Shown here piece by piece: positions 1 through 64,000 of a stretch of DNA of 64,000 bases. Position 1 is the first letter of the stretch, and each line of letters starts with the position of its first letter. The notes beneath the pieces were generated by a model, which saw nothing but the letters and a program-made list of their open reading frames with translations, did not search any database and was not told the origin of the DNA. The position numbers were made by a program, and so were the translations under genes. Source of the stretch: Nitrospirales bacterium LBB_01 (lineage in GTDB: Bacteria > Nitrospirota > Thermodesulfovibrionia > Thermodesulfovibrionales > Magnetobacteriaceae); the NCBI GenBank assembly GCA_004376055.2, contig CP049016.1:2356001-2420000 (forward strand), written 5' to 3'.

Positions 1-93
1 ATCCACCAGCTTTAACCCCAGCTCTTTTGCTAAAATTTTACCCACCGTGGTTTTGCCGGTTCCCATAAAACCAATTAACACTATGTTTCTCAA
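1..93 (-). CDS. aroK: Shikimate kinase, N-terminal fragment cut by window edge
   Basis: The first 31 codons, read from a TTG start, give a beginning typical of shikimate kinase: a hydrophobic strand followed by the Walker A loop GFMGTGKTT, then the helix [11 protein letters not shown] and the start of the shikimate-binding strand (LKLVD). The enzyme phosphorylates shikimate with ATP in the chorismate pathway in the cytoplasm. The rest of the gene lies to the left of the window. It sits downstream of pilQ and aroC on the same strand; a pilQ-aroK neighbourhood is common in Gram-negative bacteria. The TTG start is chosen because no ATG or GTG lies between it and the preceding in-frame stop region. 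A gluconate or adenylate kinase fold cannot be strictly excluded from 31 residues, but the context favours AroK. Confidence 0.8.
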
Positions 94-122
94 TCTATAT
101 CCTATTATTTAGACTCTCTTGA

Positions 123-1259
123 TTATGGTATCGTTATCAGCGTTCCTGCCTCGCCTACTGCCACAAACTTGCCGTTACCATAGGCTATCTGAGTAAGTGT
201 GTTTGAAGTTGGGGAGGTTTTGACCGTCCATGTGCTTCCATCCGTTGAGGAAAGAAGAGTGCCGCGTGCCCCTACCGTATAGTAAGTACTGTTGCCATAA
301 GCTACACCGTAGAGATTTTGTTGTATACCACTGCTCCGAGCTGTCCATGTGGTACCATCCGTTGAGGTCAATATCGTACCGCTTTCACCCACTATCACGA
401 AAATTCCTCCACCATACACTATGTCATAAAGAGCACTGTTTGAACCTGTGCTTACCGTAGTCCATATTGTACCATTGGTAGAAGTTAAAAGCGTGCCGTT
501 TTCACCTACTACATAAAATGTGCCGCCGATGTTGGATATGCCATATAGATTGTTGGTGGTAACTAATGCACCGACTGTCCAGGTTGAAGCATTGTTTGAT
601 GTAAGGATGGTACCGCTTTGACCTACCGCTATAAATGTGCTGTTTAAATAGGCTGCCCCATATAGCATGATTGTATCATTAAGAGGTGGTACGTTAGTCC
701 AGTTTAGCCTGTCTGGTGAGGTTAGAATTTGTTCATGAGCACCTACCACCAAAAAGGGGTTATACCCGTACGCAACTCCATACAGGTTATGTACATTACT
801 GAAACCGGTTGAGTTATCATAACAAGGACCCACCTGAGACCACGAAACAGCATCTGTTGATGTGAGTATTGTATCCATTGGGTCTTGAGAATTATTACAA
901 GCTAGTGTCTGATAATCGCCAACTACCAAGAAAGCACCGTATTTAAAAGTGTCATACTTTATGCCATGCAAGTTCTGAGTAACACCGGAGCTTCCCAATG
1001 TGCCTGTGGAGTTATCCGCTGGGACAGTAGTCGTTGTTGTGCTGCCGCTTGCGTTGCTGGTAGTGGTTGTTGTGCTGACAGCGCTTGTGGTTGTTGTGCT
1101 GCTGCCGGTTGAGTTGTCAGAAGAGCTGGTTGTGGTTGTTGTAGAGCCGCTTGCGGAGGATGAGCTGCCGCTGTCCGACACACCTCCGCCACAGCCGCTT
1201 AAATACACAATACATGCCAGTATTGCTAAATATAATACAAAAAAATTTCTGCGTGTCAT
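123..1259 (-). CDS. Secreted lipoprotein with YCF48/BNR-like repeats
   Basis: The 378-residue product starts with a lipoprotein signal peptide: charged MTRRN, a hydrophobic core and the lipobox LSGC with the lipidated Cys at about residue 23. Residues 25-85 are a low-complexity Ser/Thr/Gly linker with runs of four or five Thr, encoded by a degenerate repeat on the DNA level. Residues 95-378 hold about seven copies of a 40-residue motif of the form LYG(V/I)AYG...VVG..GT(I/L)LTS.DG.TWT, which is typical of YCF48/BNR beta-propeller blades. It is probably anchored in the outer membrane facing the periplasm or the outside. The gene lies between aroC and aroK, an odd place for such a protein. The exact function is unknown; propellers of this type act as assembly or binding platforms. 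Confidence 0.75.
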   Translation of the reverse strand: MTRRNFFVLYLAILACIVYLSGCGGGVSDSGSSSSASGSTTTTTSSSDNSTGSSTTTTSAVSTTTTTSNASGSTTTTTVPADNSTGTLGSSGVTQNLHGIKYDTFKYGAFLVVGDYQTLACNNSQDPMDTILTSTDAVSWSQVGPCYDNSTGFSNVHNLYGVAYGYNPFLVVGAHEQILTSPDRLNWTNVPPLNDTIMLYGAAYLNSTFIAVGQSGTILTSNNASTWTVGALVTTNNLYGISNIGGTFYVVGENGTLLTSTNGTIWTTVSTGSNSALYDIVYGGGIFVIVGESGTILTSTDGTTWTARSSGIQQNLYGVAYGNSTYYTVGARGTLLSSTDGSTWTVKTSPTSNTLTQIAYGNGKFVAVGEAGTLITIP

Positions 1260-1320
1260 AAAGTCACCTCTTTAACGAGTTTTTATCTTTCGGATTAATA
1301 TTCCGTATATTTTTCTACTA

Positions 1321-2505
1321 TTAAAAATTATTGACATATTCCATGTATTTATTAAAATTCCTGATAGTCTCATCCATAGTGTCTCCGCCAAACTTTGTCA
1401 ACATAAGATCGGCAATAGTTGTTGCAGTCACTGCCTCAGCTATCACTGCACATGCCGGAACTGCACAGACGTCAGAGCGTTCATACGCTGCCTCAATCGG
1501 TGCCTTTGTTTCTATGTCGACAGACCTTAGCGGCCTTCTCTGAGTTGGAATGGGCTTCATCGCTCCTCTAATCAAAATCGGCATTCCATTAGACATGCCT
1601 CCCTCCACTCCTCCACAATTATTCGTCTTTCTTATAAACCCTTTGCTGTTTTCATAAAATATCTCATCCATAACCTGAGAGCCTGGTCGCACTGCCATAT
1701 CAAACCCACGCCCTACCTCAACACCCTTTACGGCCTGAATTGCCATCACAGACTGTGCCAAAAGGCCGTCAAGCCGCCTATCCCATTGCGTATGACTACC
1801 AAGTCCTATGGGCACATTAAGAGCAAACACTTCAAATATCCCACCCAAAGTGTCGCCGTGCTCTGTTGCTTCATCTATAGCACTAACCATACGCTTACTG
1901 TCCTCAGGATACGGGCAGCGGACATCAGACATCTCTGCCATTTCGTATAACTGCTGAAGCGCTGACGGGTCAGCAGCGTCCACTTCACAATATCGTCTGC
2001 CCACGCCGCCTATGTTTATCACGTAACTTCCTGTTTTTATGCCAAACTGTCCTATAAACTTCTTACACAGCGCCCCAATAGCCACTCTCCCAGCCGTTTC
2101 ACGTGCCGATGATCTTTCAAGCACATTCCTTACATCCTTAAAGCCATACTTTGTCACTCCAGGCAAATCGGCGTGTCCAGGGCGCGGTTTTGTCACAGCT
2201 GCAATAGTACCGCTTTTAGAGGCATCATCAGACATACCTGATTCCCAATTTTTCCAGTCACGATTTTCTATTTTTAGCGTTATCGGCGACCCAAGCGTCT
2301 TTCCCCACCTTACTCCCGAAAGAAACTCCACACGGTCACTCTCTATTTTCATCCTTCCGCCGCGGCCATAACCCATTTGGCGTCTCTTCAAATCCACGTC
2401 TATATCCTCTCCCTCTATGGACAGATTTGACGGGAGGCCCTCCACTATACCAATGATTGCTTTACCGTGCGACTCACCACCAGAGAGTATTCTTAAACGC
2501 TGCAT
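1321..2505 (-). CDS. aroC: Chorismate synthase
   Basis: The 394-residue protein has the family start (LRILSGGESHGKAIIGIVEGLP) and the signatures RPGHADLPGVTKYG and ARETAGRVAIGALCKKF, in the usual order. It converts 5-enolpyruvylshikimate-3-phosphate to chorismate using reduced FMN in the cytoplasm. Its length is a little above the family usual of about 360-390. It lies 32 bp downstream of pilQ and upstream of the propeller lipoprotein and aroK, all on the same strand, so the shikimate genes here appear attached to the pilus operon. The start codon gives a conventional N-terminus. Confidence 0.96.
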   Translation of the reverse strand: MQRLRILSGGESHGKAIIGIVEGLPSNLSIEGEDIDVDLKRRQMGYGRGGRMKIESDRVEFLSGVRWGKTLGSPITLKIENRDWKNWESGMSDDASKSGTIAAVTKPRPGHADLPGVTKYGFKDVRNVLERSSARETAGRVAIGALCKKFIGQFGIKTGSYVINIGGVGRRYCEVDAADPSALQQLYEMAEMSDVRCPYPEDSKRMVSAIDEATEHGDTLGGIFEVFALNVPIGLGSHTQWDRRLDGLLAQSVMAIQAVKGVEVGRGFDMAVRPGSQVMDEIFYENSKGFIRKTNNCGGVEGGMSNGMPILIRGAMKPIPTQRRPLRSVDIETKAPIEAAYERSDVCAVPACAVIAEAVTATTIADLMLTKFGGDTMDETIRNFNKYMEYVNNF

Positions 2506-2537
2506 TCTCTGCCATATTTCCCGTTTATAACCATGTT

Positions 2538-4850
2538 CTACCCTTGCGTTCCATCTTCAGTATCTCTGTTTAGAATCCTTGGCGTTATGAAAATCAGAAA
2601 CTCACTATTGTTTTTAGTTACCGAATCAGTCTTAAACAGCCAGCCTAACACAGGAATATCCTTTAACCACTTTGTACCCTCCTCGGATTCCTTTGTGTCC
2701 TGCTTAAATATACCGCCCAGAACCAGTGTTTCTCCGTTTTTTACGAGAGCCTTTGTATCCTCAGATATCTTCTTTGTCCTTGGAGCCTCCGAGCCGCCAA
2801 TTGTGGTCATACTGACATAGTCCTCTTTGCTTATGGTTACAGAGAGTATGATTGAATTGTCAGGAGTTACCTGCGGTGTTACTGATATATTGACAGTCAC
2901 ATCCTTAAAGGCTGCTGAGACCACACTTGCTCCGCCTGAGGTGGATATTTGAGGATACGGGATGCTCTCACCCTGAGATATTGTAGCCTTTTGGTTATCC
3001 ATAGTTAAAACCCGAGGACTGGTCAGTATTTTACCCTTATCGGCAGACTCAAGGGCCTGTAGTTTAAGGTCAAGACCAAGTGTGCCAAGTGCGTTTAAAA
3101 ATCCTAAAATTATACTGCTGCTTGCGCCGCTTACAGCAGTCGGCAAATCCGCTAGATATGAACTCCCGCTTAGACTGCCCTGAGCCGCAACACCGGTGCC
3201 AAGTTTCCAGCCGTCTTTTGAATTGTACTTTTGGTAACCGCCCCAGCTTACTCCCAGAGTATCCAGCACGTTATTTGAAACCTCCACGATTCGTGCCTCT
3301 ATCAGTATCTGAGCCGTTGGTTTATCAAGACGCTTTATCATCTTATCTAACTCGTCCATCACCCTTGACACATCTCTGACGATTAAAGAGCCGGTCCTTG
3401 CATCTGAAGTAATCGTCCCCCTCTTAGAGAGCATATTGCTGTCTTTGTTTTGAAGAAACGACTTAACATCATCAACTTTTGCGTAGTTTATATGAAAAAT
3501 CTTTGTTACGAGATCCTCAGACTCTTCTTTAGTATTTTTCAATTCAGTCTGAGACTTTGCCGCCTCAAGCTCCTGCTTCTGTTCGGAGGCAAGAGTATCT
3601 CTGGTAGCTATTCTTATGATATTGCCCTGCACATCGCAGCCCAGCGGTGGATTGTTCGTTTTAAGTATAAGCTTCATAATTTCGTACCATGGGGCATCTT
3701 TCACCTGCATGGTGGTCGTACCTTTGACGCCTGTGTCCACCACTATGTTACAGCCGCTTTCTTGTGCCAAAAGCCTAAACACCGACACTACATCGGCATT
3801 TTGGAAATCCAACACCAAAGTACTCTGAGAATTACACGGAAGGGGTTTGCCGCCACAGGAATTTATTACTGGCGCTGATGTCTCTGGTGAGACCTGTTCA
3901 GCCTGAGGGGCAGCAGTTGCTGAGACAGCCGGTGATAATTTTTTGCCGGCTGCCGCTTTGGAGTCATCCATTTGAGCAGATGGCATCTCAAATGAGTTTT
4001 CAACTCTGGCCTCAGCCATATCAGCAGTCGTTAAAGATACTGTAAGAATGTCAGGGCCGGATAACACTTTGGAGCTGGTTCCCTTATCCAGTTCCATAAC
4101 AATTCGAACTCCATCCCCTTGCGTGCTCCACTTAAAACTCTTAACAGGGGCTGCAACTTTATCAGGCGTCATGGCTGTTAAAGCAACTCCTGCAATGTAA
4201 ATCACAAGGCTGTCGTCATAATTTGAAACCTCAGGGACCATCTTGCCATCCCCCTTTATGACCACCTGCACGGCGCCGTTGTCATGCTTAAACTGTACGC
4301 CTGTTACACTGCCAGCCTTTTTAACAGCAGAACCTGCCTGTTCAGAACTTACTTTTTCCATGAGACCGTCAAAATCGCCCTTAGTTCCTGCGGCTTTATC
4401 ACCCCCGGACTGTTTTGAGATGTTTATAGTCAGTACGTCACCGCTGACAAAGTGCGTTGCCTCAAGCGGTGCAGGCAGAGTTATTTCAGCTATTGTGGAA
4501 ACAACCGGTCCGGGTTTTGTCTGAAAATTTATTTCAGATATTCCATCTTTTTTAGATATAATTCGTTCCGTAAAGCGGCCCGGCTCAATTGCCTTTAGTT
4601 CAACAAATATCTTAAAGGGGTCGCTGTCTCTTGTCACCTTATATTCAAAACCCTCAGAAATTGTAAATCTTACGGCATAATCGTATATATCGACGGCTTT
4701 CAGCACTTTCGCACCGGAGTTCTCCTCAGGGGTTTTCTCTTTAACGTTAAATCTGGATGCACAGCCACACAAAAAGGTCGTAGATAATGTCAGTACAAAC
4801 AACACGGTTAATAATCTTACTACTTTAAGCGGTAAATTCATATTTCTCAC
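2538..4850 (-). CDS. pilQ: Type IV pilus secretin PilQ
   Basis: This 770-residue protein forms the outer-membrane channel of the type IV pilus. It has a signal peptide with a lipobox-like LCGC near residue 30, two AMIN-type domains (about 45-140 and 190-285), an STN domain (about 345-410, LDFQNADVVSVFRLLAQESG), an N1/KH-like domain (about 445-520) and a secretin domain to the C-terminus, including the VPVLGWLF signature near residue 740. AMIN domains bind peptidoglycan. It ends the pilM-pilN-pilO-pilP series and is preceded by a shorter paralogue with the same AMIN and STN parts. A region of 206 bp containing a dispersed repeat separates it from that paralogue, so it may have its own promoter. 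Confidence 0.94.
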   Translation of the reverse strand: MRNMNLPLKVVRLLTVLFVLTLSTTFLCGCASRFNVKEKTPEENSGAKVLKAVDIYDYAVRFTISEGFEYKVTRDSDPFKIFVELKAIEPGRFTERIISKKDGISEINFQTKPGPVVSTIAEITLPAPLEATHFVSGDVLTINISKQSGGDKAAGTKGDFDGLMEKVSSEQAGSAVKKAGSVTGVQFKHDNGAVQVVIKGDGKMVPEVSNYDDSLVIYIAGVALTAMTPDKVAAPVKSFKWSTQGDGVRIVMELDKGTSSKVLSGPDILTVSLTTADMAEARVENSFEMPSAQMDDSKAAAGKKLSPAVSATAAPQAEQVSPETSAPVINSCGGKPLPCNSQSTLVLDFQNADVVSVFRLLAQESGCNIVVDTGVKGTTTMQVKDAPWYEIMKLILKTNNPPLGCDVQGNIIRIATRDTLASEQKQELEAAKSQTELKNTKEESEDLVTKIFHINYAKVDDVKSFLQNKDSNMLSKRGTITSDARTGSLIVRDVSRVMDELDKMIKRLDKPTAQILIEARIVEVSNNVLDTLGVSWGGYQKYNSKDGWKLGTGVAAQGSLSGSSYLADLPTAVSGASSSIILGFLNALGTLGLDLKLQALESADKGKILTSPRVLTMDNQKATISQGESIPYPQISTSGGASVVSAAFKDVTVNISVTPQVTPDNSIILSVTISKEDYVSMTTIGGSEAPRTKKISEDTKALVKNGETLVLGGIFKQDTKESEEGTKWLKDIPVLGWLFKTDSVTKNNSEFLIFITPRILNRDTEDGTQG

Positions 4851-4894
4851 TAAACCTCCCTAACTTAATAACTCTAAAACAGTTTACACCAATC

Positions 4895-5011
4895 CGCATT
4901 CAATCGCCTAACTTTGTTGGCATGCGTCAAAAGCTCCTCATCGTACTAAAAGTACGCCTCCGTCGCTTTCTCCTTGCCGCCTCGTTATGCTTCTGACTGC
5001 GACTTGATATT
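4895..5011 (+). repeat. Dispersed intergenic repeat of about 115 bp, copy 1
   Basis: This stretch between pilQ and its paralogue matches two other intergenic places: 62325-62457 in the same orientation and 46340-46451 in the opposite one. The shared blocks are cgcattcaatcgcctaac, the middle agctcctca.cgtac, and ttgccgcctcgttat.cttctga near the end. The centre of this copy holds a short palindrome cgtactaaaagtacg. It contains no plausible gene. Its spread in intergenic places suggests a non-autonomous mobile or REP-like element. Confidence 0.8.
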
Positions 5012-5056
5012 ACACACATATAACACATTATAAAACCCTCCGCGGACATTATGCCG

Positions 5057-6382
5057 CTACCTTTTTTTCCTGCTATGTTTATTCTTTTTGACCTTTGATT
5101 TAACCGGATGTTTTGCCGAATGTTTTGCTGAGTCCACTGTCACATTTAAATCAAGCGTAAGTTTGCCGTTTTCAGCGGTAATGTTAGTCCTCCGTATAGT
5201 CTTTGTGCCTCCGCCCAGCCCGGTAAGCGTTATGTTTAAGTCTTTTATTATTATCGGACGTCCTGCTGTTTCCTCTGCTGAGCTTTTCTCCGATTGGCTT
5301 GCCGGATTGGAAATCCTTATTGTGTTGTCATCAGTAATTGTCTTAATAAGGTGAGTAGTTTCAAGGACAAGGTCAAGGGCTTTTTGCCATGGCAGGTCTC
5401 TCAGTTTTATAGTTATCTTACCACCTACGCCGTGGTCAAGCACTATATTTGCTCCGCTTACCTCAGATATAAGTCTTATAACTGAGACCACATCAGCATC
5501 CACAAAATCAAGCGATATGAGATGGTCCTTAAAGTCAGGAGCATGAGCCGCTGATCCCTTTACAATAGGCTCTTTGTGCAAACTCTCAGACTCTGCTTTT
5601 GACGCTGCCGTCATCTCCGCCTTGCCATTGGGGTAGAGCCTTACCGAAAACCCGTTACTATGTAACTGTACGTCATACTTAACCTTATCGGTTAAATCCA
5701 ACACAAACCTTACTTTATCTTTATGCTGCCAGTATCTTATCCCTTTTATAGGACTCTGCACACTAAGTTTGGGTATTTTAGAGAGTCTTACGCCAGGAAT
5801 ATCCACTACAATTCGCCCATCAAGAGAAAACACATCCGGCACAAGGGAGCCATCCCCTTTTACTCCTAAAACCAGTGTGCCGTCCGTTTGTTTTAAGTCT
5901 AAACCGGTAATTGACTTGCCTGTTATTGAGCCTGTGCTTGTATTTTCAAGGTTATCTGCTTTTTCCACCTGGTGTATTTTTATGTTAAGGATATTGCCCT
6001 CGGAGAGGGTCTTAATTGAGAAACCTGGAATGTAACTTATCTCTAAGGTACTGTCATCAGAGGGCGTTATATTATCTGAAGCCAAACTTTTCATGCCTAC
6101 AACAGATACTGTAGGGGACCCCTCGCCGCCTGTGATAGTTTTACCGTTAAAAGTGCCGGCACTTACTCCGGGCAGATAAACACTTCTTATTGACTTACTC
6201 TCCTGCGGTAAAGTCTCATACATAAACGGCTTTGCTAACACCACATTTATACTAAGACCGGAAACATCTATACTTGTTATAGTATTTTGTTCAACACCGC
6301 CGCTGTCTTTTTTGACAGAGGCACAACCAAAAAACAGAAAAAGAACCAGAGAGGCTAAGACAGCTTTTTTACTTATCGCCAC
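5057..6382 (-). CDS. AMIN and STN domain lipoprotein, PilQ paralogue lacking the secretin pore
   Basis: The 441-residue protein resembles the N-terminal half of PilQ. It has a signal peptide with a lipobox-like FFGC near residue 20, two AMIN-type regions (about 40-135 and 150-255) and an STN domain (about 285-355, LDFVDADVVSVIRLISEVSG), then a tail ending in a very basic Lys/Arg/His-rich stretch. The secretin and KH domains are absent. The start overlaps pilP by 10 bases, so it belongs to the pilMNOP transcription unit. It may act as a pilotin-like or peptidoglycan-binding accessory of the pilus channel; this is inference. The parallel domain order shows that it and pilQ arose by duplication, with loss of the pore domain in this copy. 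Confidence 0.8.
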   Translation of the reverse strand: MAISKKAVLASLVLFLFFGCASVKKDSGGVEQNTITSIDVSGLSINVVLAKPFMYETLPQESKSIRSVYLPGVSAGTFNGKTITGGEGSPTVSVVGMKSLASDNITPSDDSTLEISYIPGFSIKTLSEGNILNIKIHQVEKADNLENTSTGSITGKSITGLDLKQTDGTLVLGVKGDGSLVPDVFSLDGRIVVDIPGVRLSKIPKLSVQSPIKGIRYWQHKDKVRFVLDLTDKVKYDVQLHSNGFSVRLYPNGKAEMTAASKAESESLHKEPIVKGSAAHAPDFKDHLISLDFVDADVVSVIRLISEVSGANIVLDHGVGGKITIKLRDLPWQKALDLVLETTHLIKTITDDNTIRISNPASQSEKSSAEETAGRPIIIKDLNITLTGLGGGTKTIRRTNITAENGKLTLDLNVTVDSAKHSAKHPVKSKVKKNKHSRKKR

Positions 6383-6942
6383 TCTACCTCCTCCTCCTCG
6401 CTTCTTAATCTGATTTTTCTTTTGATAGAAATCACCCGTCCATATGGGTCTAAGGTATCCTCTTTGACCACTATTCCTGTAAGATTGTCCTCATTTCTAT
6501 TATTAATGTAAATTCTTGACACTATCCCGCCATTTGGGCCCATAGGCATTCCTTTCCTTACGACATAATACTTTCCTCCGGTAATAGTCACTAAACCATA
6601 CAGTTCATACTCTTTGGGGTCAACATCATGCTTGTCGGAACACTGCACGTTTTTCTTGTCGCCGGTGTCGCAAAGAACCCCTAAGAGTCTGATTGAATCT
6701 AAATCAACTGTCTCAAGCGGAGTAAGAACTCTTCTTTTTTTGCTTTCCTTGCCGCCAGCCCTAACTCTTTTGTTATAAGTTATGATGGACATAAAGGGAT
6801 CACGTCTGGGTGACGAGCTGTACTGATACTTCACCGGTTTAGGAACATCTATTACGGGCGGCTCAACAGATTCTCCCTGCTTATATTCAGCATATGAGAC
6901 GCCTTTAACGAAAAACATCATTGCCAATACTGACAATAACAC
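6373..6942 (-). CDS. pilP: Type IV pilus assembly protein PilP
   Basis: The 189-residue product follows pilO and has PilP features: a hydrophobic N-terminal segment, a proline-rich linker with the conserved RRDPF motif near residue 47, and a small beta domain starting around SIRLLGVL. PilP connects the inner-membrane PilNO complex to the secretin PilQ in the periplasm. The start is uncertain. GTG at 6942 opens inside the hydrophobic segment, while the frame stays open upstream through LKKLVEIV, which would make a normal charged signal peptide; a CTG at about 6963 follows a GGAGGG only three bases away. The true protein is probably a few residues longer than given. Confidence 0.85.
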   Translation of the reverse strand: MLLSVLAMMFFVKGVSYAEYKQGESVEPPVIDVPKPVKYQYSSSPRRDPFMSIITYNKRVRAGGKESKKRRVLTPLETVDLDSIRLLGVLCDTGDKKNVQCSDKHDVDPKEYELYGLVTITGGKYYVVRKGMPMGPNGGIVSRIYINNRNEDNLTGIVVKEDTLDPYGRVISIKRKIRLRSEEEEVEWR

Positions 6943-6959
6943 TATTTCTACAAGTTTTT

Positions 6960-7532
6960 TCAGTTTCCCTCCGGCTCAGGTTTTGACGTAAAGGTGCTTG
7001 CGTTTAAGTTTATATTTAAAACATCGCCGCCTGGAGCCAAATTAATCTGGGACACATTCACTATCCTCTCAAGAGAGGTCAATCTGCTTAAAAAATCACC
7101 CAGCTGGTGGTATGTGCCTCTCATGTCAATCTTAACCCGGGTTTCAAACAGTATTCCGCTTGGATGCTCCGACCTTGCCTGCGGCTCCCACCGGCCTATA
7201 GCAAGGCCAGAGAGTTTGCACTCATCCGATATCTGCTTAAGAAGGATTGATATCTCACTTTCCTCAGGCAGCCGTTTCTTTATCTCAGCGTACATTCTAA
7301 TAGCAACAGCTAACTGCTCTTTTAACTTTGGCAGGTTAGCAACCTGCTTTTGGGCTTTTGATATTTCCTCATCCAAACGTTTTATATCTTTTTGAAACTT
7401 TTTTATCTCTGTAGTCTTAGGGCCCACTACCACAAGATAAAATGGCAGTGCTATGAGAATTATGGGTAACACCACAATCAATATTTTCTGCCACTGGGGC
7501 AGCTTATCAATATCAATATTTATCTTTTCCAC
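6960..7532 (-). CDS. pilO: Type IV pilus assembly protein PilO
   Basis: The 190-residue protein has a short cytoplasmic N-terminus, one membrane helix (about residues 15-36), a coiled coil (about 40-85) and a ferredoxin-like periplasmic domain, the usual PilO plan. It pairs with PilN to form the inner-membrane alignment complex. Its start codon touches the pilN stop at 7532, which points to translational coupling. The motif GTYHQLGDFLSRLTSLERIV is typical of the family. Confidence 0.93.
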   Translation of the reverse strand: MEKINIDIDKLPQWQKILIVVLPIILIALPFYLVVVGPKTTEIKKFQKDIKRLDEEISKAQKQVANLPKLKEQLAVAIRMYAEIKKRLPEESEISILLKQISDECKLSGLAIGRWEPQARSEHPSGILFETRVKIDMRGTYHQLGDFLSRLTSLERIVNVSQINLAPGGDVLNINLNASTFTSKPEPEGN

Positions 7533-8128
7533 TACGGTGTATTAGCTCCCTGCTTAGCGTCAGCTTTAGGTTCCTCTGGGTTTATCGTAGTCTCTATCGC
7601 AAAATCAACGCAATTTACTCCCTCCGCAGAACCCAGTACGGCTCTGCGCAATACGGTATCTTTGAAACGGGTTGATTTTTTAAGATTTTCGACAAAAATA
7701 ACCACATCGTCATTTGACAAAGCTTTCCCCTCAATTTTGAGCAAGTTACCTAACACATCAATCTTTGTAAACCAAACATTTTCCGGCAGTAATTTGCAAA
7801 GATCATCAAGCACTTTTACGGGGAGACTTTGGGCTGCCGTCAACTGCCCAATTACCTTTATGTTATCTTCTATCTTTTTTTGTTTCTCGCCAAGTTTTTT
7901 GACCTCGCCTAACTGATTATTTAAGTCCTTAAGCATGGCATCTTTACGAGACTTGTCTTTTTTCATTTTGGTCACTTTACCCGAAAGGTAAAAATAGCTA
8001 TAAAGAGCGACCCCAGAGGACAGCAAAAACACGACAATCAGCAACACCAAAGTCATTGGCACAGGAGCCGCAGCCTTTTTCCTTCTCCTTGCTTTCCCAT
8101 CAAGTGGAAGAAGGTTTATTTTAATCAT
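7532..8128 (-). CDS. pilN: Type IV pilus assembly protein PilN
   Basis: The 198-residue protein begins with MIKINLLPL, the conserved cytoplasmic PilN motif that binds PilM. A membrane helix follows at about residues 25-50, then a coiled coil and a periplasmic domain with the segment LPENVWFTKIDV. The start overlaps the pilM stop by four bases. The tail is rich in Pro, Ala and Lys. Confidence 0.94.
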   Translation of the reverse strand: MIKINLLPLDGKARRRKKAAAPVPMTLVLLIVVFLLSSGVALYSYFYLSGKVTKMKKDKSRKDAMLKDLNNQLGEVKKLGEKQKKIEDNIKVIGQLTAAQSLPVKVLDDLCKLLPENVWFTKIDVLGNLLKIEGKALSNDDVVIFVENLKKSTRFKDTVLRRAVLGSAEGVNCVDFAIETTINPEEPKADAKQGANTP

Positions 8129-9189
8129 CTGTCGCCGATTTTCCTTGTAGAAAGACCCACAGCCACCAGAGCTAATGCCGATACCGAATCCAGCTGCCTA
8201 AGGTCAAAGCTTTTCGGGATTTTTATATTTTTAAATGGATTAACAGCAATCACATGGTAACCTGTACGCTCAGAGAGAGTGTCTCTGAAGCCATGCACTA
8301 AACTGCCGCCGCCGCCTGTCATAATCTCATCTATGGCCTCCATCTCAGGTGAGTCGCTGAAATAATCCAAAGACCTGCGTATCTCCATAATAATTTGCTC
8401 ATTTGCGCCTAAAAGCACAGACTTGACGTCCTCCTGCGATACCCCCTCCACTGACTCCCCGCGCTTTAGACGCTCGGCTGTTTCAAAGGGCAGTTTAAAC
8501 TCTCTCATGAGGGCCTCCGTATGAGTCATGCTGCCGATTGAGCTGTCTTTAGTAAAGACCGATACCCCTGTTTTCAGTATAGTTAGCGTCGTCTTTGATG
8601 CTCCCACGTCTATTATTGCAATGTTTTTAGGTTCCTCTCCCTTAACTTTATAATTGAGCTCATACATGTTTTCCAGAGCAAAAGCGTCCACATCCACTAT
8701 CACGGGGTTAAGGCCGGCCTCTCTGACTGCATTTACATAACCATTTAAAAAGTCCTTCTTTACGGCTACAAGCACAACGTCTATTTGCCCCTGATCCTCG
8801 GCAGGTCCTAGTATCTGGTAATCAAGGTTTACATCCTCTATGCCAAACGGCACGTACTGCTCGGCCTCATAGCGGATATTCTCATTCAGTACATCTTCAG
8901 TCATCTCAGGCAGAGTTATTTTTTTAATTATGACCGAGGAATGACCTGAAAGTGATATAACCACATTTTTGCTCTTTATGCGAACCTTTTTAACAAGCTC
9001 CTTTATCGCCTCTACAAGCTTGGCGCTGTCTGCAATAGAATCCTCCACTATCACAGACGGAGCAATTTCCACGTAATCAAACTGCTCTAACTCATACCCC
9101 TCCCGAGTCTCTTTCAACTGCACAGCCTTTATACAAGAGGAGCCTATGTCCAGCCCCAAGAGAGACTTACTACCCAGTAAATCAAACAT
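8125..9189 (-). CDS. pilM: Type IV pilus assembly ATPase-like PilM
   Basis: The 354-residue protein has the actin/FtsA fold signatures of PilM: GLDIGSSCIKAVQL near the N-terminus, IAIIDVGASKTTL in the middle and the adenosine-binding MTGGGGSLVHGF near residue 290. It is cytoplasmic and recruits PilN to the inner membrane. It is the first gene of the operon; 87 bp separate it from truB upstream, so a promoter probably lies in or near 9190-9276. Confidence 0.95.
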   Translation of the reverse strand: MFDLLGSKSLLGLDIGSSCIKAVQLKETREGYELEQFDYVEIAPSVIVEDSIADSAKLVEAIKELVKKVRIKSKNVVISLSGHSSVIIKKITLPEMTEDVLNENIRYEAEQYVPFGIEDVNLDYQILGPAEDQGQIDVVLVAVKKDFLNGYVNAVREAGLNPVIVDVDAFALENMYELNYKVKGEEPKNIAIIDVGASKTTLTILKTGVSVFTKDSSIGSMTHTEALMREFKLPFETAERLKRGESVEGVSQEDVKSVLLGANEQIIMEIRRSLDYFSDSPEMEAIDEIMTGGGGSLVHGFRDTLSERTGYHVIAVNPFKNIKIPKSFDLRQLDSVSALALVAVGLSTRKIGDR

Positions 9190-9276
9190 GATGAATTTTT
9201 ACATAATTTAATAGTCTTGTCAAGTGTTTTTTCTATTTTTTTATAAACACTTAACCAAAAAACAGCTTTAACTATT

Positions 9277-10143
9277 TTAACTGCTTCTAAGTAGTGTCTG
9301 TAGTCTTATCCCATTGTCGTGCATTTTAGCAATCGCAATCAGTGCTCCACTGAAATCTTTGACCTTGTAAAAAATATCGCCGGTATCGGAGGCCGGTAAA
9401 ATTTTAGTAATTTTGCCATTTAAGAAGTCCCTCATATCATGTTCATCCAGTGTTATCTCATCAAGATGGGACAGTGCTTTATCCATCGAATAAATCCCCC
9501 TGTTTTCAGTCTCCGTTGTTTGTAATTGGAATGAGTCGTTAATTGTAAAATCACCTACTCTTGTGCGCACAAGGCTGTGAATGTGCCCGCATGTGCCTAA
9601 TTCCTCAGCTAAATCAGCAGCAAGTGTTCTAACATAAGTTCCTTTTGAACAGAGCACCCTGATGGTCAAAAAAGGGCTTTCAAAACCAAGCAGTTGAAGT
9701 TCATATATTGTTACAGAGCGTTTGGCTCTTTCAATCTCAATGCCTTGCCGGGCAAGTTTATATAGCGGCTGCCCGTTTGATTTAAGTGCCGAAAACATCG
9801 GCGGGGTTTGCTCTATTGTGCCTCTAAAGCGGCTAAGTGCTGCCTCTATGTGCTCTGAAACATCGGCAGCTACTGGGGTTTCTTTAACCACCCGCCCCTC
9901 ACTGTCAAGTGTATCTGTGGCAGTGCCAAGTTTGATTGTTGCCACATATTCTTTGTCAAGACCGACAAAGTACCCTGAAAGTTTTGTAGCCCTGCCTGTC
10001 ATCACAATAAGTACGCCCTCGGCTAAGGGGTCAAGTGTACCGGCATGACCCACTTTTCTTGCCTTTATCTCATACTTTAGCTTCTGTATGGCGCTGTGAC
10101 TGGTTATGCCTGTAGGTTTATTGAGGTTTATCACTAAATTCAT
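9277..10143 (-). CDS. truB: tRNA pseudouridine-55 synthase
   Basis: The 288-residue protein has the catalytic motif GHAGTLDPLAEGVL with the nucleophilic Asp at about residue 38, the early NKPTGITSHSA motif and the GTYVRTLAADLAEELG motif. It makes pseudouridine 55 in the T-loop of tRNAs. It is the last gene of the ylxR-infB-rbfA-nrnA series, though separated from nrnA by 186 bp containing a palindromic repeat. Confidence 0.96.
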   Translation of the reverse strand: MNLVINLNKPTGITSHSAIQKLKYEIKARKVGHAGTLDPLAEGVLIVMTGRATKLSGYFVGLDKEYVATIKLGTATDTLDSEGRVVKETPVAADVSEHIEAALSRFRGTIEQTPPMFSALKSNGQPLYKLARQGIEIERAKRSVTIYELQLLGFESPFLTIRVLCSKGTYVRTLAADLAEELGTCGHIHSLVRTRVGDFTINDSFQLQTTETENRGIYSMDKALSHLDEITLDEHDMRDFLNGKITKILPASDTGDIFYKVKDFSGALIAIAKMHDNGIRLQTLLRSS

Positions 10144-10192
10144 AAACGAACTCCTAAAGAACTCTCCTGAACAATTTATTTTAAAGGTTTTT

Positions 10193-10260
10193 TCCGCAGA
10201 TTACGCAGATTTTCACAGATTTATATTTTTTCATCTGCGCCCATCTGTGTCATCTGCGGA
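10193..10260. repeat. Palindromic cgcagat-rich repeat, copy 1
   Basis: This 68-bp segment starts with tccgcagat and ends with its inverse atctgcgga, with further cgcagat/atctg blocks inside, so it can fold into an imperfect hairpin. A second copy lies at 47947-48008. It sits between truB and nrnA and contains no gene. Confidence 0.8.
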
Positions 10261-10329
10261 TTAATCTTTTCCAAGAGTTCCTTACTTTAAGGATGCCCAT
10301 CTTTTTAGGGCTTTAGGAACTCGTGTCAA

Positions 10330-11328
10330 CTACAACATTTTCAACTTTTCAAGCAACATTCCTTTAACCTCTTCAAGAGTGCCGGAGACTCTGTAACCGG
10401 CGGCGTTTTTATGCCCACCGCCGCCAAAATGACCCGCTACTGCCGCCACATTTATGCCGCCCTGTGACCGAAGCGACACTTTCCACTTTTGCGGGCTAAA
10501 CTCACGAAAAAATACCGACAGGTTTACCGAATCAACCATCAACGGGAAATTTACAAAATTTTCTGTCTCTTCACCCAAAGCCCCTGTCTCTTTAAACATA
10601 CTGTCTGTCACTACCGCTACGGAGACGTCAGGCTTGTAAATCTCAAGCTGCGACATCATCTTTTTAAAGAGTAAAAATTTAGCCTCAGACCAATTGTTAT
10701 ATAGTTTGTTGGCAATATATGAGGGATTTACGCCAATGTCAACAAGTTTAGCGCACACGAAAAGGGAGTCGGCAGTTGTGTTTGAGTGCCGAAATGTGCC
10801 TGTGTCATAGGAGATAGCCATAAATATATTTTCAGCTATGGATTTTGTTATCGTAGCCGAAAGAGCATTAAGCACGTGGTAAATGAGAAGCCCTGTTGCC
10901 GGAGATTTGGACACTATCCAGTGTGCATCGCTAAAGTGATCTTTAACCGTATCAGCCTCGCTCACCGTCGTGTCCAGAGCATAGTCACTGTCTCCTGGCA
11001 GGTGATGGTCAATTACGAGGATTTTCTTGAATTTCACATCCTTTACGCCTGTCCGTTCCAAAGTGTTGCAATCCACGATGATAAGAACGTGGGACTCTGC
11101 CTCCGGGAAAGTAAAGTCGTTTGAAAACCTTTCTGCTCCTTGCATAAAACTATACTGAACGGGAAGAGGGTCTCTGGATTTTATCGACACCTCCTTACCC
11201 AACGACTCAAGAGCCTCTCTAAGGGCAAGCGCCGACCCCACGGCATCCCCATCCGGAAACACATGCGGCACTATGTAAAACCGCTCGTTTTTCTGTATTT
11301 CTTTAATCAGATTCTCTGGTGGATTCAT
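10330..11328 (-). CDS. nrnA: DHH-family bifunctional oligoribonuclease / PAP phosphatase NrnA-like
   Basis: The 332-residue protein has the DHH phosphoesterase motifs HVFPDGDAVGSALAL, VDCN, IDHHLPGD and the C-terminal DHHA1 signature GHFGGGGHKNAAGY. These enzymes degrade very short RNA and, in many bacteria, dephosphorylate 3'-phosphoadenosine 5'-phosphate. The start is placed at the ATG at 11328 because GGAGAT lies just upstream; an in-frame ATG at 11352 lacks such a site. It overlaps the end of rbfA by 26 bases in another frame, so the two genes are probably co-translated. Confidence 0.9.
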   Translation of the reverse strand: MNPPENLIKEIQKNERFYIVPHVFPDGDAVGSALALREALESLGKEVSIKSRDPLPVQYSFMQGAERFSNDFTFPEAESHVLIIVDCNTLERTGVKDVKFKKILVIDHHLPGDSDYALDTTVSEADTVKDHFSDAHWIVSKSPATGLLIYHVLNALSATITKSIAENIFMAISYDTGTFRHSNTTADSLFVCAKLVDIGVNPSYIANKLYNNWSEAKFLLFKKMMSQLEIYKPDVSVAVVTDSMFKETGALGEETENFVNFPLMVDSVNLSVFFREFSPQKWKVSLRSQGGINVAAVAGHFGGGGHKNAAGYRVSGTLEEVKGMLLEKLKML

Positions 11329-11674
11329 GACTATCTCCGTGTATTTTTTCAAATATTTTATCTATTTTGGATCCATACAACATGGATTTATCCTCAAAAA
11401 AGCTCAACACAGGTATAACTTTCATACTGAGGGTTTTTGCAATTTCCTTTCTTATAAACCCTGCCGCCGAGTTTAATACCTTAAGACTCTGTTCAACATA
11501 CTCCTTTTTAAGAATGCTGACAAACACTCTTGCCGACTTCAGGTCATCAGAGACTGAAACATCTGTGATTGTTACAAACCCAAGCCGCGGGTCTTTTATT
11601 TTTGTCAGAACCACCTGAGCAATGTCCTCCCGAAGTGACCCTGACACTCGTTGTGCGCGCTTATATGGGTGCAT
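11303..11674 (-). CDS. rbfA: Ribosome-binding factor A
   Basis: The 123-residue protein matches RbfA: an N-terminal YKRAQRVSGSLREDIAQV helix, DPRLGFVTITDVSVSDDLKSA, and a KH-like fold with the RKEIAKTLSMKVIPVLSF stretch. RbfA helps 16S rRNA processing and 30S maturation, especially in the cold. Its ATG shares one base with the stop of the DUF503 gene, so translation is coupled. Confidence 0.95.
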   Translation of the reverse strand: MHPYKRAQRVSGSLREDIAQVVLTKIKDPRLGFVTITDVSVSDDLKSARVFVSILKKEYVEQSLKVLNSAAGFIRKEIAKTLSMKVIPVLSFFEDKSMLYGSKIDKIFEKIHGDSHESTRESD

Positions 11675-11952
11675 CAGGTTATCTCCACCGAATAGTCCAA
11701 AAGCTCTGCCATAGTCTCTTTCTCTGCCATGTTCTTAACGCTTTCCAGTGTGCTGTGTATTTGTTTGACATCGTTAGAAATACAGGCACAAAAAATGGAC
11801 ACCCTTTGCCATAAGTCGTTTGCCTCTTCAGCAACCGATACGTTAAATTTGTTCCTAAGCCTGTCCTTCAGAGATTTAACAACAAACCTCTTGGACTTTA
11901 AAGAACCGGACTCCGGCAAGTATAAATCCATTTTTAAAACACCAACTACCAA
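11674..11952 (-). CDS. DUF503 (YlxP-like) protein
   Basis: A 92-residue protein of the DUF503 family, recognised by the start VVGVLKMDLYLPESGSLKSK and the RFVVKSLKDRLRNKFNVSVAE motif. Its position between infB and rbfA is the usual one for this family. The fold is ferredoxin-like; the biochemical role is not settled, although the constant neighbourhood suggests ribosome maturation or RNA binding. Confidence 0.9.
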   Translation of the reverse strand: MVVGVLKMDLYLPESGSLKSKRFVVKSLKDRLRNKFNVSVAEEANDLWQRVSIFCACISNDVKQIHSTLESVKNMAEKETMAELLDYSVEIT

Positions 11953-12021
11953 ATCCGTAAGTGCAGACTAAATTCCACTCACACAGGTCTCAAATGAAAG
12001 ACAGTCCGCCCTCCCCCCTGA

Positions 12022-14430
12022 TTAGAGCTTTCCAGCTATTTTTTCTATTTTGTAATTTTCTAAAACATCGCCAGCTTTCAGGTCATTATAGTTTTCAACC
12101 ACTATGCCGCACTCATAACCTTTCAAAGCCTCTTTTACATCATCTTTAAATCTCTTAAGTGTGTCTATCTTGCCGTCAAAAATGACAATATTGTCTCTGA
12201 TTACCCTGATACCGTCCGCCGACCTCTGCACAGAGCCCTCCGTAACAAGACATCCTGCCACAGTGCCTATCTTAGAAATATAAAATGTCTGCTTAACCTC
12301 TGCTGTGCCAAGTATGACCTCCTTAAGGGTAGGCTCCAAAAGTCCCTCAAGCGCCTTTTTAACGTCGTCTATTGCATCGTATATTACATTATAGAAGCGG
12401 ATGTCAACACCCTCACGTTCGGCAAGTTTAGAGGATTTAGCGTCAGCTCTGACATTAAAACCGATTATTATAGCGTTTGAGGCCGAGGCCAGCATAACGT
12501 CTGAGTCGTTTATCCCGCCTGTCGATGAGTGTATTACCTTTACCTTTACCTCTTCATGCTTTATGTTTTCAAGAGAGCTCTTTAACGCCTCAGCAGAACC
12601 CTGAACATCAGACTTGATAATTATATTTAGTTCCTTAATGGCTTGTTCTTTTATTTTTGCATACAGTTCGTCAAGGTTTAATTTCTTTGGATGCACCGAC
12701 TGGGTTGTTTGAGTTTTTTGTCTTCTTGCCATTACAATCTGTCTGGCTCTTTTTTCCTCATCAACCACCATGAAAGACTCACCGGCATCCGGCACATCGG
12801 AAAACCCAACAACCTCTACAGGAGTGGATGGCCCTGCCTCAGTTATCTTAGCTCCCTCATCGTCAACCAGAGCACGTACTTTGCCAAAACTGAAACCCGT
12901 TACAAAGACGTCGCTGACTCTGAGTTTACCGCTTTGAATCAACACTGTAGCTACAGCACCGCGTCCTTTATCAAGACGTGATTCTATGACAACTCCGCGA
13001 GCTGGTTTATCAGGGTTTGCCCTGAGTTCCATCATCTCAGCCTGAAGGACAATCATCTCAAGGAGGTCTTCAATACCTATGAGTTTCTTTGCCGACACCT
13101 GAACGAAAATATTCTTTCCGCCCCATTCCTCAGATATTACCTCATGCTCAGAGAGCTCCTTCTTAATTCTATCGACATCGGCATTGCCTTTGTCTATCTT
13201 ATTAATGGCCACAACTATGGGGACATTAGCGGCCCTTGCGTGATCAATTGCTTCAATGGTCTGAGGCATTACGCCGTCATCTGCGGCAACAACAAGTACC
13301 ACGATGTCTGTGACCTTAGCGCCGCGCGCTCTCATAGAGGTAAACGCCTCATGACCTGGTGTGTCCAAAAACACTATTTCCTTGCCCTTAAGCCGCACCT
13401 TGTATGCGCCTATGTGCTGCGTAATGCCGCCTGCCTCAGATTCCGTCACTTTCGTTTTTCTTAGAGCATCAAGCAAGGAGGTTTTCCCGTGGTCAACGTG
13501 TCCCATAATGGTAACAACCGGAGGACGCGGAATGAGATTCTCATCGTCAGCTGACTCATCAGCTGCCTCATAATTTTCAACCTCGGCAGCCTCCACCTTT
13601 ATGCCAAACGCCTCCGCCACCATTATAGCGGCATCCATATCCACCACTTGATTTATCGTAGGCATTGTGCCCAGTTCCATGAATTTCTTAATAACCTCGG
13701 ATATCTTCTGACCAATCAAGTGTGCAAAATCACTTACAGTGGCCCCCTCCTGAATCTTTATTAGTTTTTTTCTCGGGGCGGTTGGAGCAAGAGGCTGTTT
13801 TAAACCCATGCCTTTTTGTATTTGCCTGCCCTTAGCGGACTTCTTACCGGTTCTTGTGTCAAATATCTTTTTTTGCTCAACCTTTCTTATTGACTGGAAG
13901 GCCCTTTGCATACTTAACTTCGGCTTTACTTTCTCTACTTTTTCTATATCAACTTTCTTTTTAAATCTGTCAGGGATTACAACATCCTCCTCCTCCTCAG
14001 CACCAGTGGCAACTGCCGGAGGAACTGGCAGCACAGGCGGAGCGCCAACATCGGTGGAGGGGAACTTGGCAGGAGGTTTATTATGAGACCGTTCATGCGG
14101 CTTCTGTTCATGAGGTTTCTGTCTCTGCTCTTGAGGTTTTTGTTCATGAGATTTCTGCATTGGTGGTGTTGCTGCAGGCGTAACTGGACGAGCAGCTTGC
14201 TGCTGCGGCTGCTGGTTCGGTTTCTGTTTATTGAACGGTCTGGGTTTTGAAGCCGTACCCTGTTCAGGTGTTTTAGTTGTCAGTTTTGCCGTAATTTTTT
14301 CCACTAAGTCCGGTTGCAAATTTGACGAATGCGTTTTGCCTTCAATGCCCAACTGTTCAATGACGGCAAGAATCTCTCTATTGCTTACAGAAAGGGTCTT
14401 TGCCAATTCGTTAACTCTTATCATAGCCAC
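12022..14430 (-). CDS. infB: Translation initiation factor IF-2
   Basis: The 802-residue protein has an N-terminal IF2_N helix bundle (about 1-55), a long Gln/Pro/Lys linker (about 55-170), a second IF2_N-like region (about 225-285) and the GTPase domain from about residue 305 with G1 GHVDHGKT, G3 DTPGHEAF and G4 NKID, followed by domains II-IV. It brings initiator tRNA to the 30S subunit. It lies directly after ylxR with no gap. nusA, often upstream in this operon, is not present here. Confidence 0.97.
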
Positions 14431-14700
14431 TTAAGTAATCTCCTCCGATATTAACAGCTCTTTCAAATGCTCAAGGCTGCCAACCTCAACATCAACTTTA
14501 AAAATCTTTTTAAGCCGTTTTCCTCTCATTAACACATCTATGCACTGCTTTTCACGGCACACATGATAACCTCTGCCAGAAAGCACTTTTCCTCTGTCAT
14601 ACACAAGCCTGCCATTTTCCACTACAAGCCTCAGAAGCTCCGCCCTGCCTTTTTTGGCCCTGCAGGATACACACGTCCTTTGAGGATGTTCAGGCACCAC
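14431..14700 (-). CDS. ylxR: YlxR (DUF448) RNA-binding family protein
   Basis: The 89-residue product has the family motif RTCVSCRAKKGRAELLRLV and GRGYHVC. YlxR proteins are small basic nucleic-acid-binding proteins encoded next to infB. The start is a GTG (two in-frame GTG codons in a row) preceded by AAGAAG. It is the first gene of the infB series; 14701-14811 probably holds the promoter. Confidence 0.9.
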   Translation of the reverse strand: MVPEHPQRTCVSCRAKKGRAELLRLVVENGRLVYDRGKVLSGRGYHVCREKQCIDVLMRGKRLKKIFKVDVEVGSLEHLKELLISEEIT

Positions 14701-14811
14701 TTCTTACATATTATCACAATAAATTCTTTTTATGCAACATTTTCCTGAAGTGCAGAATTTAGTTAAGGAACAAATATTCTGTGTTGAATAAATCGTCCAC
14801 AAGCTGTGTAA

Positions 14812-15504
14812 TCAGATAGTGTCATCAAAGTAGTAACCGACACCCCTGCGGGTTTTTATGTACGCCGGCCTGTCAGATTTGTCTTCTATCTGAGCTCTGA
14901 GTCTTCTTATGTGAACGTCAACGGTTCTTGGCTCAACAAATGCCTCATCGCGCCACACAGCATCAAGCAGCATGTCGCGGGTCTGAACCTTACCTCTTTT
15001 TTTTATCAGATAAACAAGAAGTTTAAACTCTGTGGGACTTAACGATAAAAGTTTTCCACTTTTGGTTACCGTATAAGTTTCCATGTCTATAAGAAGATTC
15101 CCGGTTTTTATTATTTTTTCTGTAGTGTCATCATCTGCGGTTCGTCTAAGCACTGCCTTTATGCGAGCCATCAACTCTCTTATGCTAAATGGTTTCGTTA
15201 AATAATCATCAGCGCCGGACTCAAGGCCCGCCACCTTATCAGATTCACCGGATTTGGCTGTCAACATTATTATAGGAATTGACGCCGTTCTTTTTGAGGC
15301 CTTAACTCGCTTACAGATTTCCATGCCGGTTGTGCCAGGGAGCATTAAGTCCAATATGACTAAATCAAAAAAACCGTTCAATATCGTTTTAAGACCCTCT
15401 GAGCCGTTATAGCATATGGTTACACTAAAACCTGCCTTTTTTAAATTATACGACAAAAGCTCCGCAATGTCTTTTTCATCTTCTATGACTATGATTTTTC
15501 TCAT
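14812..15504 (-). CDS. PhoB/OmpR-family response regulator
   Basis: The 230-residue protein has a receiver domain (about 1-120) with acidic pocket EDE near residue 8, phospho-acceptor Asp in LVILDLMLPG near residue 53 and Lys in YLTKPFS near 105, and a winged-helix DNA-binding domain (about 130-228) with RTVDVHIRRLRAQIE. The segment order and linker resemble PhoB. No histidine kinase gene is adjacent in this window, so the partner must be elsewhere. Confidence 0.93.
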   Translation of the reverse strand: MRKIIVIEDEKDIAELLSYNLKKAGFSVTICYNGSEGLKTILNGFFDLVILDLMLPGTTGMEICKRVKASKRTASIPIIMLTAKSGESDKVAGLESGADDYLTKPFSIRELMARIKAVLRRTADDDTTEKIIKTGNLLIDMETYTVTKSGKLLSLSPTEFKLLVYLIKKRGKVQTRDMLLDAVWRDEAFVEPRTVDVHIRRLRAQIEDKSDRPAYIKTRRGVGYYFDDTI

Positions 15505-15618
15505 TTTTCAGAACAATACTGCTTAATGCCTCCTGTTTAAACTCTACCTGAAGGATATTTTAACAAATTGATTGTTACAATTGCATTAAGGGTTTATATT
15601 GTTATGCAATAAGGCTTG

Positions 15619-15648
15619 TTGACAGTCGGAGACACTGTGTGCTAAATT
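15619..15648 (+). promoter_or_regulatory. Putative sigma-70 promoter of tRNA-Leu
   Basis: A perfect -35 box TTGACA (15619-15624) is followed 17-18 bases later by a -10-like CTAAATT (15642-15648). This would start transcription about 10 bases before the tRNA. No other strong box pair is visible in the 160-bp gap. Confidence 0.6.
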
Positions 15649-15664
15649 GGATAAGAACAGCCGT

Positions 15665-15748
15665 GCCGAAGTGGTGGAATTGGCAGACACGCAAGGTTCA
15701 GGGTCTTGTGGGGGCAACTCCGTGGGGGTTCGAGTCCCCCCTTCGGCA
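15665..15748 (+). tRNA. tRNA-Leu (anticodon CAG)
   Basis: The acceptor stem GCCGAAG pairs fully with CTTCGGC, and A is the discriminator base. The D-arm GTGGAATTGGCAGACAC is typical of leucine tRNAs. The anticodon stem CAAGG/TCTTG closes the loop TTCAGGG with anticodon CAG. A long variable arm and the T-arm GGGGG-TTCGAGT-CCCCC follow. CCA is not encoded. The gene stands just before the AT-rich three-Cys-motif/TcmP pair. Confidence 0.95.
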
Positions 15749-15775
15749 GTACGTTTTGATATTCTTGAGGGGGTA

Positions 15776-16507
15776 ATGGCTTATAAAAGCAAGATAGAGT
15801 GGACGGAGACCACATGGAATCCTGTAACTGGCTGTACGAAAATCAGTAAAGGCTGCATGAATTGTTATGCTGAAAAGCTTGCTTTACGCCTTAAGGCAAT
15901 GGGCGTTAATAAATACAAAAATGCTTTTGATGTTTCTCTGCATTACAAAGAGTTGTTACGTCCTCAAGGATGGAAAGAACCCAGACGGATTTTCGTAAAC
16001 TCTATGGGTGATTTATTTCATGATGATGTGCCGTTAAATTTTATTGAAGAGGTGTTCACCATCATGAATAAGTGCCAAAGGCATATTTTTCAGATTCTTA
16101 CAAAGAGAAGTGAACGGCTGATGGAACTTTCCGATAAATTACCATGGAGCCAAAATATATGGATGGGTGTGACTGTTGAAGACAATAGGTATTTGCATAG
16201 AATCAAACATTTATCAGCAACCGATGCTCATATAAAGTTTATTTCTTTTGAACCGTTACTCTCTGACATGCTTGATTTGGAACTATCCGGCATACATTGG
16301 GCTATAGTTGGGGGGGAAAGCGGACCGGGTAGCCGTGTAATGAAATCACAGTGGGTGGAACAGATTAAAAACACTTGTATGAAAAGCGATATTCCCTTTT
16401 TTTTTAAACAATGGGGCGGCACAAACAAACATAAAAATGGAAGGCTTTTTGATGGCAAAATATGGGACTGTATGCCAGAATATCAAATATCTACGTTATC
16501 AGCTTGA
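15776..16507 (+). CDS. Three-Cys-motif protein, DUF5131 / phage Gp37-Gp68 family
   Basis: The 243-residue protein begins MAYKSKIEWTETTWNPVTGC and carries a cysteine cluster CTKISKGCMNCYAEKLA (Cys at about 20, 27 and 30), the signature of the DUF5131 (Gp37/Gp68) family, found in phages and mobile regions. The cysteines suggest an iron-sulphur or metal site; radical-SAM relatedness has been proposed for the family, but I cannot prove it here. The start at 15776 is preferred because of a GAGGGGG just upstream; the longer frame opening at 15647 would run through tRNA-Leu. It is followed three bases later by tcmP, its usual partner. Base composition is more AT-rich than in the flanking genes, suggesting acquisition. 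Confidence 0.88.
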   Translation: MAYKSKIEWTETTWNPVTGCTKISKGCMNCYAEKLALRLKAMGVNKYKNAFDVSLHYKELLRPQGWKEPRRIFVNSMGDLFHDDVPLNFIEEVFTIMNKCQRHIFQILTKRSERLMELSDKLPWSQNIWMGVTVEDNRYLHRIKHLSATDAHIKFISFEPLLSDMLDLELSGIHWAIVGGESGPGSRVMKSQWVEQIKNTCMKSDIPFFFKQWGGTNKHKNGRLFDGKIWDCMPEYQISTLSA

Positions 16508-16509
16508 TC

Positions 16510-17325
16510 ATGAAAACAGATAAAATAGGTAAATGGTCAGAGTTAAAACTTGAAATAATAAAGAAATATGCCAAAGCATACACAAGAATACTTAGCAATG
16601 AGAACTGGTGTAAAGGGTATTTTTATATAGATGCTTTTTCTGGTGCCGGATTTCATGAAAGTAGAAATACAGGAGAGTTAATTCAGGGTTCACCAATTAA
16701 TGCGTTAGAAATTGATCCAGCTTTTAGTGAATACCATTTTATAGACTTAGATAAGGGAAAGATTGGTAATCTAAAGCAACTGGTCGGAGAAGCTCCTAAT
16801 AAGTATTTTTATAATGAAGATTGTAATCAAGTTCTAATGAAAAGTATTTTTCCTAAACTTCCTTATAACAGCTATAAACGAGCATTGTGTTTGCTTGACC
16901 CGTACGGATTACATCTTAATTGGGAAACGGTTATGAAGGCTGCAGAGCTAAAAACAATGGATGTTTTTATAAATTTCTCTGTAATGGATATGAATATGAA
17001 TGTTCTATTTGACAAATTGGAATATGTAACACCAGAAAACATCAATAGAATGAATGCTTTTTGGGGAGATGACAGCTGGAAAGACATAATATATAAAGTC
17101 AATATGAATCTGTTTGGCGATGAATATAATAAAAAAGAAGAAAACTTCACTAAACTTGGTAAAGAATATAGAAATCGTCTAAAAAAGACAGCTGGTTTCA
17201 CATTTGTCCCCGAGCCTATACTGATGAGAAACAAAAGTAATGGCCCATTGTATTATCTTTACTTTGCCTCACAGCAAAAGTTAGCAGATGATATAATTAA
17301 TGATATTTTTAAGAAATATAAATAA
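16510..17325 (+). CDS. tcmP: Three-Cys-motif partner protein TcmP
   Basis: The 271-residue product matches the TcmP family: KWSELKLEIIKKYAKAYTRI at the N-terminus, then YFYIDAFSGAGFHE, which looks like a Rossmann or methyltransferase motif I, NALEID and HFIDLDKGKIGNL, and a central CLLDPYGLHLNW. It is constantly found beside the three-Cys-motif protein, here the gene just upstream. Start at the ATG at 16510, which leaves two bases after the upstream stop; an earlier in-frame ATG at 16462 overlaps the first gene. The function of the pair is unknown; a nucleic-acid modification or phage-related role is only a guess. The gene is strongly AT-rich. Confidence 0.85.
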   Translation: MKTDKIGKWSELKLEIIKKYAKAYTRILSNENWCKGYFYIDAFSGAGFHESRNTGELIQGSPINALEIDPAFSEYHFIDLDKGKIGNLKQLVGEAPNKYFYNEDCNQVLMKSIFPKLPYNSYKRALCLLDPYGLHLNWETVMKAAELKTMDVFINFSVMDMNMNVLFDKLEYVTPENINRMNAFWGDDSWKDIIYKVNMNLFGDEYNKKEENFTKLGKEYRNRLKKTAGFTFVPEPILMRNKSNGPLYYLYFASQQKLADDIINDIFKKYK

Positions 17326-17367
17326 CACTTTAACCAGCAGGTAAAAACGGCACCCACACCACTTTTC

Positions 17368-18363
17368 TTAATCAACCCGAGAAGAGTGTTCACTGAGCGG
17401 CTTATCAAAATTATACGACTCTTTGACAATATACACAGGGCGGCTTTTAACCTCAAGGTATATCTTTCCTACGTATTCGCTGAGGATGCCTATAAACATC
17501 AGCTGAATTCCCCCGAACATGTACAAGGGCAGCACAATGGATGCCCAGCCGGGAATAGCATTACCCTGTATTTTTGTAAAGATTGTCCAAAACACAAGCC
17601 CAAGTGCGGCAAGAAAATTAAAAAAACCAAGGATAAAAGCAAGCCGCAATGGAAAATTGGAAAATGACGTTATTCCCTCCACCGCAAATGAGATCATCTT
17701 TCTAAGCGGATATTTGGTCTCACCGGCAAAACGCTTTTCCCGCCTGTAATACACAATTGCCGGAGTAAATCTCATATTTGGGAAAATGCCGCGCAAAAAG
17801 CGGTTTACCTCCTTGTATCGCTTAAATTCATTGAGCGCCAGCCGTGAAATCAGCCTGTAATCCGAGTGGTCATATATAAGGTTAACGCCCATAAGCCGCA
17901 TAAACATATAAAAAAATCTGGCCGTAAATCGTTTAAAAAAAGTATCTTCCTCTCTGCTTTTTCTCACCCCATAGACTATGTCAGACCCCTCGTAGTGCTT
18001 TAAAATCATCTCCTCTATAGCCTCTGGGGGGTCCTGCAAATCGGCGTCAAGCGAGACAGTCATCTCTCCTGTTGCAGCCGTAAGCCCTGCTGTCAACGCC
18101 GGTTGATGTCCAAAATTGCCGCTTAAGGAAATTACCTTTACTTTTCGGTCTTTTTCACTTATCAATTTCAGCTCTCTTAGGGTTGCATCCGATGAGCCGT
18201 CATCAACATATATTATTTCATAATCTCTAATCAGTCCATTCTGTACGAAAGAACCGACAAGCGAGGTCAACCTGCCGTAAACCTCCCATATTACCGGCTC
18301 CTCGTTAAAGCAGGGAATGACTATGCTTAGTGTTTTAGCTGTTTTTTGATTTAAAGTATTCAT
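17368..18363 (-). CDS. Family 2 glycosyltransferase with C-terminal membrane helices (DPM/ArnC-like)
   Basis: The 331-residue protein has a GT-A domain with LSIVIPCFNEEP, DDGSSDAT and the DXD-like LDADLQDPPE, followed by two membrane helices (about 235-260 and 270-295). This is the pattern of undecaprenyl-phosphate or polyprenol-phosphate sugar transferases, which load a sugar onto a lipid carrier at the inner membrane. It is the last gene of a four-gene polysaccharide cluster and overlaps its upstream neighbour by 29 bases. Confidence 0.9.
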   Translation of the reverse strand: MNTLNQKTAKTLSIVIPCFNEEPVIWEVYGRLTSLVGSFVQNGLIRDYEIIYVDDGSSDATLRELKLISEKDRKVKVISLSGNFGHQPALTAGLTAATGEMTVSLDADLQDPPEAIEEMILKHYEGSDIVYGVRKSREEDTFFKRFTARFFYMFMRLMGVNLIYDHSDYRLISRLALNEFKRYKEVNRFLRGIFPNMRFTPAIVYYRREKRFAGETKYPLRKMISFAVEGITSFSNFPLRLAFILGFFNFLAALGLVFWTIFTKIQGNAIPGWASIVLPLYMFGGIQLMFIGILSEYVGKIYLEVKSRPVYIVKESYNFDKPLSEHSSRVD

Positions 18364-19117
18364 CGGTTAACTTTACTCCTTTGTGTTCCCATGCTTTTAG
18401 GTATTTCAAAAATGTATTCACCGCATACAGCACAGACAAAATAAACCCGTGCAATCCGTCAAGAAATCCAAGAGCAAAAATGTACATCTTTATAAACGTT
18501 GCAGGAGGTTTTAGCGCTAAAGCAAAAAAACCAGTGTATCTGCCCGATTTCACAATCTCTTTGGCAGATAGCGATGAATAGTTATCCATCTTCTTTATAA
18601 AATCACTAATTGATTCATATGTGTAATGCTCTATCGGATTTTTTAGATAACCCAATGTGCCGTCAACTATAACTTTTTCGTGAACCTCACGCTCTTGAAA
18701 ACGCCCCGTGCCGTTTTTAAATAGTCTCAGCACATAGTCCGGGTGCCAGCCGCCATGACGTATCCATTTGCCCAGAAAAAAATTTTTCCTTGACACGTAG
18801 TAGCCGTTAACTGTGCTGTCACCTTGTGTCACCCGCTCTATCTCTGAAATCAATCCCTCAGTCAGCCTCTCATCGGAATCCAGCACAAACACCCATGGAA
18901 GTGTCGCATACCCGATCGCTGTCTGTTTCTGTTTGGCATACCCTTGCCACGTATGGGTGTAAACTTTTGTATTGTACGAGGCGCAGATTTCCAGAGTTCT
19001 GTCTGTGCTTCCGCCATCAACAACAATAATCTCACCGGCAGTTACCGCACTTCTCAATGCTCCCTCTATATTTCGCTCCTCATTGTTTGTAATTATGACA
19101 ACAGATACGTTTTTCAA
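18335..19117 (-). CDS. Family 2 glycosyltransferase, WaaE/KdtX-like
   Basis: The 260-residue protein has the GT2 signatures VSVVIITNNEERNIEGAL, EIIVVDGGSTDRT and VLDSDERLTEGL, and the family HPDYVLRLFK segment. Proteins of this shape often add a sugar to the lipopolysaccharide core. It overlaps the following glycosyltransferase gene and follows a GT4 gene by six bases. Confidence 0.9.
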   Translation of the reverse strand: MKNVSVVIITNNEERNIEGALRSAVTAGEIIVVDGGSTDRTLEICASYNTKVYTHTWQGYAKQKQTAIGYATLPWVFVLDSDERLTEGLISEIERVTQGDSTVNGYYVSRKNFFLGKWIRHGGWHPDYVLRLFKNGTGRFQEREVHEKVIVDGTLGYLKNPIEHYTYESISDFIKKMDNYSSLSAKEIVKSGRYTGFFALALKPPATFIKMYIFALGFLDGLHGFILSVLYAVNTFLKYLKAWEHKGVKLTDEYFKSKNS

Positions 19118-19123
19118 AGAAAT

Positions 19124-20293
19124 TCACCTATTTTGTGTTATTGAATTACGATTATAAAATATACGCTTGATAAAATCAATAATCCTCTCTGCTCTCTTTT
19201 CATATGTATAACTACGAGCAAATTCTTTGGCATTTTTAGCAAGTTCTGCGGCGAGTGCCATGTCATTTAGCAAGGTTTTTGTCTGCCGTACAAGGCCCTC
19301 TACATCTCCCGGAGTAAACAGTAGAGCATTCTGTCCGTGTTGTAGAACCTCGCTAATCCCCGGCAAGTTGGCTGCCACAATCGGTACCCCTGCAGCCATA
19401 TACTCAAACATCTTAAGCGGTGAGGTGTACTTTGAAATTTCACTCTGAATATTGGGAATAAATGAGAGTTTGGCATCCTTTAATAGCTCTGTGATTTTAT
19501 TGTGCGGCAAATGACCGGTAAATGTTACACGCTCTGAAAGCCCCAGATGCTTTACTAACTGCTTAAGCTCATCAAGACGCCCGCCGCCGCCTGCTATAAC
19601 AAGCGTTTCGTCAGGTAGATACCTCATCGCCTCAATTAGCAGATCAATCCCTTTCCATTTATACAACGAGCCGGAATAAAAAAGAAATGTTCGCTTAGCA
19701 ACTACCGTTTCAGACAAAAAGAAATCATCCCTTACCGCATCAGGCACAGTGTGACAGGCTTTTCCTGTTAAACCAAAAATTGAGTCTATATCATCCCTGA
19801 GTTTATCTGATATTGTAATGAGTGCGTCTGATTTAGTGTATATTTTTTTTTCAAGGCGTTTGAGAGCAGTTTTGACGGATGCCTTTTCTGTACTCAGATG
19901 AAAAATCTCATGCGCCTCAAAAACAATCGGCATTTTAAAGAGTCCTTTAAAGGTCAGCAAAAAACCGGCTAACTTTGGGTGTCTTACGATAATGACTCCA
20001 CTGCCTTTATATCTATATAGATATATGGCCAGAGCCAAATAGAAAATTGCCGATATGGAGACGGATAAAAACCGCGATTTTCTTATAATTGGGAGAAACA
20101 CAAACTCCAGTGTATCGTTTGGGGTTATGCTAAAGCTCTTCAGCACATCAGTTTGATTGAAGCCAGGGATTTTACCGCTTATGAGTTTAATATTGACACC
20201 CTGATTTGAGAGCGCACAAACAGTGTTTACAATTTGTATGAACCTTGCCTGCGTCCCGTTTAATCGTTCAGGTACAGGATAAAAAATTGTCAT
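19124..20293 (-). CDS. Family 4 (GT-B) glycosyltransferase
   Basis: The 389-residue protein is a GT-B enzyme: the C-terminal half has FLFYSGSLYKWKGIDLLIEA, VTFTGHLPHNKI and the nucleotide-sugar-binding KMFEYMAAGVPIVAANLPGI. The acceptor cannot be told. It overlaps the ligase-like gene upstream by four bases, so the cluster is one transcription unit for surface polysaccharide. Confidence 0.92.
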   Translation of the reverse strand: MTIFYPVPERLNGTQARFIQIVNTVCALSNQGVNIKLISGKIPGFNQTDVLKSFSITPNDTLEFVFLPIIRKSRFLSVSISAIFYLALAIYLYRYKGSGVIIVRHPKLAGFLLTFKGLFKMPIVFEAHEIFHLSTEKASVKTALKRLEKKIYTKSDALITISDKLRDDIDSIFGLTGKACHTVPDAVRDDFFLSETVVAKRTFLFYSGSLYKWKGIDLLIEAMRYLPDETLVIAGGGGRLDELKQLVKHLGLSERVTFTGHLPHNKITELLKDAKLSFIPNIQSEISKYTSPLKMFEYMAAGVPIVAANLPGISEVLQHGQNALLFTPGDVEGLVRQTKTLLNDMALAAELAKNAKEFARSYTYEKRAERIIDFIKRIFYNRNSITQNR

Positions 20294-21474
20294 GCCGATA
20301 TTGTAACTTTATTACTAACAGAGCCTGCCATAGCAAGGAGTATGCTCAAATTTATGATATTTCCATCAAAAAAGAAAACACGCATCACAACTTCTGCAAC
20401 AATTGCTGACAGTATGGCAATTGCGGTAAAGTTAGGGGTGCCGATAACATCGGACTTAATTGTAAGTAGCCGAATTATAGCATAAAGCAGCGCAACAGCA
20501 AAAAGAAACATTCCGACAGCGCCTTGCATATATAAAATTGCAAGGAAGACGTTGTCCGGCCACTGTTTTGGCAGAAGTGGTGAAACACCGGAGGTGGCGG
20601 CAAACTTTACAAATTTATCGCGCATCAGAGCTGTGTCAAGTCCATGTCCTGTGATTAGACTGTCTTTGGAAATACTGACGGTGGTTTTCCATATAGAAAG
20701 CCTATTTGATATAGTTGTTTGTTCAACAATATGTTCTCTTACGTGATGAAGCTGTGCCGGATAAAACCTAAACATGATAAGCGCAATGATAGCCGATATA
20801 ATGATTAGTTTTACAGAGAAAAATCGCTTTTCTCTTAAAAAAACTGTCCATATAAAACCTATACACAAAATAGCAACCCACGACGCCCTAACTCCTACAA
20901 ACAGTAACCCGGCAAATGACAGGATTGCTATAATAAACCACAGAATCCCTCTTACTCCCTTACCCTCAGCGTACTGAACAAACATAAACGGGATAAAAAA
21001 CGTGGCTGTAAGGGACAGATTTTTTGCAGTTTCGTTATCAATCGGGGCAGATACGGGCATTGCAGAGGCGGGAGCAAATACGGCATAAAACATTCGCACA
21101 ACTCCAAGCAGCGCTAAAATTGTACAAAGCAATTTTGTCTTATCCCTTCCATTAAAAGCGGCAGCCACTATGGCATAGAGCATAAGAGGCATCAGATACA
21201 TTGTATAAAGCGGCAGTAAAATCTTAACTGCCGGAGTGCTCCCTTGTGATGAGGATGACACTATTGCAGAAAACACCAGCAAAATTAGTGAAATAAACGC
21301 AATGTTTTTCCATTTAAAGCCTAAAGTGAAAGTAGCCAGCGACAGCAAAAACCACGCTGCAAGCGATGTATAAAGTGAAATGCTCCGGTATTTTTCATAG
21401 CCATCAAAAAAAAGAAAAATTATGAGCACAATTGCACCGACACGAAGTACGCCAAGAAAAATATCCTTCAACAT
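20290..21474 (-). CDS. O-antigen ligase / polymerase-like membrane protein
   Basis: The 394-residue protein is almost wholly hydrophobic with about ten membrane helices and one larger periplasmic loop (about residues 245-310) containing the Wzy_C-type motif DSLITGHGLDTAL. This layout is that of WaaL/Wzy-family ligases, which join O-antigen or another polymer to the lipid A core on the periplasmic side. It is first in the glycosyltransferase series. Confidence 0.85.
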   Translation of the reverse strand: MLKDIFLGVLRVGAIVLIIFLFFDGYEKYRSISLYTSLAAWFLLSLATFTLGFKWKNIAFISLILLVFSAIVSSSSQGSTPAVKILLPLYTMYLMPLMLYAIVAAAFNGRDKTKLLCTILALLGVVRMFYAVFAPASAMPVSAPIDNETAKNLSLTATFFIPFMFVQYAEGKGVRGILWFIIAILSFAGLLFVGVRASWVAILCIGFIWTVFLREKRFFSVKLIIISAIIALIMFRFYPAQLHHVREHIVEQTTISNRLSIWKTTVSISKDSLITGHGLDTALMRDKFVKFAATSGVSPLLPKQWPDNVFLAILYMQGAVGMFLFAVALLYAIIRLLTIKSDVIGTPNFTAIAILSAIVAEVVMRVFFFDGNIINLSILLAMAGSVSNKVTISA

Positions 21475-21912
21475 AGTATGTTTCTCCTTTTTTTACTCCT
21501 TAAAAACAGTTGCGGCAACCCACCGACAAGGAACTAAAACAATTGTACCACTAATGTAAATAAAAAATCAGATAAAATAGCAAATGGAAATTTAAATGAA
21601 ATGTCTATTGAATTAACTTCGGTAGTCAATCCTCCGCCAACTAAAAACACTCAAAAAGACTGGATTCCCGCTCGTAGGCGGGAATGACAAGGAAGGGAAA
21701 GGGAATGACAAGGAAGGCGCTGATGATAATATAGACTCGATTTTAAAAAGGAATTCACTTTAGCAGGGTTCATTCTCTTTTTTTGTCATTCCTGCGAAAG
21801 CAGGAATCCAGTTCTTTGTAAGCTGAACTGATTGCATAGGAAATTTACAGTAAAATCCTGTTTCAAATCTCTGGCCGGTTGTGTTATATTTCCATAAGAA
21901 GGAGGATTTTGT
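21475..21912. other. Intergenic region between divergent operons
   Basis: The 438 bp between the ligase-like gene and the HIT gene hold a paired-hairpin repeat element (21658-21814). The HIT gene has an AGGAGG ribosome binding site at the right end. A long minus-strand frame here reads the repeat and the antisense of the HIT gene, including the NWIPAFAGMT peptide commonly produced by such repeats; I do not regard it as a gene. Confidence 0.7.
21658..21814. repeat. Paired-hairpin MITE-like element, copy 1
   Basis: Two hairpins face each other. The left reads gactggattcccgc, a loop, then gcgggaatgacaa; the right reads ttgtcattcctgc, gaaa, then gcaggaatccagttc. Together they make imperfect terminal inverted repeats around about 90 bp that include a duplicated gggaatgacaaggaag. 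A shorter copy of the same plan is at 32289-32384. Confidence 0.8.
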
Positions 21913-22254
21913 ATGGATTGTTTGTTTTGCAAAATTGCAAGAAAAGAAATACAGGCAAAAATAGTCTATGAAGACACACTGGTTGTAGCTTTTGAAGACG
22001 TAAACCCGCAGGCTCCGGTTCACATTCTTATAATCCCGCACAAACACATCGCTACGTCTCTTGAACTTACGGCTGACGACGCTGCCCTTACCGGTCATAT
22101 GATTGCAGTTGCCAATAAAATTGCACAGGACAAAGCAATAGCACAAAGCGGCTTCCGTATGGTTATGAACTGTAACAGAGATGCTGGACAAAGTGTCTTT
22201 CACATCCATCTGCACCTGCTTGGCGGCCGCCCTATGAGCTGGCCCCCGGGATAG
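21913..22254 (+). CDS. HIT-family nucleotide hydrolase
   Basis: The 113-residue protein has the histidine triad FHIHLHLLGG near the C-terminus and the start CLFCKIARKEIQAKIVYED, as in HinT-type purine nucleoside phosphoramidases. It is full length. The ATG follows AGGAGG by six bases. It is the first gene of a plus-strand series with mqnD and the transglycosylase. Confidence 0.95.
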   Translation: MDCLFCKIARKEIQAKIVYEDTLVVAFEDVNPQAPVHILIIPHKHIATSLELTADDAALTGHMIAVANKIAQDKAIAQSGFRMVMNCNRDAGQSVFHIHLHLLGGRPMSWPPG

Positions 22255-22281
22255 ACAGGGAAAGGACTGTTTAAAATTCGG

Positions 22282-23094
22282 ATGATCAAACTCTCTTTAG
22301 GATTTTCACCCTGCCCTAACGATACGTACATTTTCTATGCCCTAACTCACGGCATTATTGATACTGAAGACATCTCATTCCTACCCGCAGAAATACACGA
22401 TGTGGAAACACTTAACAGCATGGCACTGAGAGAATCTCTGGATATTACAAAGGTCTCCTTCTATGCTTATTTAAAGGTGAGAGAGAAATATGCTTTATTA
22501 AAAACCGGAGGCGCTATGGGACACTCATGCGGCCCGATGATTGTCTCAAAAAAACGCATTTTACCCCATGAACTTAAAGAAAAAAAAATCGCTGTACCCG
22601 GAAAGCATACCACTGCATATCTTTTAACCCGACTCTTTGAACCTGAAATAAACGATGACCAACTCCTTGTACTGCCATTTAACGACATCATGACAGCCGT
22701 AAGAGACGGCATAGCAGATGCCGGCGTTATAATTCACGAGTGCAGGTTTACGTATCACACGTATGGTCTTACTGAGGTGATTGATCTGGGTGCATGGTGG
22801 GAAAAAGAAACAGGACTGCCTATCCCTCTGGGTTGCATAATAGCAAAAAAATCTCTCGGAGAGCGTACAATTTCTAAAATTGAAGATTTTATACTACAAT
22901 CTGTTCTATATGCCAAAGCTCATCCTGCTGAAACCCGTAATTACGTTAAATTATATGCCGCAGAGATGGACGACAAGGTTATATCGGATCACATTGCTCT
23001 TTATGTCAATAACTTCACGGAAAACACAGGCGCTGACGGAACGACTGCTTTCAATAAAATTATGGATTTTGCTACAGACAGAGGGCTGCTTTAG
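22282..23094 (+). CDS. mqnD: 1,4-dihydroxy-6-naphthoate synthase (futalosine menaquinone pathway)
   Basis: The 270-residue protein starts with LGFSPCPNDTYIFYALTHG, the MqnD hallmark, and has AVPGKHTTAYLL and GVIIHECRFTY, typical of this periplasmic-binding-like fold. MqnD converts cyclic dehypoxanthinyl futalosine to 1,4-dihydroxy-6-naphthoate. This indicates menaquinone synthesis by the futalosine route. The stop codon abuts the transglycosylase start. Confidence 0.95.
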   Translation: MIKLSLGFSPCPNDTYIFYALTHGIIDTEDISFLPAEIHDVETLNSMALRESLDITKVSFYAYLKVREKYALLKTGGAMGHSCGPMIVSKKRILPHELKEKKIAVPGKHTTAYLLTRLFEPEINDDQLLVLPFNDIMTAVRDGIADAGVIIHECRFTYHTYGLTEVIDLGAWWEKETGLPIPLGCIIAKKSLGERTISKIEDFILQSVLYAKAHPAETRNYVKLYAAEMDDKVISDHIALYVNNFTENTGADGTTAFNKIMDFATDRGLL

Positions 23095-25014
23095 ATGAGA
23101 AAAATTTTTGTATTGCTAACCCTGTTTTTATTTTTATCAATCACAAATGTATCAGCGTATGACAGTGTGTATCAATACCTGAAAGATGGCCGTTTTGCTC
23201 TGGATAATAAAGAGTATGAAGAAAGCTTAAAAAACCTTGACCAATTTTTGGGAAGCCCAAATCAGCTTTCCGACTACGGATACTTGTGGCGGGCAAAGGC
23301 GTTAAGAGCGCTCGGTGAAAACGAAAAAGCTCTTAAAGACATCGGCGCAATAAAGGAAAACTATAGAAACTCACCGGTGTTTAAATCCGCTCTTCTGCTT
23401 GAAATCAAAATTGATGAGAAGGAACACCCCGATACCGCACTTGTTCTATACGCAAAGTACTTAGACAGCTATCCAAAGGATGATGCGATGAGATTATCGT
23501 ATGCTAAGCTTCTTAAAACGCTGAACTACGAGTGGGACGCCGACAGAGAATTTACCAAAATATACATAAACGGAGGCAGCGAATCAAAAGAGGCCGCAGC
23601 ATTTATAGACCTTAAGAAACTAAGCAGCGAAACAAAAGTGGAGCGGGCAAGGAATCTTATGAGGCGTCATAAGTACGAGGAGGCAGAGACGGAGTTAAGA
23701 CAGGCACGGGAAAAAGCCCCGCCGTCTCTTTATGGCACAATCACAACAAATTTGGCCACTGCTCTTTTTAGACAAAAAAAGTATGATGAGGCTGCCGTCT
23801 ATTTGGACCGTATTGGAGATATCTACACCGGTGCCAGAGCTCTTTATAGAGCCGGTAAGTTTGACGAGTTTCACGAAAAAGTGCGCCACATGAACGCCGA
23901 TAAAAGCGAGCGAGCAGCCGAACTTATACTTATCAGCGGTCTGTATTTTAGAAGAGCCGGTAATACAGAAAAAGCGCTGGCTATTTTTAACACTCTTAAG
24001 GAAAATCGTTTTAATAAGGAGGAGGTCAGATGGCATATCGGCTGGACATACTACCTAATCGGTAACTACCAAAAGGCGTATGATGCTTTTGAATCACTCC
24101 ATAAATCCTATGGCAGCCGTCAGTACCTCTACTGGATGGCTCGCTCTACTGAGAACATGGGGAAACCCTCTCAGGCACTATATTCCAAATTAACCGGCTT
24201 GGGAGATTTTTACTCACTCCTTGCCCTTTACAGATTGGGCAAAGGGCCTGTTGCAGTAAGCTCAGAGGAGTATGAACAAACCACTGACTTTGGACAGGAT
24301 ATCGAACTAAAGCGCCTCTCTATACTGCTTGAACTTAAAATAGATGACGCAATCAAGATGGAAAGCCTCTACATAATTAAAAACACAAGGAAATTCACAG
24401 GAGATTCCGCTCTAAAAGCCGCTCTAATGCTTAATGCTGCGCAAGCGTACTACCACTCACTAAACATTGCAGGTAAACTCAAAGGTAGCAGTTATCTTCA
24501 CAGTCTCCTGTACCCTTACGCTTATAAGGATATCGTGTCAGACGCAGCCGGAAGGTTTACGGCAAATCCTCTGCTGGTTCTTTCTGTAATGAGAGAGGAA
24601 AGCCGTTTTCAGGACGATGCGTTTTCACCGGCAGGAGCAATAGGGCTCATGCAGCTTATGCCTCAAACTGCCTCCCGATACGGCAAATTAGCAGATGAGG
24701 CAATTGAGGATGAAAAGGATATTTTTAATGTAAAGAAAAACATAACCATAGGCGCCTACTATATCGGCTCACTGTACAAGGACGCATCATGTGTGCCTGT
24801 TGTACTGGCCTCATATAACGCAGGCGAGGATGTGGTTAAGAAGTGGCTTTTGGACGGAAATTATAAATCAATTGATGAATTCATTGAGGATATTCCATAT
24901 AATGAAACAAGAAATTATGTAAAACGGGTTCTTAAAACTTATTATCAATATGCAAGACGGTTAGAACCAACAACAGAGTCTTTAAAATTTGTTGCTGATT
25001 GCAGTTTACATTAA
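23095..25014 (+). CDS. Soluble lytic murein transglycosylase, Slt70-like
   Basis: The 639-residue protein has a signal peptide (residues 1-21, ending VSA), a long superhelical region of TPR-like helices (about 25-450) and a C-terminal goose-lysozyme-like SLT domain (about 480-620). The catalytic Glu lies in VMREESRF near residue 500, with SPAGAIGLMQLMPQTA, ASYNAGEDVV and IPYNETRNYV following. It cleaves peptidoglycan in the periplasm, giving anhydromuropeptides. It starts directly after mqnD. Confidence 0.95.
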   Translation: MRKIFVLLTLFLFLSITNVSAYDSVYQYLKDGRFALDNKEYEESLKNLDQFLGSPNQLSDYGYLWRAKALRALGENEKALKDIGAIKENYRNSPVFKSALLLEIKIDEKEHPDTALVLYAKYLDSYPKDDAMRLSYAKLLKTLNYEWDADREFTKIYINGGSESKEAAAFIDLKKLSSETKVERARNLMRRHKYEEAETELRQAREKAPPSLYGTITTNLATALFRQKKYDEAAVYLDRIGDIYTGARALYRAGKFDEFHEKVRHMNADKSERAAELILISGLYFRRAGNTEKALAIFNTLKENRFNKEEVRWHIGWTYYLIGNYQKAYDAFESLHKSYGSRQYLYWMARSTENMGKPSQALYSKLTGLGDFYSLLALYRLGKGPVAVSSEEYEQTTDFGQDIELKRLSILLELKIDDAIKMESLYIIKNTRKFTGDSALKAALMLNAAQAYYHSLNIAGKLKGSSYLHSLLYPYAYKDIVSDAAGRFTANPLLVLSVMREESRFQDDAFSPAGAIGLMQLMPQTASRYGKLADEAIEDEKDIFNVKKNITIGAYYIGSLYKDASCVPVVLASYNAGEDVVKKWLLDGNYKSIDEFIEDIPYNETRNYVKRVLKTYYQYARRLEPTTESLKFVADCSLH

Positions 25015-25087
25015 CTAACAGGATTTGTTATCCTACTGTGTCGGTATATATAGTTGGCACTGTGCAAATGTATAATATTTTAAAACA

Positions 25088-25363
25088 ATGGGGGTTTTAG
25101 ATTTGGATAAACTAAGGAATCTTGAGGATAAGATAGCGGCAGTAATAGAGAAAGCTAAGGTATTAAAAGCAGAAAATGATGATTTGAACAAAAGGTGCGC
25201 CACACTTGAAACACAACTTAAAGAAGCACACGATGAAGTGGATAAACTCAGGTCGCAGCTTGCTGCAAAGAGTGGCGAGGTCGAGAAAATGACAAATGAA
25301 CAGTCCTCTGTGGCAGAACAGATAGAGGCAATCCTTGGTGAGTTGGACCACTTAGAGATATAG
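25088..25363 (+). CDS. zapB: Cell division protein ZapB-like coiled coil
   Basis: A small protein of 91 residues predicted as one continuous coiled coil (LRNLEDKIAAVIEKAKVL onward), as in ZapB/DUF904 proteins. It is followed four bases later by zapA. ZapB interacts with ZapA and stabilises the FtsZ ring. The start is uncertain: the ATG at 25088 has no ribosome binding site, whereas GGGGGTT lies just before the in-frame TTG at 25103, which gives MDKLRNLEDK. Confidence 0.8.
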   Translation: MGVLDLDKLRNLEDKIAAVIEKAKVLKAENDDLNKRCATLETQLKEAHDEVDKLRSQLAAKSGEVEKMTNEQSSVAEQIEAILGELDHLEI

Positions 25364-25366
25364 GCA

Positions 25367-25690
25367 ATGGGCAGCGCAGAGGTAACCATACTTGGTCAGA
25401 AGTACATTCTCAAGGGTGAGGAGTCTGAGGAATACATGAGAACACTTGCCGATTATGTAGAAGGTAAGATTAACGAGGTGTTGGCAGCAGCTCCTGGAAC
25501 CCAATCACTTAAAGTATCGATTCTTGCAGCGATAAGCATAGCGGATGAGCTTTACAAGTTAAGATCTCTGTTTGGTAAAATTGACATTGAAACCGATGAG
25601 ATAGACAAACTGCTTGAACACAACACATCTCAGGTTAAACGCCACAAGGCAAAAACAACGGATGAAAGCAAAAGTTTACATAAAACATAG
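25367..25690 (+). CDS. zapA: Cell division protein ZapA
   Basis: The 107-residue protein has the ZapA form: an N-terminal globular part with VTILGQKYILKGEESEEYM and a helical C-terminal half with AAISIADELYKL. It crosslinks FtsZ filaments at midcell. The end overlaps purS by 29 bases in another frame. Confidence 0.92.
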   Translation: MGSAEVTILGQKYILKGEESEEYMRTLADYVEGKINEVLAAAPGTQSLKVSILAAISIADELYKLRSLFGKIDIETDEIDKLLEHNTSQVKRHKAKTTDESKSLHKT

Positions 25691-25904
25691 ACAGGAGATC
25701 CTTGACCCGCAGGGTAAGGCTGTGCTTCAGGGGCTAAATAATCTCGGATTTAGCGGACTTACGGATGTTCGTGTTGGCAAGTATATTGAGATTGCTTTGG
25801 ATTGCCCCTCAGTTGAGGCCGCACGTGCGCAGGTTAAGGATATGTGTGAAAGACTTCTGGTTAACACCGTTATTGAACAATATACGTTTGTGATTGAGCC
25901 ATGA
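25662..25904 (+). CDS. purS: Phosphoribosylformylglycinamidine synthase subunit PurS
   Basis: The 80-residue product MKAKVYIKHRQEILDPQGKA... has the PurS features, including VLQGLNNLGFSGLTDVRVGKYIEI and the C-terminal NTVIEQYTFVIE. PurS joins PurQ and PurL in the fourth step of purine synthesis. The start at 25662 is chosen from family alignment; the frame opens earlier at 25614. purQ and purL are not adjacent, so this is a stand-alone copy coupled to zapA. Confidence 0.93.
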   Translation: MKAKVYIKHRQEILDPQGKAVLQGLNNLGFSGLTDVRVGKYIEIALDCPSVEAARAQVKDMCERLLVNTVIEQYTFVIEP

Positions 25905-25987
25905 TCTTGCTGAGTTGAAATAAGTATCCTTGCTTAGCTATGAAGTAAGCAAGAATTGTGTTAAAAAATTTTATGAGGAGGGTTTTG

Positions 25988-26239
25988 ATGAAGAAAGTTG
26001 TAGTGTTAGCGGTAGTGTTGGTGTTTGCTTTGTCAACAGTGGCAATGGCAGGATTTGAGAAATGTCAGGGCTGTCACAATGGTAAAGTATCCCCTACAAA
26101 GGAAAAATTGCTGGAGAAATTTAAGACGGCTGACGCTTTTATTCAGGGAGCAAAGGCTGCTAAAAGTCCTATGATGAATGCTGCAAAGGCAAATGAAGCA
26201 GACTTAAAGGCTGCAGCTGCAGAACTGGGTCTTAAATAG
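25988..26239 (+). CDS. Small periplasmic monohaem cytochrome c
   Basis: The 83-residue precursor has a clear signal peptide ending AMA at about residue 21, followed at once by FEKCQGCH, a single CXXCH haem site. A Met pair (SPMMNAAK) near residue 60 could give the sixth iron ligand. After processing only about 62 residues remain, small for a class I cytochrome. The start at 25988 follows GGAGGG by four bases; the frame opens upstream at 25958. Role in electron transfer is inferred from the haem motif. Confidence 0.85.
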   Translation: MKKVVVLAVVLVFALSTVAMAGFEKCQGCHNGKVSPTKEKLLEKFKTADAFIQGAKAAKSPMMNAAKANEADLKAAAAELGLK

Positions 26240-26622
26240 GCTTGTGATACGAGATTAGTACATCTTAATAAGGGGAAAGACGCTCCGTTACGGCGGGGCG
26301 CCTCGCTCCTGTTCTTTTGGTATATGCAGGCGCTGAGTTATAGTAATGTGCATAATTCCATTTATTATTTTTATTGGCTTAGATTGCCCTCCCCTCAAGG
26401 GGATTCACCTGGTCGCTAACGCTCCTCGCAGTAGCAGTCAAAAAAGCTAAGAGAACAAAGATGAGATTACCACGTTGCTGACGCTCCTCGTAATGACGGA
26501 TAAAAACAGTAATAGCAACCACCGCCGTCATTGCGAACCCACATAGTGGGTGTGGCAATCTCACCTTTAATAAACTCAATACGAACGTACTTTTGTATTT
26601 CATTATATTATAAATGTTATGC
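26240..26622. other. Repeat-rich intergenic region
   Basis: The 383 bp between the cytochrome gene and proS contain no supported gene. A stem cgctccg/cggggcg lies at about 26281-26300, without a clean T-run. A paired-hairpin element follows at 26463-26562. Short minus-strand frames here translate repeat DNA only. Confidence 0.65.
26463..26562. repeat. Paired-hairpin element, gagattgcc family, copy 1
   Basis: The left half runs from gagattaccacg to cgtaatgacgg; the right half runs from ccgtcattgcgaac through the perfect stem acccac-ata-gtgggt to gtggcaatctc. The ends gagatt.cca and tggcaatctc are inverted. The same arrangement occurs at 48162-48247. Confidence 0.75.
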
Positions 26623-28302
26623 TTACCCTATCAACTCCATAACTGTCTTAAGCACCATAGCCGGTGAGACTTTCAGAGATTCCTTTGATTTCCTGATTTT
26701 TATCTCAACCACGTTTTCTTTGAGTCCCTTTGGGCCAATTACCACCTGAAGCGGAATTCCAATGAGATCGGCATCCTTAAACTTAATTCCCGCCCGCTCA
26801 TCCCTGTCATCTATCAGAACATCCACAGAGTTTGAAACAAGCGCATTGTAAATATCCTCAGCCGACTTTTGGGTTGGTACGTCATTAACATTAAGCGGCA
26901 GTATCACAACGCTAAATGGTGCAATGGAAACAGGCCATATTATACCGTTTTCATCATGGTTTTGCTCAATTGCAGAGGCCGCAATGCGTGCCGGGCCTAT
27001 CCCGTAGCTACCCATCACTATTGGTTTTTCCACTCCGTCCTTATCAAGAAACACCGCATTAAGCGCTTCTGAGTATTTAGTGCCAAGTTTAAAAATGTTT
27101 CCTATCTCAATGACCCGCTCTATTGTTAGTGGTTTGCCGCACATCGGGCAGCCATCGTTTTCATGTGCCGCATGGAGGTCATAGTAGTCGGCAGTAAAGT
27201 GAACACCAGGCTTTAAACCACGTACATGGTAGTCTTTCTTATTAGCGCCGATTACATAAGTGCCGGTTTTAAGCGCATTGTCGGCAATTGTCCTTATTTT
27301 ATGCCCAAGTGGGCCGATAAACCCGGCCTCAACTCCGACAATCCCTTCTATCTCGTCTTTCCGAGCTGCTCTAAACTCTCCTATTATCCGCTCGGTTTTC
27401 TTTTCATGGAGTTCCTGATCTCCTCTAATTAGAGCTAGCACTGGGCCATCTTTAGTAACCAGCACAAGAGTCTTTATAAAATTATACGCACTAAGCCCTA
27501 AAAATTGTGAGACCTCTTCAACTGTTCTTTTCTCAGGCGTAAAGACTTCTTCAAACGCGCTTTCTTTAAATTCAACCGCTTGCGACACAGATTCTGCAAG
27601 CTCAACATTGGCGGCATATCCGCAGGCACTGCAAATTGCCGCCGCATCCTCACCGGCAGCACTTGGCGCCATATACTCGTGAGCCGTAGCGCCTCCCATC
27701 ATTCCAGGGTCAGAGTCAACCACATAGAATTTCAATCCGCATCGGGCATAAATTTTCTTATAAGCCTCAGCATGAAGCTCATAGCTTGTATTTAGGCCAT
27801 CCGTATCAACATCAAAACTGTAACTGTCTTTCATTATAAACTCACGGGTGCGCAGTATGCCGCTTTTTGGCCTTGCCTCATCACGAAGCTTGGTCTGAAT
27901 CTGATACCACATCTGAGGGAGATCCCGATAGGAGCGGATTTCACGTGAGGCAAGCCACGTCATTATCTCCTCGTGTGTCATAGCAAGGCACATGTCGCGC
28001 CCTGTTCTGTCCTTAAGGCGAAACATCTCATCTTTAATATCATACCAGCGGCCTGTTTTTTGCCACACCTCAGCCGGATGCAGCACAGGCATGGAGACCT
28101 CCTGAGCGCCTATAGCATCCATCTCCTGTCTGATTATCGTATCAATTTTTTTCATAACACGTATAAATAGAGGCATATACACGTAAAGCCCTGCGGCAAG
28201 CTGCCTGACATAACCGCCGCGAAGCATCAGTATGTGACTTATGGCCTCCGCCTCTGACGGCGTCTCTTTAAGCGTTGGAATGAGAAGTTTAGAGTATTTC
28301 AT
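26623..28302 (-). CDS. proS: Prolyl-tRNA synthetase
   Basis: The 559-residue protein is a bacterial-type ProRS with the class II motifs (for example FRLKDRTGRDMCLAMTHEE and MGSYGIGPARIAASAIEQ), the editing insertion (about 225-400) and the anticodon-binding domain at the C-terminus. It charges tRNA-Pro and hydrolyses misacylated Ala-tRNA. It is divergent from psd across a 137-bp gap. Confidence 0.97.
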   Translation of the reverse strand: MKYSKLLIPTLKETPSEAEAISHILMLRGGYVRQLAAGLYVYMPLFIRVMKKIDTIIRQEMDAIGAQEVSMPVLHPAEVWQKTGRWYDIKDEMFRLKDRTGRDMCLAMTHEEIMTWLASREIRSYRDLPQMWYQIQTKLRDEARPKSGILRTREFIMKDSYSFDVDTDGLNTSYELHAEAYKKIYARCGLKFYVVDSDPGMMGGATAHEYMAPSAAGEDAAAICSACGYAANVELAESVSQAVEFKESAFEEVFTPEKRTVEEVSQFLGLSAYNFIKTLVLVTKDGPVLALIRGDQELHEKKTERIIGEFRAARKDEIEGIVGVEAGFIGPLGHKIRTIADNALKTGTYVIGANKKDYHVRGLKPGVHFTADYYDLHAAHENDGCPMCGKPLTIERVIEIGNIFKLGTKYSEALNAVFLDKDGVEKPIVMGSYGIGPARIAASAIEQNHDENGIIWPVSIAPFSVVILPLNVNDVPTQKSAEDIYNALVSNSVDVLIDDRDERAGIKFKDADLIGIPLQVVIGPKGLKENVVEIKIRKSKESLKVSPAMVLKTVMELIG

Positions 28303-28350
28303 TTTATTGAGTCCTTACTTTTTTTTAGTAAATTATGTTAAAACCAAAAA

Positions 28351-28381
28351 TTGGCATTTAACTACAGTTATATAATATAAT
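28351..28381 (+). promoter_or_regulatory. Possible promoter of psd-pssA-leuA
   Basis: A TTGGCA box (28351-28356) is followed by overlapping TATAAT boxes at 28371 and 28376, with spacings of 14 and 19 bases, neither ideal. The AT-rich gap between divergent proS and psd must hold at least one promoter, and this is the best candidate. Confidence 0.35.
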
Positions 28382-28439
28382 AAGTACGGCAATATTATAA
28401 ATATGCTGCTTTTCTATAAAGAAACTTGAAGGAATTAAT

Positions 28440-29108
28440 ATGAAATTTGCGCCTGAGGGCATACCGTTTATTGCGGTGGCATTGATTGTTTCGGCAGTGG
28501 CAGCGTTTTTTACGTTTACTGCAAACAGGCACATAGTGTTTTATCTTGTGTTGATGTTGTTTTGCATTGATATAACGGCATTTATGTTTTATTTTTTCCG
28601 TGACCCGGAAAGAGTAATTCCTCAAGGTGAAAACATTATTGTCTCACCTGCTGACGGCAAAGTAATCGTAGTGTCAGAGGTTTTTGAAAACACTGTACTT
28701 AACGATAATGTAAGAAAATTAAGCATCTTTATGTCCCCCCTAAATGTCCACGTAAATCGGATTCCATATACCGGAACTGTGGTAAATGTAAAGCGAAATG
28801 CTGGAAATTTTTTTAAGGCCTTTATGGATGAGGCCTCACTTACAAATGAAAACGTAACGACCACAGTTGAAACCGACAGGGGCACTATGCTGATAAAACA
28901 GATAGCAGGCTCTGTAGCCCGGCGCGCTGTGTGCAGAGCAGCGCCAGGAGACCGTCTTTTGACAGGCGACAGATTTGGCATAATAAAGTTTAGCTCCAGA
29001 GTGGATTTATTTTTGCCTCTTTCGGCTCAGATAATAGTCAAGACAGGCGATATGGTAAGAGCCGGTGAAACAATAGTAGCCACATGGACACAAGAGAAGG
29101 AGCGCTGA
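28440..29108 (+). CDS. psd: Phosphatidylserine decarboxylase proenzyme (short type)
   Basis: The 222-residue protein is a short-type Psd with two N-terminal membrane helices, FYFFRDPERVIP, VSPADGKV, FMSPLNVHVNRIPYTG and near the C-terminus FSSRVDLFLP. The enzyme cleaves itself before a serine that becomes the pyruvoyl group, and forms phosphatidylethanolamine at the inner membrane. In most relatives the cleavage site reads Gly-Ser (FGSR); here it is Ser-Ser, which may still allow processing. pssA follows four bases later. Confidence 0.92.
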   Translation: MKFAPEGIPFIAVALIVSAVAAFFTFTANRHIVFYLVLMLFCIDITAFMFYFFRDPERVIPQGENIIVSPADGKVIVVSEVFENTVLNDNVRKLSIFMSPLNVHVNRIPYTGTVVNVKRNAGNFFKAFMDEASLTNENVTTTVETDRGTMLIKQIAGSVARRAVCRAAPGDRLLTGDRFGIIKFSSRVDLFLPLSAQIIVKTGDMVRAGETIVATWTQEKER

Positions 29109-29112
29109 GCGT

Positions 29113-29847
29113 ATGAAAAGAGGCGTTTACATTTTACCCAATGGGCTTACTCTGGTTGGGATGTTTTTTGGTTTTTACTCTATAGTGTCTTCATTGAACG
29201 GAAACTTTGTGACGGCAGGGTGGGCAATACTGATAGCTAACATTTTTGACGGACTGGACGGCTGGACAGCTCGGATGACCAACAGCACATCACGCTTTGG
29301 GATAGAGCTGGACTCACTCTCTGACCTTGTAGCGTTTGGTGTGGCGCCTGCAATTATGATATTTACGTGTTCGTTGTCGCCCTTTGGGCGCATTGGATGG
29401 GCGGTGTCGTTTCTTTATGTCAGTTGCGGCGCTCTCAGGCTTGCCCGATATAATGTTCAAATGGTTACTGCTGAGAGTAAACATTTTACCGGTATGCCGA
29501 TACCTGCTGCAGCCACTATTCTTTCTACATTTGTGATTTTCTACGAACACATGTTTAATGACCATCCTCACAAAAGCTATTTTGTACTAGCTCTGACCAT
29601 AGTAATATCCTTATTTATGATAAGCACCCTCAGATTTCACGGAGCAAAGGAGATTAATTTCAAAGAACGCAAACCGTTTCTTTTCCTTGTTGCCATGATA
29701 ATCACTCTTACTGTTGTGGTCATGCACCCCCCTATAATGCTTTTTGTCCTTGCAATCAGCTATCTTGCATGGGGGATAATAGAAAATACGTATCTGCTTT
29801 ACCGTAAAAAACCTGATAAGGGTAAGACAACAGAGACAACAGTGTGA
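29113..29847 (+). CDS. pssA: CDP-diacylglycerol-serine O-phosphatidyltransferase
   Basis: The 244-residue membrane protein carries the CDP-alcohol phosphatidyltransferase motif DG-x2-AR-x8-G-x3-D-x3-D (DGLDGWTARM through GIELDSLSD, about residues 41-68) and about seven membrane helices. It makes phosphatidylserine, the substrate of the Psd encoded just upstream. Confidence 0.95.
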   Translation: MKRGVYILPNGLTLVGMFFGFYSIVSSLNGNFVTAGWAILIANIFDGLDGWTARMTNSTSRFGIELDSLSDLVAFGVAPAIMIFTCSLSPFGRIGWAVSFLYVSCGALRLARYNVQMVTAESKHFTGMPIPAAATILSTFVIFYEHMFNDHPHKSYFVLALTIVISLFMISTLRFHGAKEINFKERKPFLFLVAMIITLTVVVMHPPIMLFVLAISYLAWGIIENTYLLYRKKPDKGKTTETTV

Positions 29848-29862
29848 GCAATAGCATAGTTT

Positions 29863-31392
29863 ATGTCCAAAGTAATCAAAATATTTGACACCACGTTAAG
29901 GGACGGGGAGCAGTCTCCGGGGGCCGCTATGAGTGTTGAGCAAAAGGTACAGATAGCGCGTCAACTTGTGCGCCTGAGGGTGGATATAATAGAGGCTGGA
30001 TTTCCCATATCCTCGGAGAGTGATTTTGAAGCGGTAAAACGCATATCAGCAGAGCTGCCCTACGTAACTGTGGCTGGGCTTGCCAGAGCGCTTAGCGGCG
30101 ATATCGACAGGGTGGCAGAGGCGATAAAGGGCAGAGATAACGGCAGAATTCACGTTTTCCTTGCCACAAGCGATATCCACCTTAAGTACAAACTTAAAAT
30201 GGAAAGAGATGAGGTGCTTAAGGCGGCAGTAAGCGCCGTAAAATACGCCAGAGGTTACACATCAGATGTGGAATTTTCCGCAGAAGACGCTACCCGCTCC
30301 GATTGGGATTTTCTCTGTAAGATAACCGAGGAGACCATAAAGGCAGGCGCAACAACCGTAAACATACCGGATACGGTGGGTTACACCGTGCCGGAGGAGT
30401 ATAGCGAGTTAATTTCATATCTGTTTAACAAGGTGCCCAATATTGATAAAGCTGTGATTTCCGTTCATTGTCATAACGATCTGGGACTGGCTGTTGCAAA
30501 CTCGCTCTCGGCTGTGCTAAAGGGGGCAGGGCAGGTGGAGTGCACAATAAATGGAATTGGCGAGAGGGCAGGGAATGCCGCAATGGAGGAAATTGTGATG
30601 GCACTGAAAACCCGCCCTGCGTTTTTCAATGCTGACACTAATATTGTTACCGGTGAAATATACAAAACAAGCCGTCTGGTGTCTAAGATAACCGGCATGA
30701 CAGTGCAGCCCAATAAGGCGATAGTGGGAGACAATGCGTTTGCCCATGAATCGGGTGTGCATCAGGATGGGTATTTAAAAGAGCGCTCAACGTATGAGGT
30801 ACTTAAACCTGAAGACGTTGGAATCCCTAAGAGTAAGCTGATATTGGGAAAACTTTCGGGCAGACATGCGCTTAAAGACCGCCTCTTAGAACTTGGGTAT
30901 GCTTTGAACGATTTAGAACTTGACAAGGCTTTTGAGAGATTTAAAATGCTTTCCAACCAAAAGCGCCACATATTTGATGAGGACCTTGAAGCTCTGGTAG
31001 TTGAGGGCACAAGCAGACTATATGAGGTTTTTTGCCTTACGCACCTTTACACATCAGGTGGAACGGATAAAAAGCCGATAGCGCTGATAAAACTTACAAT
31101 AAACGGCAACGAGTATGAAAAAGAGTGCGATGGTGACGGGCCTGTTGACGCCGCATACAGAGCTATCGGGGAATTAACGAAAACAAAGAGCACTTTAAAT
31201 AAATTTGAGATAAAGAGTATAACTGGCGGAACTGACGCTCTGGGCGAGGTGGTTGTTACTTTGGAGGAGGATGGCAGAGTAGTCAGGGGGAGCGCTTCAG
31301 ACCCTAACATAATTGTCGCCTCAGCTAAAGCATACATAAATGCCCTCAATAAGCTTGAGGAGAAAAAAATAAACGTTAAGAAGGGTGTTTAA
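29863..31392 (+). CDS. leuA: 2-isopropylmalate synthase
   Basis: The 509-residue protein has the HMGL-like TIM barrel with DTTLRDGEQSPGA at the start and the metal-site HCHNDLGLAVANSL near residue 205, a linker with the NAFAHESGVHQDG segment, and a C-terminal allosteric domain (about 375-505). It condenses acetyl-CoA with 2-oxoisovalerate, the first step to leucine. It follows pssA by 15 bases in the psd-pssA-leuA order often seen in Deltaproteobacteria and Nitrospirota. Confidence 0.94.
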   Translation: MSKVIKIFDTTLRDGEQSPGAAMSVEQKVQIARQLVRLRVDIIEAGFPISSESDFEAVKRISAELPYVTVAGLARALSGDIDRVAEAIKGRDNGRIHVFLATSDIHLKYKLKMERDEVLKAAVSAVKYARGYTSDVEFSAEDATRSDWDFLCKITEETIKAGATTVNIPDTVGYTVPEEYSELISYLFNKVPNIDKAVISVHCHNDLGLAVANSLSAVLKGAGQVECTINGIGERAGNAAMEEIVMALKTRPAFFNADTNIVTGEIYKTSRLVSKITGMTVQPNKAIVGDNAFAHESGVHQDGYLKERSTYEVLKPEDVGIPKSKLILGKLSGRHALKDRLLELGYALNDLELDKAFERFKMLSNQKRHIFDEDLEALVVEGTSRLYEVFCLTHLYTSGGTDKKPIALIKLTINGNEYEKECDGDGPVDAAYRAIGELTKTKSTLNKFEIKSITGGTDALGEVVVTLEEDGRVVRGSASDPNIIVASAKAYINALNKLEEKKINVKKGV

Positions 31393-31396
31393 AATA

Positions 31397-31810
31397 TCAT
31401 TTCGGCGCAAGCAGAGTAAGCGGATAAAAGTGCAGGTTTCTTAAAAACCAAAACAGTACGATGTAGATAACTAATGCGTTAATCCAACCTGACGGTATGA
31501 AAATATTAAAAAAAGGCTTACCTCGCAGAAGAACGCTCATTCTGGATGCAAACGCACAGACTAAAAAAGGGGCTGTCAAAACCAACAGATGATTATATCT
31601 TATAGCGTTTAAAATATGCCCGTGCAGTAATTGATGAGTTGCCCTGAGAGAGCCGCATCCGGGGCAGTAAAAACCGGTAAACCAAAGAAACGGGCATTTT
31701 AACCAACTCAGAGTCTTCTCAGGTGTAAAGCAGTATAAGAAAACTAAAACCGATATAACAGAAACTGTAATTATAATATCATAGAGTTTAATTTCCCTTA
31801 AATAAGGCAC
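31397..31810 (-). CDS. DUF2752 membrane protein
   Basis: The 137-residue protein has three to four membrane helices and the DUF2752 core CPFLWFTGFYCPGCGSLRA, with the CPGCG motif that could bind metal, followed by the HQLLHGHILNAIRYNHL helix. Function is unknown. It lies downstream of and overlaps a CD225-like gene by 23 bases; the two are often neighbours. It ends four bases from leuA, tail to tail. Confidence 0.88.
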   Translation of the reverse strand: MPYLREIKLYDIIITVSVISVLVFLYCFTPEKTLSWLKCPFLWFTGFYCPGCGSLRATHQLLHGHILNAIRYNHLLVLTAPFLVCAFASRMSVLLRGKPFFNIFIPSGWINALVIYIVLFWFLRNLHFYPLTLLAPK

Positions 31811-32161
31811 TTATTATTCCTAAACCAACACCGGCAATTGTAACAACTATCCCTATACCAAAAGATACCCAACACCAAGTTTTTGCTTTTTTTGATGAGA
31901 CAACTGCTCCCTGAAAATCACCTGAAGCCACCTTTCCACTTACCTGAGAAGAATAGACTATTGCCACAATCCCTGTCGGTAAACAACAAAAGAGTGTAAC
32001 CAGTATGGAATACACCAGATAATTAGGTATGGTTTGAGCAATTTGCACATTTGGATTAATAATAACCTGAGGGTTAGGAGTGTCACGGTGTAAAACTTTT
32101 CCGCATTTTACACATTTGTACGCATTATCATCATTTGAGTGCCACAAGATGAACAAAACAT
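31788..32161 (-). pseudogene. Zinc-ribbon plus CD225/dispanin membrane protein with an apparent frameshift
   Basis: The main frame encodes a CD225/dispanin-type core (two membrane helices around LFCCLPTGIVAIVYSSQV and CWVSFGIGIVVTIAG). Its N-terminus opens at a TTG with no ribosome binding site. Five bases upstream an ATG at 32161 follows a perfect GGGAGGGG and encodes MFCSSCGTQ before running into another frame. Adding one A to the AAA run at about 32133-32135 would join them as MFCSSCGTQ-NDDNAYKCVKCGKVL, a normal CxxC...CxxC zinc ribbon. So either the gene carries a one-base deletion or the sequence has a homopolymer error. The protein was probably a small membrane protein of unknown function. 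Confidence 0.75.
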
Positions 32162-32288
32162 AAATTCCCCTCCCTTATACTTTTAGGTATTTGTTGATAA
32201 AAACTCCCGTAAATATACCATTATTATTTAAGCAGAGTAAACAAGTCATAAAATAAAGAATATTGACTATGCAGTTAACTCCGTTAAC

Positions 32289-32384
32289 AAAAAAGGACTG
32301 GCTTCCTGCCTTCGCAGGAATGACAAAAAAAGAAAGCCACCTCTTGTCATTCCCGCCTACGAGCGGGAATCCAGTCCTTTTTTC
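32289..32384. repeat. Paired-hairpin MITE-like element, copy 2
   Basis: The element is bounded by aaaaaaggactgg and its exact inverse ccagtcctttttt. The left hairpin has cttcctgcc-ttc-gcaggaatgacaa and the right ttgtcattcccgc-ctacga-gcgggaat. The spacer is about 20 bp, against about 90 bp in the copy at 21658-21814. The two hairpin types stand in the opposite order to copy 1. Confidence 0.85.
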
Positions 32385-32479
32385 CACTTTAAAAAGCATA
32401 GAAACCTACCTCCTTTAAACCATGAAAACACTCTACCGGAGTTAACTAAATAAGCATTTAAAGAATTTCTGTATTTATG

Positions 32480-32485
32480 TATAAT
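32480..32485 (+). promoter_or_regulatory. Possible -10 box of the polysaccharide exporter operon
   Basis: A perfect TATAAT lies 52 bases before the preferred wzm start, in an AT-rich stretch without a good -35 box. If it is used, transcription starts after the upstream ATG at 32477, which supports the internal start at 32537. Confidence 0.35.
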
Positions 32486-32536
32486 AACAACTGCGGACTT
32501 CTTATAAAAATAATTGACGATGGTGTTGGAATAGAT

Positions 32537-33313
32537 ATGTTTAAAGAAATACTGCAATACAGGGAGCTTCTTTACATGCTTACTCTGAGGGATATAAAAA
32601 TCCGGTACAAGCAGTCTGTGATGGGTTTTTTGTGGGCGTTTTTTCTTCCTATGGTAATTGTGGCATCGGGGTTTGTCGTCAGAGCCGCTTTTTCTCTAAC
32701 ATCAGGGAAACCTCTGCAATATCAGAGCTTAGCAGCTATGTCAGTTAAATCCATTCACTGGTCACTCTTTATAAATTCAATCCGCTTTGCCACAAACAGC
32801 CTAATCCAAAACGGGAGGCTCATTGTCCACATATACTTTCCGCGTGAGATATTGCCCCTGTCCTCGGTTTTGGTTAATCTTTTTGATTTTTTTATCCCGC
32901 TTATTGTGATAATGTGCGTTTTTGCAGTAACAGGAGTTGGGATAAGTATCTACACTCTGTGGTTTCCCGTTTTACTTATCATGTATATAATGTTGATAGT
33001 GGGAGCCGGACTGCTTTTGTCTTGTGCTAATTTGTTTTTCAGAGATGTAAAGTACATTGTTGAGGTGGCGTTAACCTTTGGGATATTTTTTACGCCTGTA
33101 TTTTATGACGCCTCCATGTTTGGTAAATGGGAAAATATCTTATTGCTAAATCCGGTTGGAAGCATCCTTGAGTGCATAAGCCGTGTGTGCCTATATCACC
33201 AAAGCCCCAATGCGTTTTGGTTTTGTTATTGCGCTTTGTGGTCGGCTGGGATTTTCTATATAGGTCTTAGGGTTTTCCACAAGGCGGAGTCCTTCTTTTC
33301 GGAGATTTTGTAG
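32537..33313 (+). CDS. wzm: ABC-2 type polysaccharide export permease (Wzm-like)
   Basis: The 258-residue protein starts MFKEILQYRELLYMLTLRDI and has six membrane helices, with the family segment DIKIRYKQSVMGFLWAFFLP and the late FFTPVFYDASM and LNPVGSILE. It forms the inner-membrane channel for lipid-linked polysaccharide. The start at 32537 follows GGA with good spacing and matches the family; the frame opens 20 codons earlier in unlikely sequence. wzt follows one base after the stop. Confidence 0.92.
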   Translation: MFKEILQYRELLYMLTLRDIKIRYKQSVMGFLWAFFLPMVIVASGFVVRAAFSLTSGKPLQYQSLAAMSVKSIHWSLFINSIRFATNSLIQNGRLIVHIYFPREILPLSSVLVNLFDFFIPLIVIMCVFAVTGVGISIYTLWFPVLLIMYIMLIVGAGLLLSCANLFFRDVKYIVEVALTFGIFFTPVFYDASMFGKWENILLLNPVGSILECISRVCLYHQSPNAFWFCYCALWSAGIFYIGLRVFHKAESFFSEIL

Positions 33314-33314
33314 T

Positions 33315-34538
33315 ATGTCTGATAAAGCATTAGAGTGCACCAATGTGAGTAAGAGTTTCAAAAAAGGTGAGAGGTTTAACTCGCTGAGGGATTTGCTGCC
33401 TGGAGCCTTAAAGAGTTTTTTTTCACGAGGCAGCCAATTGCGGCAAGGTGAGTTTTGGGCGCTTAAGGACATATCGTTTGAAGTAGCGCGTGGTGAGGCA
33501 TTTGGCATAATAGGGCCAAACGGAGCCGGTAAGAGCACCTTGTTAAAACTGATTGCCAAAATACTTGTACCAAACACTGGCTCAATAAAAGTGTCGGGGA
33601 GACTTGCGGCACTAATTGAGCTTGGCGCCGGGTTTCATCCAGACCTTACAGGCCGTGAGAATATTTATCTTAACGGCGCTATACTTGGAATGAAAAAACG
33701 TGAAATAGACTGCAGATTTGAAAACATTGTGGAATTTTCAGATCTATCGGGTTTTTTGGACACTCCGCTAAGATACTATTCAAGCGGCATGTTTGCCCGC
33801 CTTGGGTTTGCTGTTGCCACTCACGTGGATGCCGATATTTTGCTTATTGATGAGGTGTTAAGTGTCGGGGATGCCGGTTTTCAGGTAAAGTGCATTTCTA
33901 AGATGCACGAGTTGATAGCAAATGGGAAAACCGTGGTGTTTATAAGTCATAATGTTAGGCAAGTGGCAAGGCTGTGCACCAAAGTGCTTGTGCTGTCTAA
34001 AGGTGAAATGGCGGCGCTTACAAGCGCAGATGAAGCTATAAATCTCTACTATAGTCTTGTTAGCGGCACATCTTCAAAAGACGGCGAATCGCAGGACAAA
34101 GCCATCACAGTTACCCCAACCGATGCGCTGTGTAATCCTGTTGAGTCGGTACCGTTTGGGGAAAATATAAGTCTTCTTGTAAGATGCACTTTGCCTGCGG
34201 GTTTTCCAAAGTCATATCTTATCATAAAAGTAGGCAACCACTATGGAGTTGATTTTCTGTCGTTTAATTCTGAAAGAGCAGGGATAGAGATTTGTTCCGG
34301 CACGATGGAGCTTTTTTGTCAGATAGAAAATCCCAGACTTCTGCCTAACCGTTACAGAATAACCGCATGGCTAATGGACACACTGACTGGACAGGTGATA
34401 GATTACTTCTTACATCAGGGGAGAGACCTGATAATTGAGCCTCCCGTAGCCGAACTATTAAAAACACTCCCTAACCCCGAAGCCACAGTGTTTGATTCAA
34501 CCTACACGTGGACTGTGGTGAAATCTAAAACGGTATAA
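33315..34538 (+). CDS. wzt: ABC transporter ATPase for polysaccharide export with C-terminal substrate domain (Wzt-like)
   Basis: The 407-residue protein has a nucleotide-binding domain (about 1-245) with Walker A GPNGAGKSTLL, signature YSSGMFARLGFAV and Walker B ILLIDEVLSVGD, and an additional beta-rich domain (about 265-400) typical of Wzt, which recognises the end of the polysaccharide. It powers export by the Wzm-like permease encoded immediately upstream. Confidence 0.94.
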   Translation: MSDKALECTNVSKSFKKGERFNSLRDLLPGALKSFFSRGSQLRQGEFWALKDISFEVARGEAFGIIGPNGAGKSTLLKLIAKILVPNTGSIKVSGRLAALIELGAGFHPDLTGRENIYLNGAILGMKKREIDCRFENIVEFSDLSGFLDTPLRYYSSGMFARLGFAVATHVDADILLIDEVLSVGDAGFQVKCISKMHELIANGKTVVFISHNVRQVARLCTKVLVLSKGEMAALTSADEAINLYYSLVSGTSSKDGESQDKAITVTPTDALCNPVESVPFGENISLLVRCTLPAGFPKSYLIIKVGNHYGVDFLSFNSERAGIEICSGTMELFCQIENPRLLPNRYRITAWLMDTLTGQVIDYFLHQGRDLIIEPPVAELLKTLPNPEATVFDSTYTWTVVKSKTV

Positions 34539-34565
34539 AACATATCTTTTTTTGTATAGATTTTG

Positions 34566-34571
34566 TATAAT
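34566..34571 (+). promoter_or_regulatory. Probable -10 box upstream of the small coiled-coil gene
   Basis: TATAAT preceded by TTG in ttttgtataatg, 47 bases before the ATG at 34618; no convincing -35 box is visible. It would give the small gene its own promoter, separate from wzm-wzt. Confidence 0.4.
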
Positions 34572-34617
34572 GTATGAGAGGGCGGCAGAAACAGATGTAT
34601 AAGGGAGGCAAAAGGAC

Positions 34618-35016
34618 ATGACGACGATGGTTGACACGTTACGAATATATGAGCGGCTAAAAGGTGCAAACCTTGATGATGCTGCGGCAAAAGAGATAGC
34701 CGAGGTCTTCAGAGAGGTTACAGAGACGACCACTTTGACAAAAACAGAAGTCAAAGAGGAATTATCCAAAGAACTTGCGTCTAAATCCGAGTCATTAGCG
34801 ACTAAAGCTGATTTATTTGCAACTAAAGCTGAGTTAAAAGCTGAAATAGCTGAAGTACGGGCTGAGGTAGCTGAGGTAAGGGCTGAAATGCGGGCTGAAT
34901 TTAAAAATATTCGCCTTGAAATGAAGCTATATTTCCTTGTCCTTGCGTTTCTTATAATCCTGTCAAATCCACGTGCTATGGATATGATATCTAAGCTTTT
35001 CGGTTTGGCTAAATAG
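34618..35016 (+). CDS. Coiled-coil membrane protein, DUF1640 (CCDC90-like)
   Basis: The 132-residue protein has a helical N-terminus (RIYERLKGANLDDAAAKEIA), a central coiled coil with heptad-like repeats (TKADLFATKAELKAEIAEVR, then EVAEVRAEMRAEF, about 60-105) and one C-terminal membrane helix (about 105-122). This plan matches DUF1640 proteins. The DNA repeats of gctgaagta/gctgaggta show that the coil grew by small duplications. The ATG follows GGGAGG. Function unknown. Confidence 0.75.
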   Translation: MTTMVDTLRIYERLKGANLDDAAAKEIAEVFREVTETTTLTKTEVKEELSKELASKSESLATKADLFATKAELKAEIAEVRAEVAEVRAEMRAEFKNIRLEMKLYFLVLAFLIILSNPRAMDMISKLFGLAK

Positions 35017-35104
35017 TTGCCTTTTCGTAGCGCACAATGCCCTGCGTGAGCTGTAAAAGTAAGACTAAATTAGTTATGTATCAGACAGTTGCTTATTTTA
35101 CTTG

Positions 35105-35908
35105 TTAAAGTTTTTTTATTTCATCTTTTATTATTTTTTCTATAATTTTATATTGAAAATCATGTAAGCAATTACTTATTTCAGTCATAGTTGTATTAAT
35201 ATCTGTATTATCTCTTTTATGTCCAATCTCGTTTCTAAGCCTTGTATAAATAGTTTCTTTTTTCGTAGGTTTATCTGGCCTATTTGTTTGTTCAGTCTCT
35301 GGTGCTATATCTAATATTTTTTTATCTGTTATAGTCTGATTTTTATCACCAGTTATAATCAACATGATTTGATAAAAAAGTAAAAAACGTGATAAGGGAT
35401 CATTTATTCCAAAAGCTGCTCTGTAAATTCTTAATATACTTTGCAGTTCTCCAGATGTATTAATACATTTTTTTGTATTAAGTTTGATTTCTTCAATGTC
35501 GCCTTCATTTAATTTCTTATCACCTACTATCAGCTCTGAACTCAAAGAGAATGAAGGTAATATTGCAGATAAATTTCCTCCTTCCCCAGGTCGAGGTGTT
35601 AAACTATGTGCTAATTTTCTTTCATTAACAACTTTACCCCCAGCATGGAAACATAACATATCAAACATGCAGTCTTTTAAAGATTCGCTAATTTCATCTG
35701 CTAGTTCTAAGGATACTGTCGGACCAAATTCAAATCTCATTACATAGTGATTTTTTTTAGATTCATTCTCTGTGTTCTTTTCAAAGACAATTTCAGTAAT
35801 ATTATATTGTCCTATCTCTATAGAGAGGTTTTCAAAAGATATCCCCTGCATTTCAAACGTATATGTTACTGAAGCGCCTGGATATGGATTTAAGTCTGAG
35901 TCACACAC
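35105..35908 (-). CDS. AT-rich protein with a HEPN-like C-terminal RNxxxH motif
   Basis: The 267-residue protein has no N-terminal domain I recognise. Its helical C-terminal half (about 150-267) contains YTRLRNEIGHKRDN, an R-N-x3-H motif such as is found in HEPN RNases and their relatives, placed before a final helix rich in charged residues as in that superfamily. HEPN proteins often serve in toxin-antitoxin or phage defence. The gene is strongly AT-rich, stands alone between unrelated genes, and is likely acquired. The call rests on one motif and helical content, so it is tentative. Confidence 0.5.
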   Translation of the reverse strand: MCDSDLNPYPGASVTYTFEMQGISFENLSIEIGQYNITEIVFEKNTENESKKNHYVMRFEFGPTVSLELADEISESLKDCMFDMLCFHAGGKVVNERKLAHSLTPRPGEGGNLSAILPSFSLSSELIVGDKKLNEGDIEEIKLNTKKCINTSGELQSILRIYRAAFGINDPLSRFLLFYQIMLIITGDKNQTITDKKILDIAPETEQTNRPDKPTKKETIYTRLRNEIGHKRDNTDINTTMTEISNCLHDFQYKIIEKIIKDEIKKL

Positions 35909-35954
35909 GATTTATCCTTATTTATATAATATCACTTTCTAAACGCTGACTTGT

Positions 35955-37394
35955 CTATTGTTCATCTCTAAATGTACTGGCTATTGAAATAAACACCCTT
36001 TCAAGGGCAATGAACGCATCCGTAACATCGGGGTCAAAATGGCTGCCTCGTCCTTTTATGATAATTTCTTTAGCAACGTCGTGAGAAAAAGCGTCCTTAT
36101 AAACACGCTTTGTGATAAGGGCGTCATAGACATCGGCAAGCGCCATGAGACGCCCGGAAATAGGAATATTTTCTCCTTTAAGTCCAAGAGGGTAGCCGGA
36201 GCCATCCCACTTTTCATGGTGACAGTAGACAATCTCCTTTGCTATGTCCAAAAATGAGTTGTAACCGATTGTCATCTCTGCCTTTAAGAGCGCATCTCTG
36301 CCTAAGACCGTGTGCATTTTCATCTCCTGAAATTCCTCATCGGTGAGCTTACCGTTTTTAAGAAGTATTGCGTCCCGAATTCCCACCTTGCCTATATCAT
36401 GAAGTGGAGCGGATTTGTACAAAAGCTCGATAGTCTCATCTGAGAGGTACTCGGAAAATCTGTGGTTATTTTTCAGAAACAAAGCAAGCTCTCTGATGTA
36501 TCTTTGAGTGCGAAGAATATGCACACCTGTATCATTGTCCCTCGTCTCGGCAAGGCTTGCCAACGACAAAATGGTAACATCACGGGTTTTCTGTAATTCT
36601 TCTGTTCGTTCCCTTAGCTTTTCTATCATCTTGTTGGAATACGTGGCCATAACTCCAAACTCGTCATTGGTGCTTACAACTACTTTTTGGTTTAAATCAC
36701 CGTTAGCCACTGCCTCAAGCACATTGTTCTCAATATCGAAGAACAGTTTAAGATTTGTAGTATGCGAAATTATTAGGTTAATGTTTTCAATGAGAATAAT
36801 CACTACAACGAATGCGGTTTCAACCAATACTTTCTTTGTAAAAATAGAACTAACTGACTCTGTATTGTTCGAAAACAGGTCAAAATTCCGTTGAATAATC
36901 AAAAAGACAACAAGCATCATAAATAACATATTTAAAGTGGCAGCAATGATTATTTTTGTGGTAAGCTGCATAAAATCATCGGTAACGTCTATATCTTTTC
37001 CGGTTTGCTTTATCTCATGATTTATAATTCTCTCCCTTTCAAGCCCAAGATCAATGGCAGCATAAAAACCAAGAGTCAATGCGCCAACGAGGATTTTTAA
37101 ACCGCTTCCAACCGGAAAACCATAAACATAGAAGTTATATATTGCAACACTCAGTGCTGAGAGTACAAAAAAAACGTAGTCAAGAGCAATCTGGCGCTTC
37201 AACTGGGAAATGAACTTGCGGCCTAAGAAGCCGTATTTCAATAAGATTTTTCTAAGAAGAAACACTGTTCCTAAAGACACCGTAAACAACAGCAAGCGTT
37301 TTGAAATATCAACCTCGGCGCAGAAAGGACAAACTCGTGCGCTATAAACGCTCAATATTACAGCTGCCAACGCATAGTGAACTGCCGCTCTCAT
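35955..37394 (-). CDS. Membrane HD-GYP cyclic-di-GMP phosphodiesterase
   Basis: The 479-residue protein has several membrane helices in its first 210 residues, a HAMP-like segment (about 210-260, NVLEAVANGDLNQKVVVSTN) and a C-terminal HD-GYP domain (about 275-460) with HDIGKVGI, the HHEKWDGSGYPLGL GYP motif and ALADVYDALITKRVYK. HD-GYP enzymes hydrolyse cyclic di-GMP. The input signal is unknown. Confidence 0.92.
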   Translation of the reverse strand: MRAAVHYALAAVILSVYSARVCPFCAEVDISKRLLLFTVSLGTVFLLRKILLKYGFLGRKFISQLKRQIALDYVFFVLSALSVAIYNFYVYGFPVGSGLKILVGALTLGFYAAIDLGLERERIINHEIKQTGKDIDVTDDFMQLTTKIIIAATLNMLFMMLVVFLIIQRNFDLFSNNTESVSSIFTKKVLVETAFVVVIILIENINLIISHTTNLKLFFDIENNVLEAVANGDLNQKVVVSTNDEFGVMATYSNKMIEKLRERTEELQKTRDVTILSLASLAETRDNDTGVHILRTQRYIRELALFLKNNHRFSEYLSDETIELLYKSAPLHDIGKVGIRDAILLKNGKLTDEEFQEMKMHTVLGRDALLKAEMTIGYNSFLDIAKEIVYCHHEKWDGSGYPLGLKGENIPISGRLMALADVYDALITKRVYKDAFSHDVAKEIIIKGRGSHFDPDVTDAFIALERVFISIASTFRDEQ

Positions 37395-37518
37395 TGTATC
37401 TTAAAAATCTCCCTAAACTTTATCTATGTGTAATTTATCTTAAATCACAGGTAGTTAGGGTAATATAGCACAAAGGGTGTTAAGTTAACAATTTACTGAC
37501 CAGCTCTGACAATAACAG

Positions 37519-37548
37519 TTGTTTTTTCAGGCATGATCGGAGTATGAT
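37519..37548 (+). promoter_or_regulatory. Possible promoter of the toxin-antitoxin pair
   Basis: TTGTTT (37519-37524) and TATGAT (37543-37548) are separated by 18 bases, and the antitoxin ribosome binding site AGGAGGTG follows at 37571. Confidence 0.4.
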
Positions 37549-37584
37549 AATAGAACCGTAGCTTTAGAAAAGGAGGTGTTTTGA

Positions 37585-37794
37585 TTGCAGCAGGTTCTTT
37601 TAGAGGTAGATGAGAGTATTTACGATAATGTTCTATGGTTTTTGAATCAATTGCCAAAAGATAAAATTGAGATAATAGATGACACGTCTTTCTCTGAAGA
37701 TGACAGAGTTGCATATGAAAAAGCATTAGGAGAAATGAGGGCAAAAGAGACCATATCTTTTGATCAACTCAAGAAAGAATTACTTGATGTATGA
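37585..37794 (+). CDS. Antitoxin of a RelBE/ParDE-like pair
   Basis: The 69-residue acidic protein begins at a TTG six bases after AGGAGGTG (another in-frame-free TTG is close by). It has MQQVLLEVDESIYDNVLWFL, a helical middle and FDQLKKELLDV at the end, like small antitoxins. Its stop overlaps the toxin start by six bases in another frame. It would bind the toxin and repress the promoter. Confidence 0.8.
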   Translation: MQQVLLEVDESIYDNVLWFLNQLPKDKIEIIDDTSFSEDDRVAYEKALGEMRAKETISFDQLKKELLDV

Positions 37795-38047
37795 AATCCA
37801 CTTTTCAAAGGATGTTTATAAATTCATAAAATCAAAAGATATTAAATTCAAAGAGAATGTGTTGAACATTTTTAACAAATTAGCAGAAGGTTCTCAAGGT
37901 AATATGTTGGACACCAAACCATTGCGCGGGTTAAAAAAACATTACAGACTACGAGTGGGGAGATATAGATTTTTGTATGAAGTTAATGATGATAGTTCAT
38001 ATATTCTTGTTTATAAAGCTGATGTTAGAGGCAGTGTGTATAAATAA
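37787..38047 (+). CDS. RelE/ParE-family toxin
   Basis: The 86-residue basic protein MYEIHFSKDVYKFIKS... has the RelE/ParE form: an N-terminal strand, two helices, and a beta sheet with KPLRGLKKHYRLRVGRYRFLYEV, then the final ILVYKADVRGSVYK. It probably inhibits translation as an mRNA interferase. The ATG at 37787 overlaps the antitoxin end. Confidence 0.88.
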   Translation: MYEIHFSKDVYKFIKSKDIKFKENVLNIFNKLAEGSQGNMLDTKPLRGLKKHYRLRVGRYRFLYEVNDDSSYILVYKADVRGSVYK

Positions 38048-38126
38048 GAAAAAACTTTATAGGCTGCCTCATCACTGTTTTAAACATATTCAAATCGGCA
38101 TATCACATATAGTGACTTTATAAAAC

Positions 38127-38852
38127 ATGGCTAATCCTCTGATAGTGTGTATAGGCGGGGCGTATAGCGGCTCCGGAAAAACATCGCTTGCCGTAGAGCT
38201 GTTAAAAAACTTGAAAGGCAGCTGGGCTGCGATAAAATATACAAAGACGTCCTTTTATACATCAGTTACTGATGCTGCTGACCTCATACATCAGGAAAGT
38301 AAAGACTCCACATTGCTTTTAAAAGCAGGCGCAGTTGCCGTAAAGTGGGTACAGTCACCGTACAGCACACTTGATGAAGCTCTGAGGTTTGCAATGTTTG
38401 ACTTTCCACAGGTTAACGGAATTATTATCGAGGGGAACAGTCCACTGGATTTTGTAAAACCCGATATTACTATCTTTCTAATGGGGGCTGATACAGGACG
38501 ATTTAAGGAAACGGCGGAGAAGTTTTTTGAAAAATCTGATATTGCCGTTGTGTTTCAAACATCTGAGGACTATCATAAAATAAAACAATGGCCGGAGGGG
38601 ATGAAAACTTGTACGGCTTCAGTATATAATAGTGGAGAGCCGAATTTTGATGAATGTACAAAAATGATTATGGAAACAATGAAAACTAAAGAAATGCAAA
38701 AGAGACTGCTTGAGAGAGTAACCGATGGCAGGGTCTCCTGTGCTTCGGCAAGAGCCTTAGCAGAGGAGCTGGAGATACCATATAAAGAGTTAGGAGCAGA
38801 GGCTGACAAGCTTAATGTTAAAATAAAGAGCTGCGATTTAGGATGTTTTTAA
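38127..38852 (+). CDS. MobB-like P-loop GTPase
   Basis: The 241-residue protein has a Walker A loop (GAYSGSGKTSLAVELL, residues about 10-25), GIIIEGNSPLDF, and a helical C-terminal part with Cys residues at the very end (CDLGCF). The N-terminal 165 residues resemble MobB, which helps molybdenum cofactor maturation. It stands in front of ccsA and hemA, an arrangement that may be conserved in related bacteria; no other molybdopterin gene is close. Substrate uncertain. Confidence 0.65.
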   Translation: MANPLIVCIGGAYSGSGKTSLAVELLKNLKGSWAAIKYTKTSFYTSVTDAADLIHQESKDSTLLLKAGAVAVKWVQSPYSTLDEALRFAMFDFPQVNGIIIEGNSPLDFVKPDITIFLMGADTGRFKETAEKFFEKSDIAVVFQTSEDYHKIKQWPEGMKTCTASVYNSGEPNFDECTKMIMETMKTKEMQKRLLERVTDGRVSCASARALAEELEIPYKELGAEADKLNVKIKSCDLGCF

Positions 38853-39665
38853 GTGATTATAGCATTTGAATTAGCCCTGACCTGTTATTTCATATCAACA
38901 ATTCTTGGCGTGCTTGAGTTGGTGAGGGGAACAAAGGCAACCTCGCGCGGCATGATGGTTTTTGCCGTTTCCGGTTTTACTCTTCACACGCTGGCCATAC
39001 TCTTGCGCTTTATTTATGGCGGTCATATGCCGGTAGCGAACCTTCATGAGGCAGCCTCGTTGTTTGCATGGAGTGTGGTCATTATATTTTTCATTATAGA
39101 GATTAAGTACAGAGTCGGTTTGCTAGGTGCATTTATCTTGCCACTAGCATTTATTTTAATGCTATCCTCCTCTATTCTCCCAAGAGAAATAAACCCTCTG
39201 AGCCCTGTGCTCAGAAGTTCATGGCTGTGGATTCACACACTGCTGGCTTTTACCGGAGACGCCGCCTTTGCGGTGGCTTGCGGCATAGGGGTTATGTATT
39301 TGATTCAAGAGCATTTTGTTAAAGCCAAGAAATTGGGCGGCCTCTTTCACCGTCTGCCAAGTCTCCGAGTGCTTGACGAGGTCAACTACAGACTGATAAC
39401 CATCGGGTTTCCCCTGCTTACGCTTGCCATTATAACAGGGGCCGTATGGGCAGAGGGGGTGTGGGGAACGTTTTGGAGATGGGACCCGAAAGAGGTCTGG
39501 TCGCTGATTACATGGTTTTTCTATGCACTCATAATACATCTCAGAATTACTGCTGGTTGGCATGGTAAACGCTCTGCAATAATGTCAGTGGCAGGATTTA
39601 TAGCTGTCTTGTTTACATTTTTTGGTGTAAGCATACTTTTAAAATCAATACACGAGTTTAAATGA
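38853..39665 (+). CDS. ccsA: CcsA/HemX-like cytochrome c assembly membrane protein
   Basis: The 270-residue protein starts with GTG directly after the MobB-like stop. It has about eight membrane helices and the tryptophan-rich WGTFWRWDPKEVWSLITW motif that marks CcsA/CcmF haem handling proteins. It could carry haem to the apocytochrome ligation site, or act as a HemX-type regulator of HemA, whose gene overlaps by four bases. Confidence 0.88.
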   Translation: MIIAFELALTCYFISTILGVLELVRGTKATSRGMMVFAVSGFTLHTLAILLRFIYGGHMPVANLHEAASLFAWSVVIIFFIIEIKYRVGLLGAFILPLAFILMLSSSILPREINPLSPVLRSSWLWIHTLLAFTGDAAFAVACGIGVMYLIQEHFVKAKKLGGLFHRLPSLRVLDEVNYRLITIGFPLLTLAIITGAVWAEGVWGTFWRWDPKEVWSLITWFFYALIIHLRITAGWHGKRSAIMSVAGFIAVLFTFFGVSILLKSIHEFK

Positions 39666-40930
39666 GCATCCTGGTAGTTGGTCTTAACCACAAAACAGCA
39701 GATGTTGACGTCAGGGAAAAGATCGCCTTCGCTGCCGATGAGATACCCACGGGGTTAAGCACCCTCAAGGGTATAACCGGCGTAGATGAGGCCGTGATAT
39801 TGTCAACTTGTAACCGAGTAGAAATCTACCTAAGCGGCGGTGATACCGATAAAATATCGGCTGGCGTTAAGGACTACTTTACGGGGCTCCGCAACATAGA
39901 GCGGGAAAAACTTGAGGCGGCACTTTACATGCGAGGAGACTATGACGGAGTGCGTCACATATTTCGTGTTGCCTCCAGTCTGGACTCTATGGTTTTAGGA
40001 GAACCGCAGATACTGGGTCAGCTTAAAGGCGCATTTGACCTTGCACTAAAGAATTCCTCATCGGGAATCATTTTAAATAAACTGATGAAAAAAGCTATAT
40101 CGGTAGCTAAACGGGTGCGCACAGAGACAAAAGTAGCGGAAAATGCCGTCTCAATAGGATATGCTGCGGTGGAGCTGGCTAAGAAGATTTTTGGAGAGCT
40201 CTCGGATAAAGTATTTATGCTGCTTGGAGCCGGTGAGATGGCAGAGTTGGCGGCAAAGCATTTAACCGGATTTGGCGTAAAAGAGGTTATAGTAGCCAAC
40301 CGGACTTACGAAAGAGGATGTGCTCTTGCAGAGGAGTTTTCAGGCAGAGCGATAGAGTTTTCAGAGTTTAAACGAGAACTGACCAAAGCTGATATCGTAA
40401 TCTGTTCTACCGGAGCGCCCTCCTATGTTTTGAATAAGCATGATATGGAAAAAATAATGAAAGACCGGAAACAGCGTTCCGTTTTTATAATAGATATTTC
40501 AGTCCCGCGCAATATTGACCCTGCCGTAAACGATATTGATAACGTTTACCTTTACGACATAGATGATCTTCAGGGGGTGGTGGATACCAACCTCAATGAA
40601 AGACAAAGGGAGGCTCTTAAGGCTGAGGAAATTGTTAAAGAAGAGGTCGATGTATTTTTTAAATGGATGCAGTCACTTGACGCTGTTCCAACCATAGTGG
40701 CACTGAGAAAAACAGCCGGGGATATCCGGGATGAGGAACTGACAAAACTCTTTAACAAACTGGATGGTCTTGGTGAAAAGGAAAAGAAATCCATAGAGTT
40801 GATGGCCTCAGCTATTGTCAATAAACTTATTCACCCGCCTACTGTTGCCCTTAAAAGCGACGACGAAGACCGTGACATTCTTATCGCCGCCGTAAGACGA
40901 TTATATGGCATTAATGGAGATATGAAGTAG
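39662..40930 (+). CDS. hemA: Glutamyl-tRNA reductase
   Basis: The 422-residue protein has the catalytic ILSTCNRVEIYLS (nucleophile Cys near residue 50), the MVLGEPQILGQLK motif, the NADPH-binding LLGAGEMAELAAKHL and the C-terminal dimerisation helix. It reduces glutamyl-tRNA to glutamate-1-semialdehyde, the first step of haem and other tetrapyrroles by the C5 pathway. Confidence 0.97.
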   Translation: MSILVVGLNHKTADVDVREKIAFAADEIPTGLSTLKGITGVDEAVILSTCNRVEIYLSGGDTDKISAGVKDYFTGLRNIEREKLEAALYMRGDYDGVRHIFRVASSLDSMVLGEPQILGQLKGAFDLALKNSSSGIILNKLMKKAISVAKRVRTETKVAENAVSIGYAAVELAKKIFGELSDKVFMLLGAGEMAELAAKHLTGFGVKEVIVANRTYERGCALAEEFSGRAIEFSEFKRELTKADIVICSTGAPSYVLNKHDMEKIMKDRKQRSVFIIDISVPRNIDPAVNDIDNVYLYDIDDLQGVVDTNLNERQREALKAEEIVKEEVDVFFKWMQSLDAVPTIVALRKTAGDIRDEELTKLFNKLDGLGEKEKKSIELMASAIVNKLIHPPTVALKSDDEDRDILIAAVRRLYGINGDMK

Positions 40931-41316
40931 CAGAGGAAACTAAAAATGTCGGGGAGGTAGGGCACATAAGGCAGTTAGAGGTATTAGCACAACTCATGGA
41001 TTTGCAGGAAAGCGTATGTAAGGAGGTAAGCAAAATGGCTTTGGTGTATGATATAGAAAGGGATGTCAGGTACAAGCAGGGAATGGAAAAGGGGATTGAA
41101 AGAGGGATTGAGAAGGGGTTGTTTGAAGGCAAGCGAGAAGGGTTACTTGAGGGTATTGAGTTAGGACTTGAACTCAAATATGGTTTAGCCGGACTTGAAA
41201 TAATGAATGTAGTCAGGGCTATAAACTCTATAGATAAACTTGAAGAGTTCAAAAATCTTATCAAAAGTTCCGGCTCAGTGGATGAATTGGAGGAGTTTTT
41301 GGGGAAGAGCGTGTAA
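40930..41316 (+). pseudogene. Truncated Rpn/transposase-associated-like gene remnant
   Basis: The ORF with an ATG at 40996 encodes 106 residues, but the same frame is open upstream to the end of hemA and reads VGEVGHIRQLEVLAQL before that ATG, so a longer protein seems to have lost its front. The remaining part has a charged helical repeat (GMEKGIERGIEKGLFEGKRE) and ends with VDELEEFLGKS, the type of C-terminal tail found in Rpn (PD-(D/E)XK) family transposase-like nucleases. It may be non-functional, or a short protein starting at 40996. A likely terminator follows. Confidence 0.6.
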
Positions 41317-41323
41317 GTATTTA

Positions 41324-41351
41324 GGGATGGCGCCATGACGCCACCCCTTTT
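41324..41351 (+). terminator. Probable rho-independent terminator
   Basis: The arms gggatggcg and cgccacccc (one mismatch) flank the loop ccatga and are followed by tttt. It ends the plus-strand hemA unit before the convergent AhpD-like gene. Confidence 0.55.
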
Positions 41352-41358
41352 ACCGATT

Positions 41359-41378
41359 CGTCAGGCTAAAGCCTGACG
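41359..41378. other. Perfect hairpin between convergent genes
   Basis: cgtcaggc-taaa-gcctgacg forms a perfect eight-base stem. It has no T-run on either side, so it may be a small dispersed palindrome or an attenuating structure for the minus-strand transcript ending nearby. Confidence 0.5.
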
Positions 41379-41407
41379 CAACTGGCACTGCACACTTTGA
41401 GCGGTCT

Positions 41408-41935
41408 TTACTCTTTTTCAACCTTAAACGTGTCTATTATAATATCCGCTGCAGCATTATTGGCTCCATGAATTACAGCGTCTAATATATCCTGATCGCT
41501 CCAGCCCAAATTACGCAGCTCATCTACATCACCGCCATCGACGGAACGAGGATTCTTTACAGCCTTTAGCACAAACAGAAGCAATGCCTTTTCCTTTTCG
41601 GGAAGAGGCGCTTTCTTAGGGTCTTTTATCGTCTCATTAAGAACGTCTGCTCCTATTCCGCTTTGTATCAACATGTTTTTGTTAAAATCAATACAATACA
41701 CACAGTTTGTACCCACAGACACAAGCATCCTGACAAAAGCCAAAAACCCCATACTCAGAGTTGGATGATTCATGAAGTATCCCATTACATTGGACTGAAC
41801 TTCAAAAAGTGTGGGAGTCACAGCATATAGCTGATAAACATTTGGAACTCTCCCCAACCTTTCTTTAGTTGCCGCAAAAATCTCTGCTGTTTTACCGGCT
41901 GCCTCCTCAGGTTTTACGGTTTTAATTAACGGCAT
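41408..41935 (-). CDS. AhpD-like carboxymuconolactone decarboxylase family protein
   Basis: The 175-residue helical protein has RVPNVYQLYAVTPTLFEVQ at the front and the CxxC motif NCVYCIDFNKNML near residue 87. In AhpD-type peroxidases a His follows three residues after the second Cys; here this is Asn, so the classic proton relay is changed. It starts on the stop of the TusA-like gene and is probably under the same operators and TetR regulator. A thiol-based redox role is likely. Confidence 0.85.
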   Translation of the reverse strand: MPLIKTVKPEEAAGKTAEIFAATKERLGRVPNVYQLYAVTPTLFEVQSNVMGYFMNHPTLSMGFLAFVRMLVSVGTNCVYCIDFNKNMLIQSGIGADVLNETIKDPKKAPLPEKEKALLLFVLKAVKNPRSVDGGDVDELRNLGWSDQDILDAVIHGANNAAADIIIDTFKVEKE

Positions 41936-42180
41936 TATAGACCTCCCTTTTTTTCGATGTAGAAGGATACAGTACGTCCTTCTTCTTTTGTTTCTCTAAG
42001 TTCATGACCAAGTCTGCTTATAAGAGCAGGAATGTCATTCTTTGCCCCCATATCTGTTGAAATTACTTTCAACACCTGTCCAACAGCAATACCATCAATA
42101 CCCTTTTTTGTCTGTATTACCGGCGCCGGACAACTCATCCCCGTACAGTCAACTGTTTTTGATACCTGTAGTTCCGTCAT
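41935..42180 (-). CDS. TusA-like sulfur carrier protein
   Basis: The 81-residue protein has the TusA motif CTGMSCPAPVI with the catalytic Cys in the CPxP element (about residues 10-20) and GQVLKVISTDMGAKNDIPAL, typical of SirA/TusA/DsrE-partner proteins that carry persulfide sulfur. The ATG at 42180 follows AGGAGG; the frame opens upstream at 42213. With the next gene, a redox protein, it forms a small operon. Confidence 0.9.
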   Translation of the reverse strand: MTELQVSKTVDCTGMSCPAPVIQTKKGIDGIAVGQVLKVISTDMGAKNDIPALISRLGHELRETKEEGRTVSFYIEKKGGL

Positions 42181-42211
42181 AACCTTAACCTCCTGTAAAT
42201 GCCTTAACTCC

Positions 42212-42259
42212 ATACCTACTGGTAGGTACTGTTATATTAGCACATACCAACTGGTATGT
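42212..42259. promoter_or_regulatory. Tandem palindromic operators of the tusA-ahpD operon
   Basis: Two similar palindromes lie between tetR and the TusA-like gene. The second, acatacc-aact-ggtatgt (42242-42259), is perfect; the first, atacc-tact-ggtaggta (42212-42228), is close to it. They share the pattern ATACC-NACT-GGTA, with a further half-site ggggtatgt just right. The divergence of arms and the size are typical of TetR-family operators, and tetR lies beside them. Confidence 0.7.
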
Positions 42260-42281
42260 CAAGGGGTATGTGAAAAAAATT

Positions 42282-42902
42282 TTATGCCCTCAGTGAGTTG
42301 ATGTAGTTTTCAATCTGAGCAGTGCAACGGATAAAAATCTCCATAGAGTTACTCTTTTTAGCAGTGGTGATACAACCCTCAAGGCAGGACAATAAGAACA
42401 TGGCCGCATCCATGGAATTCAAGTCTTTCCTTACTTGCCCTTTTGCTATAGCCTGCTCTATGATTTCAGTTAATATGTCCTGCCAGTCATTGAAATGGTT
42501 TTCTAAAATCCTTGCAAAATCCTTATCTATTGGAGACATCTCCTGAATGAGGTTATTCAAGGGGCAGCCGTGTTTGATCTCAAAAACCTTGCAATGTTCA
42601 AAAACAATGGTTGGAAGGTTTTTAATGTGGCTGATAAGCGCTGAGAGCGGATCCGGCTGTTTCAAGAGCGGCAGTTCCCAGTACTGTTTAAGGAAAACTG
42701 ACATGGTTTCAGAAATAGCAGCGAGAGCAAGTTCCTTTTTGGATTTAAAATAGTGATACAGGGCACCCTTAGTAAATCCAGATTTTTCAATTATTCTGTT
42801 TAAAGAAGCGCCTTGGTAGCCGTTAAGGTAAATTTCTTCAAATGCGGCATCTAAAATCCTTCTTCTTGTATCTTGGTCGTGTTGTTTTGTTTCGGTGCTC
42901 AT
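42282..42902 (-). CDS. TetR-family transcriptional regulator
   Basis: The 206-residue protein has an N-terminal HTH (about 10-57) with RRRILDAAFEEIYLNGYQGA and FTKGALYHYFKSKKELALA, and a helical ligand domain. It is similar to repressors with C-terminal TetR_C-type domains that answer to small electrophiles. It is likely to repress the TusA-like/AhpD-like operon through the palindromes just downstream. Confidence 0.92.
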   Translation of the reverse strand: MSTETKQHDQDTRRRILDAAFEEIYLNGYQGASLNRIIEKSGFTKGALYHYFKSKKELALAAISETMSVFLKQYWELPLLKQPDPLSALISHIKNLPTIVFEHCKVFEIKHGCPLNNLIQEMSPIDKDFARILENHFNDWQDILTEIIEQAIAKGQVRKDLNSMDAAMFLLSCLEGCITTAKKSNSMEIFIRCTAQIENYINSLRA

Positions 42903-42921
42903 AAGTACTGTCTATTATAGC

Positions 42922-44820
42922 TTACCTGACAGGTGAAAGAAAGTGCTTGCCGTCTGTGTTCTCATAATTGACCTTAAAAAGAATATCGCTCCATTTTTTT
43001 GTAGAGTTATCAAAAGCCTCAGTGTATCTCTGCCAAAAGACATCATATGGGGTGGCGATATAAACATAAGAATATTGCCCTGATTTCAACTGTTCAAACC
43101 AATCCTTAGTTTTTATATTGCAACTCCAAATATCTCCGTCAAAGTAGGGTTTTCCAAGTGACCAACAGCCCATGTTAAAACGCCGAGGAACCAGCTCGTA
43201 TGATATAACTCTGTGTTCAAATCCGGTTGTTGCTAAAAACACAATAAAGACACTGCTATTTGCCGGAGTTTTTGATTTAACAAAGTCTATCTGAGGACGA
43301 ATCCTGTTTCGGAACCATTTTGTCTCATAATCGGGATGGGCAAATACGGCGTTTATATTAAAACTCTTTAGTATCGGATAGCGGTAAAAAAACACCGCAC
43401 TAAAAATTAAATAGAAAATGAATAATTTGTATTGTTTAAAAAAAGAGAAAATACCACCCGGCTCCGGTTTGAATTTAAAAGTACTCTCAGGACATGCAAA
43501 ACCATAAAAAAGCAGTGAAAATGACAACAGATACGTGGCCGTGTATCTTTCAAACGAGGCAAGGAGTTTTCCCTCATATGGCCCAAGATTAAACAGATAC
43601 ACTTTTAAAAGCCCGGCAAGATAAATTATAAAAAAGAGCGTCATAGTGGAAAATACCCACAGTACTGAGGCTCTTTTGCCAGCTCTTAAAATAAACACAA
43701 TGCCAAATAAGAAAAAAAACACTATAATCCAATTCTTCATATTAAATGTACCAACTTCACGACCGTTATCTTTTATGGCGCTGAAAAAGTTATTTACTAT
43801 CGAGCGTTGGTCGGCGTCTTTTGGAGACCTGACAGCATCCATTAAGGACTGTCCAGATGACTGAATTAAGTTAGGGATTTGTCCGCTATTTTTGTGTTTT
43901 ATATGAGCTTTCCAACTTGCAGATGTTATTAACGTTGAAACAATTAAAACAATAATAACAGCCGATATATGAGATGATTTAGTCCTAAGATTCTTTATTA
44001 TAAACGGCACTGAAATCATAAATAATATAGCAATAGCGAAGAAAACACCTGATGCTTTAAAAAGTGTAAGGGCACACACAATAGGCACATACAACAGTAG
44101 AGATTTCGTTTTCCTGCCACCGTCTCTGAAATAAGCCACAAGTGTCATGCCAAAATAAACACCAAGCAGTTGATCAACCATAATGGAAACTGTGGTTTGA
44201 AAAAAGATAATAATAAGGGCATAAAAAAATGCTATGGTCAGTATCACAAAAGGCGTGTGTGTTTTAAATGAAAAGTTGCGAAAAAAAACCATAACAGGCG
44301 CAAGTAAGAGAACAAACTGTGCAAAATATAGGGTGTGCTCGTTAAAACCGGAAATGACCGTAAAGAAGTATTGAAACAGATTTGCGCCTGGACTATAGTA
44401 CCAGAAAGTTACAGCCCCATTGGGTGCACTAAGCGCTCCGCTTTGGTTCATATCCTTTGTCATAAGCCCCCAGTGAGAAAACTCATCCCATGAGGCGAGT
44501 GTATAGCTGCGTGTTTTAAATAGAAATAACACCAATACAGCCAAAAATGTGACAATTCCAGGCGTAAGGAAATGTTCTAAAAACAAATCCTTTCTTAATC
44601 GTATTGTAATTAGAATCAGAGCCAAAATGAGAAAAAGCATCCCGGCTCCAAACACGATAACACTGCCGGTCTTTAACGCTCCCAAAAGTGAAAACGCATA
44701 GAGAAGGCAAACAACAAGCGATACGGCTGAAAACAGGGAAAGTTCGGCATCCTCTCTTGTTAGAAATTTAACTGCCGCAGTATAACCCATTATTGATAGC
44801 AAAACAATTATTTCATTCAC
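42922..44820 (-). CDS. Large GT-C-like membrane glycosyltransferase
   Basis: The 632-residue protein has about 12-13 membrane helices and a soluble C-terminal part (about residues 530-632). The first large loop contains SWDEFSHWG (about 113-121), an acidic motif like that used by GT-C enzymes working with lipid-linked sugars. I do not recognise a closer family. The gene is alone on its strand, between tetR and the carbonic-anhydrase/receiver gene. Confidence 0.65.
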   Translation of the reverse strand: MNEIIVLLSIMGYTAAVKFLTREDAELSLFSAVSLVVCLLYAFSLLGALKTGSVIVFGAGMLFLILALILITIRLRKDLFLEHFLTPGIVTFLAVLVLFLFKTRSYTLASWDEFSHWGLMTKDMNQSGALSAPNGAVTFWYYSPGANLFQYFFTVISGFNEHTLYFAQFVLLLAPVMVFFRNFSFKTHTPFVILTIAFFYALIIIFFQTTVSIMVDQLLGVYFGMTLVAYFRDGGRKTKSLLLYVPIVCALTLFKASGVFFAIAILFMISVPFIIKNLRTKSSHISAVIIVLIVSTLITSASWKAHIKHKNSGQIPNLIQSSGQSLMDAVRSPKDADQRSIVNNFFSAIKDNGREVGTFNMKNWIIVFFFLFGIVFILRAGKRASVLWVFSTMTLFFIIYLAGLLKVYLFNLGPYEGKLLASFERYTATYLLSFSLLFYGFACPESTFKFKPEPGGIFSFFKQYKLFIFYLIFSAVFFYRYPILKSFNINAVFAHPDYETKWFRNRIRPQIDFVKSKTPANSSVFIVFLATTGFEHRVISYELVPRRFNMGCWSLGKPYFDGDIWSCNIKTKDWFEQLKSGQYSYVYIATPYDVFWQRYTEAFDNSTKKWSDILFKVNYENTDGKHFLSPVR

Positions 44821-44868
44821 ACTGACTGATAGAATAAAAATAGTTAGACTGCTTTGTAAATAGTATGG

Positions 44869-44896
44869 TTGGCAAAGATTTACAATTTATGATAAA
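44869..44896 (+). promoter_or_regulatory. Possible promoter of the LCIB-receiver gene
   Basis: TTGGCA (44869-44874) and GATAAA (44891-44896) are separated by 16 bases, about 70-100 bases before the possible start codons of the next gene. Confidence 0.4.
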
Positions 44897-44965
44897 CTCA
44901 AATTAAAAATGGCAAATACATCTGAAATTTAAGAATTTAGGGGTGAACCTGACGATTAATATATT

Positions 44966-46174
44966 ATGCTTTTTGCCGGAGATGAGGTAATAGCGATGGA
45001 CTATAAAACTTTTCTTAAAAAATCAGTAACCATCCCTCAATTATGTGAGCAGATTAAAGAGTTAATGGAAAAATATGATATTTTTCTTGGTAAAAACGCC
45101 ATTCTTGTAATCATAACCTGCCTTGATGACCAGTGTTCAACAGTAATAGAGTATATAAAACGTGAGATGAGGAAATTTCATCCCACAAAGTATGATGATA
45201 ACGATGATTCCAACGACTTAATTCATCTTGAAAAATTTTATGGTATGAGGCTCTTTGGCGGGATTTTTATCCCTAAGGTAAAAACGTATGAGAGTCTTTT
45301 ACCTGCGGCACATCATATTCCTGAAAGAAAAGACGGTAAGTTATTAATATTAAACTTCTCCCATATAGGCTATGACGCTGACACCGGCAGTTTTGGGGTT
45401 ATGGTGCGCTATGGACATGAGAAATCATCGCCAGCTTGCGGAGCTATAAAGTTCTGCTACGATAAGGTAGCGGCAGGAGCTGACCCTCCCGGTGATGCCG
45501 ACTTAAAATCCCTTTTTAAACATGTCAAGAAAGTAGTGAAAAAGTATAAAATTACAGCAGAGGACAACGGATACGACGTTTTGGAGGTTACACTAAGGGC
45601 TTTTTACGACCAGATTCCCTGGGTAACTGAGCAGTTGGTGCATCTGGCACAAGAGGACAAGATAAGTGTATTATACATGGGCGGCATTGAGGTGGATTAC
45701 AGTAAAAACTGCGAAGAGCTTGGCAGTGACAGGATGGTAATATTAAACAGGTTATACATAGACAAAACCGGGAAGGTAGAGACAATGGATAAAATGCTGA
45801 CTGTGCTGATAGTGGATGATGAGCCGATAGTTGGAAAGCGGCTTAAACCGGCGCTTGAGAAGATGGGCTGTGAGGTGGAGATTTTTGAAAATCCCAGACT
45901 TGCGCTTGTCCGCATCATGGAAAAGGAATTTGATGTGGTTGTAACTGACATCAGAATGGATGAGGTGGACGGCCTTGAGGTGTTGGAGACAGTGAGAGCT
46001 AAATCTGAGCGGACAAAGGTGGTGTTGATAACCGGTTATGCTATGATGGAGCTGGCTCGTCAGGCTATGGAAAAGGGAGCATTTGATTTTATAGCAAAAC
46101 CATTCAAGCCGGACGATCTTCGCAATGTAATTATGAAAGCAGCTGAATCACTCGGATTTACGGATTTAAAATGA
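44966..46174 (+). CDS. Fusion of an LCIB-type carbonic anhydrase-like domain with a response-regulator receiver
   Basis: Residues about 20-265 look like the LCIB/C carbonic anhydrase family: AAHHIPERKDGKLLI, SHIGYDADTGSFG, VMVRYGHEKSSPACGA. Candidate zinc ligands are Cys52 in IITCLDDQ, His116 or His117, and Cys158; Asp54 is placed like the catalytic Asp. Residues about 277-400 are a receiver domain with DDE (284-286), phospho-acceptor Asp328 in VVVTDIRMDEVDG and Lys378. LCIB proteins interconvert CO2 and bicarbonate in algae. Joining such a domain to a receiver suggests CO2/bicarbonate-related control, which is inference. The ATG at 44996, after GATGAGG, is a better start than 44966. Confidence 0.75.
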   Translation: MLFAGDEVIAMDYKTFLKKSVTIPQLCEQIKELMEKYDIFLGKNAILVIITCLDDQCSTVIEYIKREMRKFHPTKYDDNDDSNDLIHLEKFYGMRLFGGIFIPKVKTYESLLPAAHHIPERKDGKLLILNFSHIGYDADTGSFGVMVRYGHEKSSPACGAIKFCYDKVAAGADPPGDADLKSLFKHVKKVVKKYKITAEDNGYDVLEVTLRAFYDQIPWVTEQLVHLAQEDKISVLYMGGIEVDYSKNCEELGSDRMVILNRLYIDKTGKVETMDKMLTVLIVDDEPIVGKRLKPALEKMGCEVEIFENPRLALVRIMEKEFDVVVTDIRMDEVDGLEVLETVRAKSERTKVVLITGYAMMELARQAMEKGAFDFIAKPFKPDDLRNVIMKAAESLGFTDLK

Positions 46175-46227
46175 TTGCTGTAAAAGCTATTGATTAAAGG
46201 CGTTATTTTTTTTTATCATAATCGTAT

Positions 46228-46300
46228 GCGCTTGTAGCTCAGGGGATAGAGCGGAGGTCTCCGGAACCTCAGGCCGGAGGTTCGAATCCTCTCAGGCGCA
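46228..46300 (+). tRNA. tRNA-Arg (anticodon CCG)
   Basis: The acceptor arms GCGCTTG and CAGGCGC pair with one G-T. The D-arm is GCTC-AGGGGATA-GAGC, the anticodon stem GAGGT/ACCTC closes CTCCGGA with anticodon CCG, and the T-arm is GGAGG-TTCGAAT-CCTCT. The discriminator is A and CCA is not encoded. It reads CGG codons. Confidence 0.95.
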
Positions 46301-46339
46301 TTGTTTAAAGTTTTGAAATCGCTATATATAATTATACAA

Positions 46340-46451
46340 GGTTGCATTCAGAAGCATAACGAGGCGGCGAGGAGCAAGCGACGCAGACGTACTTTATTTG
46401 TACGTTGAGGAGCTTGCGACAAAGCCAACAAAGTTAGGCAATAGAAGGCTA
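46340..46451 (-). repeat. Dispersed intergenic repeat of about 115 bp, copy 2 (inverted)
   Basis: Inverse orientation of the copies at 4895-5011 and 62325-62457. The reverse complement contains gcctaactttgttggc, agctcctcaacgtac and cgccgcctcgttatgcttct. Its centre is the palindrome cgtac-aaataaa-gtacg. It sits between tRNA-Arg and manC, ending about 20 bp before the manC ribosome binding site. Confidence 0.8.
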
Positions 46452-46474
46452 CTTGGTATCAGGAGGTCAGCGCA

Positions 46475-47890
46475 ATGAAAGCATTACTTTTAGCAGGAGG
46501 GTCAGGGACAAGGCTTTGGCCGCTTAGCAGAAAAAGTTTTCCCAAACAGTTTTTAAAGCTAAACGGAAACACATCCCTTTTGCAAGATACCGTTTTGCGA
46601 TTGACCTCGGCTACTTTATCTCCTGAAGATATTGTGATTCTTACAAACAAAGATTATAAATTCCACGTTATGTCCGATATGGAGGCACTCTTTTCTGGCC
46701 CTAAACCCCATATGATATTTGAGCCTATTGGCAGAAACACAGCCCCTGCTATTGCGCTTGGATTAAAATACTGTCAGGAGGCGTTGGGAGCAACAGATTC
46801 CGAAACAATTTTTGTCTGCCCTTCTGATCATATAATTAAGCCCTCCGAGAAATTCACGTGGTATCTGAAACAAGCTGACGAGGCTGCTTCAAATGGTCAC
46901 ATTGTCACCTTTGGAATAAAACCAACCAGACCGGAGATGGGCTATGGCTATATTAAGCGGGGTGCAGAGTTTAGTAAAACCAGAGACGGCGCTCAGGTCT
47001 GCAAGGTTGCAGAATTTACCGAAAAGCCTAACCTGCAAACCGCAGAGGCTTATCTGAGAGACGGAGAGCATTATTGGAACTCCGGTATGTTTGCTTTTGC
47101 AATAGCTACAATGAAAGAGGAATTTGCTCGCTTTGAGCCTCAAATCTCAGATGCCATAAACTCCCCATATCACGATATGCTTGAAAACTTCATAAAGCTG
47201 CCTGATATTTCCATTGATTACTCCATTATGGAAAAATCGGACAAAATCCTCACACTCCCTCTTGAGATTTACTGGAATGACATCGGCTCATGGGACTCTA
47301 TGTTTGAAATAATGGACTCGGATACAGACGGTAACGTAATTACCGGACTTGTTAGACCATACGACACCAAAAACACTATGGTGCTTGGCGACAACCGACT
47401 GATTGTCACCGTAGGACTTGAGGACTGTTTGATTGTTGAAACCCCTGACGTTGTGTTCATATCAAAACGAGGACACACCCATAAGGTTAAAGAAATCGTA
47501 AACAGTCTTAAAGAAGAGGGCAGAGAGGAGACAAACGATCACGTGACAACATACAGACCGTGGGGAAGCTACACACTACTTGAAAAAGGACAGCGCTATC
47601 AAATCAAGCGGCTTTTTGTTAAGCCCCAGCACTCGCTAAGCCTGCAACTCCACCACCACCGCTCTGAACATTGGGTAGTGGTAAACGGAACAGCAAAGGT
47701 AACAATCGGAGACAACGTGACTTTCGTTCATCCCAACGAATCGGCTTATGTGCCCAAATCCACACTTCACAGGCTTGAAAACCCCGGCAAAGTCTCCCTT
47801 GAGGTCATAGAAGTCCAAAATGGCGAATATCTCAGAGAAGACGACATCATACGGTTTGAAGATAAATACGAAAGGGACGCCCTCTCTTAA
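46475..47890 (+). CDS. manC: Mannose-1-phosphate guanylyltransferase / mannose-6-phosphate isomerase
   Basis: The 471-residue protein has the nucleotidyltransferase domain (about 1-285) with LLAGGSGTRLWPLSRKSFPKQF at the N-terminus (FKL following), FVCPSDHIIK and FTEKPNL, then a cupin-type PMI domain (about 345-470) with RPWGSYTLLEKGQRYQIKRL and HHHRSEHWVVV. It makes GDP-mannose and isomerises fructose-6-phosphate to mannose-6-phosphate for surface polysaccharides. The ATG follows AGGAGGT. Confidence 0.95.
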   Translation: MKALLLAGGSGTRLWPLSRKSFPKQFLKLNGNTSLLQDTVLRLTSATLSPEDIVILTNKDYKFHVMSDMEALFSGPKPHMIFEPIGRNTAPAIALGLKYCQEALGATDSETIFVCPSDHIIKPSEKFTWYLKQADEAASNGHIVTFGIKPTRPEMGYGYIKRGAEFSKTRDGAQVCKVAEFTEKPNLQTAEAYLRDGEHYWNSGMFAFAIATMKEEFARFEPQISDAINSPYHDMLENFIKLPDISIDYSIMEKSDKILTLPLEIYWNDIGSWDSMFEIMDSDTDGNVITGLVRPYDTKNTMVLGDNRLIVTVGLEDCLIVETPDVVFISKRGHTHKVKEIVNSLKEEGREETNDHVTTYRPWGSYTLLEKGQRYQIKRLFVKPQHSLSLQLHHHRSEHWVVVNGTAKVTIGDNVTFVHPNESAYVPKSTLHRLENPGKVSLEVIEVQNGEYLREDDIIRFEDKYERDALS

Positions 47891-47946
47891 AATTTTTTGC
47901 TATAACATCAAAAAATCATAATAAAATATACAGAGAAAAGATTTTA

Positions 47947-48008
47947 TCCGCAGATTGCACAGATTTTCGCAGATTTTTTCATCTGTGTCCATCTGCGTCA
48001 TCTGCGGA
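47947..48008. repeat. Palindromic cgcagat-rich repeat, copy 2
   Basis: Begins tccgcagat and ends atctgcgga, with the same interior blocks (cagattttcgcagatttt, catctgtgtccatctgcg) as the copy at 10193-10260. Confidence 0.8.
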
Positions 48009-48161
48009 TTAATACTTACTTTTTTGTAATTCCCATGAAAATGCGAATCCAGTTTTTTATTTGCGGAGTTACCTGCTCTGTTTAAGGGCAGCGCACTCCC
48101 TTAAGAATTTACCTTATACCGAGTTGCGTTCATAGTGCTAAATTTGCTGGTTATTTAGGAC

Positions 48162-48247
48162 GAGATTGCCACACCCCCTGCGGGGGTTCGCAATGACAGA
48201 TAAAAAACAGCCAAGTTTGTCATTGCGAGCGAAGCGTGGCAATCTCG
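48162..48247. repeat. Paired-hairpin element, gagattgcc family, copy 2
   Basis: The left half runs gagattgccacaccccc-tgc-gggggttcgcaatgac in inverted orientation to the right half tcattgcgagcgaagcgtggcaatctc. Same arrangement as 26463-26562. Confidence 0.75.
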
Positions 48248-48342
48248 CCTTATGCACAGGCTTTAGGATTCTTTCTTTCATCAAGAGTTCCTTAGTTTTT
48301 TACCTTTTTGGCAGCATCTTGGTATTACTTACATCCTGATAC

Positions 48343-50094
48343 TTACTTTTTAGGTGACATAGTCATTAGAAATCTGATGATATGAACCAGAGCACCTTTG
48401 ACGGTAGTGACTTCACTGGTGAGCCCTGCGAGTTTACCTTCTACGGCGGACTGGACGTCTTTAGTCTGACTTTTTACGATTGATATATCGTTGGAAAGTG
48501 ATGAGAGTGAGTCTAACTTATTTTCAAGATCGGTTAGAATTCTACTGTTTATGCTTGCGATTTTTTCATAATCTATTCTTTCAACGGTGAGTTTATCGTA
48601 ATCTATTTTTTCGTATTCACCTGTTGATTGCACTCTTTGACTTACTGCAAGGAAATTCTTCAGTACCGATACAACATCTCCCATCTGTTTTGAAAGCTCG
48701 GTAAGTTTTCCCTCAATTGCAGCTGTGTTTTCAGCGGTGTTGGTCATGGGCATAGATACACCAGCAGGGTCGCTTTTTAGGGTCGCTAATTTATTCTCAA
48801 AACCTCTTAGTGCAGATTTTATAGCATTATCAATTCTTTCATAATCGACAGTTTCAAAATTTACCTTAGCGTAATCGCCCGCTTGACCGCTCTTACCGGC
48901 GCCTGTGGCAAGGAGAGCGTTTAGCACTGATACCATGTTTCCGGTCTGTTTTGAAAGCGCTGAGAGCTTACTTTCTAAGCCTGTCTGATTCTGTTCAATC
49001 CGGTTAATTACGGATGGAATCTCCCTGAGAGCTGAGGCAAGCGGCACCAATAACTTCTCAAAGTCCCTCATAGCGCCTTTGCTGACGTCGGCGATTTTTT
49101 CATAATCTATCGTATCAAAATTTAGTTTAGCCAAATCTGCTTTACTCATACTGCCCTTATGAGCAGCTCCAACAGCAAGAAGTCCTTTTAAGGCAGACAG
49201 CATATCCACAGTGTGTTTTGAAAGCCCTGTGAGTTTACCCTCTACTGCTGCCTGATTTTTCTCAAGCCGGCCTATAAGCGATGGAATGTCTCTTAACGCA
49301 ACAGTAAGCGGCACAAACCGCCGTTCAAAGTCTTGCAGGGCATCCTTATTAGCGCTGACTATTTTATCGTAGTCTGTTTTTTGAGCGCCAATGTTGACCG
49401 TCGCAGCAATCAGAGTGCTGATAGCTTTTGAAATCCCAGCTATCTGTTTTGAGAGATTGGAAAGTGCCGACTCATTAACAGCCTGACCTATATCAGAGCC
49501 GCCTCTCAGTTCATGATGAGTATCACGAGAAACTGATAAAAACGCAGCCAGCCGCTTCTCGAAATCTCTCAGGGTTTCTTTTGTGGCATCAGAAATTTTC
49601 TCGTAATCTATTTTTTCATGTTCTCTTCTTACATAGTTTATTGTTGGGAGAGTCTGTCCCAGTCCATCAGCACTCTGACGGCTGCTAAGAGACTCTAAAA
49701 CTTCCATCAACTGCTCAGACAGGGTGGTTATCTTTTCCTCAATACCGGTCTGATTTTTCTCAAGCTGTTTCTTAAGTATTGACAAGTCACGGAGGATTGT
49801 TGAAAACACATCGTATTTGGTTTCAAATTCTTTGAAGTTTTTTTTGCCTGAACTAAGTATCTTTTCAAGATCTTTTATCTTTAAATCTAATCTGCCCTTT
49901 GTATTTAACTTTACACCCCTGCTAAAAACGGGGCCGACTGAACCCTTTGGCTTCAACACGGTAACAGCATCCGCTGCTTTTGAAACAAGACCTGCCGTTG
50001 CGTCATAAGCGGTTACAATGGCTGAGCCGCTTTTATTTAACGCCTTTGCCAATCCGCCGGCTACAAGCGATCTTCTTTCCGATGTATCATCCAT
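48343..50094 (-). CDS. Magnetosome-cluster repeat protein with N-terminal cap shared with the HEAT protein
   Basis: The 583-residue protein has no signal peptide. Residues 8-44 form a cap (RSLVAGGLAKALNKSGSAIV, then YDATAGLVSKAADAV) nearly the same as residues 9-45 of the HEAT-repeat protein encoded at 54649-55962. From about residue 86 on come about six units of 75-90 residues, starting near 162, 240, 328, 416 and 507, with DYEKI...(K)...(R)DFE..L and a helical ...IE.KL..LS.Q part; the same repeat occurs in the adjacent VWA protein. All units look helical and coiled-coil forming. The ATG overlaps the VWA gene end by eight bases after AGGAGG, so translation is coupled. It is the last gene of the cluster. 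No named family recognised; a scaffold role is inferred. Confidence 0.85.
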   Translation of the reverse strand: MDDTSERRSLVAGGLAKALNKSGSAIVTAYDATAGLVSKAADAVTVLKPKGSVGPVFSRGVKLNTKGRLDLKIKDLEKILSSGKKNFKEFETKYDVFSTILRDLSILKKQLEKNQTGIEEKITTLSEQLMEVLESLSSRQSADGLGQTLPTINYVRREHEKIDYEKISDATKETLRDFEKRLAAFLSVSRDTHHELRGGSDIGQAVNESALSNLSKQIAGISKAISTLIAATVNIGAQKTDYDKIVSANKDALQDFERRFVPLTVALRDIPSLIGRLEKNQAAVEGKLTGLSKHTVDMLSALKGLLAVGAAHKGSMSKADLAKLNFDTIDYEKIADVSKGAMRDFEKLLVPLASALREIPSVINRIEQNQTGLESKLSALSKQTGNMVSVLNALLATGAGKSGQAGDYAKVNFETVDYERIDNAIKSALRGFENKLATLKSDPAGVSMPMTNTAENTAAIEGKLTELSKQMGDVVSVLKNFLAVSQRVQSTGEYEKIDYDKLTVERIDYEKIASINSRILTDLENKLDSLSSLSNDISIVKSQTKDVQSAVEGKLAGLTSEVTTVKGALVHIIRFLMTMSPKK

Positions 50095-52531
50095 TAATTC
50101 CTCCTGTCTTAAAACTCAATATGGTGTCTTTTAGTGATGCCATTTCCGCTGAAAGTCCAGCAAGTTTACCCTCTATGTCGCTCTGATGCTGCATAAATGC
50201 GTTTTTCATAGGAGGAATTCCTGCGATAAATTTGGACACTGCCTCAAGCCTCATCTCAAAATCTTTCGTCGTTTCCTTGTTAGCATCGGCGATTTTTTCA
50301 TAATCTATTTTCTCTTGTGCGGTCATTTCAACTACAGGCTTTTGAACACTCTGTTTAAGCTCGGAAATTTGTTCAGCAAGATTTGTCAGTTTGTCTTCTA
50401 TATCACTTTGATGCTGTACAAAGGCGTTCCTCATTGGCGGAATTCCGGTTATAAATGAAGACACTGCTTCAAGCCGCTTCTCAAAATCTTTCATCGTTTC
50501 CTTGTTAGCTTCAGCGATTTTTTCATAATCTATTTTCTCTTGTTCTACCATTCCGTCATCGGTACTATGAGCACTTTGTTTAAGCTCAGAAACTTGCTCA
50601 GCAAGACTCAAAAGCATACCCTCTATATCAAGTTGGTGCTTTTCAAAAGCATTCCTCATTGGCGGAATTCCGGTTATAAATGTGGACACTGCCTCAAGCC
50701 GCTTCTCGAAATCCTTCATCATATCCTTGTTAGCATCGGCGATTTTCTCATAGTCTATTTTCTCTTGTGCTGTCATTTCAACTACAGGCTTTTGAACACT
50801 CTGTTTAAGCTCGGAAATTTGTTCAGCAAGATTTGTCAGTTTGGCTTCTATATCACTTTGATGCTGCACAAAGGCGTTCCTCATTGGCGGAATTCCGGTT
50901 ATAAATGTGGACACCGCCTCAAGCCGCTTCTCGAAATCCTTTATCGTTTCCTTTGTAGCAATTACTCCTGACAAAGTCTCAAGTTTAGAGCTAAAGTTAC
51001 CAGTAAGCGCCTTTTTAAATTCTTCAATTGTCTCAATAAGTGTTTCTTTCACCTTAGCCTGAGTTTTACCAACGCCGTCAGTCAGCTCATTTTTAATTGA
51101 CTCTCTTATTCCCTCTGAAATTTTTTCAAAAGCTCCTGTCCCTGACTTTACAGTGTCAGTAATGACTGCGATGTCTTGCTGCAAAGCCGCATACTCCTGA
51201 CTCTTTGTCTCCCTGACATTAGAGATTGCATTTTTTGTTTCCATCTCAAGCCTTCTCAGAATGTTTTTTAAGTTTTCCTGAACGCCCGCTACAAATTCGC
51301 TCATCAAGCTGTGAATAAATGTCTCAACACCATCATTATCCGTTATTACCAGTTCCGCTCTCTTTATTTCAGCAACTCCGGCAGTGACCTTTTTGAGCTC
51401 ATCCTGTATGGCTTTAATTGTTTGCCCAAGTGATGTATTGTCAGATTTTTTGTCTTTTCTTAAAAGCAATATAATTACTATTACAAACAGTAACACAATA
51501 ATTATCAACAAAAACAGCCACTGATTGCTTTGCACCGACTCCTTAAAAGAGGACTCAGTAACGGCAGCCACCTCTTTGGGTTTTGACTCAACGGCAGCAC
51601 GAGGTGTGCTCTCAGGCGCATTGGCACTTAGTGAAGGTATAACAAACTCCTTCTTTAGTTCGATGTCTTGTCCCTGATACTTCAGTTTAACAAGACACAC
51701 ATGTTTGCCGGTCGGCCCTGAGTAGTTGTAATCTATCAAATATTTAACCCGTTTAGGAACGAAAACCGCCCTTGAAAGACTCTGAATCTCCTCAAATCCT
51801 GGATTAACCAGCATAGTGCCTTTTGTTAGTTTTGTAATGTTGTCAAGTAGTTCAAAGTACTGACGGTGCTTGCCATATATCATTACATGTATAGGAATAT
51901 TAGGTTTTCTTACCTCTTTCATGAGAGTCTCAATCGGCATATCGCTATGGTCGTCCATAGCGTCTGTAATCACAAGCATAGATGTTTTTGCCGTTTTAGA
52001 CTTTTCGGCTAATTTAATTCCCTCTGAAATGCCGTCATAAAGCAGCGTTTTTTGCTCAAGTGCCGTTAGTGAATCTATCTTACTTGTGAGGACAGATTTA
52101 TCATCGGAAAGATTCTCAATCACTTTTATATAGTTTCCAAAAGTCATAAGAGTTACATAGTTACCGTCAGAAAAAAGAGCTAACAGGTAGGAGGCGTATT
52201 TTTTTACGTTTGCAATAGGAATACCGTTCATGCTCCGACTGACGTCAATTGCCAAAATAAGAGACGTGGACTCATCGTTAACCGCTGTTAATGAAAAATC
52301 ACCGATGGTTTGGTCATCTACTGTAACACTTACATTTTCCTTCTTTAACGGAACATCCGTATCGTTAGAGACCACTACAGCTGCCACTTTGGCAAAATCT
52401 CTAACTTTTACATCGTTAATTTCAAACGGAGCCTTCTTAGGATTGGTAGCACTGACTGAGGCAACCACTACCGACACGACCATCACCAACACCACTGCCG
52501 CTATAGCAGTAAGAACCACCCTTTTTTGCAT
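50087..52531 (-). CDS. VWA-domain transmembrane protein with a cytoplasmic tail of four 75-residue repeats
   Basis: The 814-residue protein has an N-terminal membrane segment (about 6-28), a von Willebrand factor A domain (about 88-265) with the MIDAS residues D96-x-S98-x-S100, T162 and D190, a second membrane helix (338-357), then a long helical region (about 365-515) and four tandem 75-residue repeats (515-589, 590-664, 665-739, 740-814). The repeats read EKIDYEKIADANKET.KDFE and (T)GIPPMRNAF..HQSDIE.KL. By topology the VWA domain lies outside the cytoplasm, in the periplasm or magnetosome lumen, and the repeats inside the cell. It is the penultimate gene of the cluster. VWA domains bind protein ligands through a metal; a partner here is unknown. 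This is not a standard Mam protein. Confidence 0.88.
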   Translation of the reverse strand: MQKRVVLTAIAAVVLVMVVSVVVASVSATNPKKAPFEINDVKVRDFAKVAAVVVSNDTDVPLKKENVSVTVDDQTIGDFSLTAVNDESTSLILAIDVSRSMNGIPIANVKKYASYLLALFSDGNYVTLMTFGNYIKVIENLSDDKSVLTSKIDSLTALEQKTLLYDGISEGIKLAEKSKTAKTSMLVITDAMDDHSDMPIETLMKEVRKPNIPIHVMIYGKHRQYFELLDNITKLTKGTMLVNPGFEEIQSLSRAVFVPKRVKYLIDYNYSGPTGKHVCLVKLKYQGQDIELKKEFVIPSLSANAPESTPRAAVESKPKEVAAVTESSFKESVQSNQWLFLLIIIVLLFVIVIILLLRKDKKSDNTSLGQTIKAIQDELKKVTAGVAEIKRAELVITDNDGVETFIHSLMSEFVAGVQENLKNILRRLEMETKNAISNVRETKSQEYAALQQDIAVITDTVKSGTGAFEKISEGIRESIKNELTDGVGKTQAKVKETLIETIEEFKKALTGNFSSKLETLSGVIATKETIKDFEKRLEAVSTFITGIPPMRNAFVQHQSDIEAKLTNLAEQISELKQSVQKPVVEMTAQEKIDYEKIADANKDMMKDFEKRLEAVSTFITGIPPMRNAFEKHQLDIEGMLLSLAEQVSELKQSAHSTDDGMVEQEKIDYEKIAEANKETMKDFEKRLEAVSSFITGIPPMRNAFVQHQSDIEDKLTNLAEQISELKQSVQKPVVEMTAQEKIDYEKIADANKETTKDFEMRLEAVSKFIAGIPPMKNAFMQHQSDIEGKLAGLSAEMASLKDTILSFKTGGING
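50090..50989 (-). repeat. Four in-frame 225-bp tandem repeats in the VWA gene
   Basis: The marker gc(c/t)tcaagcc recurs at 50241, 50466, 50691 and 50916, exactly 225 bp apart. The four units fill the end of the gene without remainder. The first unit in protein order has lost its first 15 residues' similarity. Units 1 and 3 share the end VEMTAQ and VQHQSDIE, while unit 2 differs (STDDGMVEQ). Confidence 0.9.
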
Positions 52532-52700
52532 TTTTATGCTCCAACAACAGAAACTACAGGGTCAAACAATCATCCGTCAAAACCACAGTCTCAACCGGAG
52601 GACTCCACCAATTTTTCCCCCTGCGTACTCTACAGTATAACCTCTAAGTCCTGTATTTATCAACCAGCGTCACAACCCCTAATGAAACAATCAATAGGTC

Positions 52701-53276
52701 TTAGTTTATATGGTAGTTGTGCATTATCTTAGATAACGAAACCTTGCTTTCCACCTCTTTAAAAGCCTTATGTACCTGTTTTAAAATAACATCGTATTCA
52801 CTAAACTTTGGCATGATGTGCTTCTTTTTTCTCTCTATAGAGTTTAAAACATTCTGGATTTCATTAAACTTTGTTACTACTATTTCCTTGTCGTCATTTA
52901 CCTGAGAAAGCTCATCCTTGAGATGGTTTTTAACACCAACTGTGTTTTGCAGATCCTCTTCTACGATTTTTATATTTCCCTTGTAGCGGTTTATCTCCTC
53001 AATTACACGCTCCTTCTTGTCTTGTAAATCGCCTATTGCACTGCCATAACCCTCGACTCGGGACTCCTCATGCTCAAACTCCTCTTTAGTTCTCTTTATA
53101 ATGACATCAAGTCCCTCGTTTTGCCCCTTCAGCGCCCTCAGCTTCTCTTTTAATTCAGCGTTTGTGTGAGTCAGCTCTTCTTTGCTTTTAGCAAGCACCT
53201 TTAGCTCATCTATAAGTTCATGAACCTCTTCAAACACACTCTTTTCAGAGTACATATCATCCATTAGCTCATCCAT
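52701..53276 (-). CDS. Coiled-coil protein of the magnetosome cluster (191 aa)
   Basis: Nearly the whole of this 191-residue protein is predicted coiled coil, rich in Glu, Lys and Leu with Asn/Asp at breaks (for example VHELIDELKVLAKSKEELTH and NKVVDIII-type segments). No signal peptide, membrane segment or known catalytic motif is visible. It lies between the 242-residue coiled-coil gene and the VWA gene, 11 bases after the former, so it is part of the cluster. Such proteins are the kind of small coiled-coil (Man/Mad-type) genes of Nitrospirota clusters; I cannot give it a number. Confidence 0.75.
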   Translation of the reverse strand: MDELMDDMYSEKSVFEEVHELIDELKVLAKSKEELTHTNAELKEKLRALKGQNEGLDVIIKRTKEEFEHEESRVEGYGSAIGDLQDKKERVIEEINRYKGNIKIVEEDLQNTVGVKNHLKDELSQVNDDKEIVVTKFNEIQNVLNSIERKKKHIMPKFSEYDVILKQVHKAFKEVESKVSLSKIMHNYHIN

Positions 53277-53287
53277 GTCTGTCTCAC

Positions 53288-54016
53288 CTAACCTTGCGAC
53301 TCATCAAAGTTTGCAAACTTGGCATCAACACAGTCACGATATTTCTTTTGTAAATCGGCTATTTTGCCCAGATTGATAACCCTCTCGCCCTCTAAAACAT
53401 TCACACGGCGCACCGATGTGTCTAACTTACCGGCAACCCTTTCCAGCTTTGACTCTAAAAAGCTGACATCGCCAACAAGGTCTGCTTTTTCGCTCTCAAG
53501 CTCAGATATCCTCATCTTTGCCAATTCAAGCTCTTTCACAGCCTTATCTGCTTTGACCCTTAAGTCATGAATTATGGACTGTGCAGTGTTTCTTTCATTA
53601 ACCATATACTCAACTTCGGCTATCAACTGACTCTTTGCCGGATTTTCCTCACGCATCTGCTCAATCAGCGCCTCACGCTCTGCTTTTTCAAGCCTAAGCT
53701 CTTCTATCACACCTTTTGCGCTCTCAATGTCACGCACAAGGGCAGCATTTATGGAAAGCACCTCGTTTAGCTCTGCCTCCATCTTAACCAAAGAGACCAC
53801 TATTTCCTTGACAGTGCTCCCAATGTTAGGCGAGGCAGTGTCCTCATTGAGCAGTTTGAATATGTTTAACTCTTTCGACTTAAAAAACCTCTTTGCTACA
53901 GGGCTCATCAAAGCGTCCCCGCCATTTTCCACTGTTACATCATTGCTATGGGCTTCAGGCTCACTTCTTCGACCAGCCTCTTCCTCCGGCTCCTCTGATA
54001 AGTATAAGTTCTCCAT
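53288..54016 (-). CDS. Coiled-coil protein of the magnetosome cluster (242 aa)
   Basis: The 242-residue protein has an acidic N-terminal segment (about 1-45), a short basic stretch (VAKRFFKSKELNIFKLLNED) and then a long coiled coil (about 65-235). It has no membrane segment. It starts four bases after the end of the 54021-54647 gene and is followed at 11 bases by another coiled-coil gene. Function unknown; the position argues for magnetosome scaffolding. Confidence 0.75.
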   Translation of the reverse strand: MENLYLSEEPEEEAGRRSEPEAHSNDVTVENGGDALMSPVAKRFFKSKELNIFKLLNEDTASPNIGSTVKEIVVSLVKMEAELNEVLSINAALVRDIESAKGVIEELRLEKAEREALIEQMREENPAKSQLIAEVEYMVNERNTAQSIIHDLRVKADKAVKELELAKMRISELESEKADLVGDVSFLESKLERVAGKLDTSVRRVNVLEGERVINLGKIADLQKKYRDCVDAKFANFDESQG

Positions 54017-54020
54017 GGTT

Positions 54021-54647
54021 TCACCTTTTATAATATTTTATTTTAAAATTTCTCTCCACTGTTCTTATCCCTGAGTGAAGACCTTGCAATGCGTCATTGG
54101 TCCATTTAAGCCGCTCATGTAGAAATTCAAGGTCTCTGTACTTAATTGTAATCTTTTGCTCGGACTCTTCTGTTTTATCCTTGTAGGTCTCTATCTCACC
54201 CTTTGTAAAGTCCAGCTCTATGAGACTTGCGCCTATGTCGTTTATCTCTTTGTTCAGCTTATCCGACAACACATTGTACTTTTCCATCAACTTAACCTTT
54301 TCTGACTCCAGAAACTTTATCTCAGAGGCCAGTCTGTTTTCCTCAGAAAGCGGCGGCAGATTTTTTCTCTTTAGCGCTTTAATCTTTTCGTCATACTTCT
54401 TAGCCTCTTTCTCTTTTACCAAAACCTCGTACTCAAGTTTTTTGATTTCCTTTTCCATACTGTAGTTTTCTTCTTCAAGAGTTTCCACCTCTTTAGCAAG
54501 TTCCTTTTTCTCTGCACCGAGGCTTTCCGAATAAGTGTTCAGCTCCTCCTGATTCTCGAGGATTTTCGCTATTGCAGCATCGCGTATACTCTCAGAACTG
54601 AAATAACCGTCATCATTCATTATGTCGTAGTTGTCATCCATATTCAT
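54021..54647 (-). CDS. Coiled-coil protein of the magnetosome cluster (208 aa)
   Basis: From the ATG at 54647 the protein starts MNMDDNYDIMNDDGYFSSES, an acidic Asp/Asn-rich head, followed by a coiled coil from about residue 25 to 190 and a basic end (KIKYYKR). The ATG at 54647 follows GGGTGAGTAGG, overlapping the HEAT gene stop by proximity; a longer frame opens at 54686 but would overlap that gene by 38 bases. Function unknown. Confidence 0.75.
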   Translation of the reverse strand: MNMDDNYDIMNDDGYFSSESIRDAAIAKILENQEELNTYSESLGAEKKELAKEVETLEEENYSMEKEIKKLEYEVLVKEKEAKKYDEKIKALKRKNLPPLSEENRLASEIKFLESEKVKLMEKYNVLSDKLNKEINDIGASLIELDFTKGEIETYKDKTEESEQKITIKYRDLEFLHERLKWTNDALQGLHSGIRTVERNFKIKYYKR

Positions 54648-54648
54648 C

Positions 54649-55962
54649 CTACTCACCCTCAGAGGCGGTCTCCGGCTCCTGAGCATCTTGTGGTGCTGCA
54701 GTTTCAGTAGAAACCGATTCGGTTACTAAAGGGGATAACTCAAGGGTCTTCACCCCAAGCCACCATCTCCGTAACTTATCTATCTCAGAGGCAAGCACAT
54801 CACCTGTGAGGTCAAGATTGAAAGACACATACTCGCCGGTTATGGTCTTTATGGCCTCAAGCGCCTTTTCTCGTATATCGCGTGACTCATCGGTAAGAGT
54901 GCGAATAAGGGGTGAGACTGCCGCCTTGTCTTTTATCGTTGAAAGAGCCGTTATTGCCGCTCTTTTTACTCCCTCTTCCCTGTCGTGAAGCGCTTGTACA
55001 AGGGAGGGCACTGTATCAGAAGAATCTCTCCAGCCAAGAAATGTTGCTGCTGTTTTTCTGACCTCCTGATGCTCATCCTTTAGCGCATTGAGAAACACAG
55101 GGATTGCGTCATTATCATCGGCAAGCTTATAAAGCCCCCGCAAACTGCCCACTCTCACCCTGAAATTGGGAAACTTTGCTGCCTCTTTTAAAAATGGAAT
55201 GGCTGACGTATCACCCAGATTTATCAGTGCATTTATTATATCTGAAATCAGGTATGGATTTTTGTACCCAGCTGCCTCTATCAGAATTGGCACTGCAGAT
55301 TTAAATCCGAAGCGTCCAAGCTCTGACACTGCCATTATCTTTATTTCCATCTCAACGTCAAGAATATCTCCTGCAATTTTAGCAAATATCTCACGCTCTG
55401 AGTCCGTCAGGAACTCTCTGCCGCGTATTGCCCTCTGTATGGCTGCCTCCACAGCGGCCGATACTTTGCCCTCATCCGGTTTACCCTTTTTATTTATCGA
55501 ACTGATTGAAGATTTTGACTGACGTCTCTGTGCCTCTTCCTCTTTTTCAAGCTCTTTGAGCTCTAATTGCCTGGCTCTTAACCGCTCTATCTCGCGTTCA
55601 AACTCCTTAACCTGCCTGACAATTGCTCCTATATTTTCTGATTCTGCATCCTCTCCCTCAGCGCTAAGTCTCCCGACCTCTGCGTAGAGTTTCTTTACTT
55701 TACCTTCATAATCTTTAATTTTGGCATCCAGACTCTTTCTACTTTCACCAGGTTTTGTAAATTTCAGAGAAGAGAACATATTGTCAGGAAGCTTTGGCAG
55801 ACTTGGCATTCTTGGCGTAAAGTTTACTACAGTGTTTGCCGCCTTTGACACAAGACCTGCCGTTGTGTCATACATGTCTAAAATCGCAGAACCGCTTGCG
55901 TTTAATGCCTTTGCAAACCCATCAAGTATAACCGATTTTCCGTGTGTTGATTTATCGTCCAT
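54649..55962 (-). CDS. HEAT-repeat protein of the magnetosome cluster with shared N-terminal cap
   Basis: The 437-residue protein has the cap (residues 9-45, KSVILDGFAKALNASGSAIL, then YDTTAGLVSKAANTV) shared with the 48343-50094 product, with a second shared motif LDAKIKDYE (about 78-86) against LDLKIKDLE. A coiled coil follows (about 80-150), then six or so HEAT-like repeats (about 195-375; for example EIKIMAVSELGRFGFKSAVP and VKRAAITALSTIKDKAAV) and an acidic tail. HEAT repeats bind other proteins. No signal peptide is present. The gene lies between the TauE-like gene and coiled-coil genes in the cluster. Some Nitrospirota-specific magnetosome genes encode such proteins, but I cannot name it with confidence. 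Confidence 0.85.
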   Translation of the reverse strand: MDDKSTHGKSVILDGFAKALNASGSAILDMYDTTAGLVSKAANTVVNFTPRMPSLPKLPDNMFSSLKFTKPGESRKSLDAKIKDYEGKVKKLYAEVGRLSAEGEDAESENIGAIVRQVKEFEREIERLRARQLELKELEKEEEAQRRQSKSSISSINKKGKPDEGKVSAAVEAAIQRAIRGREFLTDSEREIFAKIAGDILDVEMEIKIMAVSELGRFGFKSAVPILIEAAGYKNPYLISDIINALINLGDTSAIPFLKEAAKFPNFRVRVGSLRGLYKLADDNDAIPVFLNALKDEHQEVRKTAATFLGWRDSSDTVPSLVQALHDREEGVKRAAITALSTIKDKAAVSPLIRTLTDESRDIREKALEAIKTITGEYVSFNLDLTGDVLASEIDKLRRWWLGVKTLELSPLVTESVSTETAAPQDAQEPETASEGE

Positions 55963-55978
55963 TTAGCATATACCTCCC

Positions 55979-56881
55979 TTACCTGAGATTCAATAACAGT
56001 TTCAACGCCATAACAATTAACAGAAAAGCTATTATCTTTTTTATAACTTCACCATTGGTGCGTTTTGCAGCTTTTGCGCCAAACAGAGCGCCCAGTATTG
56101 TTCCAACTCCTATAAAAATTGCATAATCAAAGTCTATCGTGTGAAGCCCTATAAAGGCCAGTACGCCAAAGAAACTGGTTATCACTATAATAAAGTGGCT
56201 GGTAGCGGCAGCAACATGTATTGGTATGCCTATAAAGCCCATAAGAGGCACGTGCAGGAGTCCGCCGCCTATTCCAAGAAGCCCTGAAAGAATACCCACT
56301 ATAAAACTTCCGCCAAGCCCGACCGAAAGATCAGGCGAGTACGTGTGCGCCTGCCCGTAGGCATCGTTTAACACTCGTGTCTTAGGACGCACAAGGTTAT
56401 TTTCACAAACCAGAGAAAAATCATCCATAAATATCATGCTGTAAGAAAGCGCTATCAATAAAACAGAGAATATTATAGAAAACACCAGGAAATTTAAGGC
56501 CTGTGTTAGAAACGCTCCGATTATTACACCCACGACCGCTATCACTGAAAACTTCACTCCAAGCTCATAGTCTATTCGTCTCTGTTCTATATAGGAAAAC
56601 GTGCCGGAAAGCGCATTTAAAAACACCACTGCAGTGGATGTACCTATTGCATGTTGAGGCGTAAATTTATAGAAAATCAAAAGTATCGGCACCAGTAAAA
56701 AGCCGCCACCAGCCCCTATCATTGTGCCCAGAAACCCAACAAACAGCCCTACAAACACAACCTTTAGCACATCTAAAACACCGTCCAGAGTCAGGTGTTG
56801 AGGCACCACAAGCACCTCTGCACAACCAGAGATAAGCGCTATCAGCACAACAAGCGCCGCTAATTTCAATATCATTTTCAC
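55979..56881 (-). CDS. TauE/SafE-family membrane protein, MamO C-terminal-like (mamO-Cter type)
   Basis: The 300-residue protein has eight or so membrane helices and two TauE/SafE repeats with GTMIGAGGGFLLVPILLIF (about residues 58-76) and GILSGLLGIGGGLLHVPLM (about 207-225). This family exports anions; a TauE domain also makes up the C-terminal part of MamO in Magnetospirillum, and Nitrospirota clusters have it as a separate gene (mamO-Cter). The N-terminus has a lipobox-like LISGC at residue 20, which may be only a helix end. Neighbours are all coiled-coil or HEAT proteins of the cluster. Substrate unknown. Confidence 0.8.
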   Translation of the reverse strand: MKMILKLAALVVLIALISGCAEVLVVPQHLTLDGVLDVLKVVFVGLFVGFLGTMIGAGGGFLLVPILLIFYKFTPQHAIGTSTAVVFLNALSGTFSYIEQRRIDYELGVKFSVIAVVGVIIGAFLTQALNFLVFSIIFSVLLIALSYSMIFMDDFSLVCENNLVRPKTRVLNDAYGQAHTYSPDLSVGLGGSFIVGILSGLLGIGGGLLHVPLMGFIGIPIHVAAATSHFIIVITSFFGVLAFIGLHTIDFDYAIFIGVGTILGALFGAKAAKRTNGEVIKKIIAFLLIVMALKLLLNLR

Positions 56882-56886
56882 TGTGG

Positions 56887-58038
56887 CTACAATAACTCAC
56901 CAAAAATATTTTTTATACTTATCAGAGAATTATCATACTTATCAGAGATTGATTTCAATGCTTTATGGTTAAGTTTCAGAAACTCCTCTATCGGCACACT
57001 AAACTCTGTAAGCCGCTCTGTCACGCCTATTTCAAGTTCCTTAAGAGAGACCTCCTCTTTGAGAACCCTCACCTCCTCACGTTTTGCATTGTGATCGGCT
57101 ACTGTTTTTTCATACACCGAGGCAGCACGACCCTCTTCTTTTATCTGAAGTTCGGTTTTCTTTATTTTCCCTTCTTTTTCCACCTTTGTGCTCTCAAGCG
57201 CCGCTATTGCCTCTGTCATTGACTCCCTATGCGACTTGAGTTCCTCTACAGCCTTTTGTAACTCCTCTACGGTTTCAAAGCCGGTTATCTCTGCTATTTC
57301 TTTTTCAAGCTTTTCTTTTGTTGCATTAAGAGTTTTTAGCTCCTGTTCTGCCTTGTCATAAAGTCCAGTACGCATTGAAAGTGTCTCTGCACTTTTTGCA
57401 ATCTCTTTATTAACACTTTCGGTTGACTTTTTAAATTCTGTTATTGCTGACTGTGCCTCATCCTTATACTGCTGCAATTCTTTCATATTTCCATAAGGCG
57501 GTATCACGGATTTTTGAAACGCAAGGGTTTCACGCAGCTTTGTAGTGTCTGCAGTTAGAACATCAAATCTTTTTTGTGTCTCTGATATAAGATTTTCAGA
57601 GCGGGTTCTCTCGGCAGATATTTTATCATGCTCTTGCTTAAGGTGTTTAGCTTTACCCTCTGATATGCCTACGTCTTTTTTGAGCGAATAAATCAGAGCA
57701 TCACGGTCTATCAACTCAGCAGCTTTTTGCTCAATATCGGCATACTTCTCAATTTCATTTTCCAGATGCCCTTTTTCTTTGCTTAGATGAGCAATCTGCG
57801 TATCCATCTCGGAGGAAAGACTCTCGTGCTCTTTCAGAGACTTTTCGGTTTCTCTGTTTTTTAGCTCTGCTCTGTCAATTCTTTCCTTGTAGTAGTTCAG
57901 TTCTTTGGTAATTTCATGAATTTCGGCCTCTAAGTTAGCCTTACGCATCTTATGAACAACATTTTCACCAAAAATCCCTATTAGCCGGTGTATATCCTCT
58001 TTTGTATAGGTTATATCCTGTTCCACGAACTTACCCAT
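56887..58038 (-). CDS. Long coiled-coil protein of the magnetosome cluster (383 aa)
   Basis: The 383-residue protein has a short N-terminal head (VEQDITYTKEDIHRLIGIFG) and then a continuous coiled coil to about residue 360, very rich in Glu and Lys. There is no membrane segment. It ends five bases before the TauE-like gene and begins two bases after the 354-residue gene, so the three form one transcription unit. Rod-like proteins of this kind could bridge magnetosomes and the cell body axis; inference. Confidence 0.75.
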   Translation of the reverse strand: MGKFVEQDITYTKEDIHRLIGIFGENVVHKMRKANLEAEIHEITKELNYYKERIDRAELKNRETEKSLKEHESLSSEMDTQIAHLSKEKGHLENEIEKYADIEQKAAELIDRDALIYSLKKDVGISEGKAKHLKQEHDKISAERTRSENLISETQKRFDVLTADTTKLRETLAFQKSVIPPYGNMKELQQYKDEAQSAITEFKKSTESVNKEIAKSAETLSMRTGLYDKAEQELKTLNATKEKLEKEIAEITGFETVEELQKAVEELKSHRESMTEAIAALESTKVEKEGKIKKTELQIKEEGRAASVYEKTVADHNAKREEVRVLKEEVSLKELEIGVTERLTEFSVPIEEFLKLNHKALKSISDKYDNSLISIKNIFGELL

Positions 58039-58040
58039 GG

Positions 58041-59105
58041 TTATATCCTCAATATACTTATAGTTTTTTCAAACAGCTCTTCCATCGTCTCTATCTCAGC
58101 CTCTATATACTTGTTCTCCTGAAAATATGATTTTATCCCCTTAAAGACTCCCTCATTTTCCCTGATGGTTAACTCAATTTTCGCCTTTTCACGATTAAGA
58201 GCGCCTATCTCGTTATAAAACTCCTTCAGCTGCTTTTTCAGGATTTCAGACTCTATTTTCGTTTCTTCATTTTTCGCTTTTTCCCCTTCTAACTTAGCCG
58301 TTAACTCCTCTTGTGTAGTATCCAGCGATTCAAGTGAAAACTCTATAGCTCTCTTTTTGGCTCCCAACTCCGTTAATTCAGTGGATAACGCCTCCTGCTG
58401 CTCCAGATAGTCCTTTGATTCCTGCCGCTTTTTCTCTAATGATGCAAGCTCTTTGGTTAATGACTCCACAGTGCTTCTAAGCCCAGGGAGTACTCCTTCG
58501 TTCTCACTAAGTTTTGCATTAACTGCATCTATTTGTTGCAGGTTACTATCCCGCTTTTCTGTAAGCAACAAAAATTCTTTTTCCATCTCCGCTTTTTTTA
58601 CAAATATGTCGGAAACATTTTTAATTTCTGAAATCTCAGTGGTAAGCGTAGCTTTCTCTTTCTCTAAGCCCGCAATATCTGACCTAAGAGTCTCCAAACG
58701 CACCTTTCCCGCTGACATTATCTCATCAAAACTGTTAATATCTGTCTCGTAGGTCTCTATGGATTTAACTGCATTTTCCGACCGTTCCTTTAACTGCCGT
58801 ATCTCGGTCTCCTGTCTGTCATACTCGTCAGCTACCTTTTTCATAGAGCCAATGGATGCGAGCCTCTTTCTGTAGATAAAGACATCGGTTTGAAGTGATT
58901 TGACCAGCTTTTCACGGGAGGCGTTTCCTACCAGCGCATCCTTTATACGTGTCTGTCCATTTTCATTGTCAGCTATCAACCGCAATAGCTTTGCGGCCAA
59001 ATCCTTTAGTTCAGCCTTATACGTGACACGATCTTGTATCAGCTCATCGGCCTCTTTTGAAAACATCTCAATATTATGAAAACTTAACGGTTTTTGTTTT
59101 TCCAT
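58041..59105 (-). CDS. Long coiled-coil protein of the magnetosome cluster (354 aa)
   Basis: A 354-residue protein of coiled coil for almost its full length, with a short non-helical start (PLSFHNIEMFSKEADELI) and a terminal helix ending AEIETMEELFEKTISILRI. It has no signal peptide, membrane segment or nucleotide-binding motif; similarity to SMC or myosin rods would be from composition only. It follows the 141-residue gene by one base and is coupled to it. Confidence 0.75.
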   Translation of the reverse strand: MEKQKPLSFHNIEMFSKEADELIQDRVTYKAELKDLAAKLLRLIADNENGQTRIKDALVGNASREKLVKSLQTDVFIYRKRLASIGSMKKVADEYDRQETEIRQLKERSENAVKSIETYETDINSFDEIMSAGKVRLETLRSDIAGLEKEKATLTTEISEIKNVSDIFVKKAEMEKEFLLLTEKRDSNLQQIDAVNAKLSENEGVLPGLRSTVESLTKELASLEKKRQESKDYLEQQEALSTELTELGAKKRAIEFSLESLDTTQEELTAKLEGEKAKNEETKIESEILKKQLKEFYNEIGALNREKAKIELTIRENEGVFKGIKSYFQENKYIEAEIETMEELFEKTISILRI

Positions 59106-59106
59106 A

Positions 59107-59532
59107 TTATATGCCCTGCATCAGTTTTTCCCATTGATCCTGAAGGCGGTTTAATTTCTCCTCGATATTTTTCTTATCCTCCAGTGTGGTGCTAAGCGCA
59201 GTATTTGCGGTGTTGAGCTTGTGTGTTAGCTCCTTAATCGTATTTTCCAGCCCCTCTACCTTTGATGTGTCCATTATCACTGTTTTCAGCTCTTTTTTCA
59301 GCTTTTCATTTTCCAGCTCAAGGCGTTGAACCTGCTGACCTTTTATGATTGTAATTATATTTTGCAGGTTTTCATCAGACTGAGTCCTTACGGTTGCAAA
59401 CACATTCCTCTTTTCATTTAGAACTGCCTCCATGTTTGCCACGGCATCGGCAAGCTTTTCCAGAAGAGTCAGTCTGTGACTTTCATCCAAGGATTTTATC
59501 TTAGTCTTTAATGCAGTTGCAGTATCCGACAT
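59107..59532 (-). CDS. Small coiled-coil protein of the magnetosome cluster (141 aa)
   Basis: The 141-residue protein is helical throughout with heptad patterns (LKTKIKSLDESHRLTLLEKL, then ENEKLKKELKTVIMDTSKVE, DRLQDQWEKLMQGI at the end). It lies 53 bases after mamQ and one base before the next coiled-coil gene. Function unknown. Confidence 0.7.
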   Translation of the reverse strand: MSDTATALKTKIKSLDESHRLTLLEKLADAVANMEAVLNEKRNVFATVRTQSDENLQNIITIIKGQQVQRLELENEKLKKELKTVIMDTSKVEGLENTIKELTHKLNTANTALSTTLEDKKNIEEKLNRLQDQWEKLMQGI

Positions 59533-59585
59533 TTCTCTCTCTCCCTGTTCCGTTAATTTCTGTTTTACACATTTTAGTCACTACC

Positions 59586-60278
59586 CTATTTAACCCCAGG
59601 AGTAATCTTAGCCTTTACCACAGATTCAAAAACCGGCATCTGCTTAAATTTGAACAGGAGGTTAAATATATTACCCGGAAACATTTTTAATCTTGAATTG
59701 TAATAACTTGACTCTTTGTTGTAAGCAATTCTCATTTCCACTATTTTCGTCTCAGTGTCTGAGAGCTCCTTAAGCAAAAGAGTGTATGCCTCTGAGGACT
59801 TAAGGATTGGATAGGCCTCAGCAACAGCCTGAAACTTAGACAGCACAGAAAGATCGTCAGCCTTAAGCCCTTTAAGTTCAATTGTCTTATCAAGGGATTT
59901 TACGGCAGCCCTTACGTCAGAGACATGCGTGAAAACATTCTGCTCATAGTTCATATACTTGCTGGCTGTTGCAACAAGATTAGGAATCAAGTCGTTTCTT
60001 CTTTGAAGCTGCGCCTCTATCTGAGCTCTTTCCATCACAACGTTAAAGTAGTTTATTGTAAATGAGTTGTAGTAATACACTGCAGCAGAAATCGCAGCCA
60101 TGATAAGAGCAAAGATGGCTGTCTTTATAGCTGCCGACTGCTTGCTCCACAGTGCTGCATATATCCTGCTAAGACCATGCTTATTTTTTAGGGCTATGCT
60201 CGGAGCTTTCTCTATAAGCCCAAGCTCCGTGGCATAGACCTTCTTTAGAATCTCATTAATTTGATCTCTGTCGTTCAT
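59586..60278 (-). CDS. mamQ: Magnetosome protein MamQ (LemA family)
   Basis: The 230-residue protein has one membrane helix (about 50-72) and the LemA-family segment RAQIEAQLQRRNDLIPNLVA followed by a helical bundle, the form of MamQ. MamQ is needed for magnetosome vesicle formation in Magnetospirillum. LemA proteins also occur outside magnetosome clusters; the neighbours mamE and mamI make MamQ the best call. Nitrospirota clusters often carry two mamQ copies and I cannot say which this is. It begins one base after mamE ends. Confidence 0.88.
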   Translation of the reverse strand: MNDRDQINEILKKVYATELGLIEKAPSIALKNKHGLSRIYAALWSKQSAAIKTAIFALIMAAISAAVYYYNSFTINYFNVVMERAQIEAQLQRRNDLIPNLVATASKYMNYEQNVFTHVSDVRAAVKSLDKTIELKGLKADDLSVLSKFQAVAEAYPILKSSEAYTLLLKELSDTETKIVEMRIAYNKESSYYNSRLKMFPGNIFNLLFKFKQMPVFESVVKAKITPGVK

Positions 60279-60279
60279 C

Positions 60280-62064
60280 TTATCCCTTAACAGATATAAA
60301 CATGGGGCTTCCTGACCTTATTATGTCAAGTACAAACCCCTCCTTAACATTGACATCAGCTGTCATTCCAACAAAGGAAAATATATCATAAACCGGCTTA
60401 TTGTTGATAGAGGTTATGATATCACCTTTGATAACTCCGGCTGCCTTTAGCACACCACCGGCATCGGAAACATAAACACCGTTTTTAACATAAGCCGAAA
60501 GAGGCGGCTTAATCGGTTCAACCTCCGTTCCAAGCCAATCGAACTCTTTTATCGGTTTTGTCGTCTGCGTCATTTTAGGAAGAAACGGCGGCTCAGGGAT
60601 TGTCTTCATTGTCAATGTTTTTCTCGTATCTCCGGTAGCCACAGTTAAATCAAACTTAGAACCAGCAGGTTTGTCCGCTATGATTGTTTTAAACTCAGCA
60701 ACATTGGCAATCTTTTTGCCATCTACTCGGAGGATAACGTCTCCCCTATTAAGTCCTGCCGCCTCTGCGGGTGTTGCTGGATAGACTTTATCTACAAGCA
60801 GACCACCTCTGTGCGCAAGGTTAAAGTGGGTTGCTATGACTGAGTCCACATCAAGCAGGAGTGCGCCAAAGAAGGGCTGTGTCCCCTGTGTGTTTTGTTG
60901 TAATGCTGCCGGCACTGCACCCTGATTCTGTTGTCCGTTGGGTCGTACTGCCAACATGCCTTGCCCGCCAAGCTGACACAATTGCGGGTGACAGTCCAGA
61001 CACTTGCCTCTGTACGGATGGGGCGGTGTTATCGTCATACCGCTTGGGAGCCTGTAGGAATTTCCAACCTGCTTGCCTTGCTTTGCCCATGCCACCATCT
61101 GGCCGCCAACCTGAGGCACTATGTTATTAAAATCTACAACTCCAGCCACTAATTTTGAGGCCTCACTTACTGGAATAGCAAATCCAACGCCTGTAAAACC
61201 TCCCGTTGGGGAATAAATGGCATCGCTTATCGCTATAACCTCACCGGCAACATTAACCAGAGGGCCTCCACTGCTGCCTTTATTCAAAGCGGCATCGGTC
61301 TGAAACAATCCATCATACACCTTGCCGCCTACAGTAATTGAGCGGTCACGGCTGCTTATAACTCCAACACTAACGCTATAGTCAAAACCAAACGGGCTGC
61401 CAAGCGCTACAACAACATCCCCTGTGCGCACGGCATTGGAATCTCCTAAATCGGCATGGGGAAATGGACCCTCACCGTCTAATCTAAGAAGCGCTAAATC
61501 AGCGTCTTTATCTACGTTAACCACTTTCAGCTTGTACTCTTTTCCGCCTCCGGGCAGATACACAGTGCCCTTCATTTTCTTTGCGCCGTCTATCACATGG
61601 TAACTAGTAAGCACATATCCCGCAGGCTCAACGATGACCCCTGAGCCAACCCGAGTGTAAACCACAGGCTGTTGATTAGCAACAAGCTCAGGCATTTGAA
61701 ACGCCACTTGAGTTTGAGGATTAGGGTCTAAAAGCACATCTATGCTTATCACTGCCGGTCTAACCTTGTCTATGATTTCATGGTAACTTGCCTGCACCTG
61801 ACCAACAGGCTGCTGTAAAGCCACTCGGTCATAAGGATTGGCCTTTTTCATCTTTACCATCTTTGAGAGATCATCTGTTTCGAGGATATTTCTGACAATA
61901 CCCCCTTCCTTGTAACTTTCGTAAAAAGCCCACGCTAACGTCATTATCGCCAGAAGTACAAGGGTCCAAATCCACGGTCTGAAGCTTTTAGGGCAGCTCG
62001 CTCGCGGCTGCTCAAAACCGTTCAGGCCGTTGTTTCTGTATTTGCTCTCACTCGTGTCTGCCAT
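60280..62064 (-). CDS. mamE: Magnetosome protease MamE
   Basis: The 594-residue protein has a cytoplasmic N-terminus, a membrane helix (about 31-50), a trypsin-like protease domain with His156 in TSYHVIDG, Asp189 in DADLALLRLD and Ser265 in GSSGGPL, one magnetochrome site KCLDCH (Cys355, Cys358, His359), and two PDZ domains (about 400-490 and 505-594). MamE controls crystal maturation and places other magnetosome proteins. Magnetospirillum MamE has two CXXCH sites; only one is visible here, with an extra Cys363 nearby. The catalytic residues are intact. It lies between mamI and mamQ. Confidence 0.95.
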   Translation of the reverse strand: MADTSESKYRNNGLNGFEQPRASCPKSFRPWIWTLVLLAIMTLAWAFYESYKEGGIVRNILETDDLSKMVKMKKANPYDRVALQQPVGQVQASYHEIIDKVRPAVISIDVLLDPNPQTQVAFQMPELVANQQPVVYTRVGSGVIVEPAGYVLTSYHVIDGAKKMKGTVYLPGGGKEYKLKVVNVDKDADLALLRLDGEGPFPHADLGDSNAVRTGDVVVALGSPFGFDYSVSVGVISSRDRSITVGGKVYDGLFQTDAALNKGSSGGPLVNVAGEVIAISDAIYSPTGGFTGVGFAIPVSEASKLVAGVVDFNNIVPQVGGQMVAWAKQGKQVGNSYRLPSGMTITPPHPYRGKCLDCHPQLCQLGGQGMLAVRPNGQQNQGAVPAALQQNTQGTQPFFGALLLDVDSVIATHFNLAHRGGLLVDKVYPATPAEAAGLNRGDVILRVDGKKIANVAEFKTIIADKPAGSKFDLTVATGDTRKTLTMKTIPEPPFLPKMTQTTKPIKEFDWLGTEVEPIKPPLSAYVKNGVYVSDAGGVLKAAGVIKGDIITSINNKPVYDIFSFVGMTADVNVKEGFVLDIIRSGSPMFISVKG

Positions 62065-62076
62065 GGCCCTTATCTC

Positions 62077-62298
62077 CTATCTGTCGTTTCTGCCAGCATC
62101 ATTGTTATCGCCGTTTTTCTCCATCATCTTAGCCTTAAGTCCTGTGTTTCTGATGCCTGCCATCAGGGCTACAATTCCGCCCACTATTAAGAGTACCGGC
62201 ATAACCGCTAAAAACACATCCAACACATACCACTTGTACTTCACCACTCCCCACAGCCCTAAACAAATTGCTATCAATCCCATCACTATACTAGTCAT
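62077..62298 (-). CDS. mamI: Magnetosome membrane protein MamI
   Basis: The 73-residue protein has two membrane helices: MTSIVMGLIAICLGLWGVV and VLDVFLAVMPVLLIVGGIVA, and a hydrophilic tail, matching MamI. The pattern SIVMGLIA...LG..GV, then AVMP.LLI..GI.AL.AG is close to the known form. MamI is needed for vesicle formation and early mineral growth. The ATG follows AGGAGC. mamE follows 12 bases after the stop. Confidence 0.88.
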   Translation of the reverse strand: MTSIVMGLIAICLGLWGVVKYKWYVLDVFLAVMPVLLIVGGIVALMAGIRNTGLKAKMMEKNGDNNDAGRNDR

Positions 62299-62324
62299 AA
62301 CTGTCCGCTCCTTTTATACGAGTT

Positions 62325-62457
62325 CGCATTCAATCGCCTAACTTCGTTAGCTTCGTCAAAAGCTCCTCAACGTACTCTCCCCCAAAAGGGAATCCCCTGT
62401 AAGGGAGGTCGCTTTCTCCTTGCCGCCTCGTTATACTTCTGACTGCAACCTCATATT
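62325..62457 (+). repeat. Dispersed intergenic repeat, copy 3, with altered centre, between mamA and mamI
   Basis: This copy shares with 4895-5011 the blocks cgcattcaatcgcctaac, gtcaaaagctcctca and gctttctccttgccgcctcg. Where that copy has the small palindrome cgtac...gtacg, this one has a longer insertion ctcccccaaaagggaatccc plus tgtaagggagg, itself a hairpin. It fills the gap between two magnetosome genes. Confidence 0.8.
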
Positions 62458-62467
62458 ATTTTTAATA

Positions 62468-63136
62468 TTATTTAAACCCTTTTCCTTCTAACTCAAGTGC
62501 CTTTTTGAAATACTTCAGTGCCTCTTCCCTCTGCCCCCTGCCCTCATAAGCAAGCCCAATGCTCTGGTATGCTTTTATGAAGTTAGGATTTAGAGAAATC
62601 GCATGTTGGTACGCCTCTATTGATTTATCAAACTCAGACAAGCTGTCATGCACAAGCCCTAGTTTGTAATATGCCTCTGCAAAAGAGGGGTCTAATTTTA
62701 TTGACTCATTAAAGGATGTTACAGCCTTTGCGTACTCATCAATCATGTAGTAGGATGAGCCAAGGTGATAGAAACACTGGGCGTCTGAGCGGTTTAGCAC
62801 AGCAGCACGGCTAAGCATCTCTATTGCCTCATTAGGAAGCCCCACACTCACATACGCCTTTCCAAGTTTCATGAGAGTTTCCAAATGCGTGCTGTCAACC
62901 TCCAACACCTTTTTATATGACCTTATAGCGCCCTCATAGTCGCCGTTTTGTCTCATCTTGTCGCCAGCTGCTATGTAAATATCAATAGCATCGGCTGGGT
63001 TTAGCTGTGTCACATTATTATAGGCGTCTATCATACCGTCCAACAGACGCTTACCGTTTGTAAACACTGTTTTTGCAACTATTTTAAACCCGCTCAAATC
63101 CACGTTTAATTTCATTTTCTTTATCGTATCCTTCAT
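62468..63136 (-). CDS. mamA: Magnetosome-associated TPR protein MamA
   Basis: The 222-residue protein has a short N-terminal region and about five tetratricopeptide repeats (about 50-215), such as AIRSYKKVLEVDSTHLETLM and AVTSFNESIKLDPSFAEAYY. MamA forms the protein layer around magnetosomes and helps activate them. TPR proteins are common, so the call rests on its place in the cluster between mamB and mamI, its size and repeat spacing. Confidence 0.85.
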   Translation of the reverse strand: MKDTIKKMKLNVDLSGFKIVAKTVFTNGKRLLDGMIDAYNNVTQLNPADAIDIYIAAGDKMRQNGDYEGAIRSYKKVLEVDSTHLETLMKLGKAYVSVGLPNEAIEMLSRAAVLNRSDAQCFYHLGSSYYMIDEYAKAVTSFNESIKLDPSFAEAYYKLGLVHDSLSEFDKSIEAYQHAISLNPNFIKAYQSIGLAYEGRGQREEALKYFKKALELEGKGFK

Positions 63137-63149
63137 TTATCCTCTCGTT

Positions 63150-63536
63150 CTATAATATAGAATGTCCGATTATTATTAAAAGAGCCCACACTATAAACAT
63201 AAACTGCTGGGTATGAACCAACTTCATTTTATTGTATATCTTGGTCTGTTTTCCCCATTGCATGATGCCCCCCACCACACACAACCAAACGGTAACCAGC
63301 ATTGATGCCTGTAGTATAAAGTTCCGCTCATCGGCATTATGACCATGAATAAAGGTCAGCAAAAGCCCGACAAGATTTAGCGTTATATGCAAATCAAGGT
63401 AAGTGCGAAAGAACCTGGCAATCTCCGGCGACTGCCCTATAAGGTTTTTCGTAAGTACCTTAGCAGGATAATAGGCATTTGCCACTATAAAAATCACGGC
63501 AGCCAACACACCTAAAAAGTCGTTACTTATTCTCAT
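63150..63536 (-). CDS. Four-helix membrane protein of the magnetosome cluster
   Basis: The 128-residue protein starts MRISNDFLGV and has four membrane helices. Two helices hold spaced His residues: LDLHITLNLVGLLLTFIHGH, and later LVHTQQFMF...IIIGH, an arrangement that could bind haem b as in ferric-reductase or b561-like proteins. I infer this only from His placement. The ATG at 63536 overlaps the mamB stop as ATGA; a longer frame opens at 63551. The position next to mamA and mamB and the small size recall the Mad-type membrane proteins of deep-branching magnetotactic bacteria (Mad2 is a candidate), but I cannot confirm the name. Confidence 0.75.
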   Translation of the reverse strand: MRISNDFLGVLAAVIFIVANAYYPAKVLTKNLIGQSPEIARFFRTYLDLHITLNLVGLLLTFIHGHNADERNFILQASMLVTVWLCVVGGIMQWGKQTKIYNKMKLVHTQQFMFIVWALLIIIGHSIL

Positions 63537-64000
63537 CCAAGCCTCCACCATCTGTTAACAGGCACTGTTTTTACAAACACCTCATCGATGCCCTCTACCT
63601 TATGTAATACCAGATTTCTGACATATCCGACAAGCTCCTGCGTTTCAAGCACTGTTTTTGAGCTTAACACCTCTATCTCAAGTTCAACAGAACACTTCTG
63701 ACCCATACACCTTGACCGTATCTTTTTCACTCCTTCAATGCCCTTTATTGACATACAGGTATTGGAAATATCCTGTAGTATGTCTTTATCGACGGCCACA
63801 TCAATAAGCCCGTTTACTCCTTTCATAAACATCTCAACACTGATGTGAAACACAAACACCGCTACAACGAGGGCTGCTATCGTGTCAGCATACACATAGC
63901 CAAGCTTAGAGCCGATAAGCCCCGCTAACACTGCAATTGAGGCGAGGCTGTCGGCCTTACTTTCGGCGGCGTCAGCCAACAGAGCCGGTGAGTTTAACTG
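63533..64000 (-). CDS. mamB: Magnetosome cation diffusion facilitator MamB, C-terminal part, cut by window edge
   Basis: The frame is open to the window end and reads QLNSPALLADAAESKADSLA, the start of the CDF fifth helix with acidic metal-site residues, then the sixth helix and the cytoplasmic C-terminal domain (about 75 residues) with GVKKIRSRCMGQKCSVELEI and ending VPVNRWWRLG. MamB carries iron into magnetosomes and starts vesicle formation. MamM is the other CDF of such clusters; the order with mamA favours MamB. The N-terminal part lies outside the window. The gene next downstream overlaps its stop. Confidence 0.8.
   Translation of the reverse strand, partial: QLNSPALLADAAESKADSLASIAVLAGLIGSKLGYVYADTIAALVVAVFVFHISVEMFMKGVNGLIDVAVDKDILQDISNTCMSIKGIEGVKKIRSRCMGQKCSVELEIEVLSSKTVLETQELVGYVRNLVLHKVEGIDEVFVKTVPVNRWWRLG

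What the first reader, a model, noticed from the sequence alone, without database searches (positions are those of the whole stretch)
48343..52531. One repeat family shared by two adjacent proteins on opposite sides of membrane contact
The VWA protein tail has four 75-residue units with DYEKIA..NK...KDFE.RLEAVS, and the soluble neighbour has about six more divergent units of the same pattern (DYEKI..A.K..LRDFE.L). This seems to be a new repeat domain, one set fixed to a membrane and the other soluble, which may pair with each other.
Basis: seen in the sequence. Interest (0 to 1): 0.85.

Follow-up and report, generated by a model that had tools for sequence, protein, structure and literature searches.

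The report
Twin repeat proteins beside magnetosome genes
Next to the genes with which a magnetic bacterium builds its internal compass lie two undescribed proteins, one anchored in a membrane and one soluble, that share the same repeated rod-like unit and, across the whole bacterial family, the same tail-end piece, so they probably work as a two-part tether that helps hold the magnetic crystal chains in place.

Summary
Profile and shuffle tests show that the four 75-residue units in the VWA-protein tail and the six units in the soluble neighbour are homologous (159-201 bits; phase-keeping shuffles at most 12 bits, other coiled-coil proteins of the cluster at most 6). The context changes the meaning. 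The window is, by inference, Ca. Magnetomonas plexicatena LBB01 (magnetotactic Nitrospirota), and the two genes follow mad26 at the edge of the magnetosome gene cluster, outside its published limits.

The repeat itself occurs in one genus only. VWA unit number varies (4, about 10, 7, 7) while the soluble protein keeps six positions, which argues against one-to-one unit pairing. Conserved across six genera is a ~34-residue C-terminal cap, mostly on VWA(MIDAS)-TM-coiled-coil proteins. Four genera also encode a soluble coiled-coil protein ending in the same cap. Here the soluble protein also carries the N-terminal module of Mad23, a chain-organising protein in strain RS-1.

Most likely: a membrane anchor and a magnetosome-side partner forming a chain tether, working like McaA/McaB. 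Function is inferred. McaA's sequence could not be obtained, and the structure models of the tails are poor.

The parts
50087..52531 (-). VWA-TM-coiled-coil protein, 814 aa (membrane-anchored partner)
   Evidence: ORF; Pfam VWA 1.4e-10; orthologs in G001-G003 and VWA-TM relatives in 14 of 19 family genomes
52448..52531 (-). N-terminal hydrophobic segment / signal (aa 1-28)
   Evidence: hydropathy (aa 5-23, mean 3.15); helix H2-28 in model
51776..52267 (-). VWA domain (aa 89-252) with complete MIDAS DxSxS..T..D
   Evidence: Pfam; MIDAS columns D96 S98 S100 T162 D190 invariant in 14 sequences; confident model and PDB VWA matches
51461..51517 (-). single transmembrane helix (aa 339-357)
   Evidence: hydropathy maximum 3.98; same place in the relatives
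50981..51439 (-). helical linker (aa 365-517), not repeated
   Evidence: model
50756..50980 (-). repeat unit V1 (lacks DYEKI)
   Evidence: HMM
50531..50755 (-). repeat unit V2
   Evidence: HMM; TRF
50306..50530 (-). repeat unit V3
   Evidence: HMM; TRF
50090..50305 (-). repeat unit V4, with truncated C-terminal cap
   Evidence: HMM; deletion relative to G002; only cap positions 1-21 of 34 remain
48343..50094 (-). soluble repeat protein, 583 aa
   Evidence: ORF; orthologs in all four genomes of the genus
49945..50094 (-). N-terminal Mad23-type module (aa 1-50)
   Evidence: BLASTP to the Mad23-type protein E 1e-13; the same module opens Mad23 in other genera and families
49645..49872 (-). repeat unit S1
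   Evidence: HMM
49378..49608 (-). repeat unit S2
   Evidence: HMM
49147..49374 (-). repeat unit S3
   Evidence: HMM
48880..49107 (-). repeat unit S4
   Evidence: HMM
48619..48846 (-). repeat unit S5 (partly deleted in G002, G003)
   Evidence: HMM; alignment
48346..48573 (-). repeat unit S6, ending in the intact C-terminal cap (48346-48447)
   Evidence: HMM (cap E 1.4e-14)
52701..53276 (-). mad26-type coiled-coil gene, last gene of the published cluster
   Evidence: order matches PMC9376291; found in 19 of 19 family genomes and in none of 21 outside
54649..55962 (-). mad23-type gene (HEAT), carrier of the shared N-terminal module
   Evidence: Pfam HEAT_2 2.6e-39

Best explanation
The two proteins are an accessory magnetosome-chain tether of Ca. 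Magnetobacteriaceae that works like McaA/McaB. (1) The VWA protein sits in the inner or magnetosome membrane; its VWA/MIDAS domain lies outside the cytoplasm and could be positioned by a metal-dependent ligand (topology predicted, role inferred). (2) Its tail is a kinked coiled-coil rod in the cytoplasm, lengthened or shortened by gain and loss of 75-aa units (unit numbers shown, spacer role inferred). (3) The soluble partner is the same kind of rod. It begins with the Mad23 N-terminal module (homology shown), which probably directs it to magnetosomes or to the Mad23/25/26 network (inferred), and ends with the cap shared with VWA-TM proteins (shown). (4) The two are probably joined through the shared cap and perhaps the repeats, so that chain bundles are tied to the envelope (inferred). 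Across the family the conserved parts are the VWA-TM head and the C-terminal cap; the rod between them evolves freely.
For: Order mad23-24-25-26-VWA in all four genomes of the genus, with the soluble gene directly after VWA in the three where the contig continues. In XYC a VWA-TM-coil gene and a soluble coil gene with two caps are adjacent inside a Mad28-type / ParA / FeoB magnetosome set. The cap is found in 17 of 19 family genomes and in only one other, weakly, of a 296-genome phylum sample. A TM-less protein ending in the cap exists in four genera. The soluble N-terminus is the Mad23 module. MIDAS invariant. McaA has the same SP-VWA-TM-cytoplasmic plan, needs its MIDAS for localisation and binds McaB and MamK (PMC9512821, PMC13170167). 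Loss of mad23 disperses magnetosomes in RS-1 (PMC12748827). dN/dS like other magnetosome genes.
Against: In genera g2, g3 and g7 the VWA-TM gene is not near known magnetosome genes; in g3 it lies beside a TerY-like VWA, PP2C and kinase set. No soluble cap protein was found in g2 or g7. LBB01's own VWA protein has lost the last third of the cap. No interaction, localisation or phenotype data exist. The structure models of both tails are low confidence. Homology to McaA was not tested, because no McaA sequence could be reached.
Confidence: 0.5

Rival explanations
1. The VWA-TM-coil protein and its soluble partner belong to a general envelope or signalling system (cell shape, or a TerY/PP2C/kinase-type stress response) that merely lies beside the magnetosome cluster in this genus.
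For: In the g3 genomes the VWA-TM gene is followed by TerY-like VWA, PP2C, Ser/Thr kinase and TPR genes; in g2 and g7 there is no link to magnetosome genes; dynamin-like neighbours occur in g2 and g3.
Against: Restricted to a family in which every sampled genome has mad26; linked to magnetosome genes at two different sites in two genera; the soluble protein carries the Mad23 module, seen elsewhere only on Mad23.
Confidence: 0.3
2. The repeats of the two proteins pair unit by unit to form a hetero-rod.
For: Units are homologous, heptad-patterned (period about 3.5) and under purifying selection; the genes overlap, so co-production is likely.
Against: Unit numbers do not co-vary (VWA 4/about 10/7/7; soluble protein six positions throughout, one partly deleted in two species); VWA units are recently amplified within species while soluble-protein units are old and position-specific; other genera have both proteins without the repeat.
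Confidence: 0.15
3. The shared units are only the by-product of exchange between neighbouring genes (a spacer copied from one to the other) and carry no interaction.
For: The repeats are genus-specific and lie in adjacent genes; the terminal VWA unit of G001 groups with the terminal units of the soluble proteins (95/83).
Against: Purifying selection on the soluble protein's units (dN/dS 0.124); soluble cap proteins of other genera share the cap without being adjacent to the VWA gene, so the likeness is not only local copying.
Confidence: 0.15

Closest known systems
McaA (Magnetospirillum magneticum AMB-1)
   Same: Signal segment, VWA with intact MIDAS, one TM, cytoplasmic C-terminal region; magnetotactic host; small partner gene (PMC9512821, PMC13170167)
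   Different: McaA tail has a conserved 530 region, and tandem 75-aa units are not reported; mcaA/mcaB were reported only from Alpha- and Gammaproteobacteria (PMC9840458); sequence homology beyond VWA untested here
McaB
   Same: Cytoplasmic coiled coil, magnetosome-side partner of a VWA-TM protein
   Different: McaB has an N-terminal TM; the soluble protein here has none and begins with the Mad23 module
Mad23 (deep-branching magnetotactic bacteria)
   Same: N-terminal ~50 residues homologous (E 1e-13)
   Different: The soluble protein lacks the HEAT repeats and has 75-aa coiled-coil units instead
Man1/4/5/6 and Mad20/24-26 coiled-coil magnetosome proteins
   Same: Coiled-coil rods in or beside the same cluster, suspected or shown to organise chains (PMC11344931, PMC12748827)
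   Different: Those of this cluster show no sequence relation to the repeats (at most 6 bits); no VWA, TM or cap
ZorA / MotA-type proteins with a long cytoplasmic tail
   Same: Membrane protein with a long helical tail; weak PADLOC match 3.6e-7 in the coil only
   Different: No MotA/ExbB domain; the match covers only the coiled-coil linker

Membership tests
McaA | SP - VWA - TM - cytoplasmic tail | tested here: met
   Pfam and hydropathy; predicted, not measured
McaA | intact MIDAS | tested here: met
   invariant DxSxS, T, D in 14 relatives
McaA | sequence homology to McaA including the 530 region | not testable with these tools
   no Magnetospirillum locus or McaA sequence could be reached
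McaA | adjacent McaB-type partner with N-terminal TM | tested here: not met
   neighbour has no TM
McaA | localises to positive curvature, binds McaB and MamK | not testable with these tools
   needs experiments
Mad23 (soluble protein) | N-terminal Mad23 module | tested here: met
Mad23 (soluble protein) | HEAT repeats | tested here: not met
   no HEAT match
VWA domain PF00092 (VWA protein) | score above the Pfam cut-off and VWA fold | tested here: met
   42.1 bits vs 23.8; fold matches
Baculo_PEP_C PF04513 (soluble protein) | score above cut-off in the protein and its orthologs | tested here: not met
   45.1 vs cut-off 38 in the window protein only; 21.0, 34.1, 29.2 in the three orthologs, at other units: coiled-coil cross-match

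The most novel reading that the evidence does not exclude
A family-wide, undescribed two-part magnetosome tether of Nitrospirota: a VWA-TM anchor and a soluble, Mad23-tagged rod joined by a shared C-terminal cap, whose rod lengths are set by gain and loss of repeat units and thereby set how far chain bundles lie from the membrane.
Probability: 0.25. Interest if true: 0.8.

Novelty: new variant of a known kind. Interest (0 to 1): 0.6.

Why it matters
How Nitrospirota magnetotactic bacteria arrange large numbers of magnetosomes into bundles is described as open (PMC11344931), and the published cluster is taken to run from man1 to mad26 (PMC8353452, PMC9376291). This finding adds two candidate genes just past that edge in one genus, a cap that marks further candidates elsewhere in the genomes of the family, and a link between the Mad23 chain machinery and a membrane anchor built like McaA. 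It suggests that a VWA-TM-cytoplasmic anchor is used for magnetosome positioning in a phylum where McaA was not reported, either by convergence or by deep common descent, and makes that testable.

Tried and rejected
Coiled-coil composition alone: rejected. Pfam Baculo_PEP_C, Apolipoprotein and other coil hits: rejected, since orthologs hit different coil families at different units. Defence system (ZorA, LmuB): coil-only weak matches. PDB search with the soluble-protein profile: none. MamK and the Mad28-type actin were first confused; PDB matches to MamK put this right. Obtaining McaA for comparison through a MamK scan of genome contigs, viral contigs and plasmids: no Magnetospirillum locus came back. 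VWA matches in Desulfamplus and other magnetotactic genomes: no cap, weak identity, not counted as family members. AlphaFold of the soluble protein: pLDDT 36, helical only, not used for fold claims. Promoter/terminator scan: counts no higher than in shuffles, so it does not settle whether the pair is cotranscribed with mad26.

Full report
Check of the observation. Four units of 75 aa fill the end of the 814-aa VWA protein; at DNA level they are a 225-nt tandem array. Six more divergent units make up most of the 583-aa neighbour. BLASTP between the proteins gives E = 1.8e-36. Profiles built from the one set alone find the other set at 159 and 201 bits; sequences shuffled so that every residue keeps its heptad position reach at most 11.7 bits, and the other coiled-coil proteins of the same gene cluster at most 5.9. 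The relation is homology, not composition. Units typically open with DYEKI or a variant of it, have hydrophobic residues at a period near 3.5, and in the VWA tail have a GIPPM break between two helices (model, low confidence).

Where it is. The neighbours upstream on the minus strand are MamB/MamA/MamE/MamQ-type genes, three coiled-coil genes in the man4-man6 positions, a TauE/SafE gene, a HEAT protein and three more coiled-coil genes. This is the order published for Ca. Magnetomonas plexicatena LBB01 (mad26, mad25, mad24, mad23, mamO-Cter, man6, man5, man4, mamQ, mamE ...), whose genome is one circle of 3.27 Mb (PMC9376291); the window's genome is one contig of 3,273,455 bases. The MamK of nDJH6bin1, which that paper puts in the same clade, is 97% identical. 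I therefore take the host to be LBB01 (inference). Two papers bound the cluster at mad26 (PMC9376291; PMC8353452). The two genes here lie immediately beyond it, and I found no description of them or of VWA proteins in Nitrospirota magnetosome clusters in the papers searched.

Same genus. In all four genomes of the genus (G000-G003) the order mad23-mad24-mad25-mad26-VWA is kept, with the soluble gene directly after it wherever the contig continues; in G003 the contig ends just after the VWA gene and the soluble gene opens another contig. The VWA protein has 4 units in LBB01, about 10 in G001 (the assembly has a gap there) and 7 in G002 and G003. The soluble protein has the same six positions in all four, the fifth being partly deleted in G002 and G003. 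In a tree of units, soluble-protein units group largely by position across species, i.e. they are old and fixed, while most VWA units group within species or within close relatives, i.e. they were amplified recently (short sequences, many forks weak). If units paired one to one the numbers should change together; they do not. Both genes are under purifying selection like their magnetosome neighbours: dN/dS 0.15 for the VWA-TM part and 0.12 for the soluble protein's units, against 0.11, 0.11 and 0.16 for mad26, mad23 and man6.

The family. The 75-aa repeat was found nowhere else in a phylum sample of 296 genomes. But a VWA-TM protein with a long helical tail is present in 14 of the 19 genomes of the family, which all carry mad26 and of which 16 carry a detected mamK. 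Between genera the VWA part aligns at 28-37% identity (E 1e-36 to 1e-78) and the tails hardly at all. All relatives keep the MIDAS residues. Nearly all end in the same amphipathic, heptad-patterned stretch, for example VKDALVYIIRFLMSV, VRDALAEVMRFLLVLSE, IRETMSDIIRLLLLLSEK. I call it the cap. A cap profile of 34 positions finds 17 of 19 family genomes and, in the phylum sample, all nine family genomes matched strongly and only one weak hit (1.3e-5) outside.

The soluble partner across genera. The cap profile also finds, in four genera, a second protein without a transmembrane segment that ends in the cap: the soluble protein of this window; 335-356-aa proteins in Ca. Magnetominusculus (genus g3), in several genomes beside a dynamin-like GTPase; a 396-aa protein in G006; and a 247-aa protein with two caps in Ca. 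Magnetomicrobium XYC. In XYC it lies directly after the VWA-TM-coil gene, in a row Mad28-type actin, ParA/MinD, VWA-TM-coil, soluble coil, FeoB; mad28, mad29 and the feo genes are part of the published LBB01 magnetosome set. So the arrangement 'membrane VWA protein plus soluble coil sharing a C-terminal piece, among magnetosome genes' occurs at two unrelated places in two genera. Caps of soluble proteins from different genera resemble each other more (49%) than they resemble VWA caps (36%; 16 of 2000 label shuffles as high; few groups, indicative only), which suggests two old lineages.

The Mad23 module. The first part of the soluble protein matches the start of the neighbouring Mad23-type HEAT protein (47% identity over 87 columns, E 1e-13). 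Searching with the soluble proteins, every N-terminal match outside the genus is the start of a Mad23-type protein, including three genomes outside the family, beside TauE/SafE genes. In RS-1, loss of mad23 scatters magnetosomes and Mad23 protein enriches with late magnetosomes (PMC12748827). The module is thus a plausible address label for the magnetosome or its coiled-coil network.

How it most likely works. Shown: homologous units, genus restriction, variable unit number, cap, Mad23 module, gene neighbourhood. Predicted: SP-VWA-TM topology (two hydrophobic segments; confident VWA fold), helical tails. Inferred: the VWA domain, like that of McaA, positions the anchor through its metal site; the tail reaches into the cytoplasm; the soluble rod docks on magnetosomes by its Mad23 module; and the two join, most likely by the shared cap. 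LBB01 forms one bundle of two to three twisted strands along the cell axis, an architecture that would need such ties. Weak points: LBB01's own VWA protein has lost the end of its cap through a small deletion that also made the genes overlap; in three genera the VWA-TM gene lies away from magnetosome genes, in one of them beside TerY/PP2C/kinase genes; no soluble cap protein was found in two genera.

Comparison with known systems. The plan of the VWA protein is that of McaA (SP, VWA with MIDAS needed for localisation, TM, cytoplasmic region that binds McaB; PMC9512821, PMC13170167). I do not file it as McaA: the partner lacks McaB's transmembrane segment, and sequence homology could not be tested, since no McaA sequence could be reached with the tools. 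PMC9840458 reports mcaA and mcaB only from Alpha- and Gammaproteobacteria. It works like McaA/McaB in my reading; whether it descends from the same ancestor is open.

Verdict. The interpretation 'new repeat domain that may pair' is partly right: the repeat is new but young and genus-bound; the conserved thing is a two-protein arrangement with a shared cap, tied to magnetosome genes in two genera.

Noticed in passing
window 50087-50182: A ~60-nt deletion relative to G002 removed the last third of the VWA protein's cap and the intergenic gap, so that the two genes overlap by 8 nt.
   Followed up: yes
L264:2607-5141, L266:5918-8440, L040:9915-12515; LBB01 genome C1:2080320-2082854: Dynamin-like GTPases of 840-870 aa lie beside the soluble cap protein in Ca. 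Magnetominusculus and beside the VWA-TM-coil gene in one genome of genus g2; LBB01 has one copy about 10 kb from a third Mad28-type actin gene.
   Followed up: partly
L225:7908-9131, L226:9512-10588, L005:10167-11414: LBB01 carries three Mad28-type actin genes; the paper mentions two mad28 in its magnetosome clusters.
   Followed up: partly
L041:7136-14658 and the same place in L043, L047: In Ca. Magnetominusculus the VWA-TM-coil gene is followed by a TerY-like VWA, a PP2C phosphatase, a Ser/Thr kinase and a TPR protein.
   Followed up: partly
L005:5729-7069: The Mad10-position protein has repeated glycine-spaced amphipathic stretches (GKAIAEGTVISGKAIAKA), which look like lipid-surface-binding helices.
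   Followed up: no
L042:8643-12092 (Ca. Magnetobacterium casense MYR-1 genome): The cap is tandemly triplicated at the C-terminus of the VWA-TM-coil protein.
   Followed up: no
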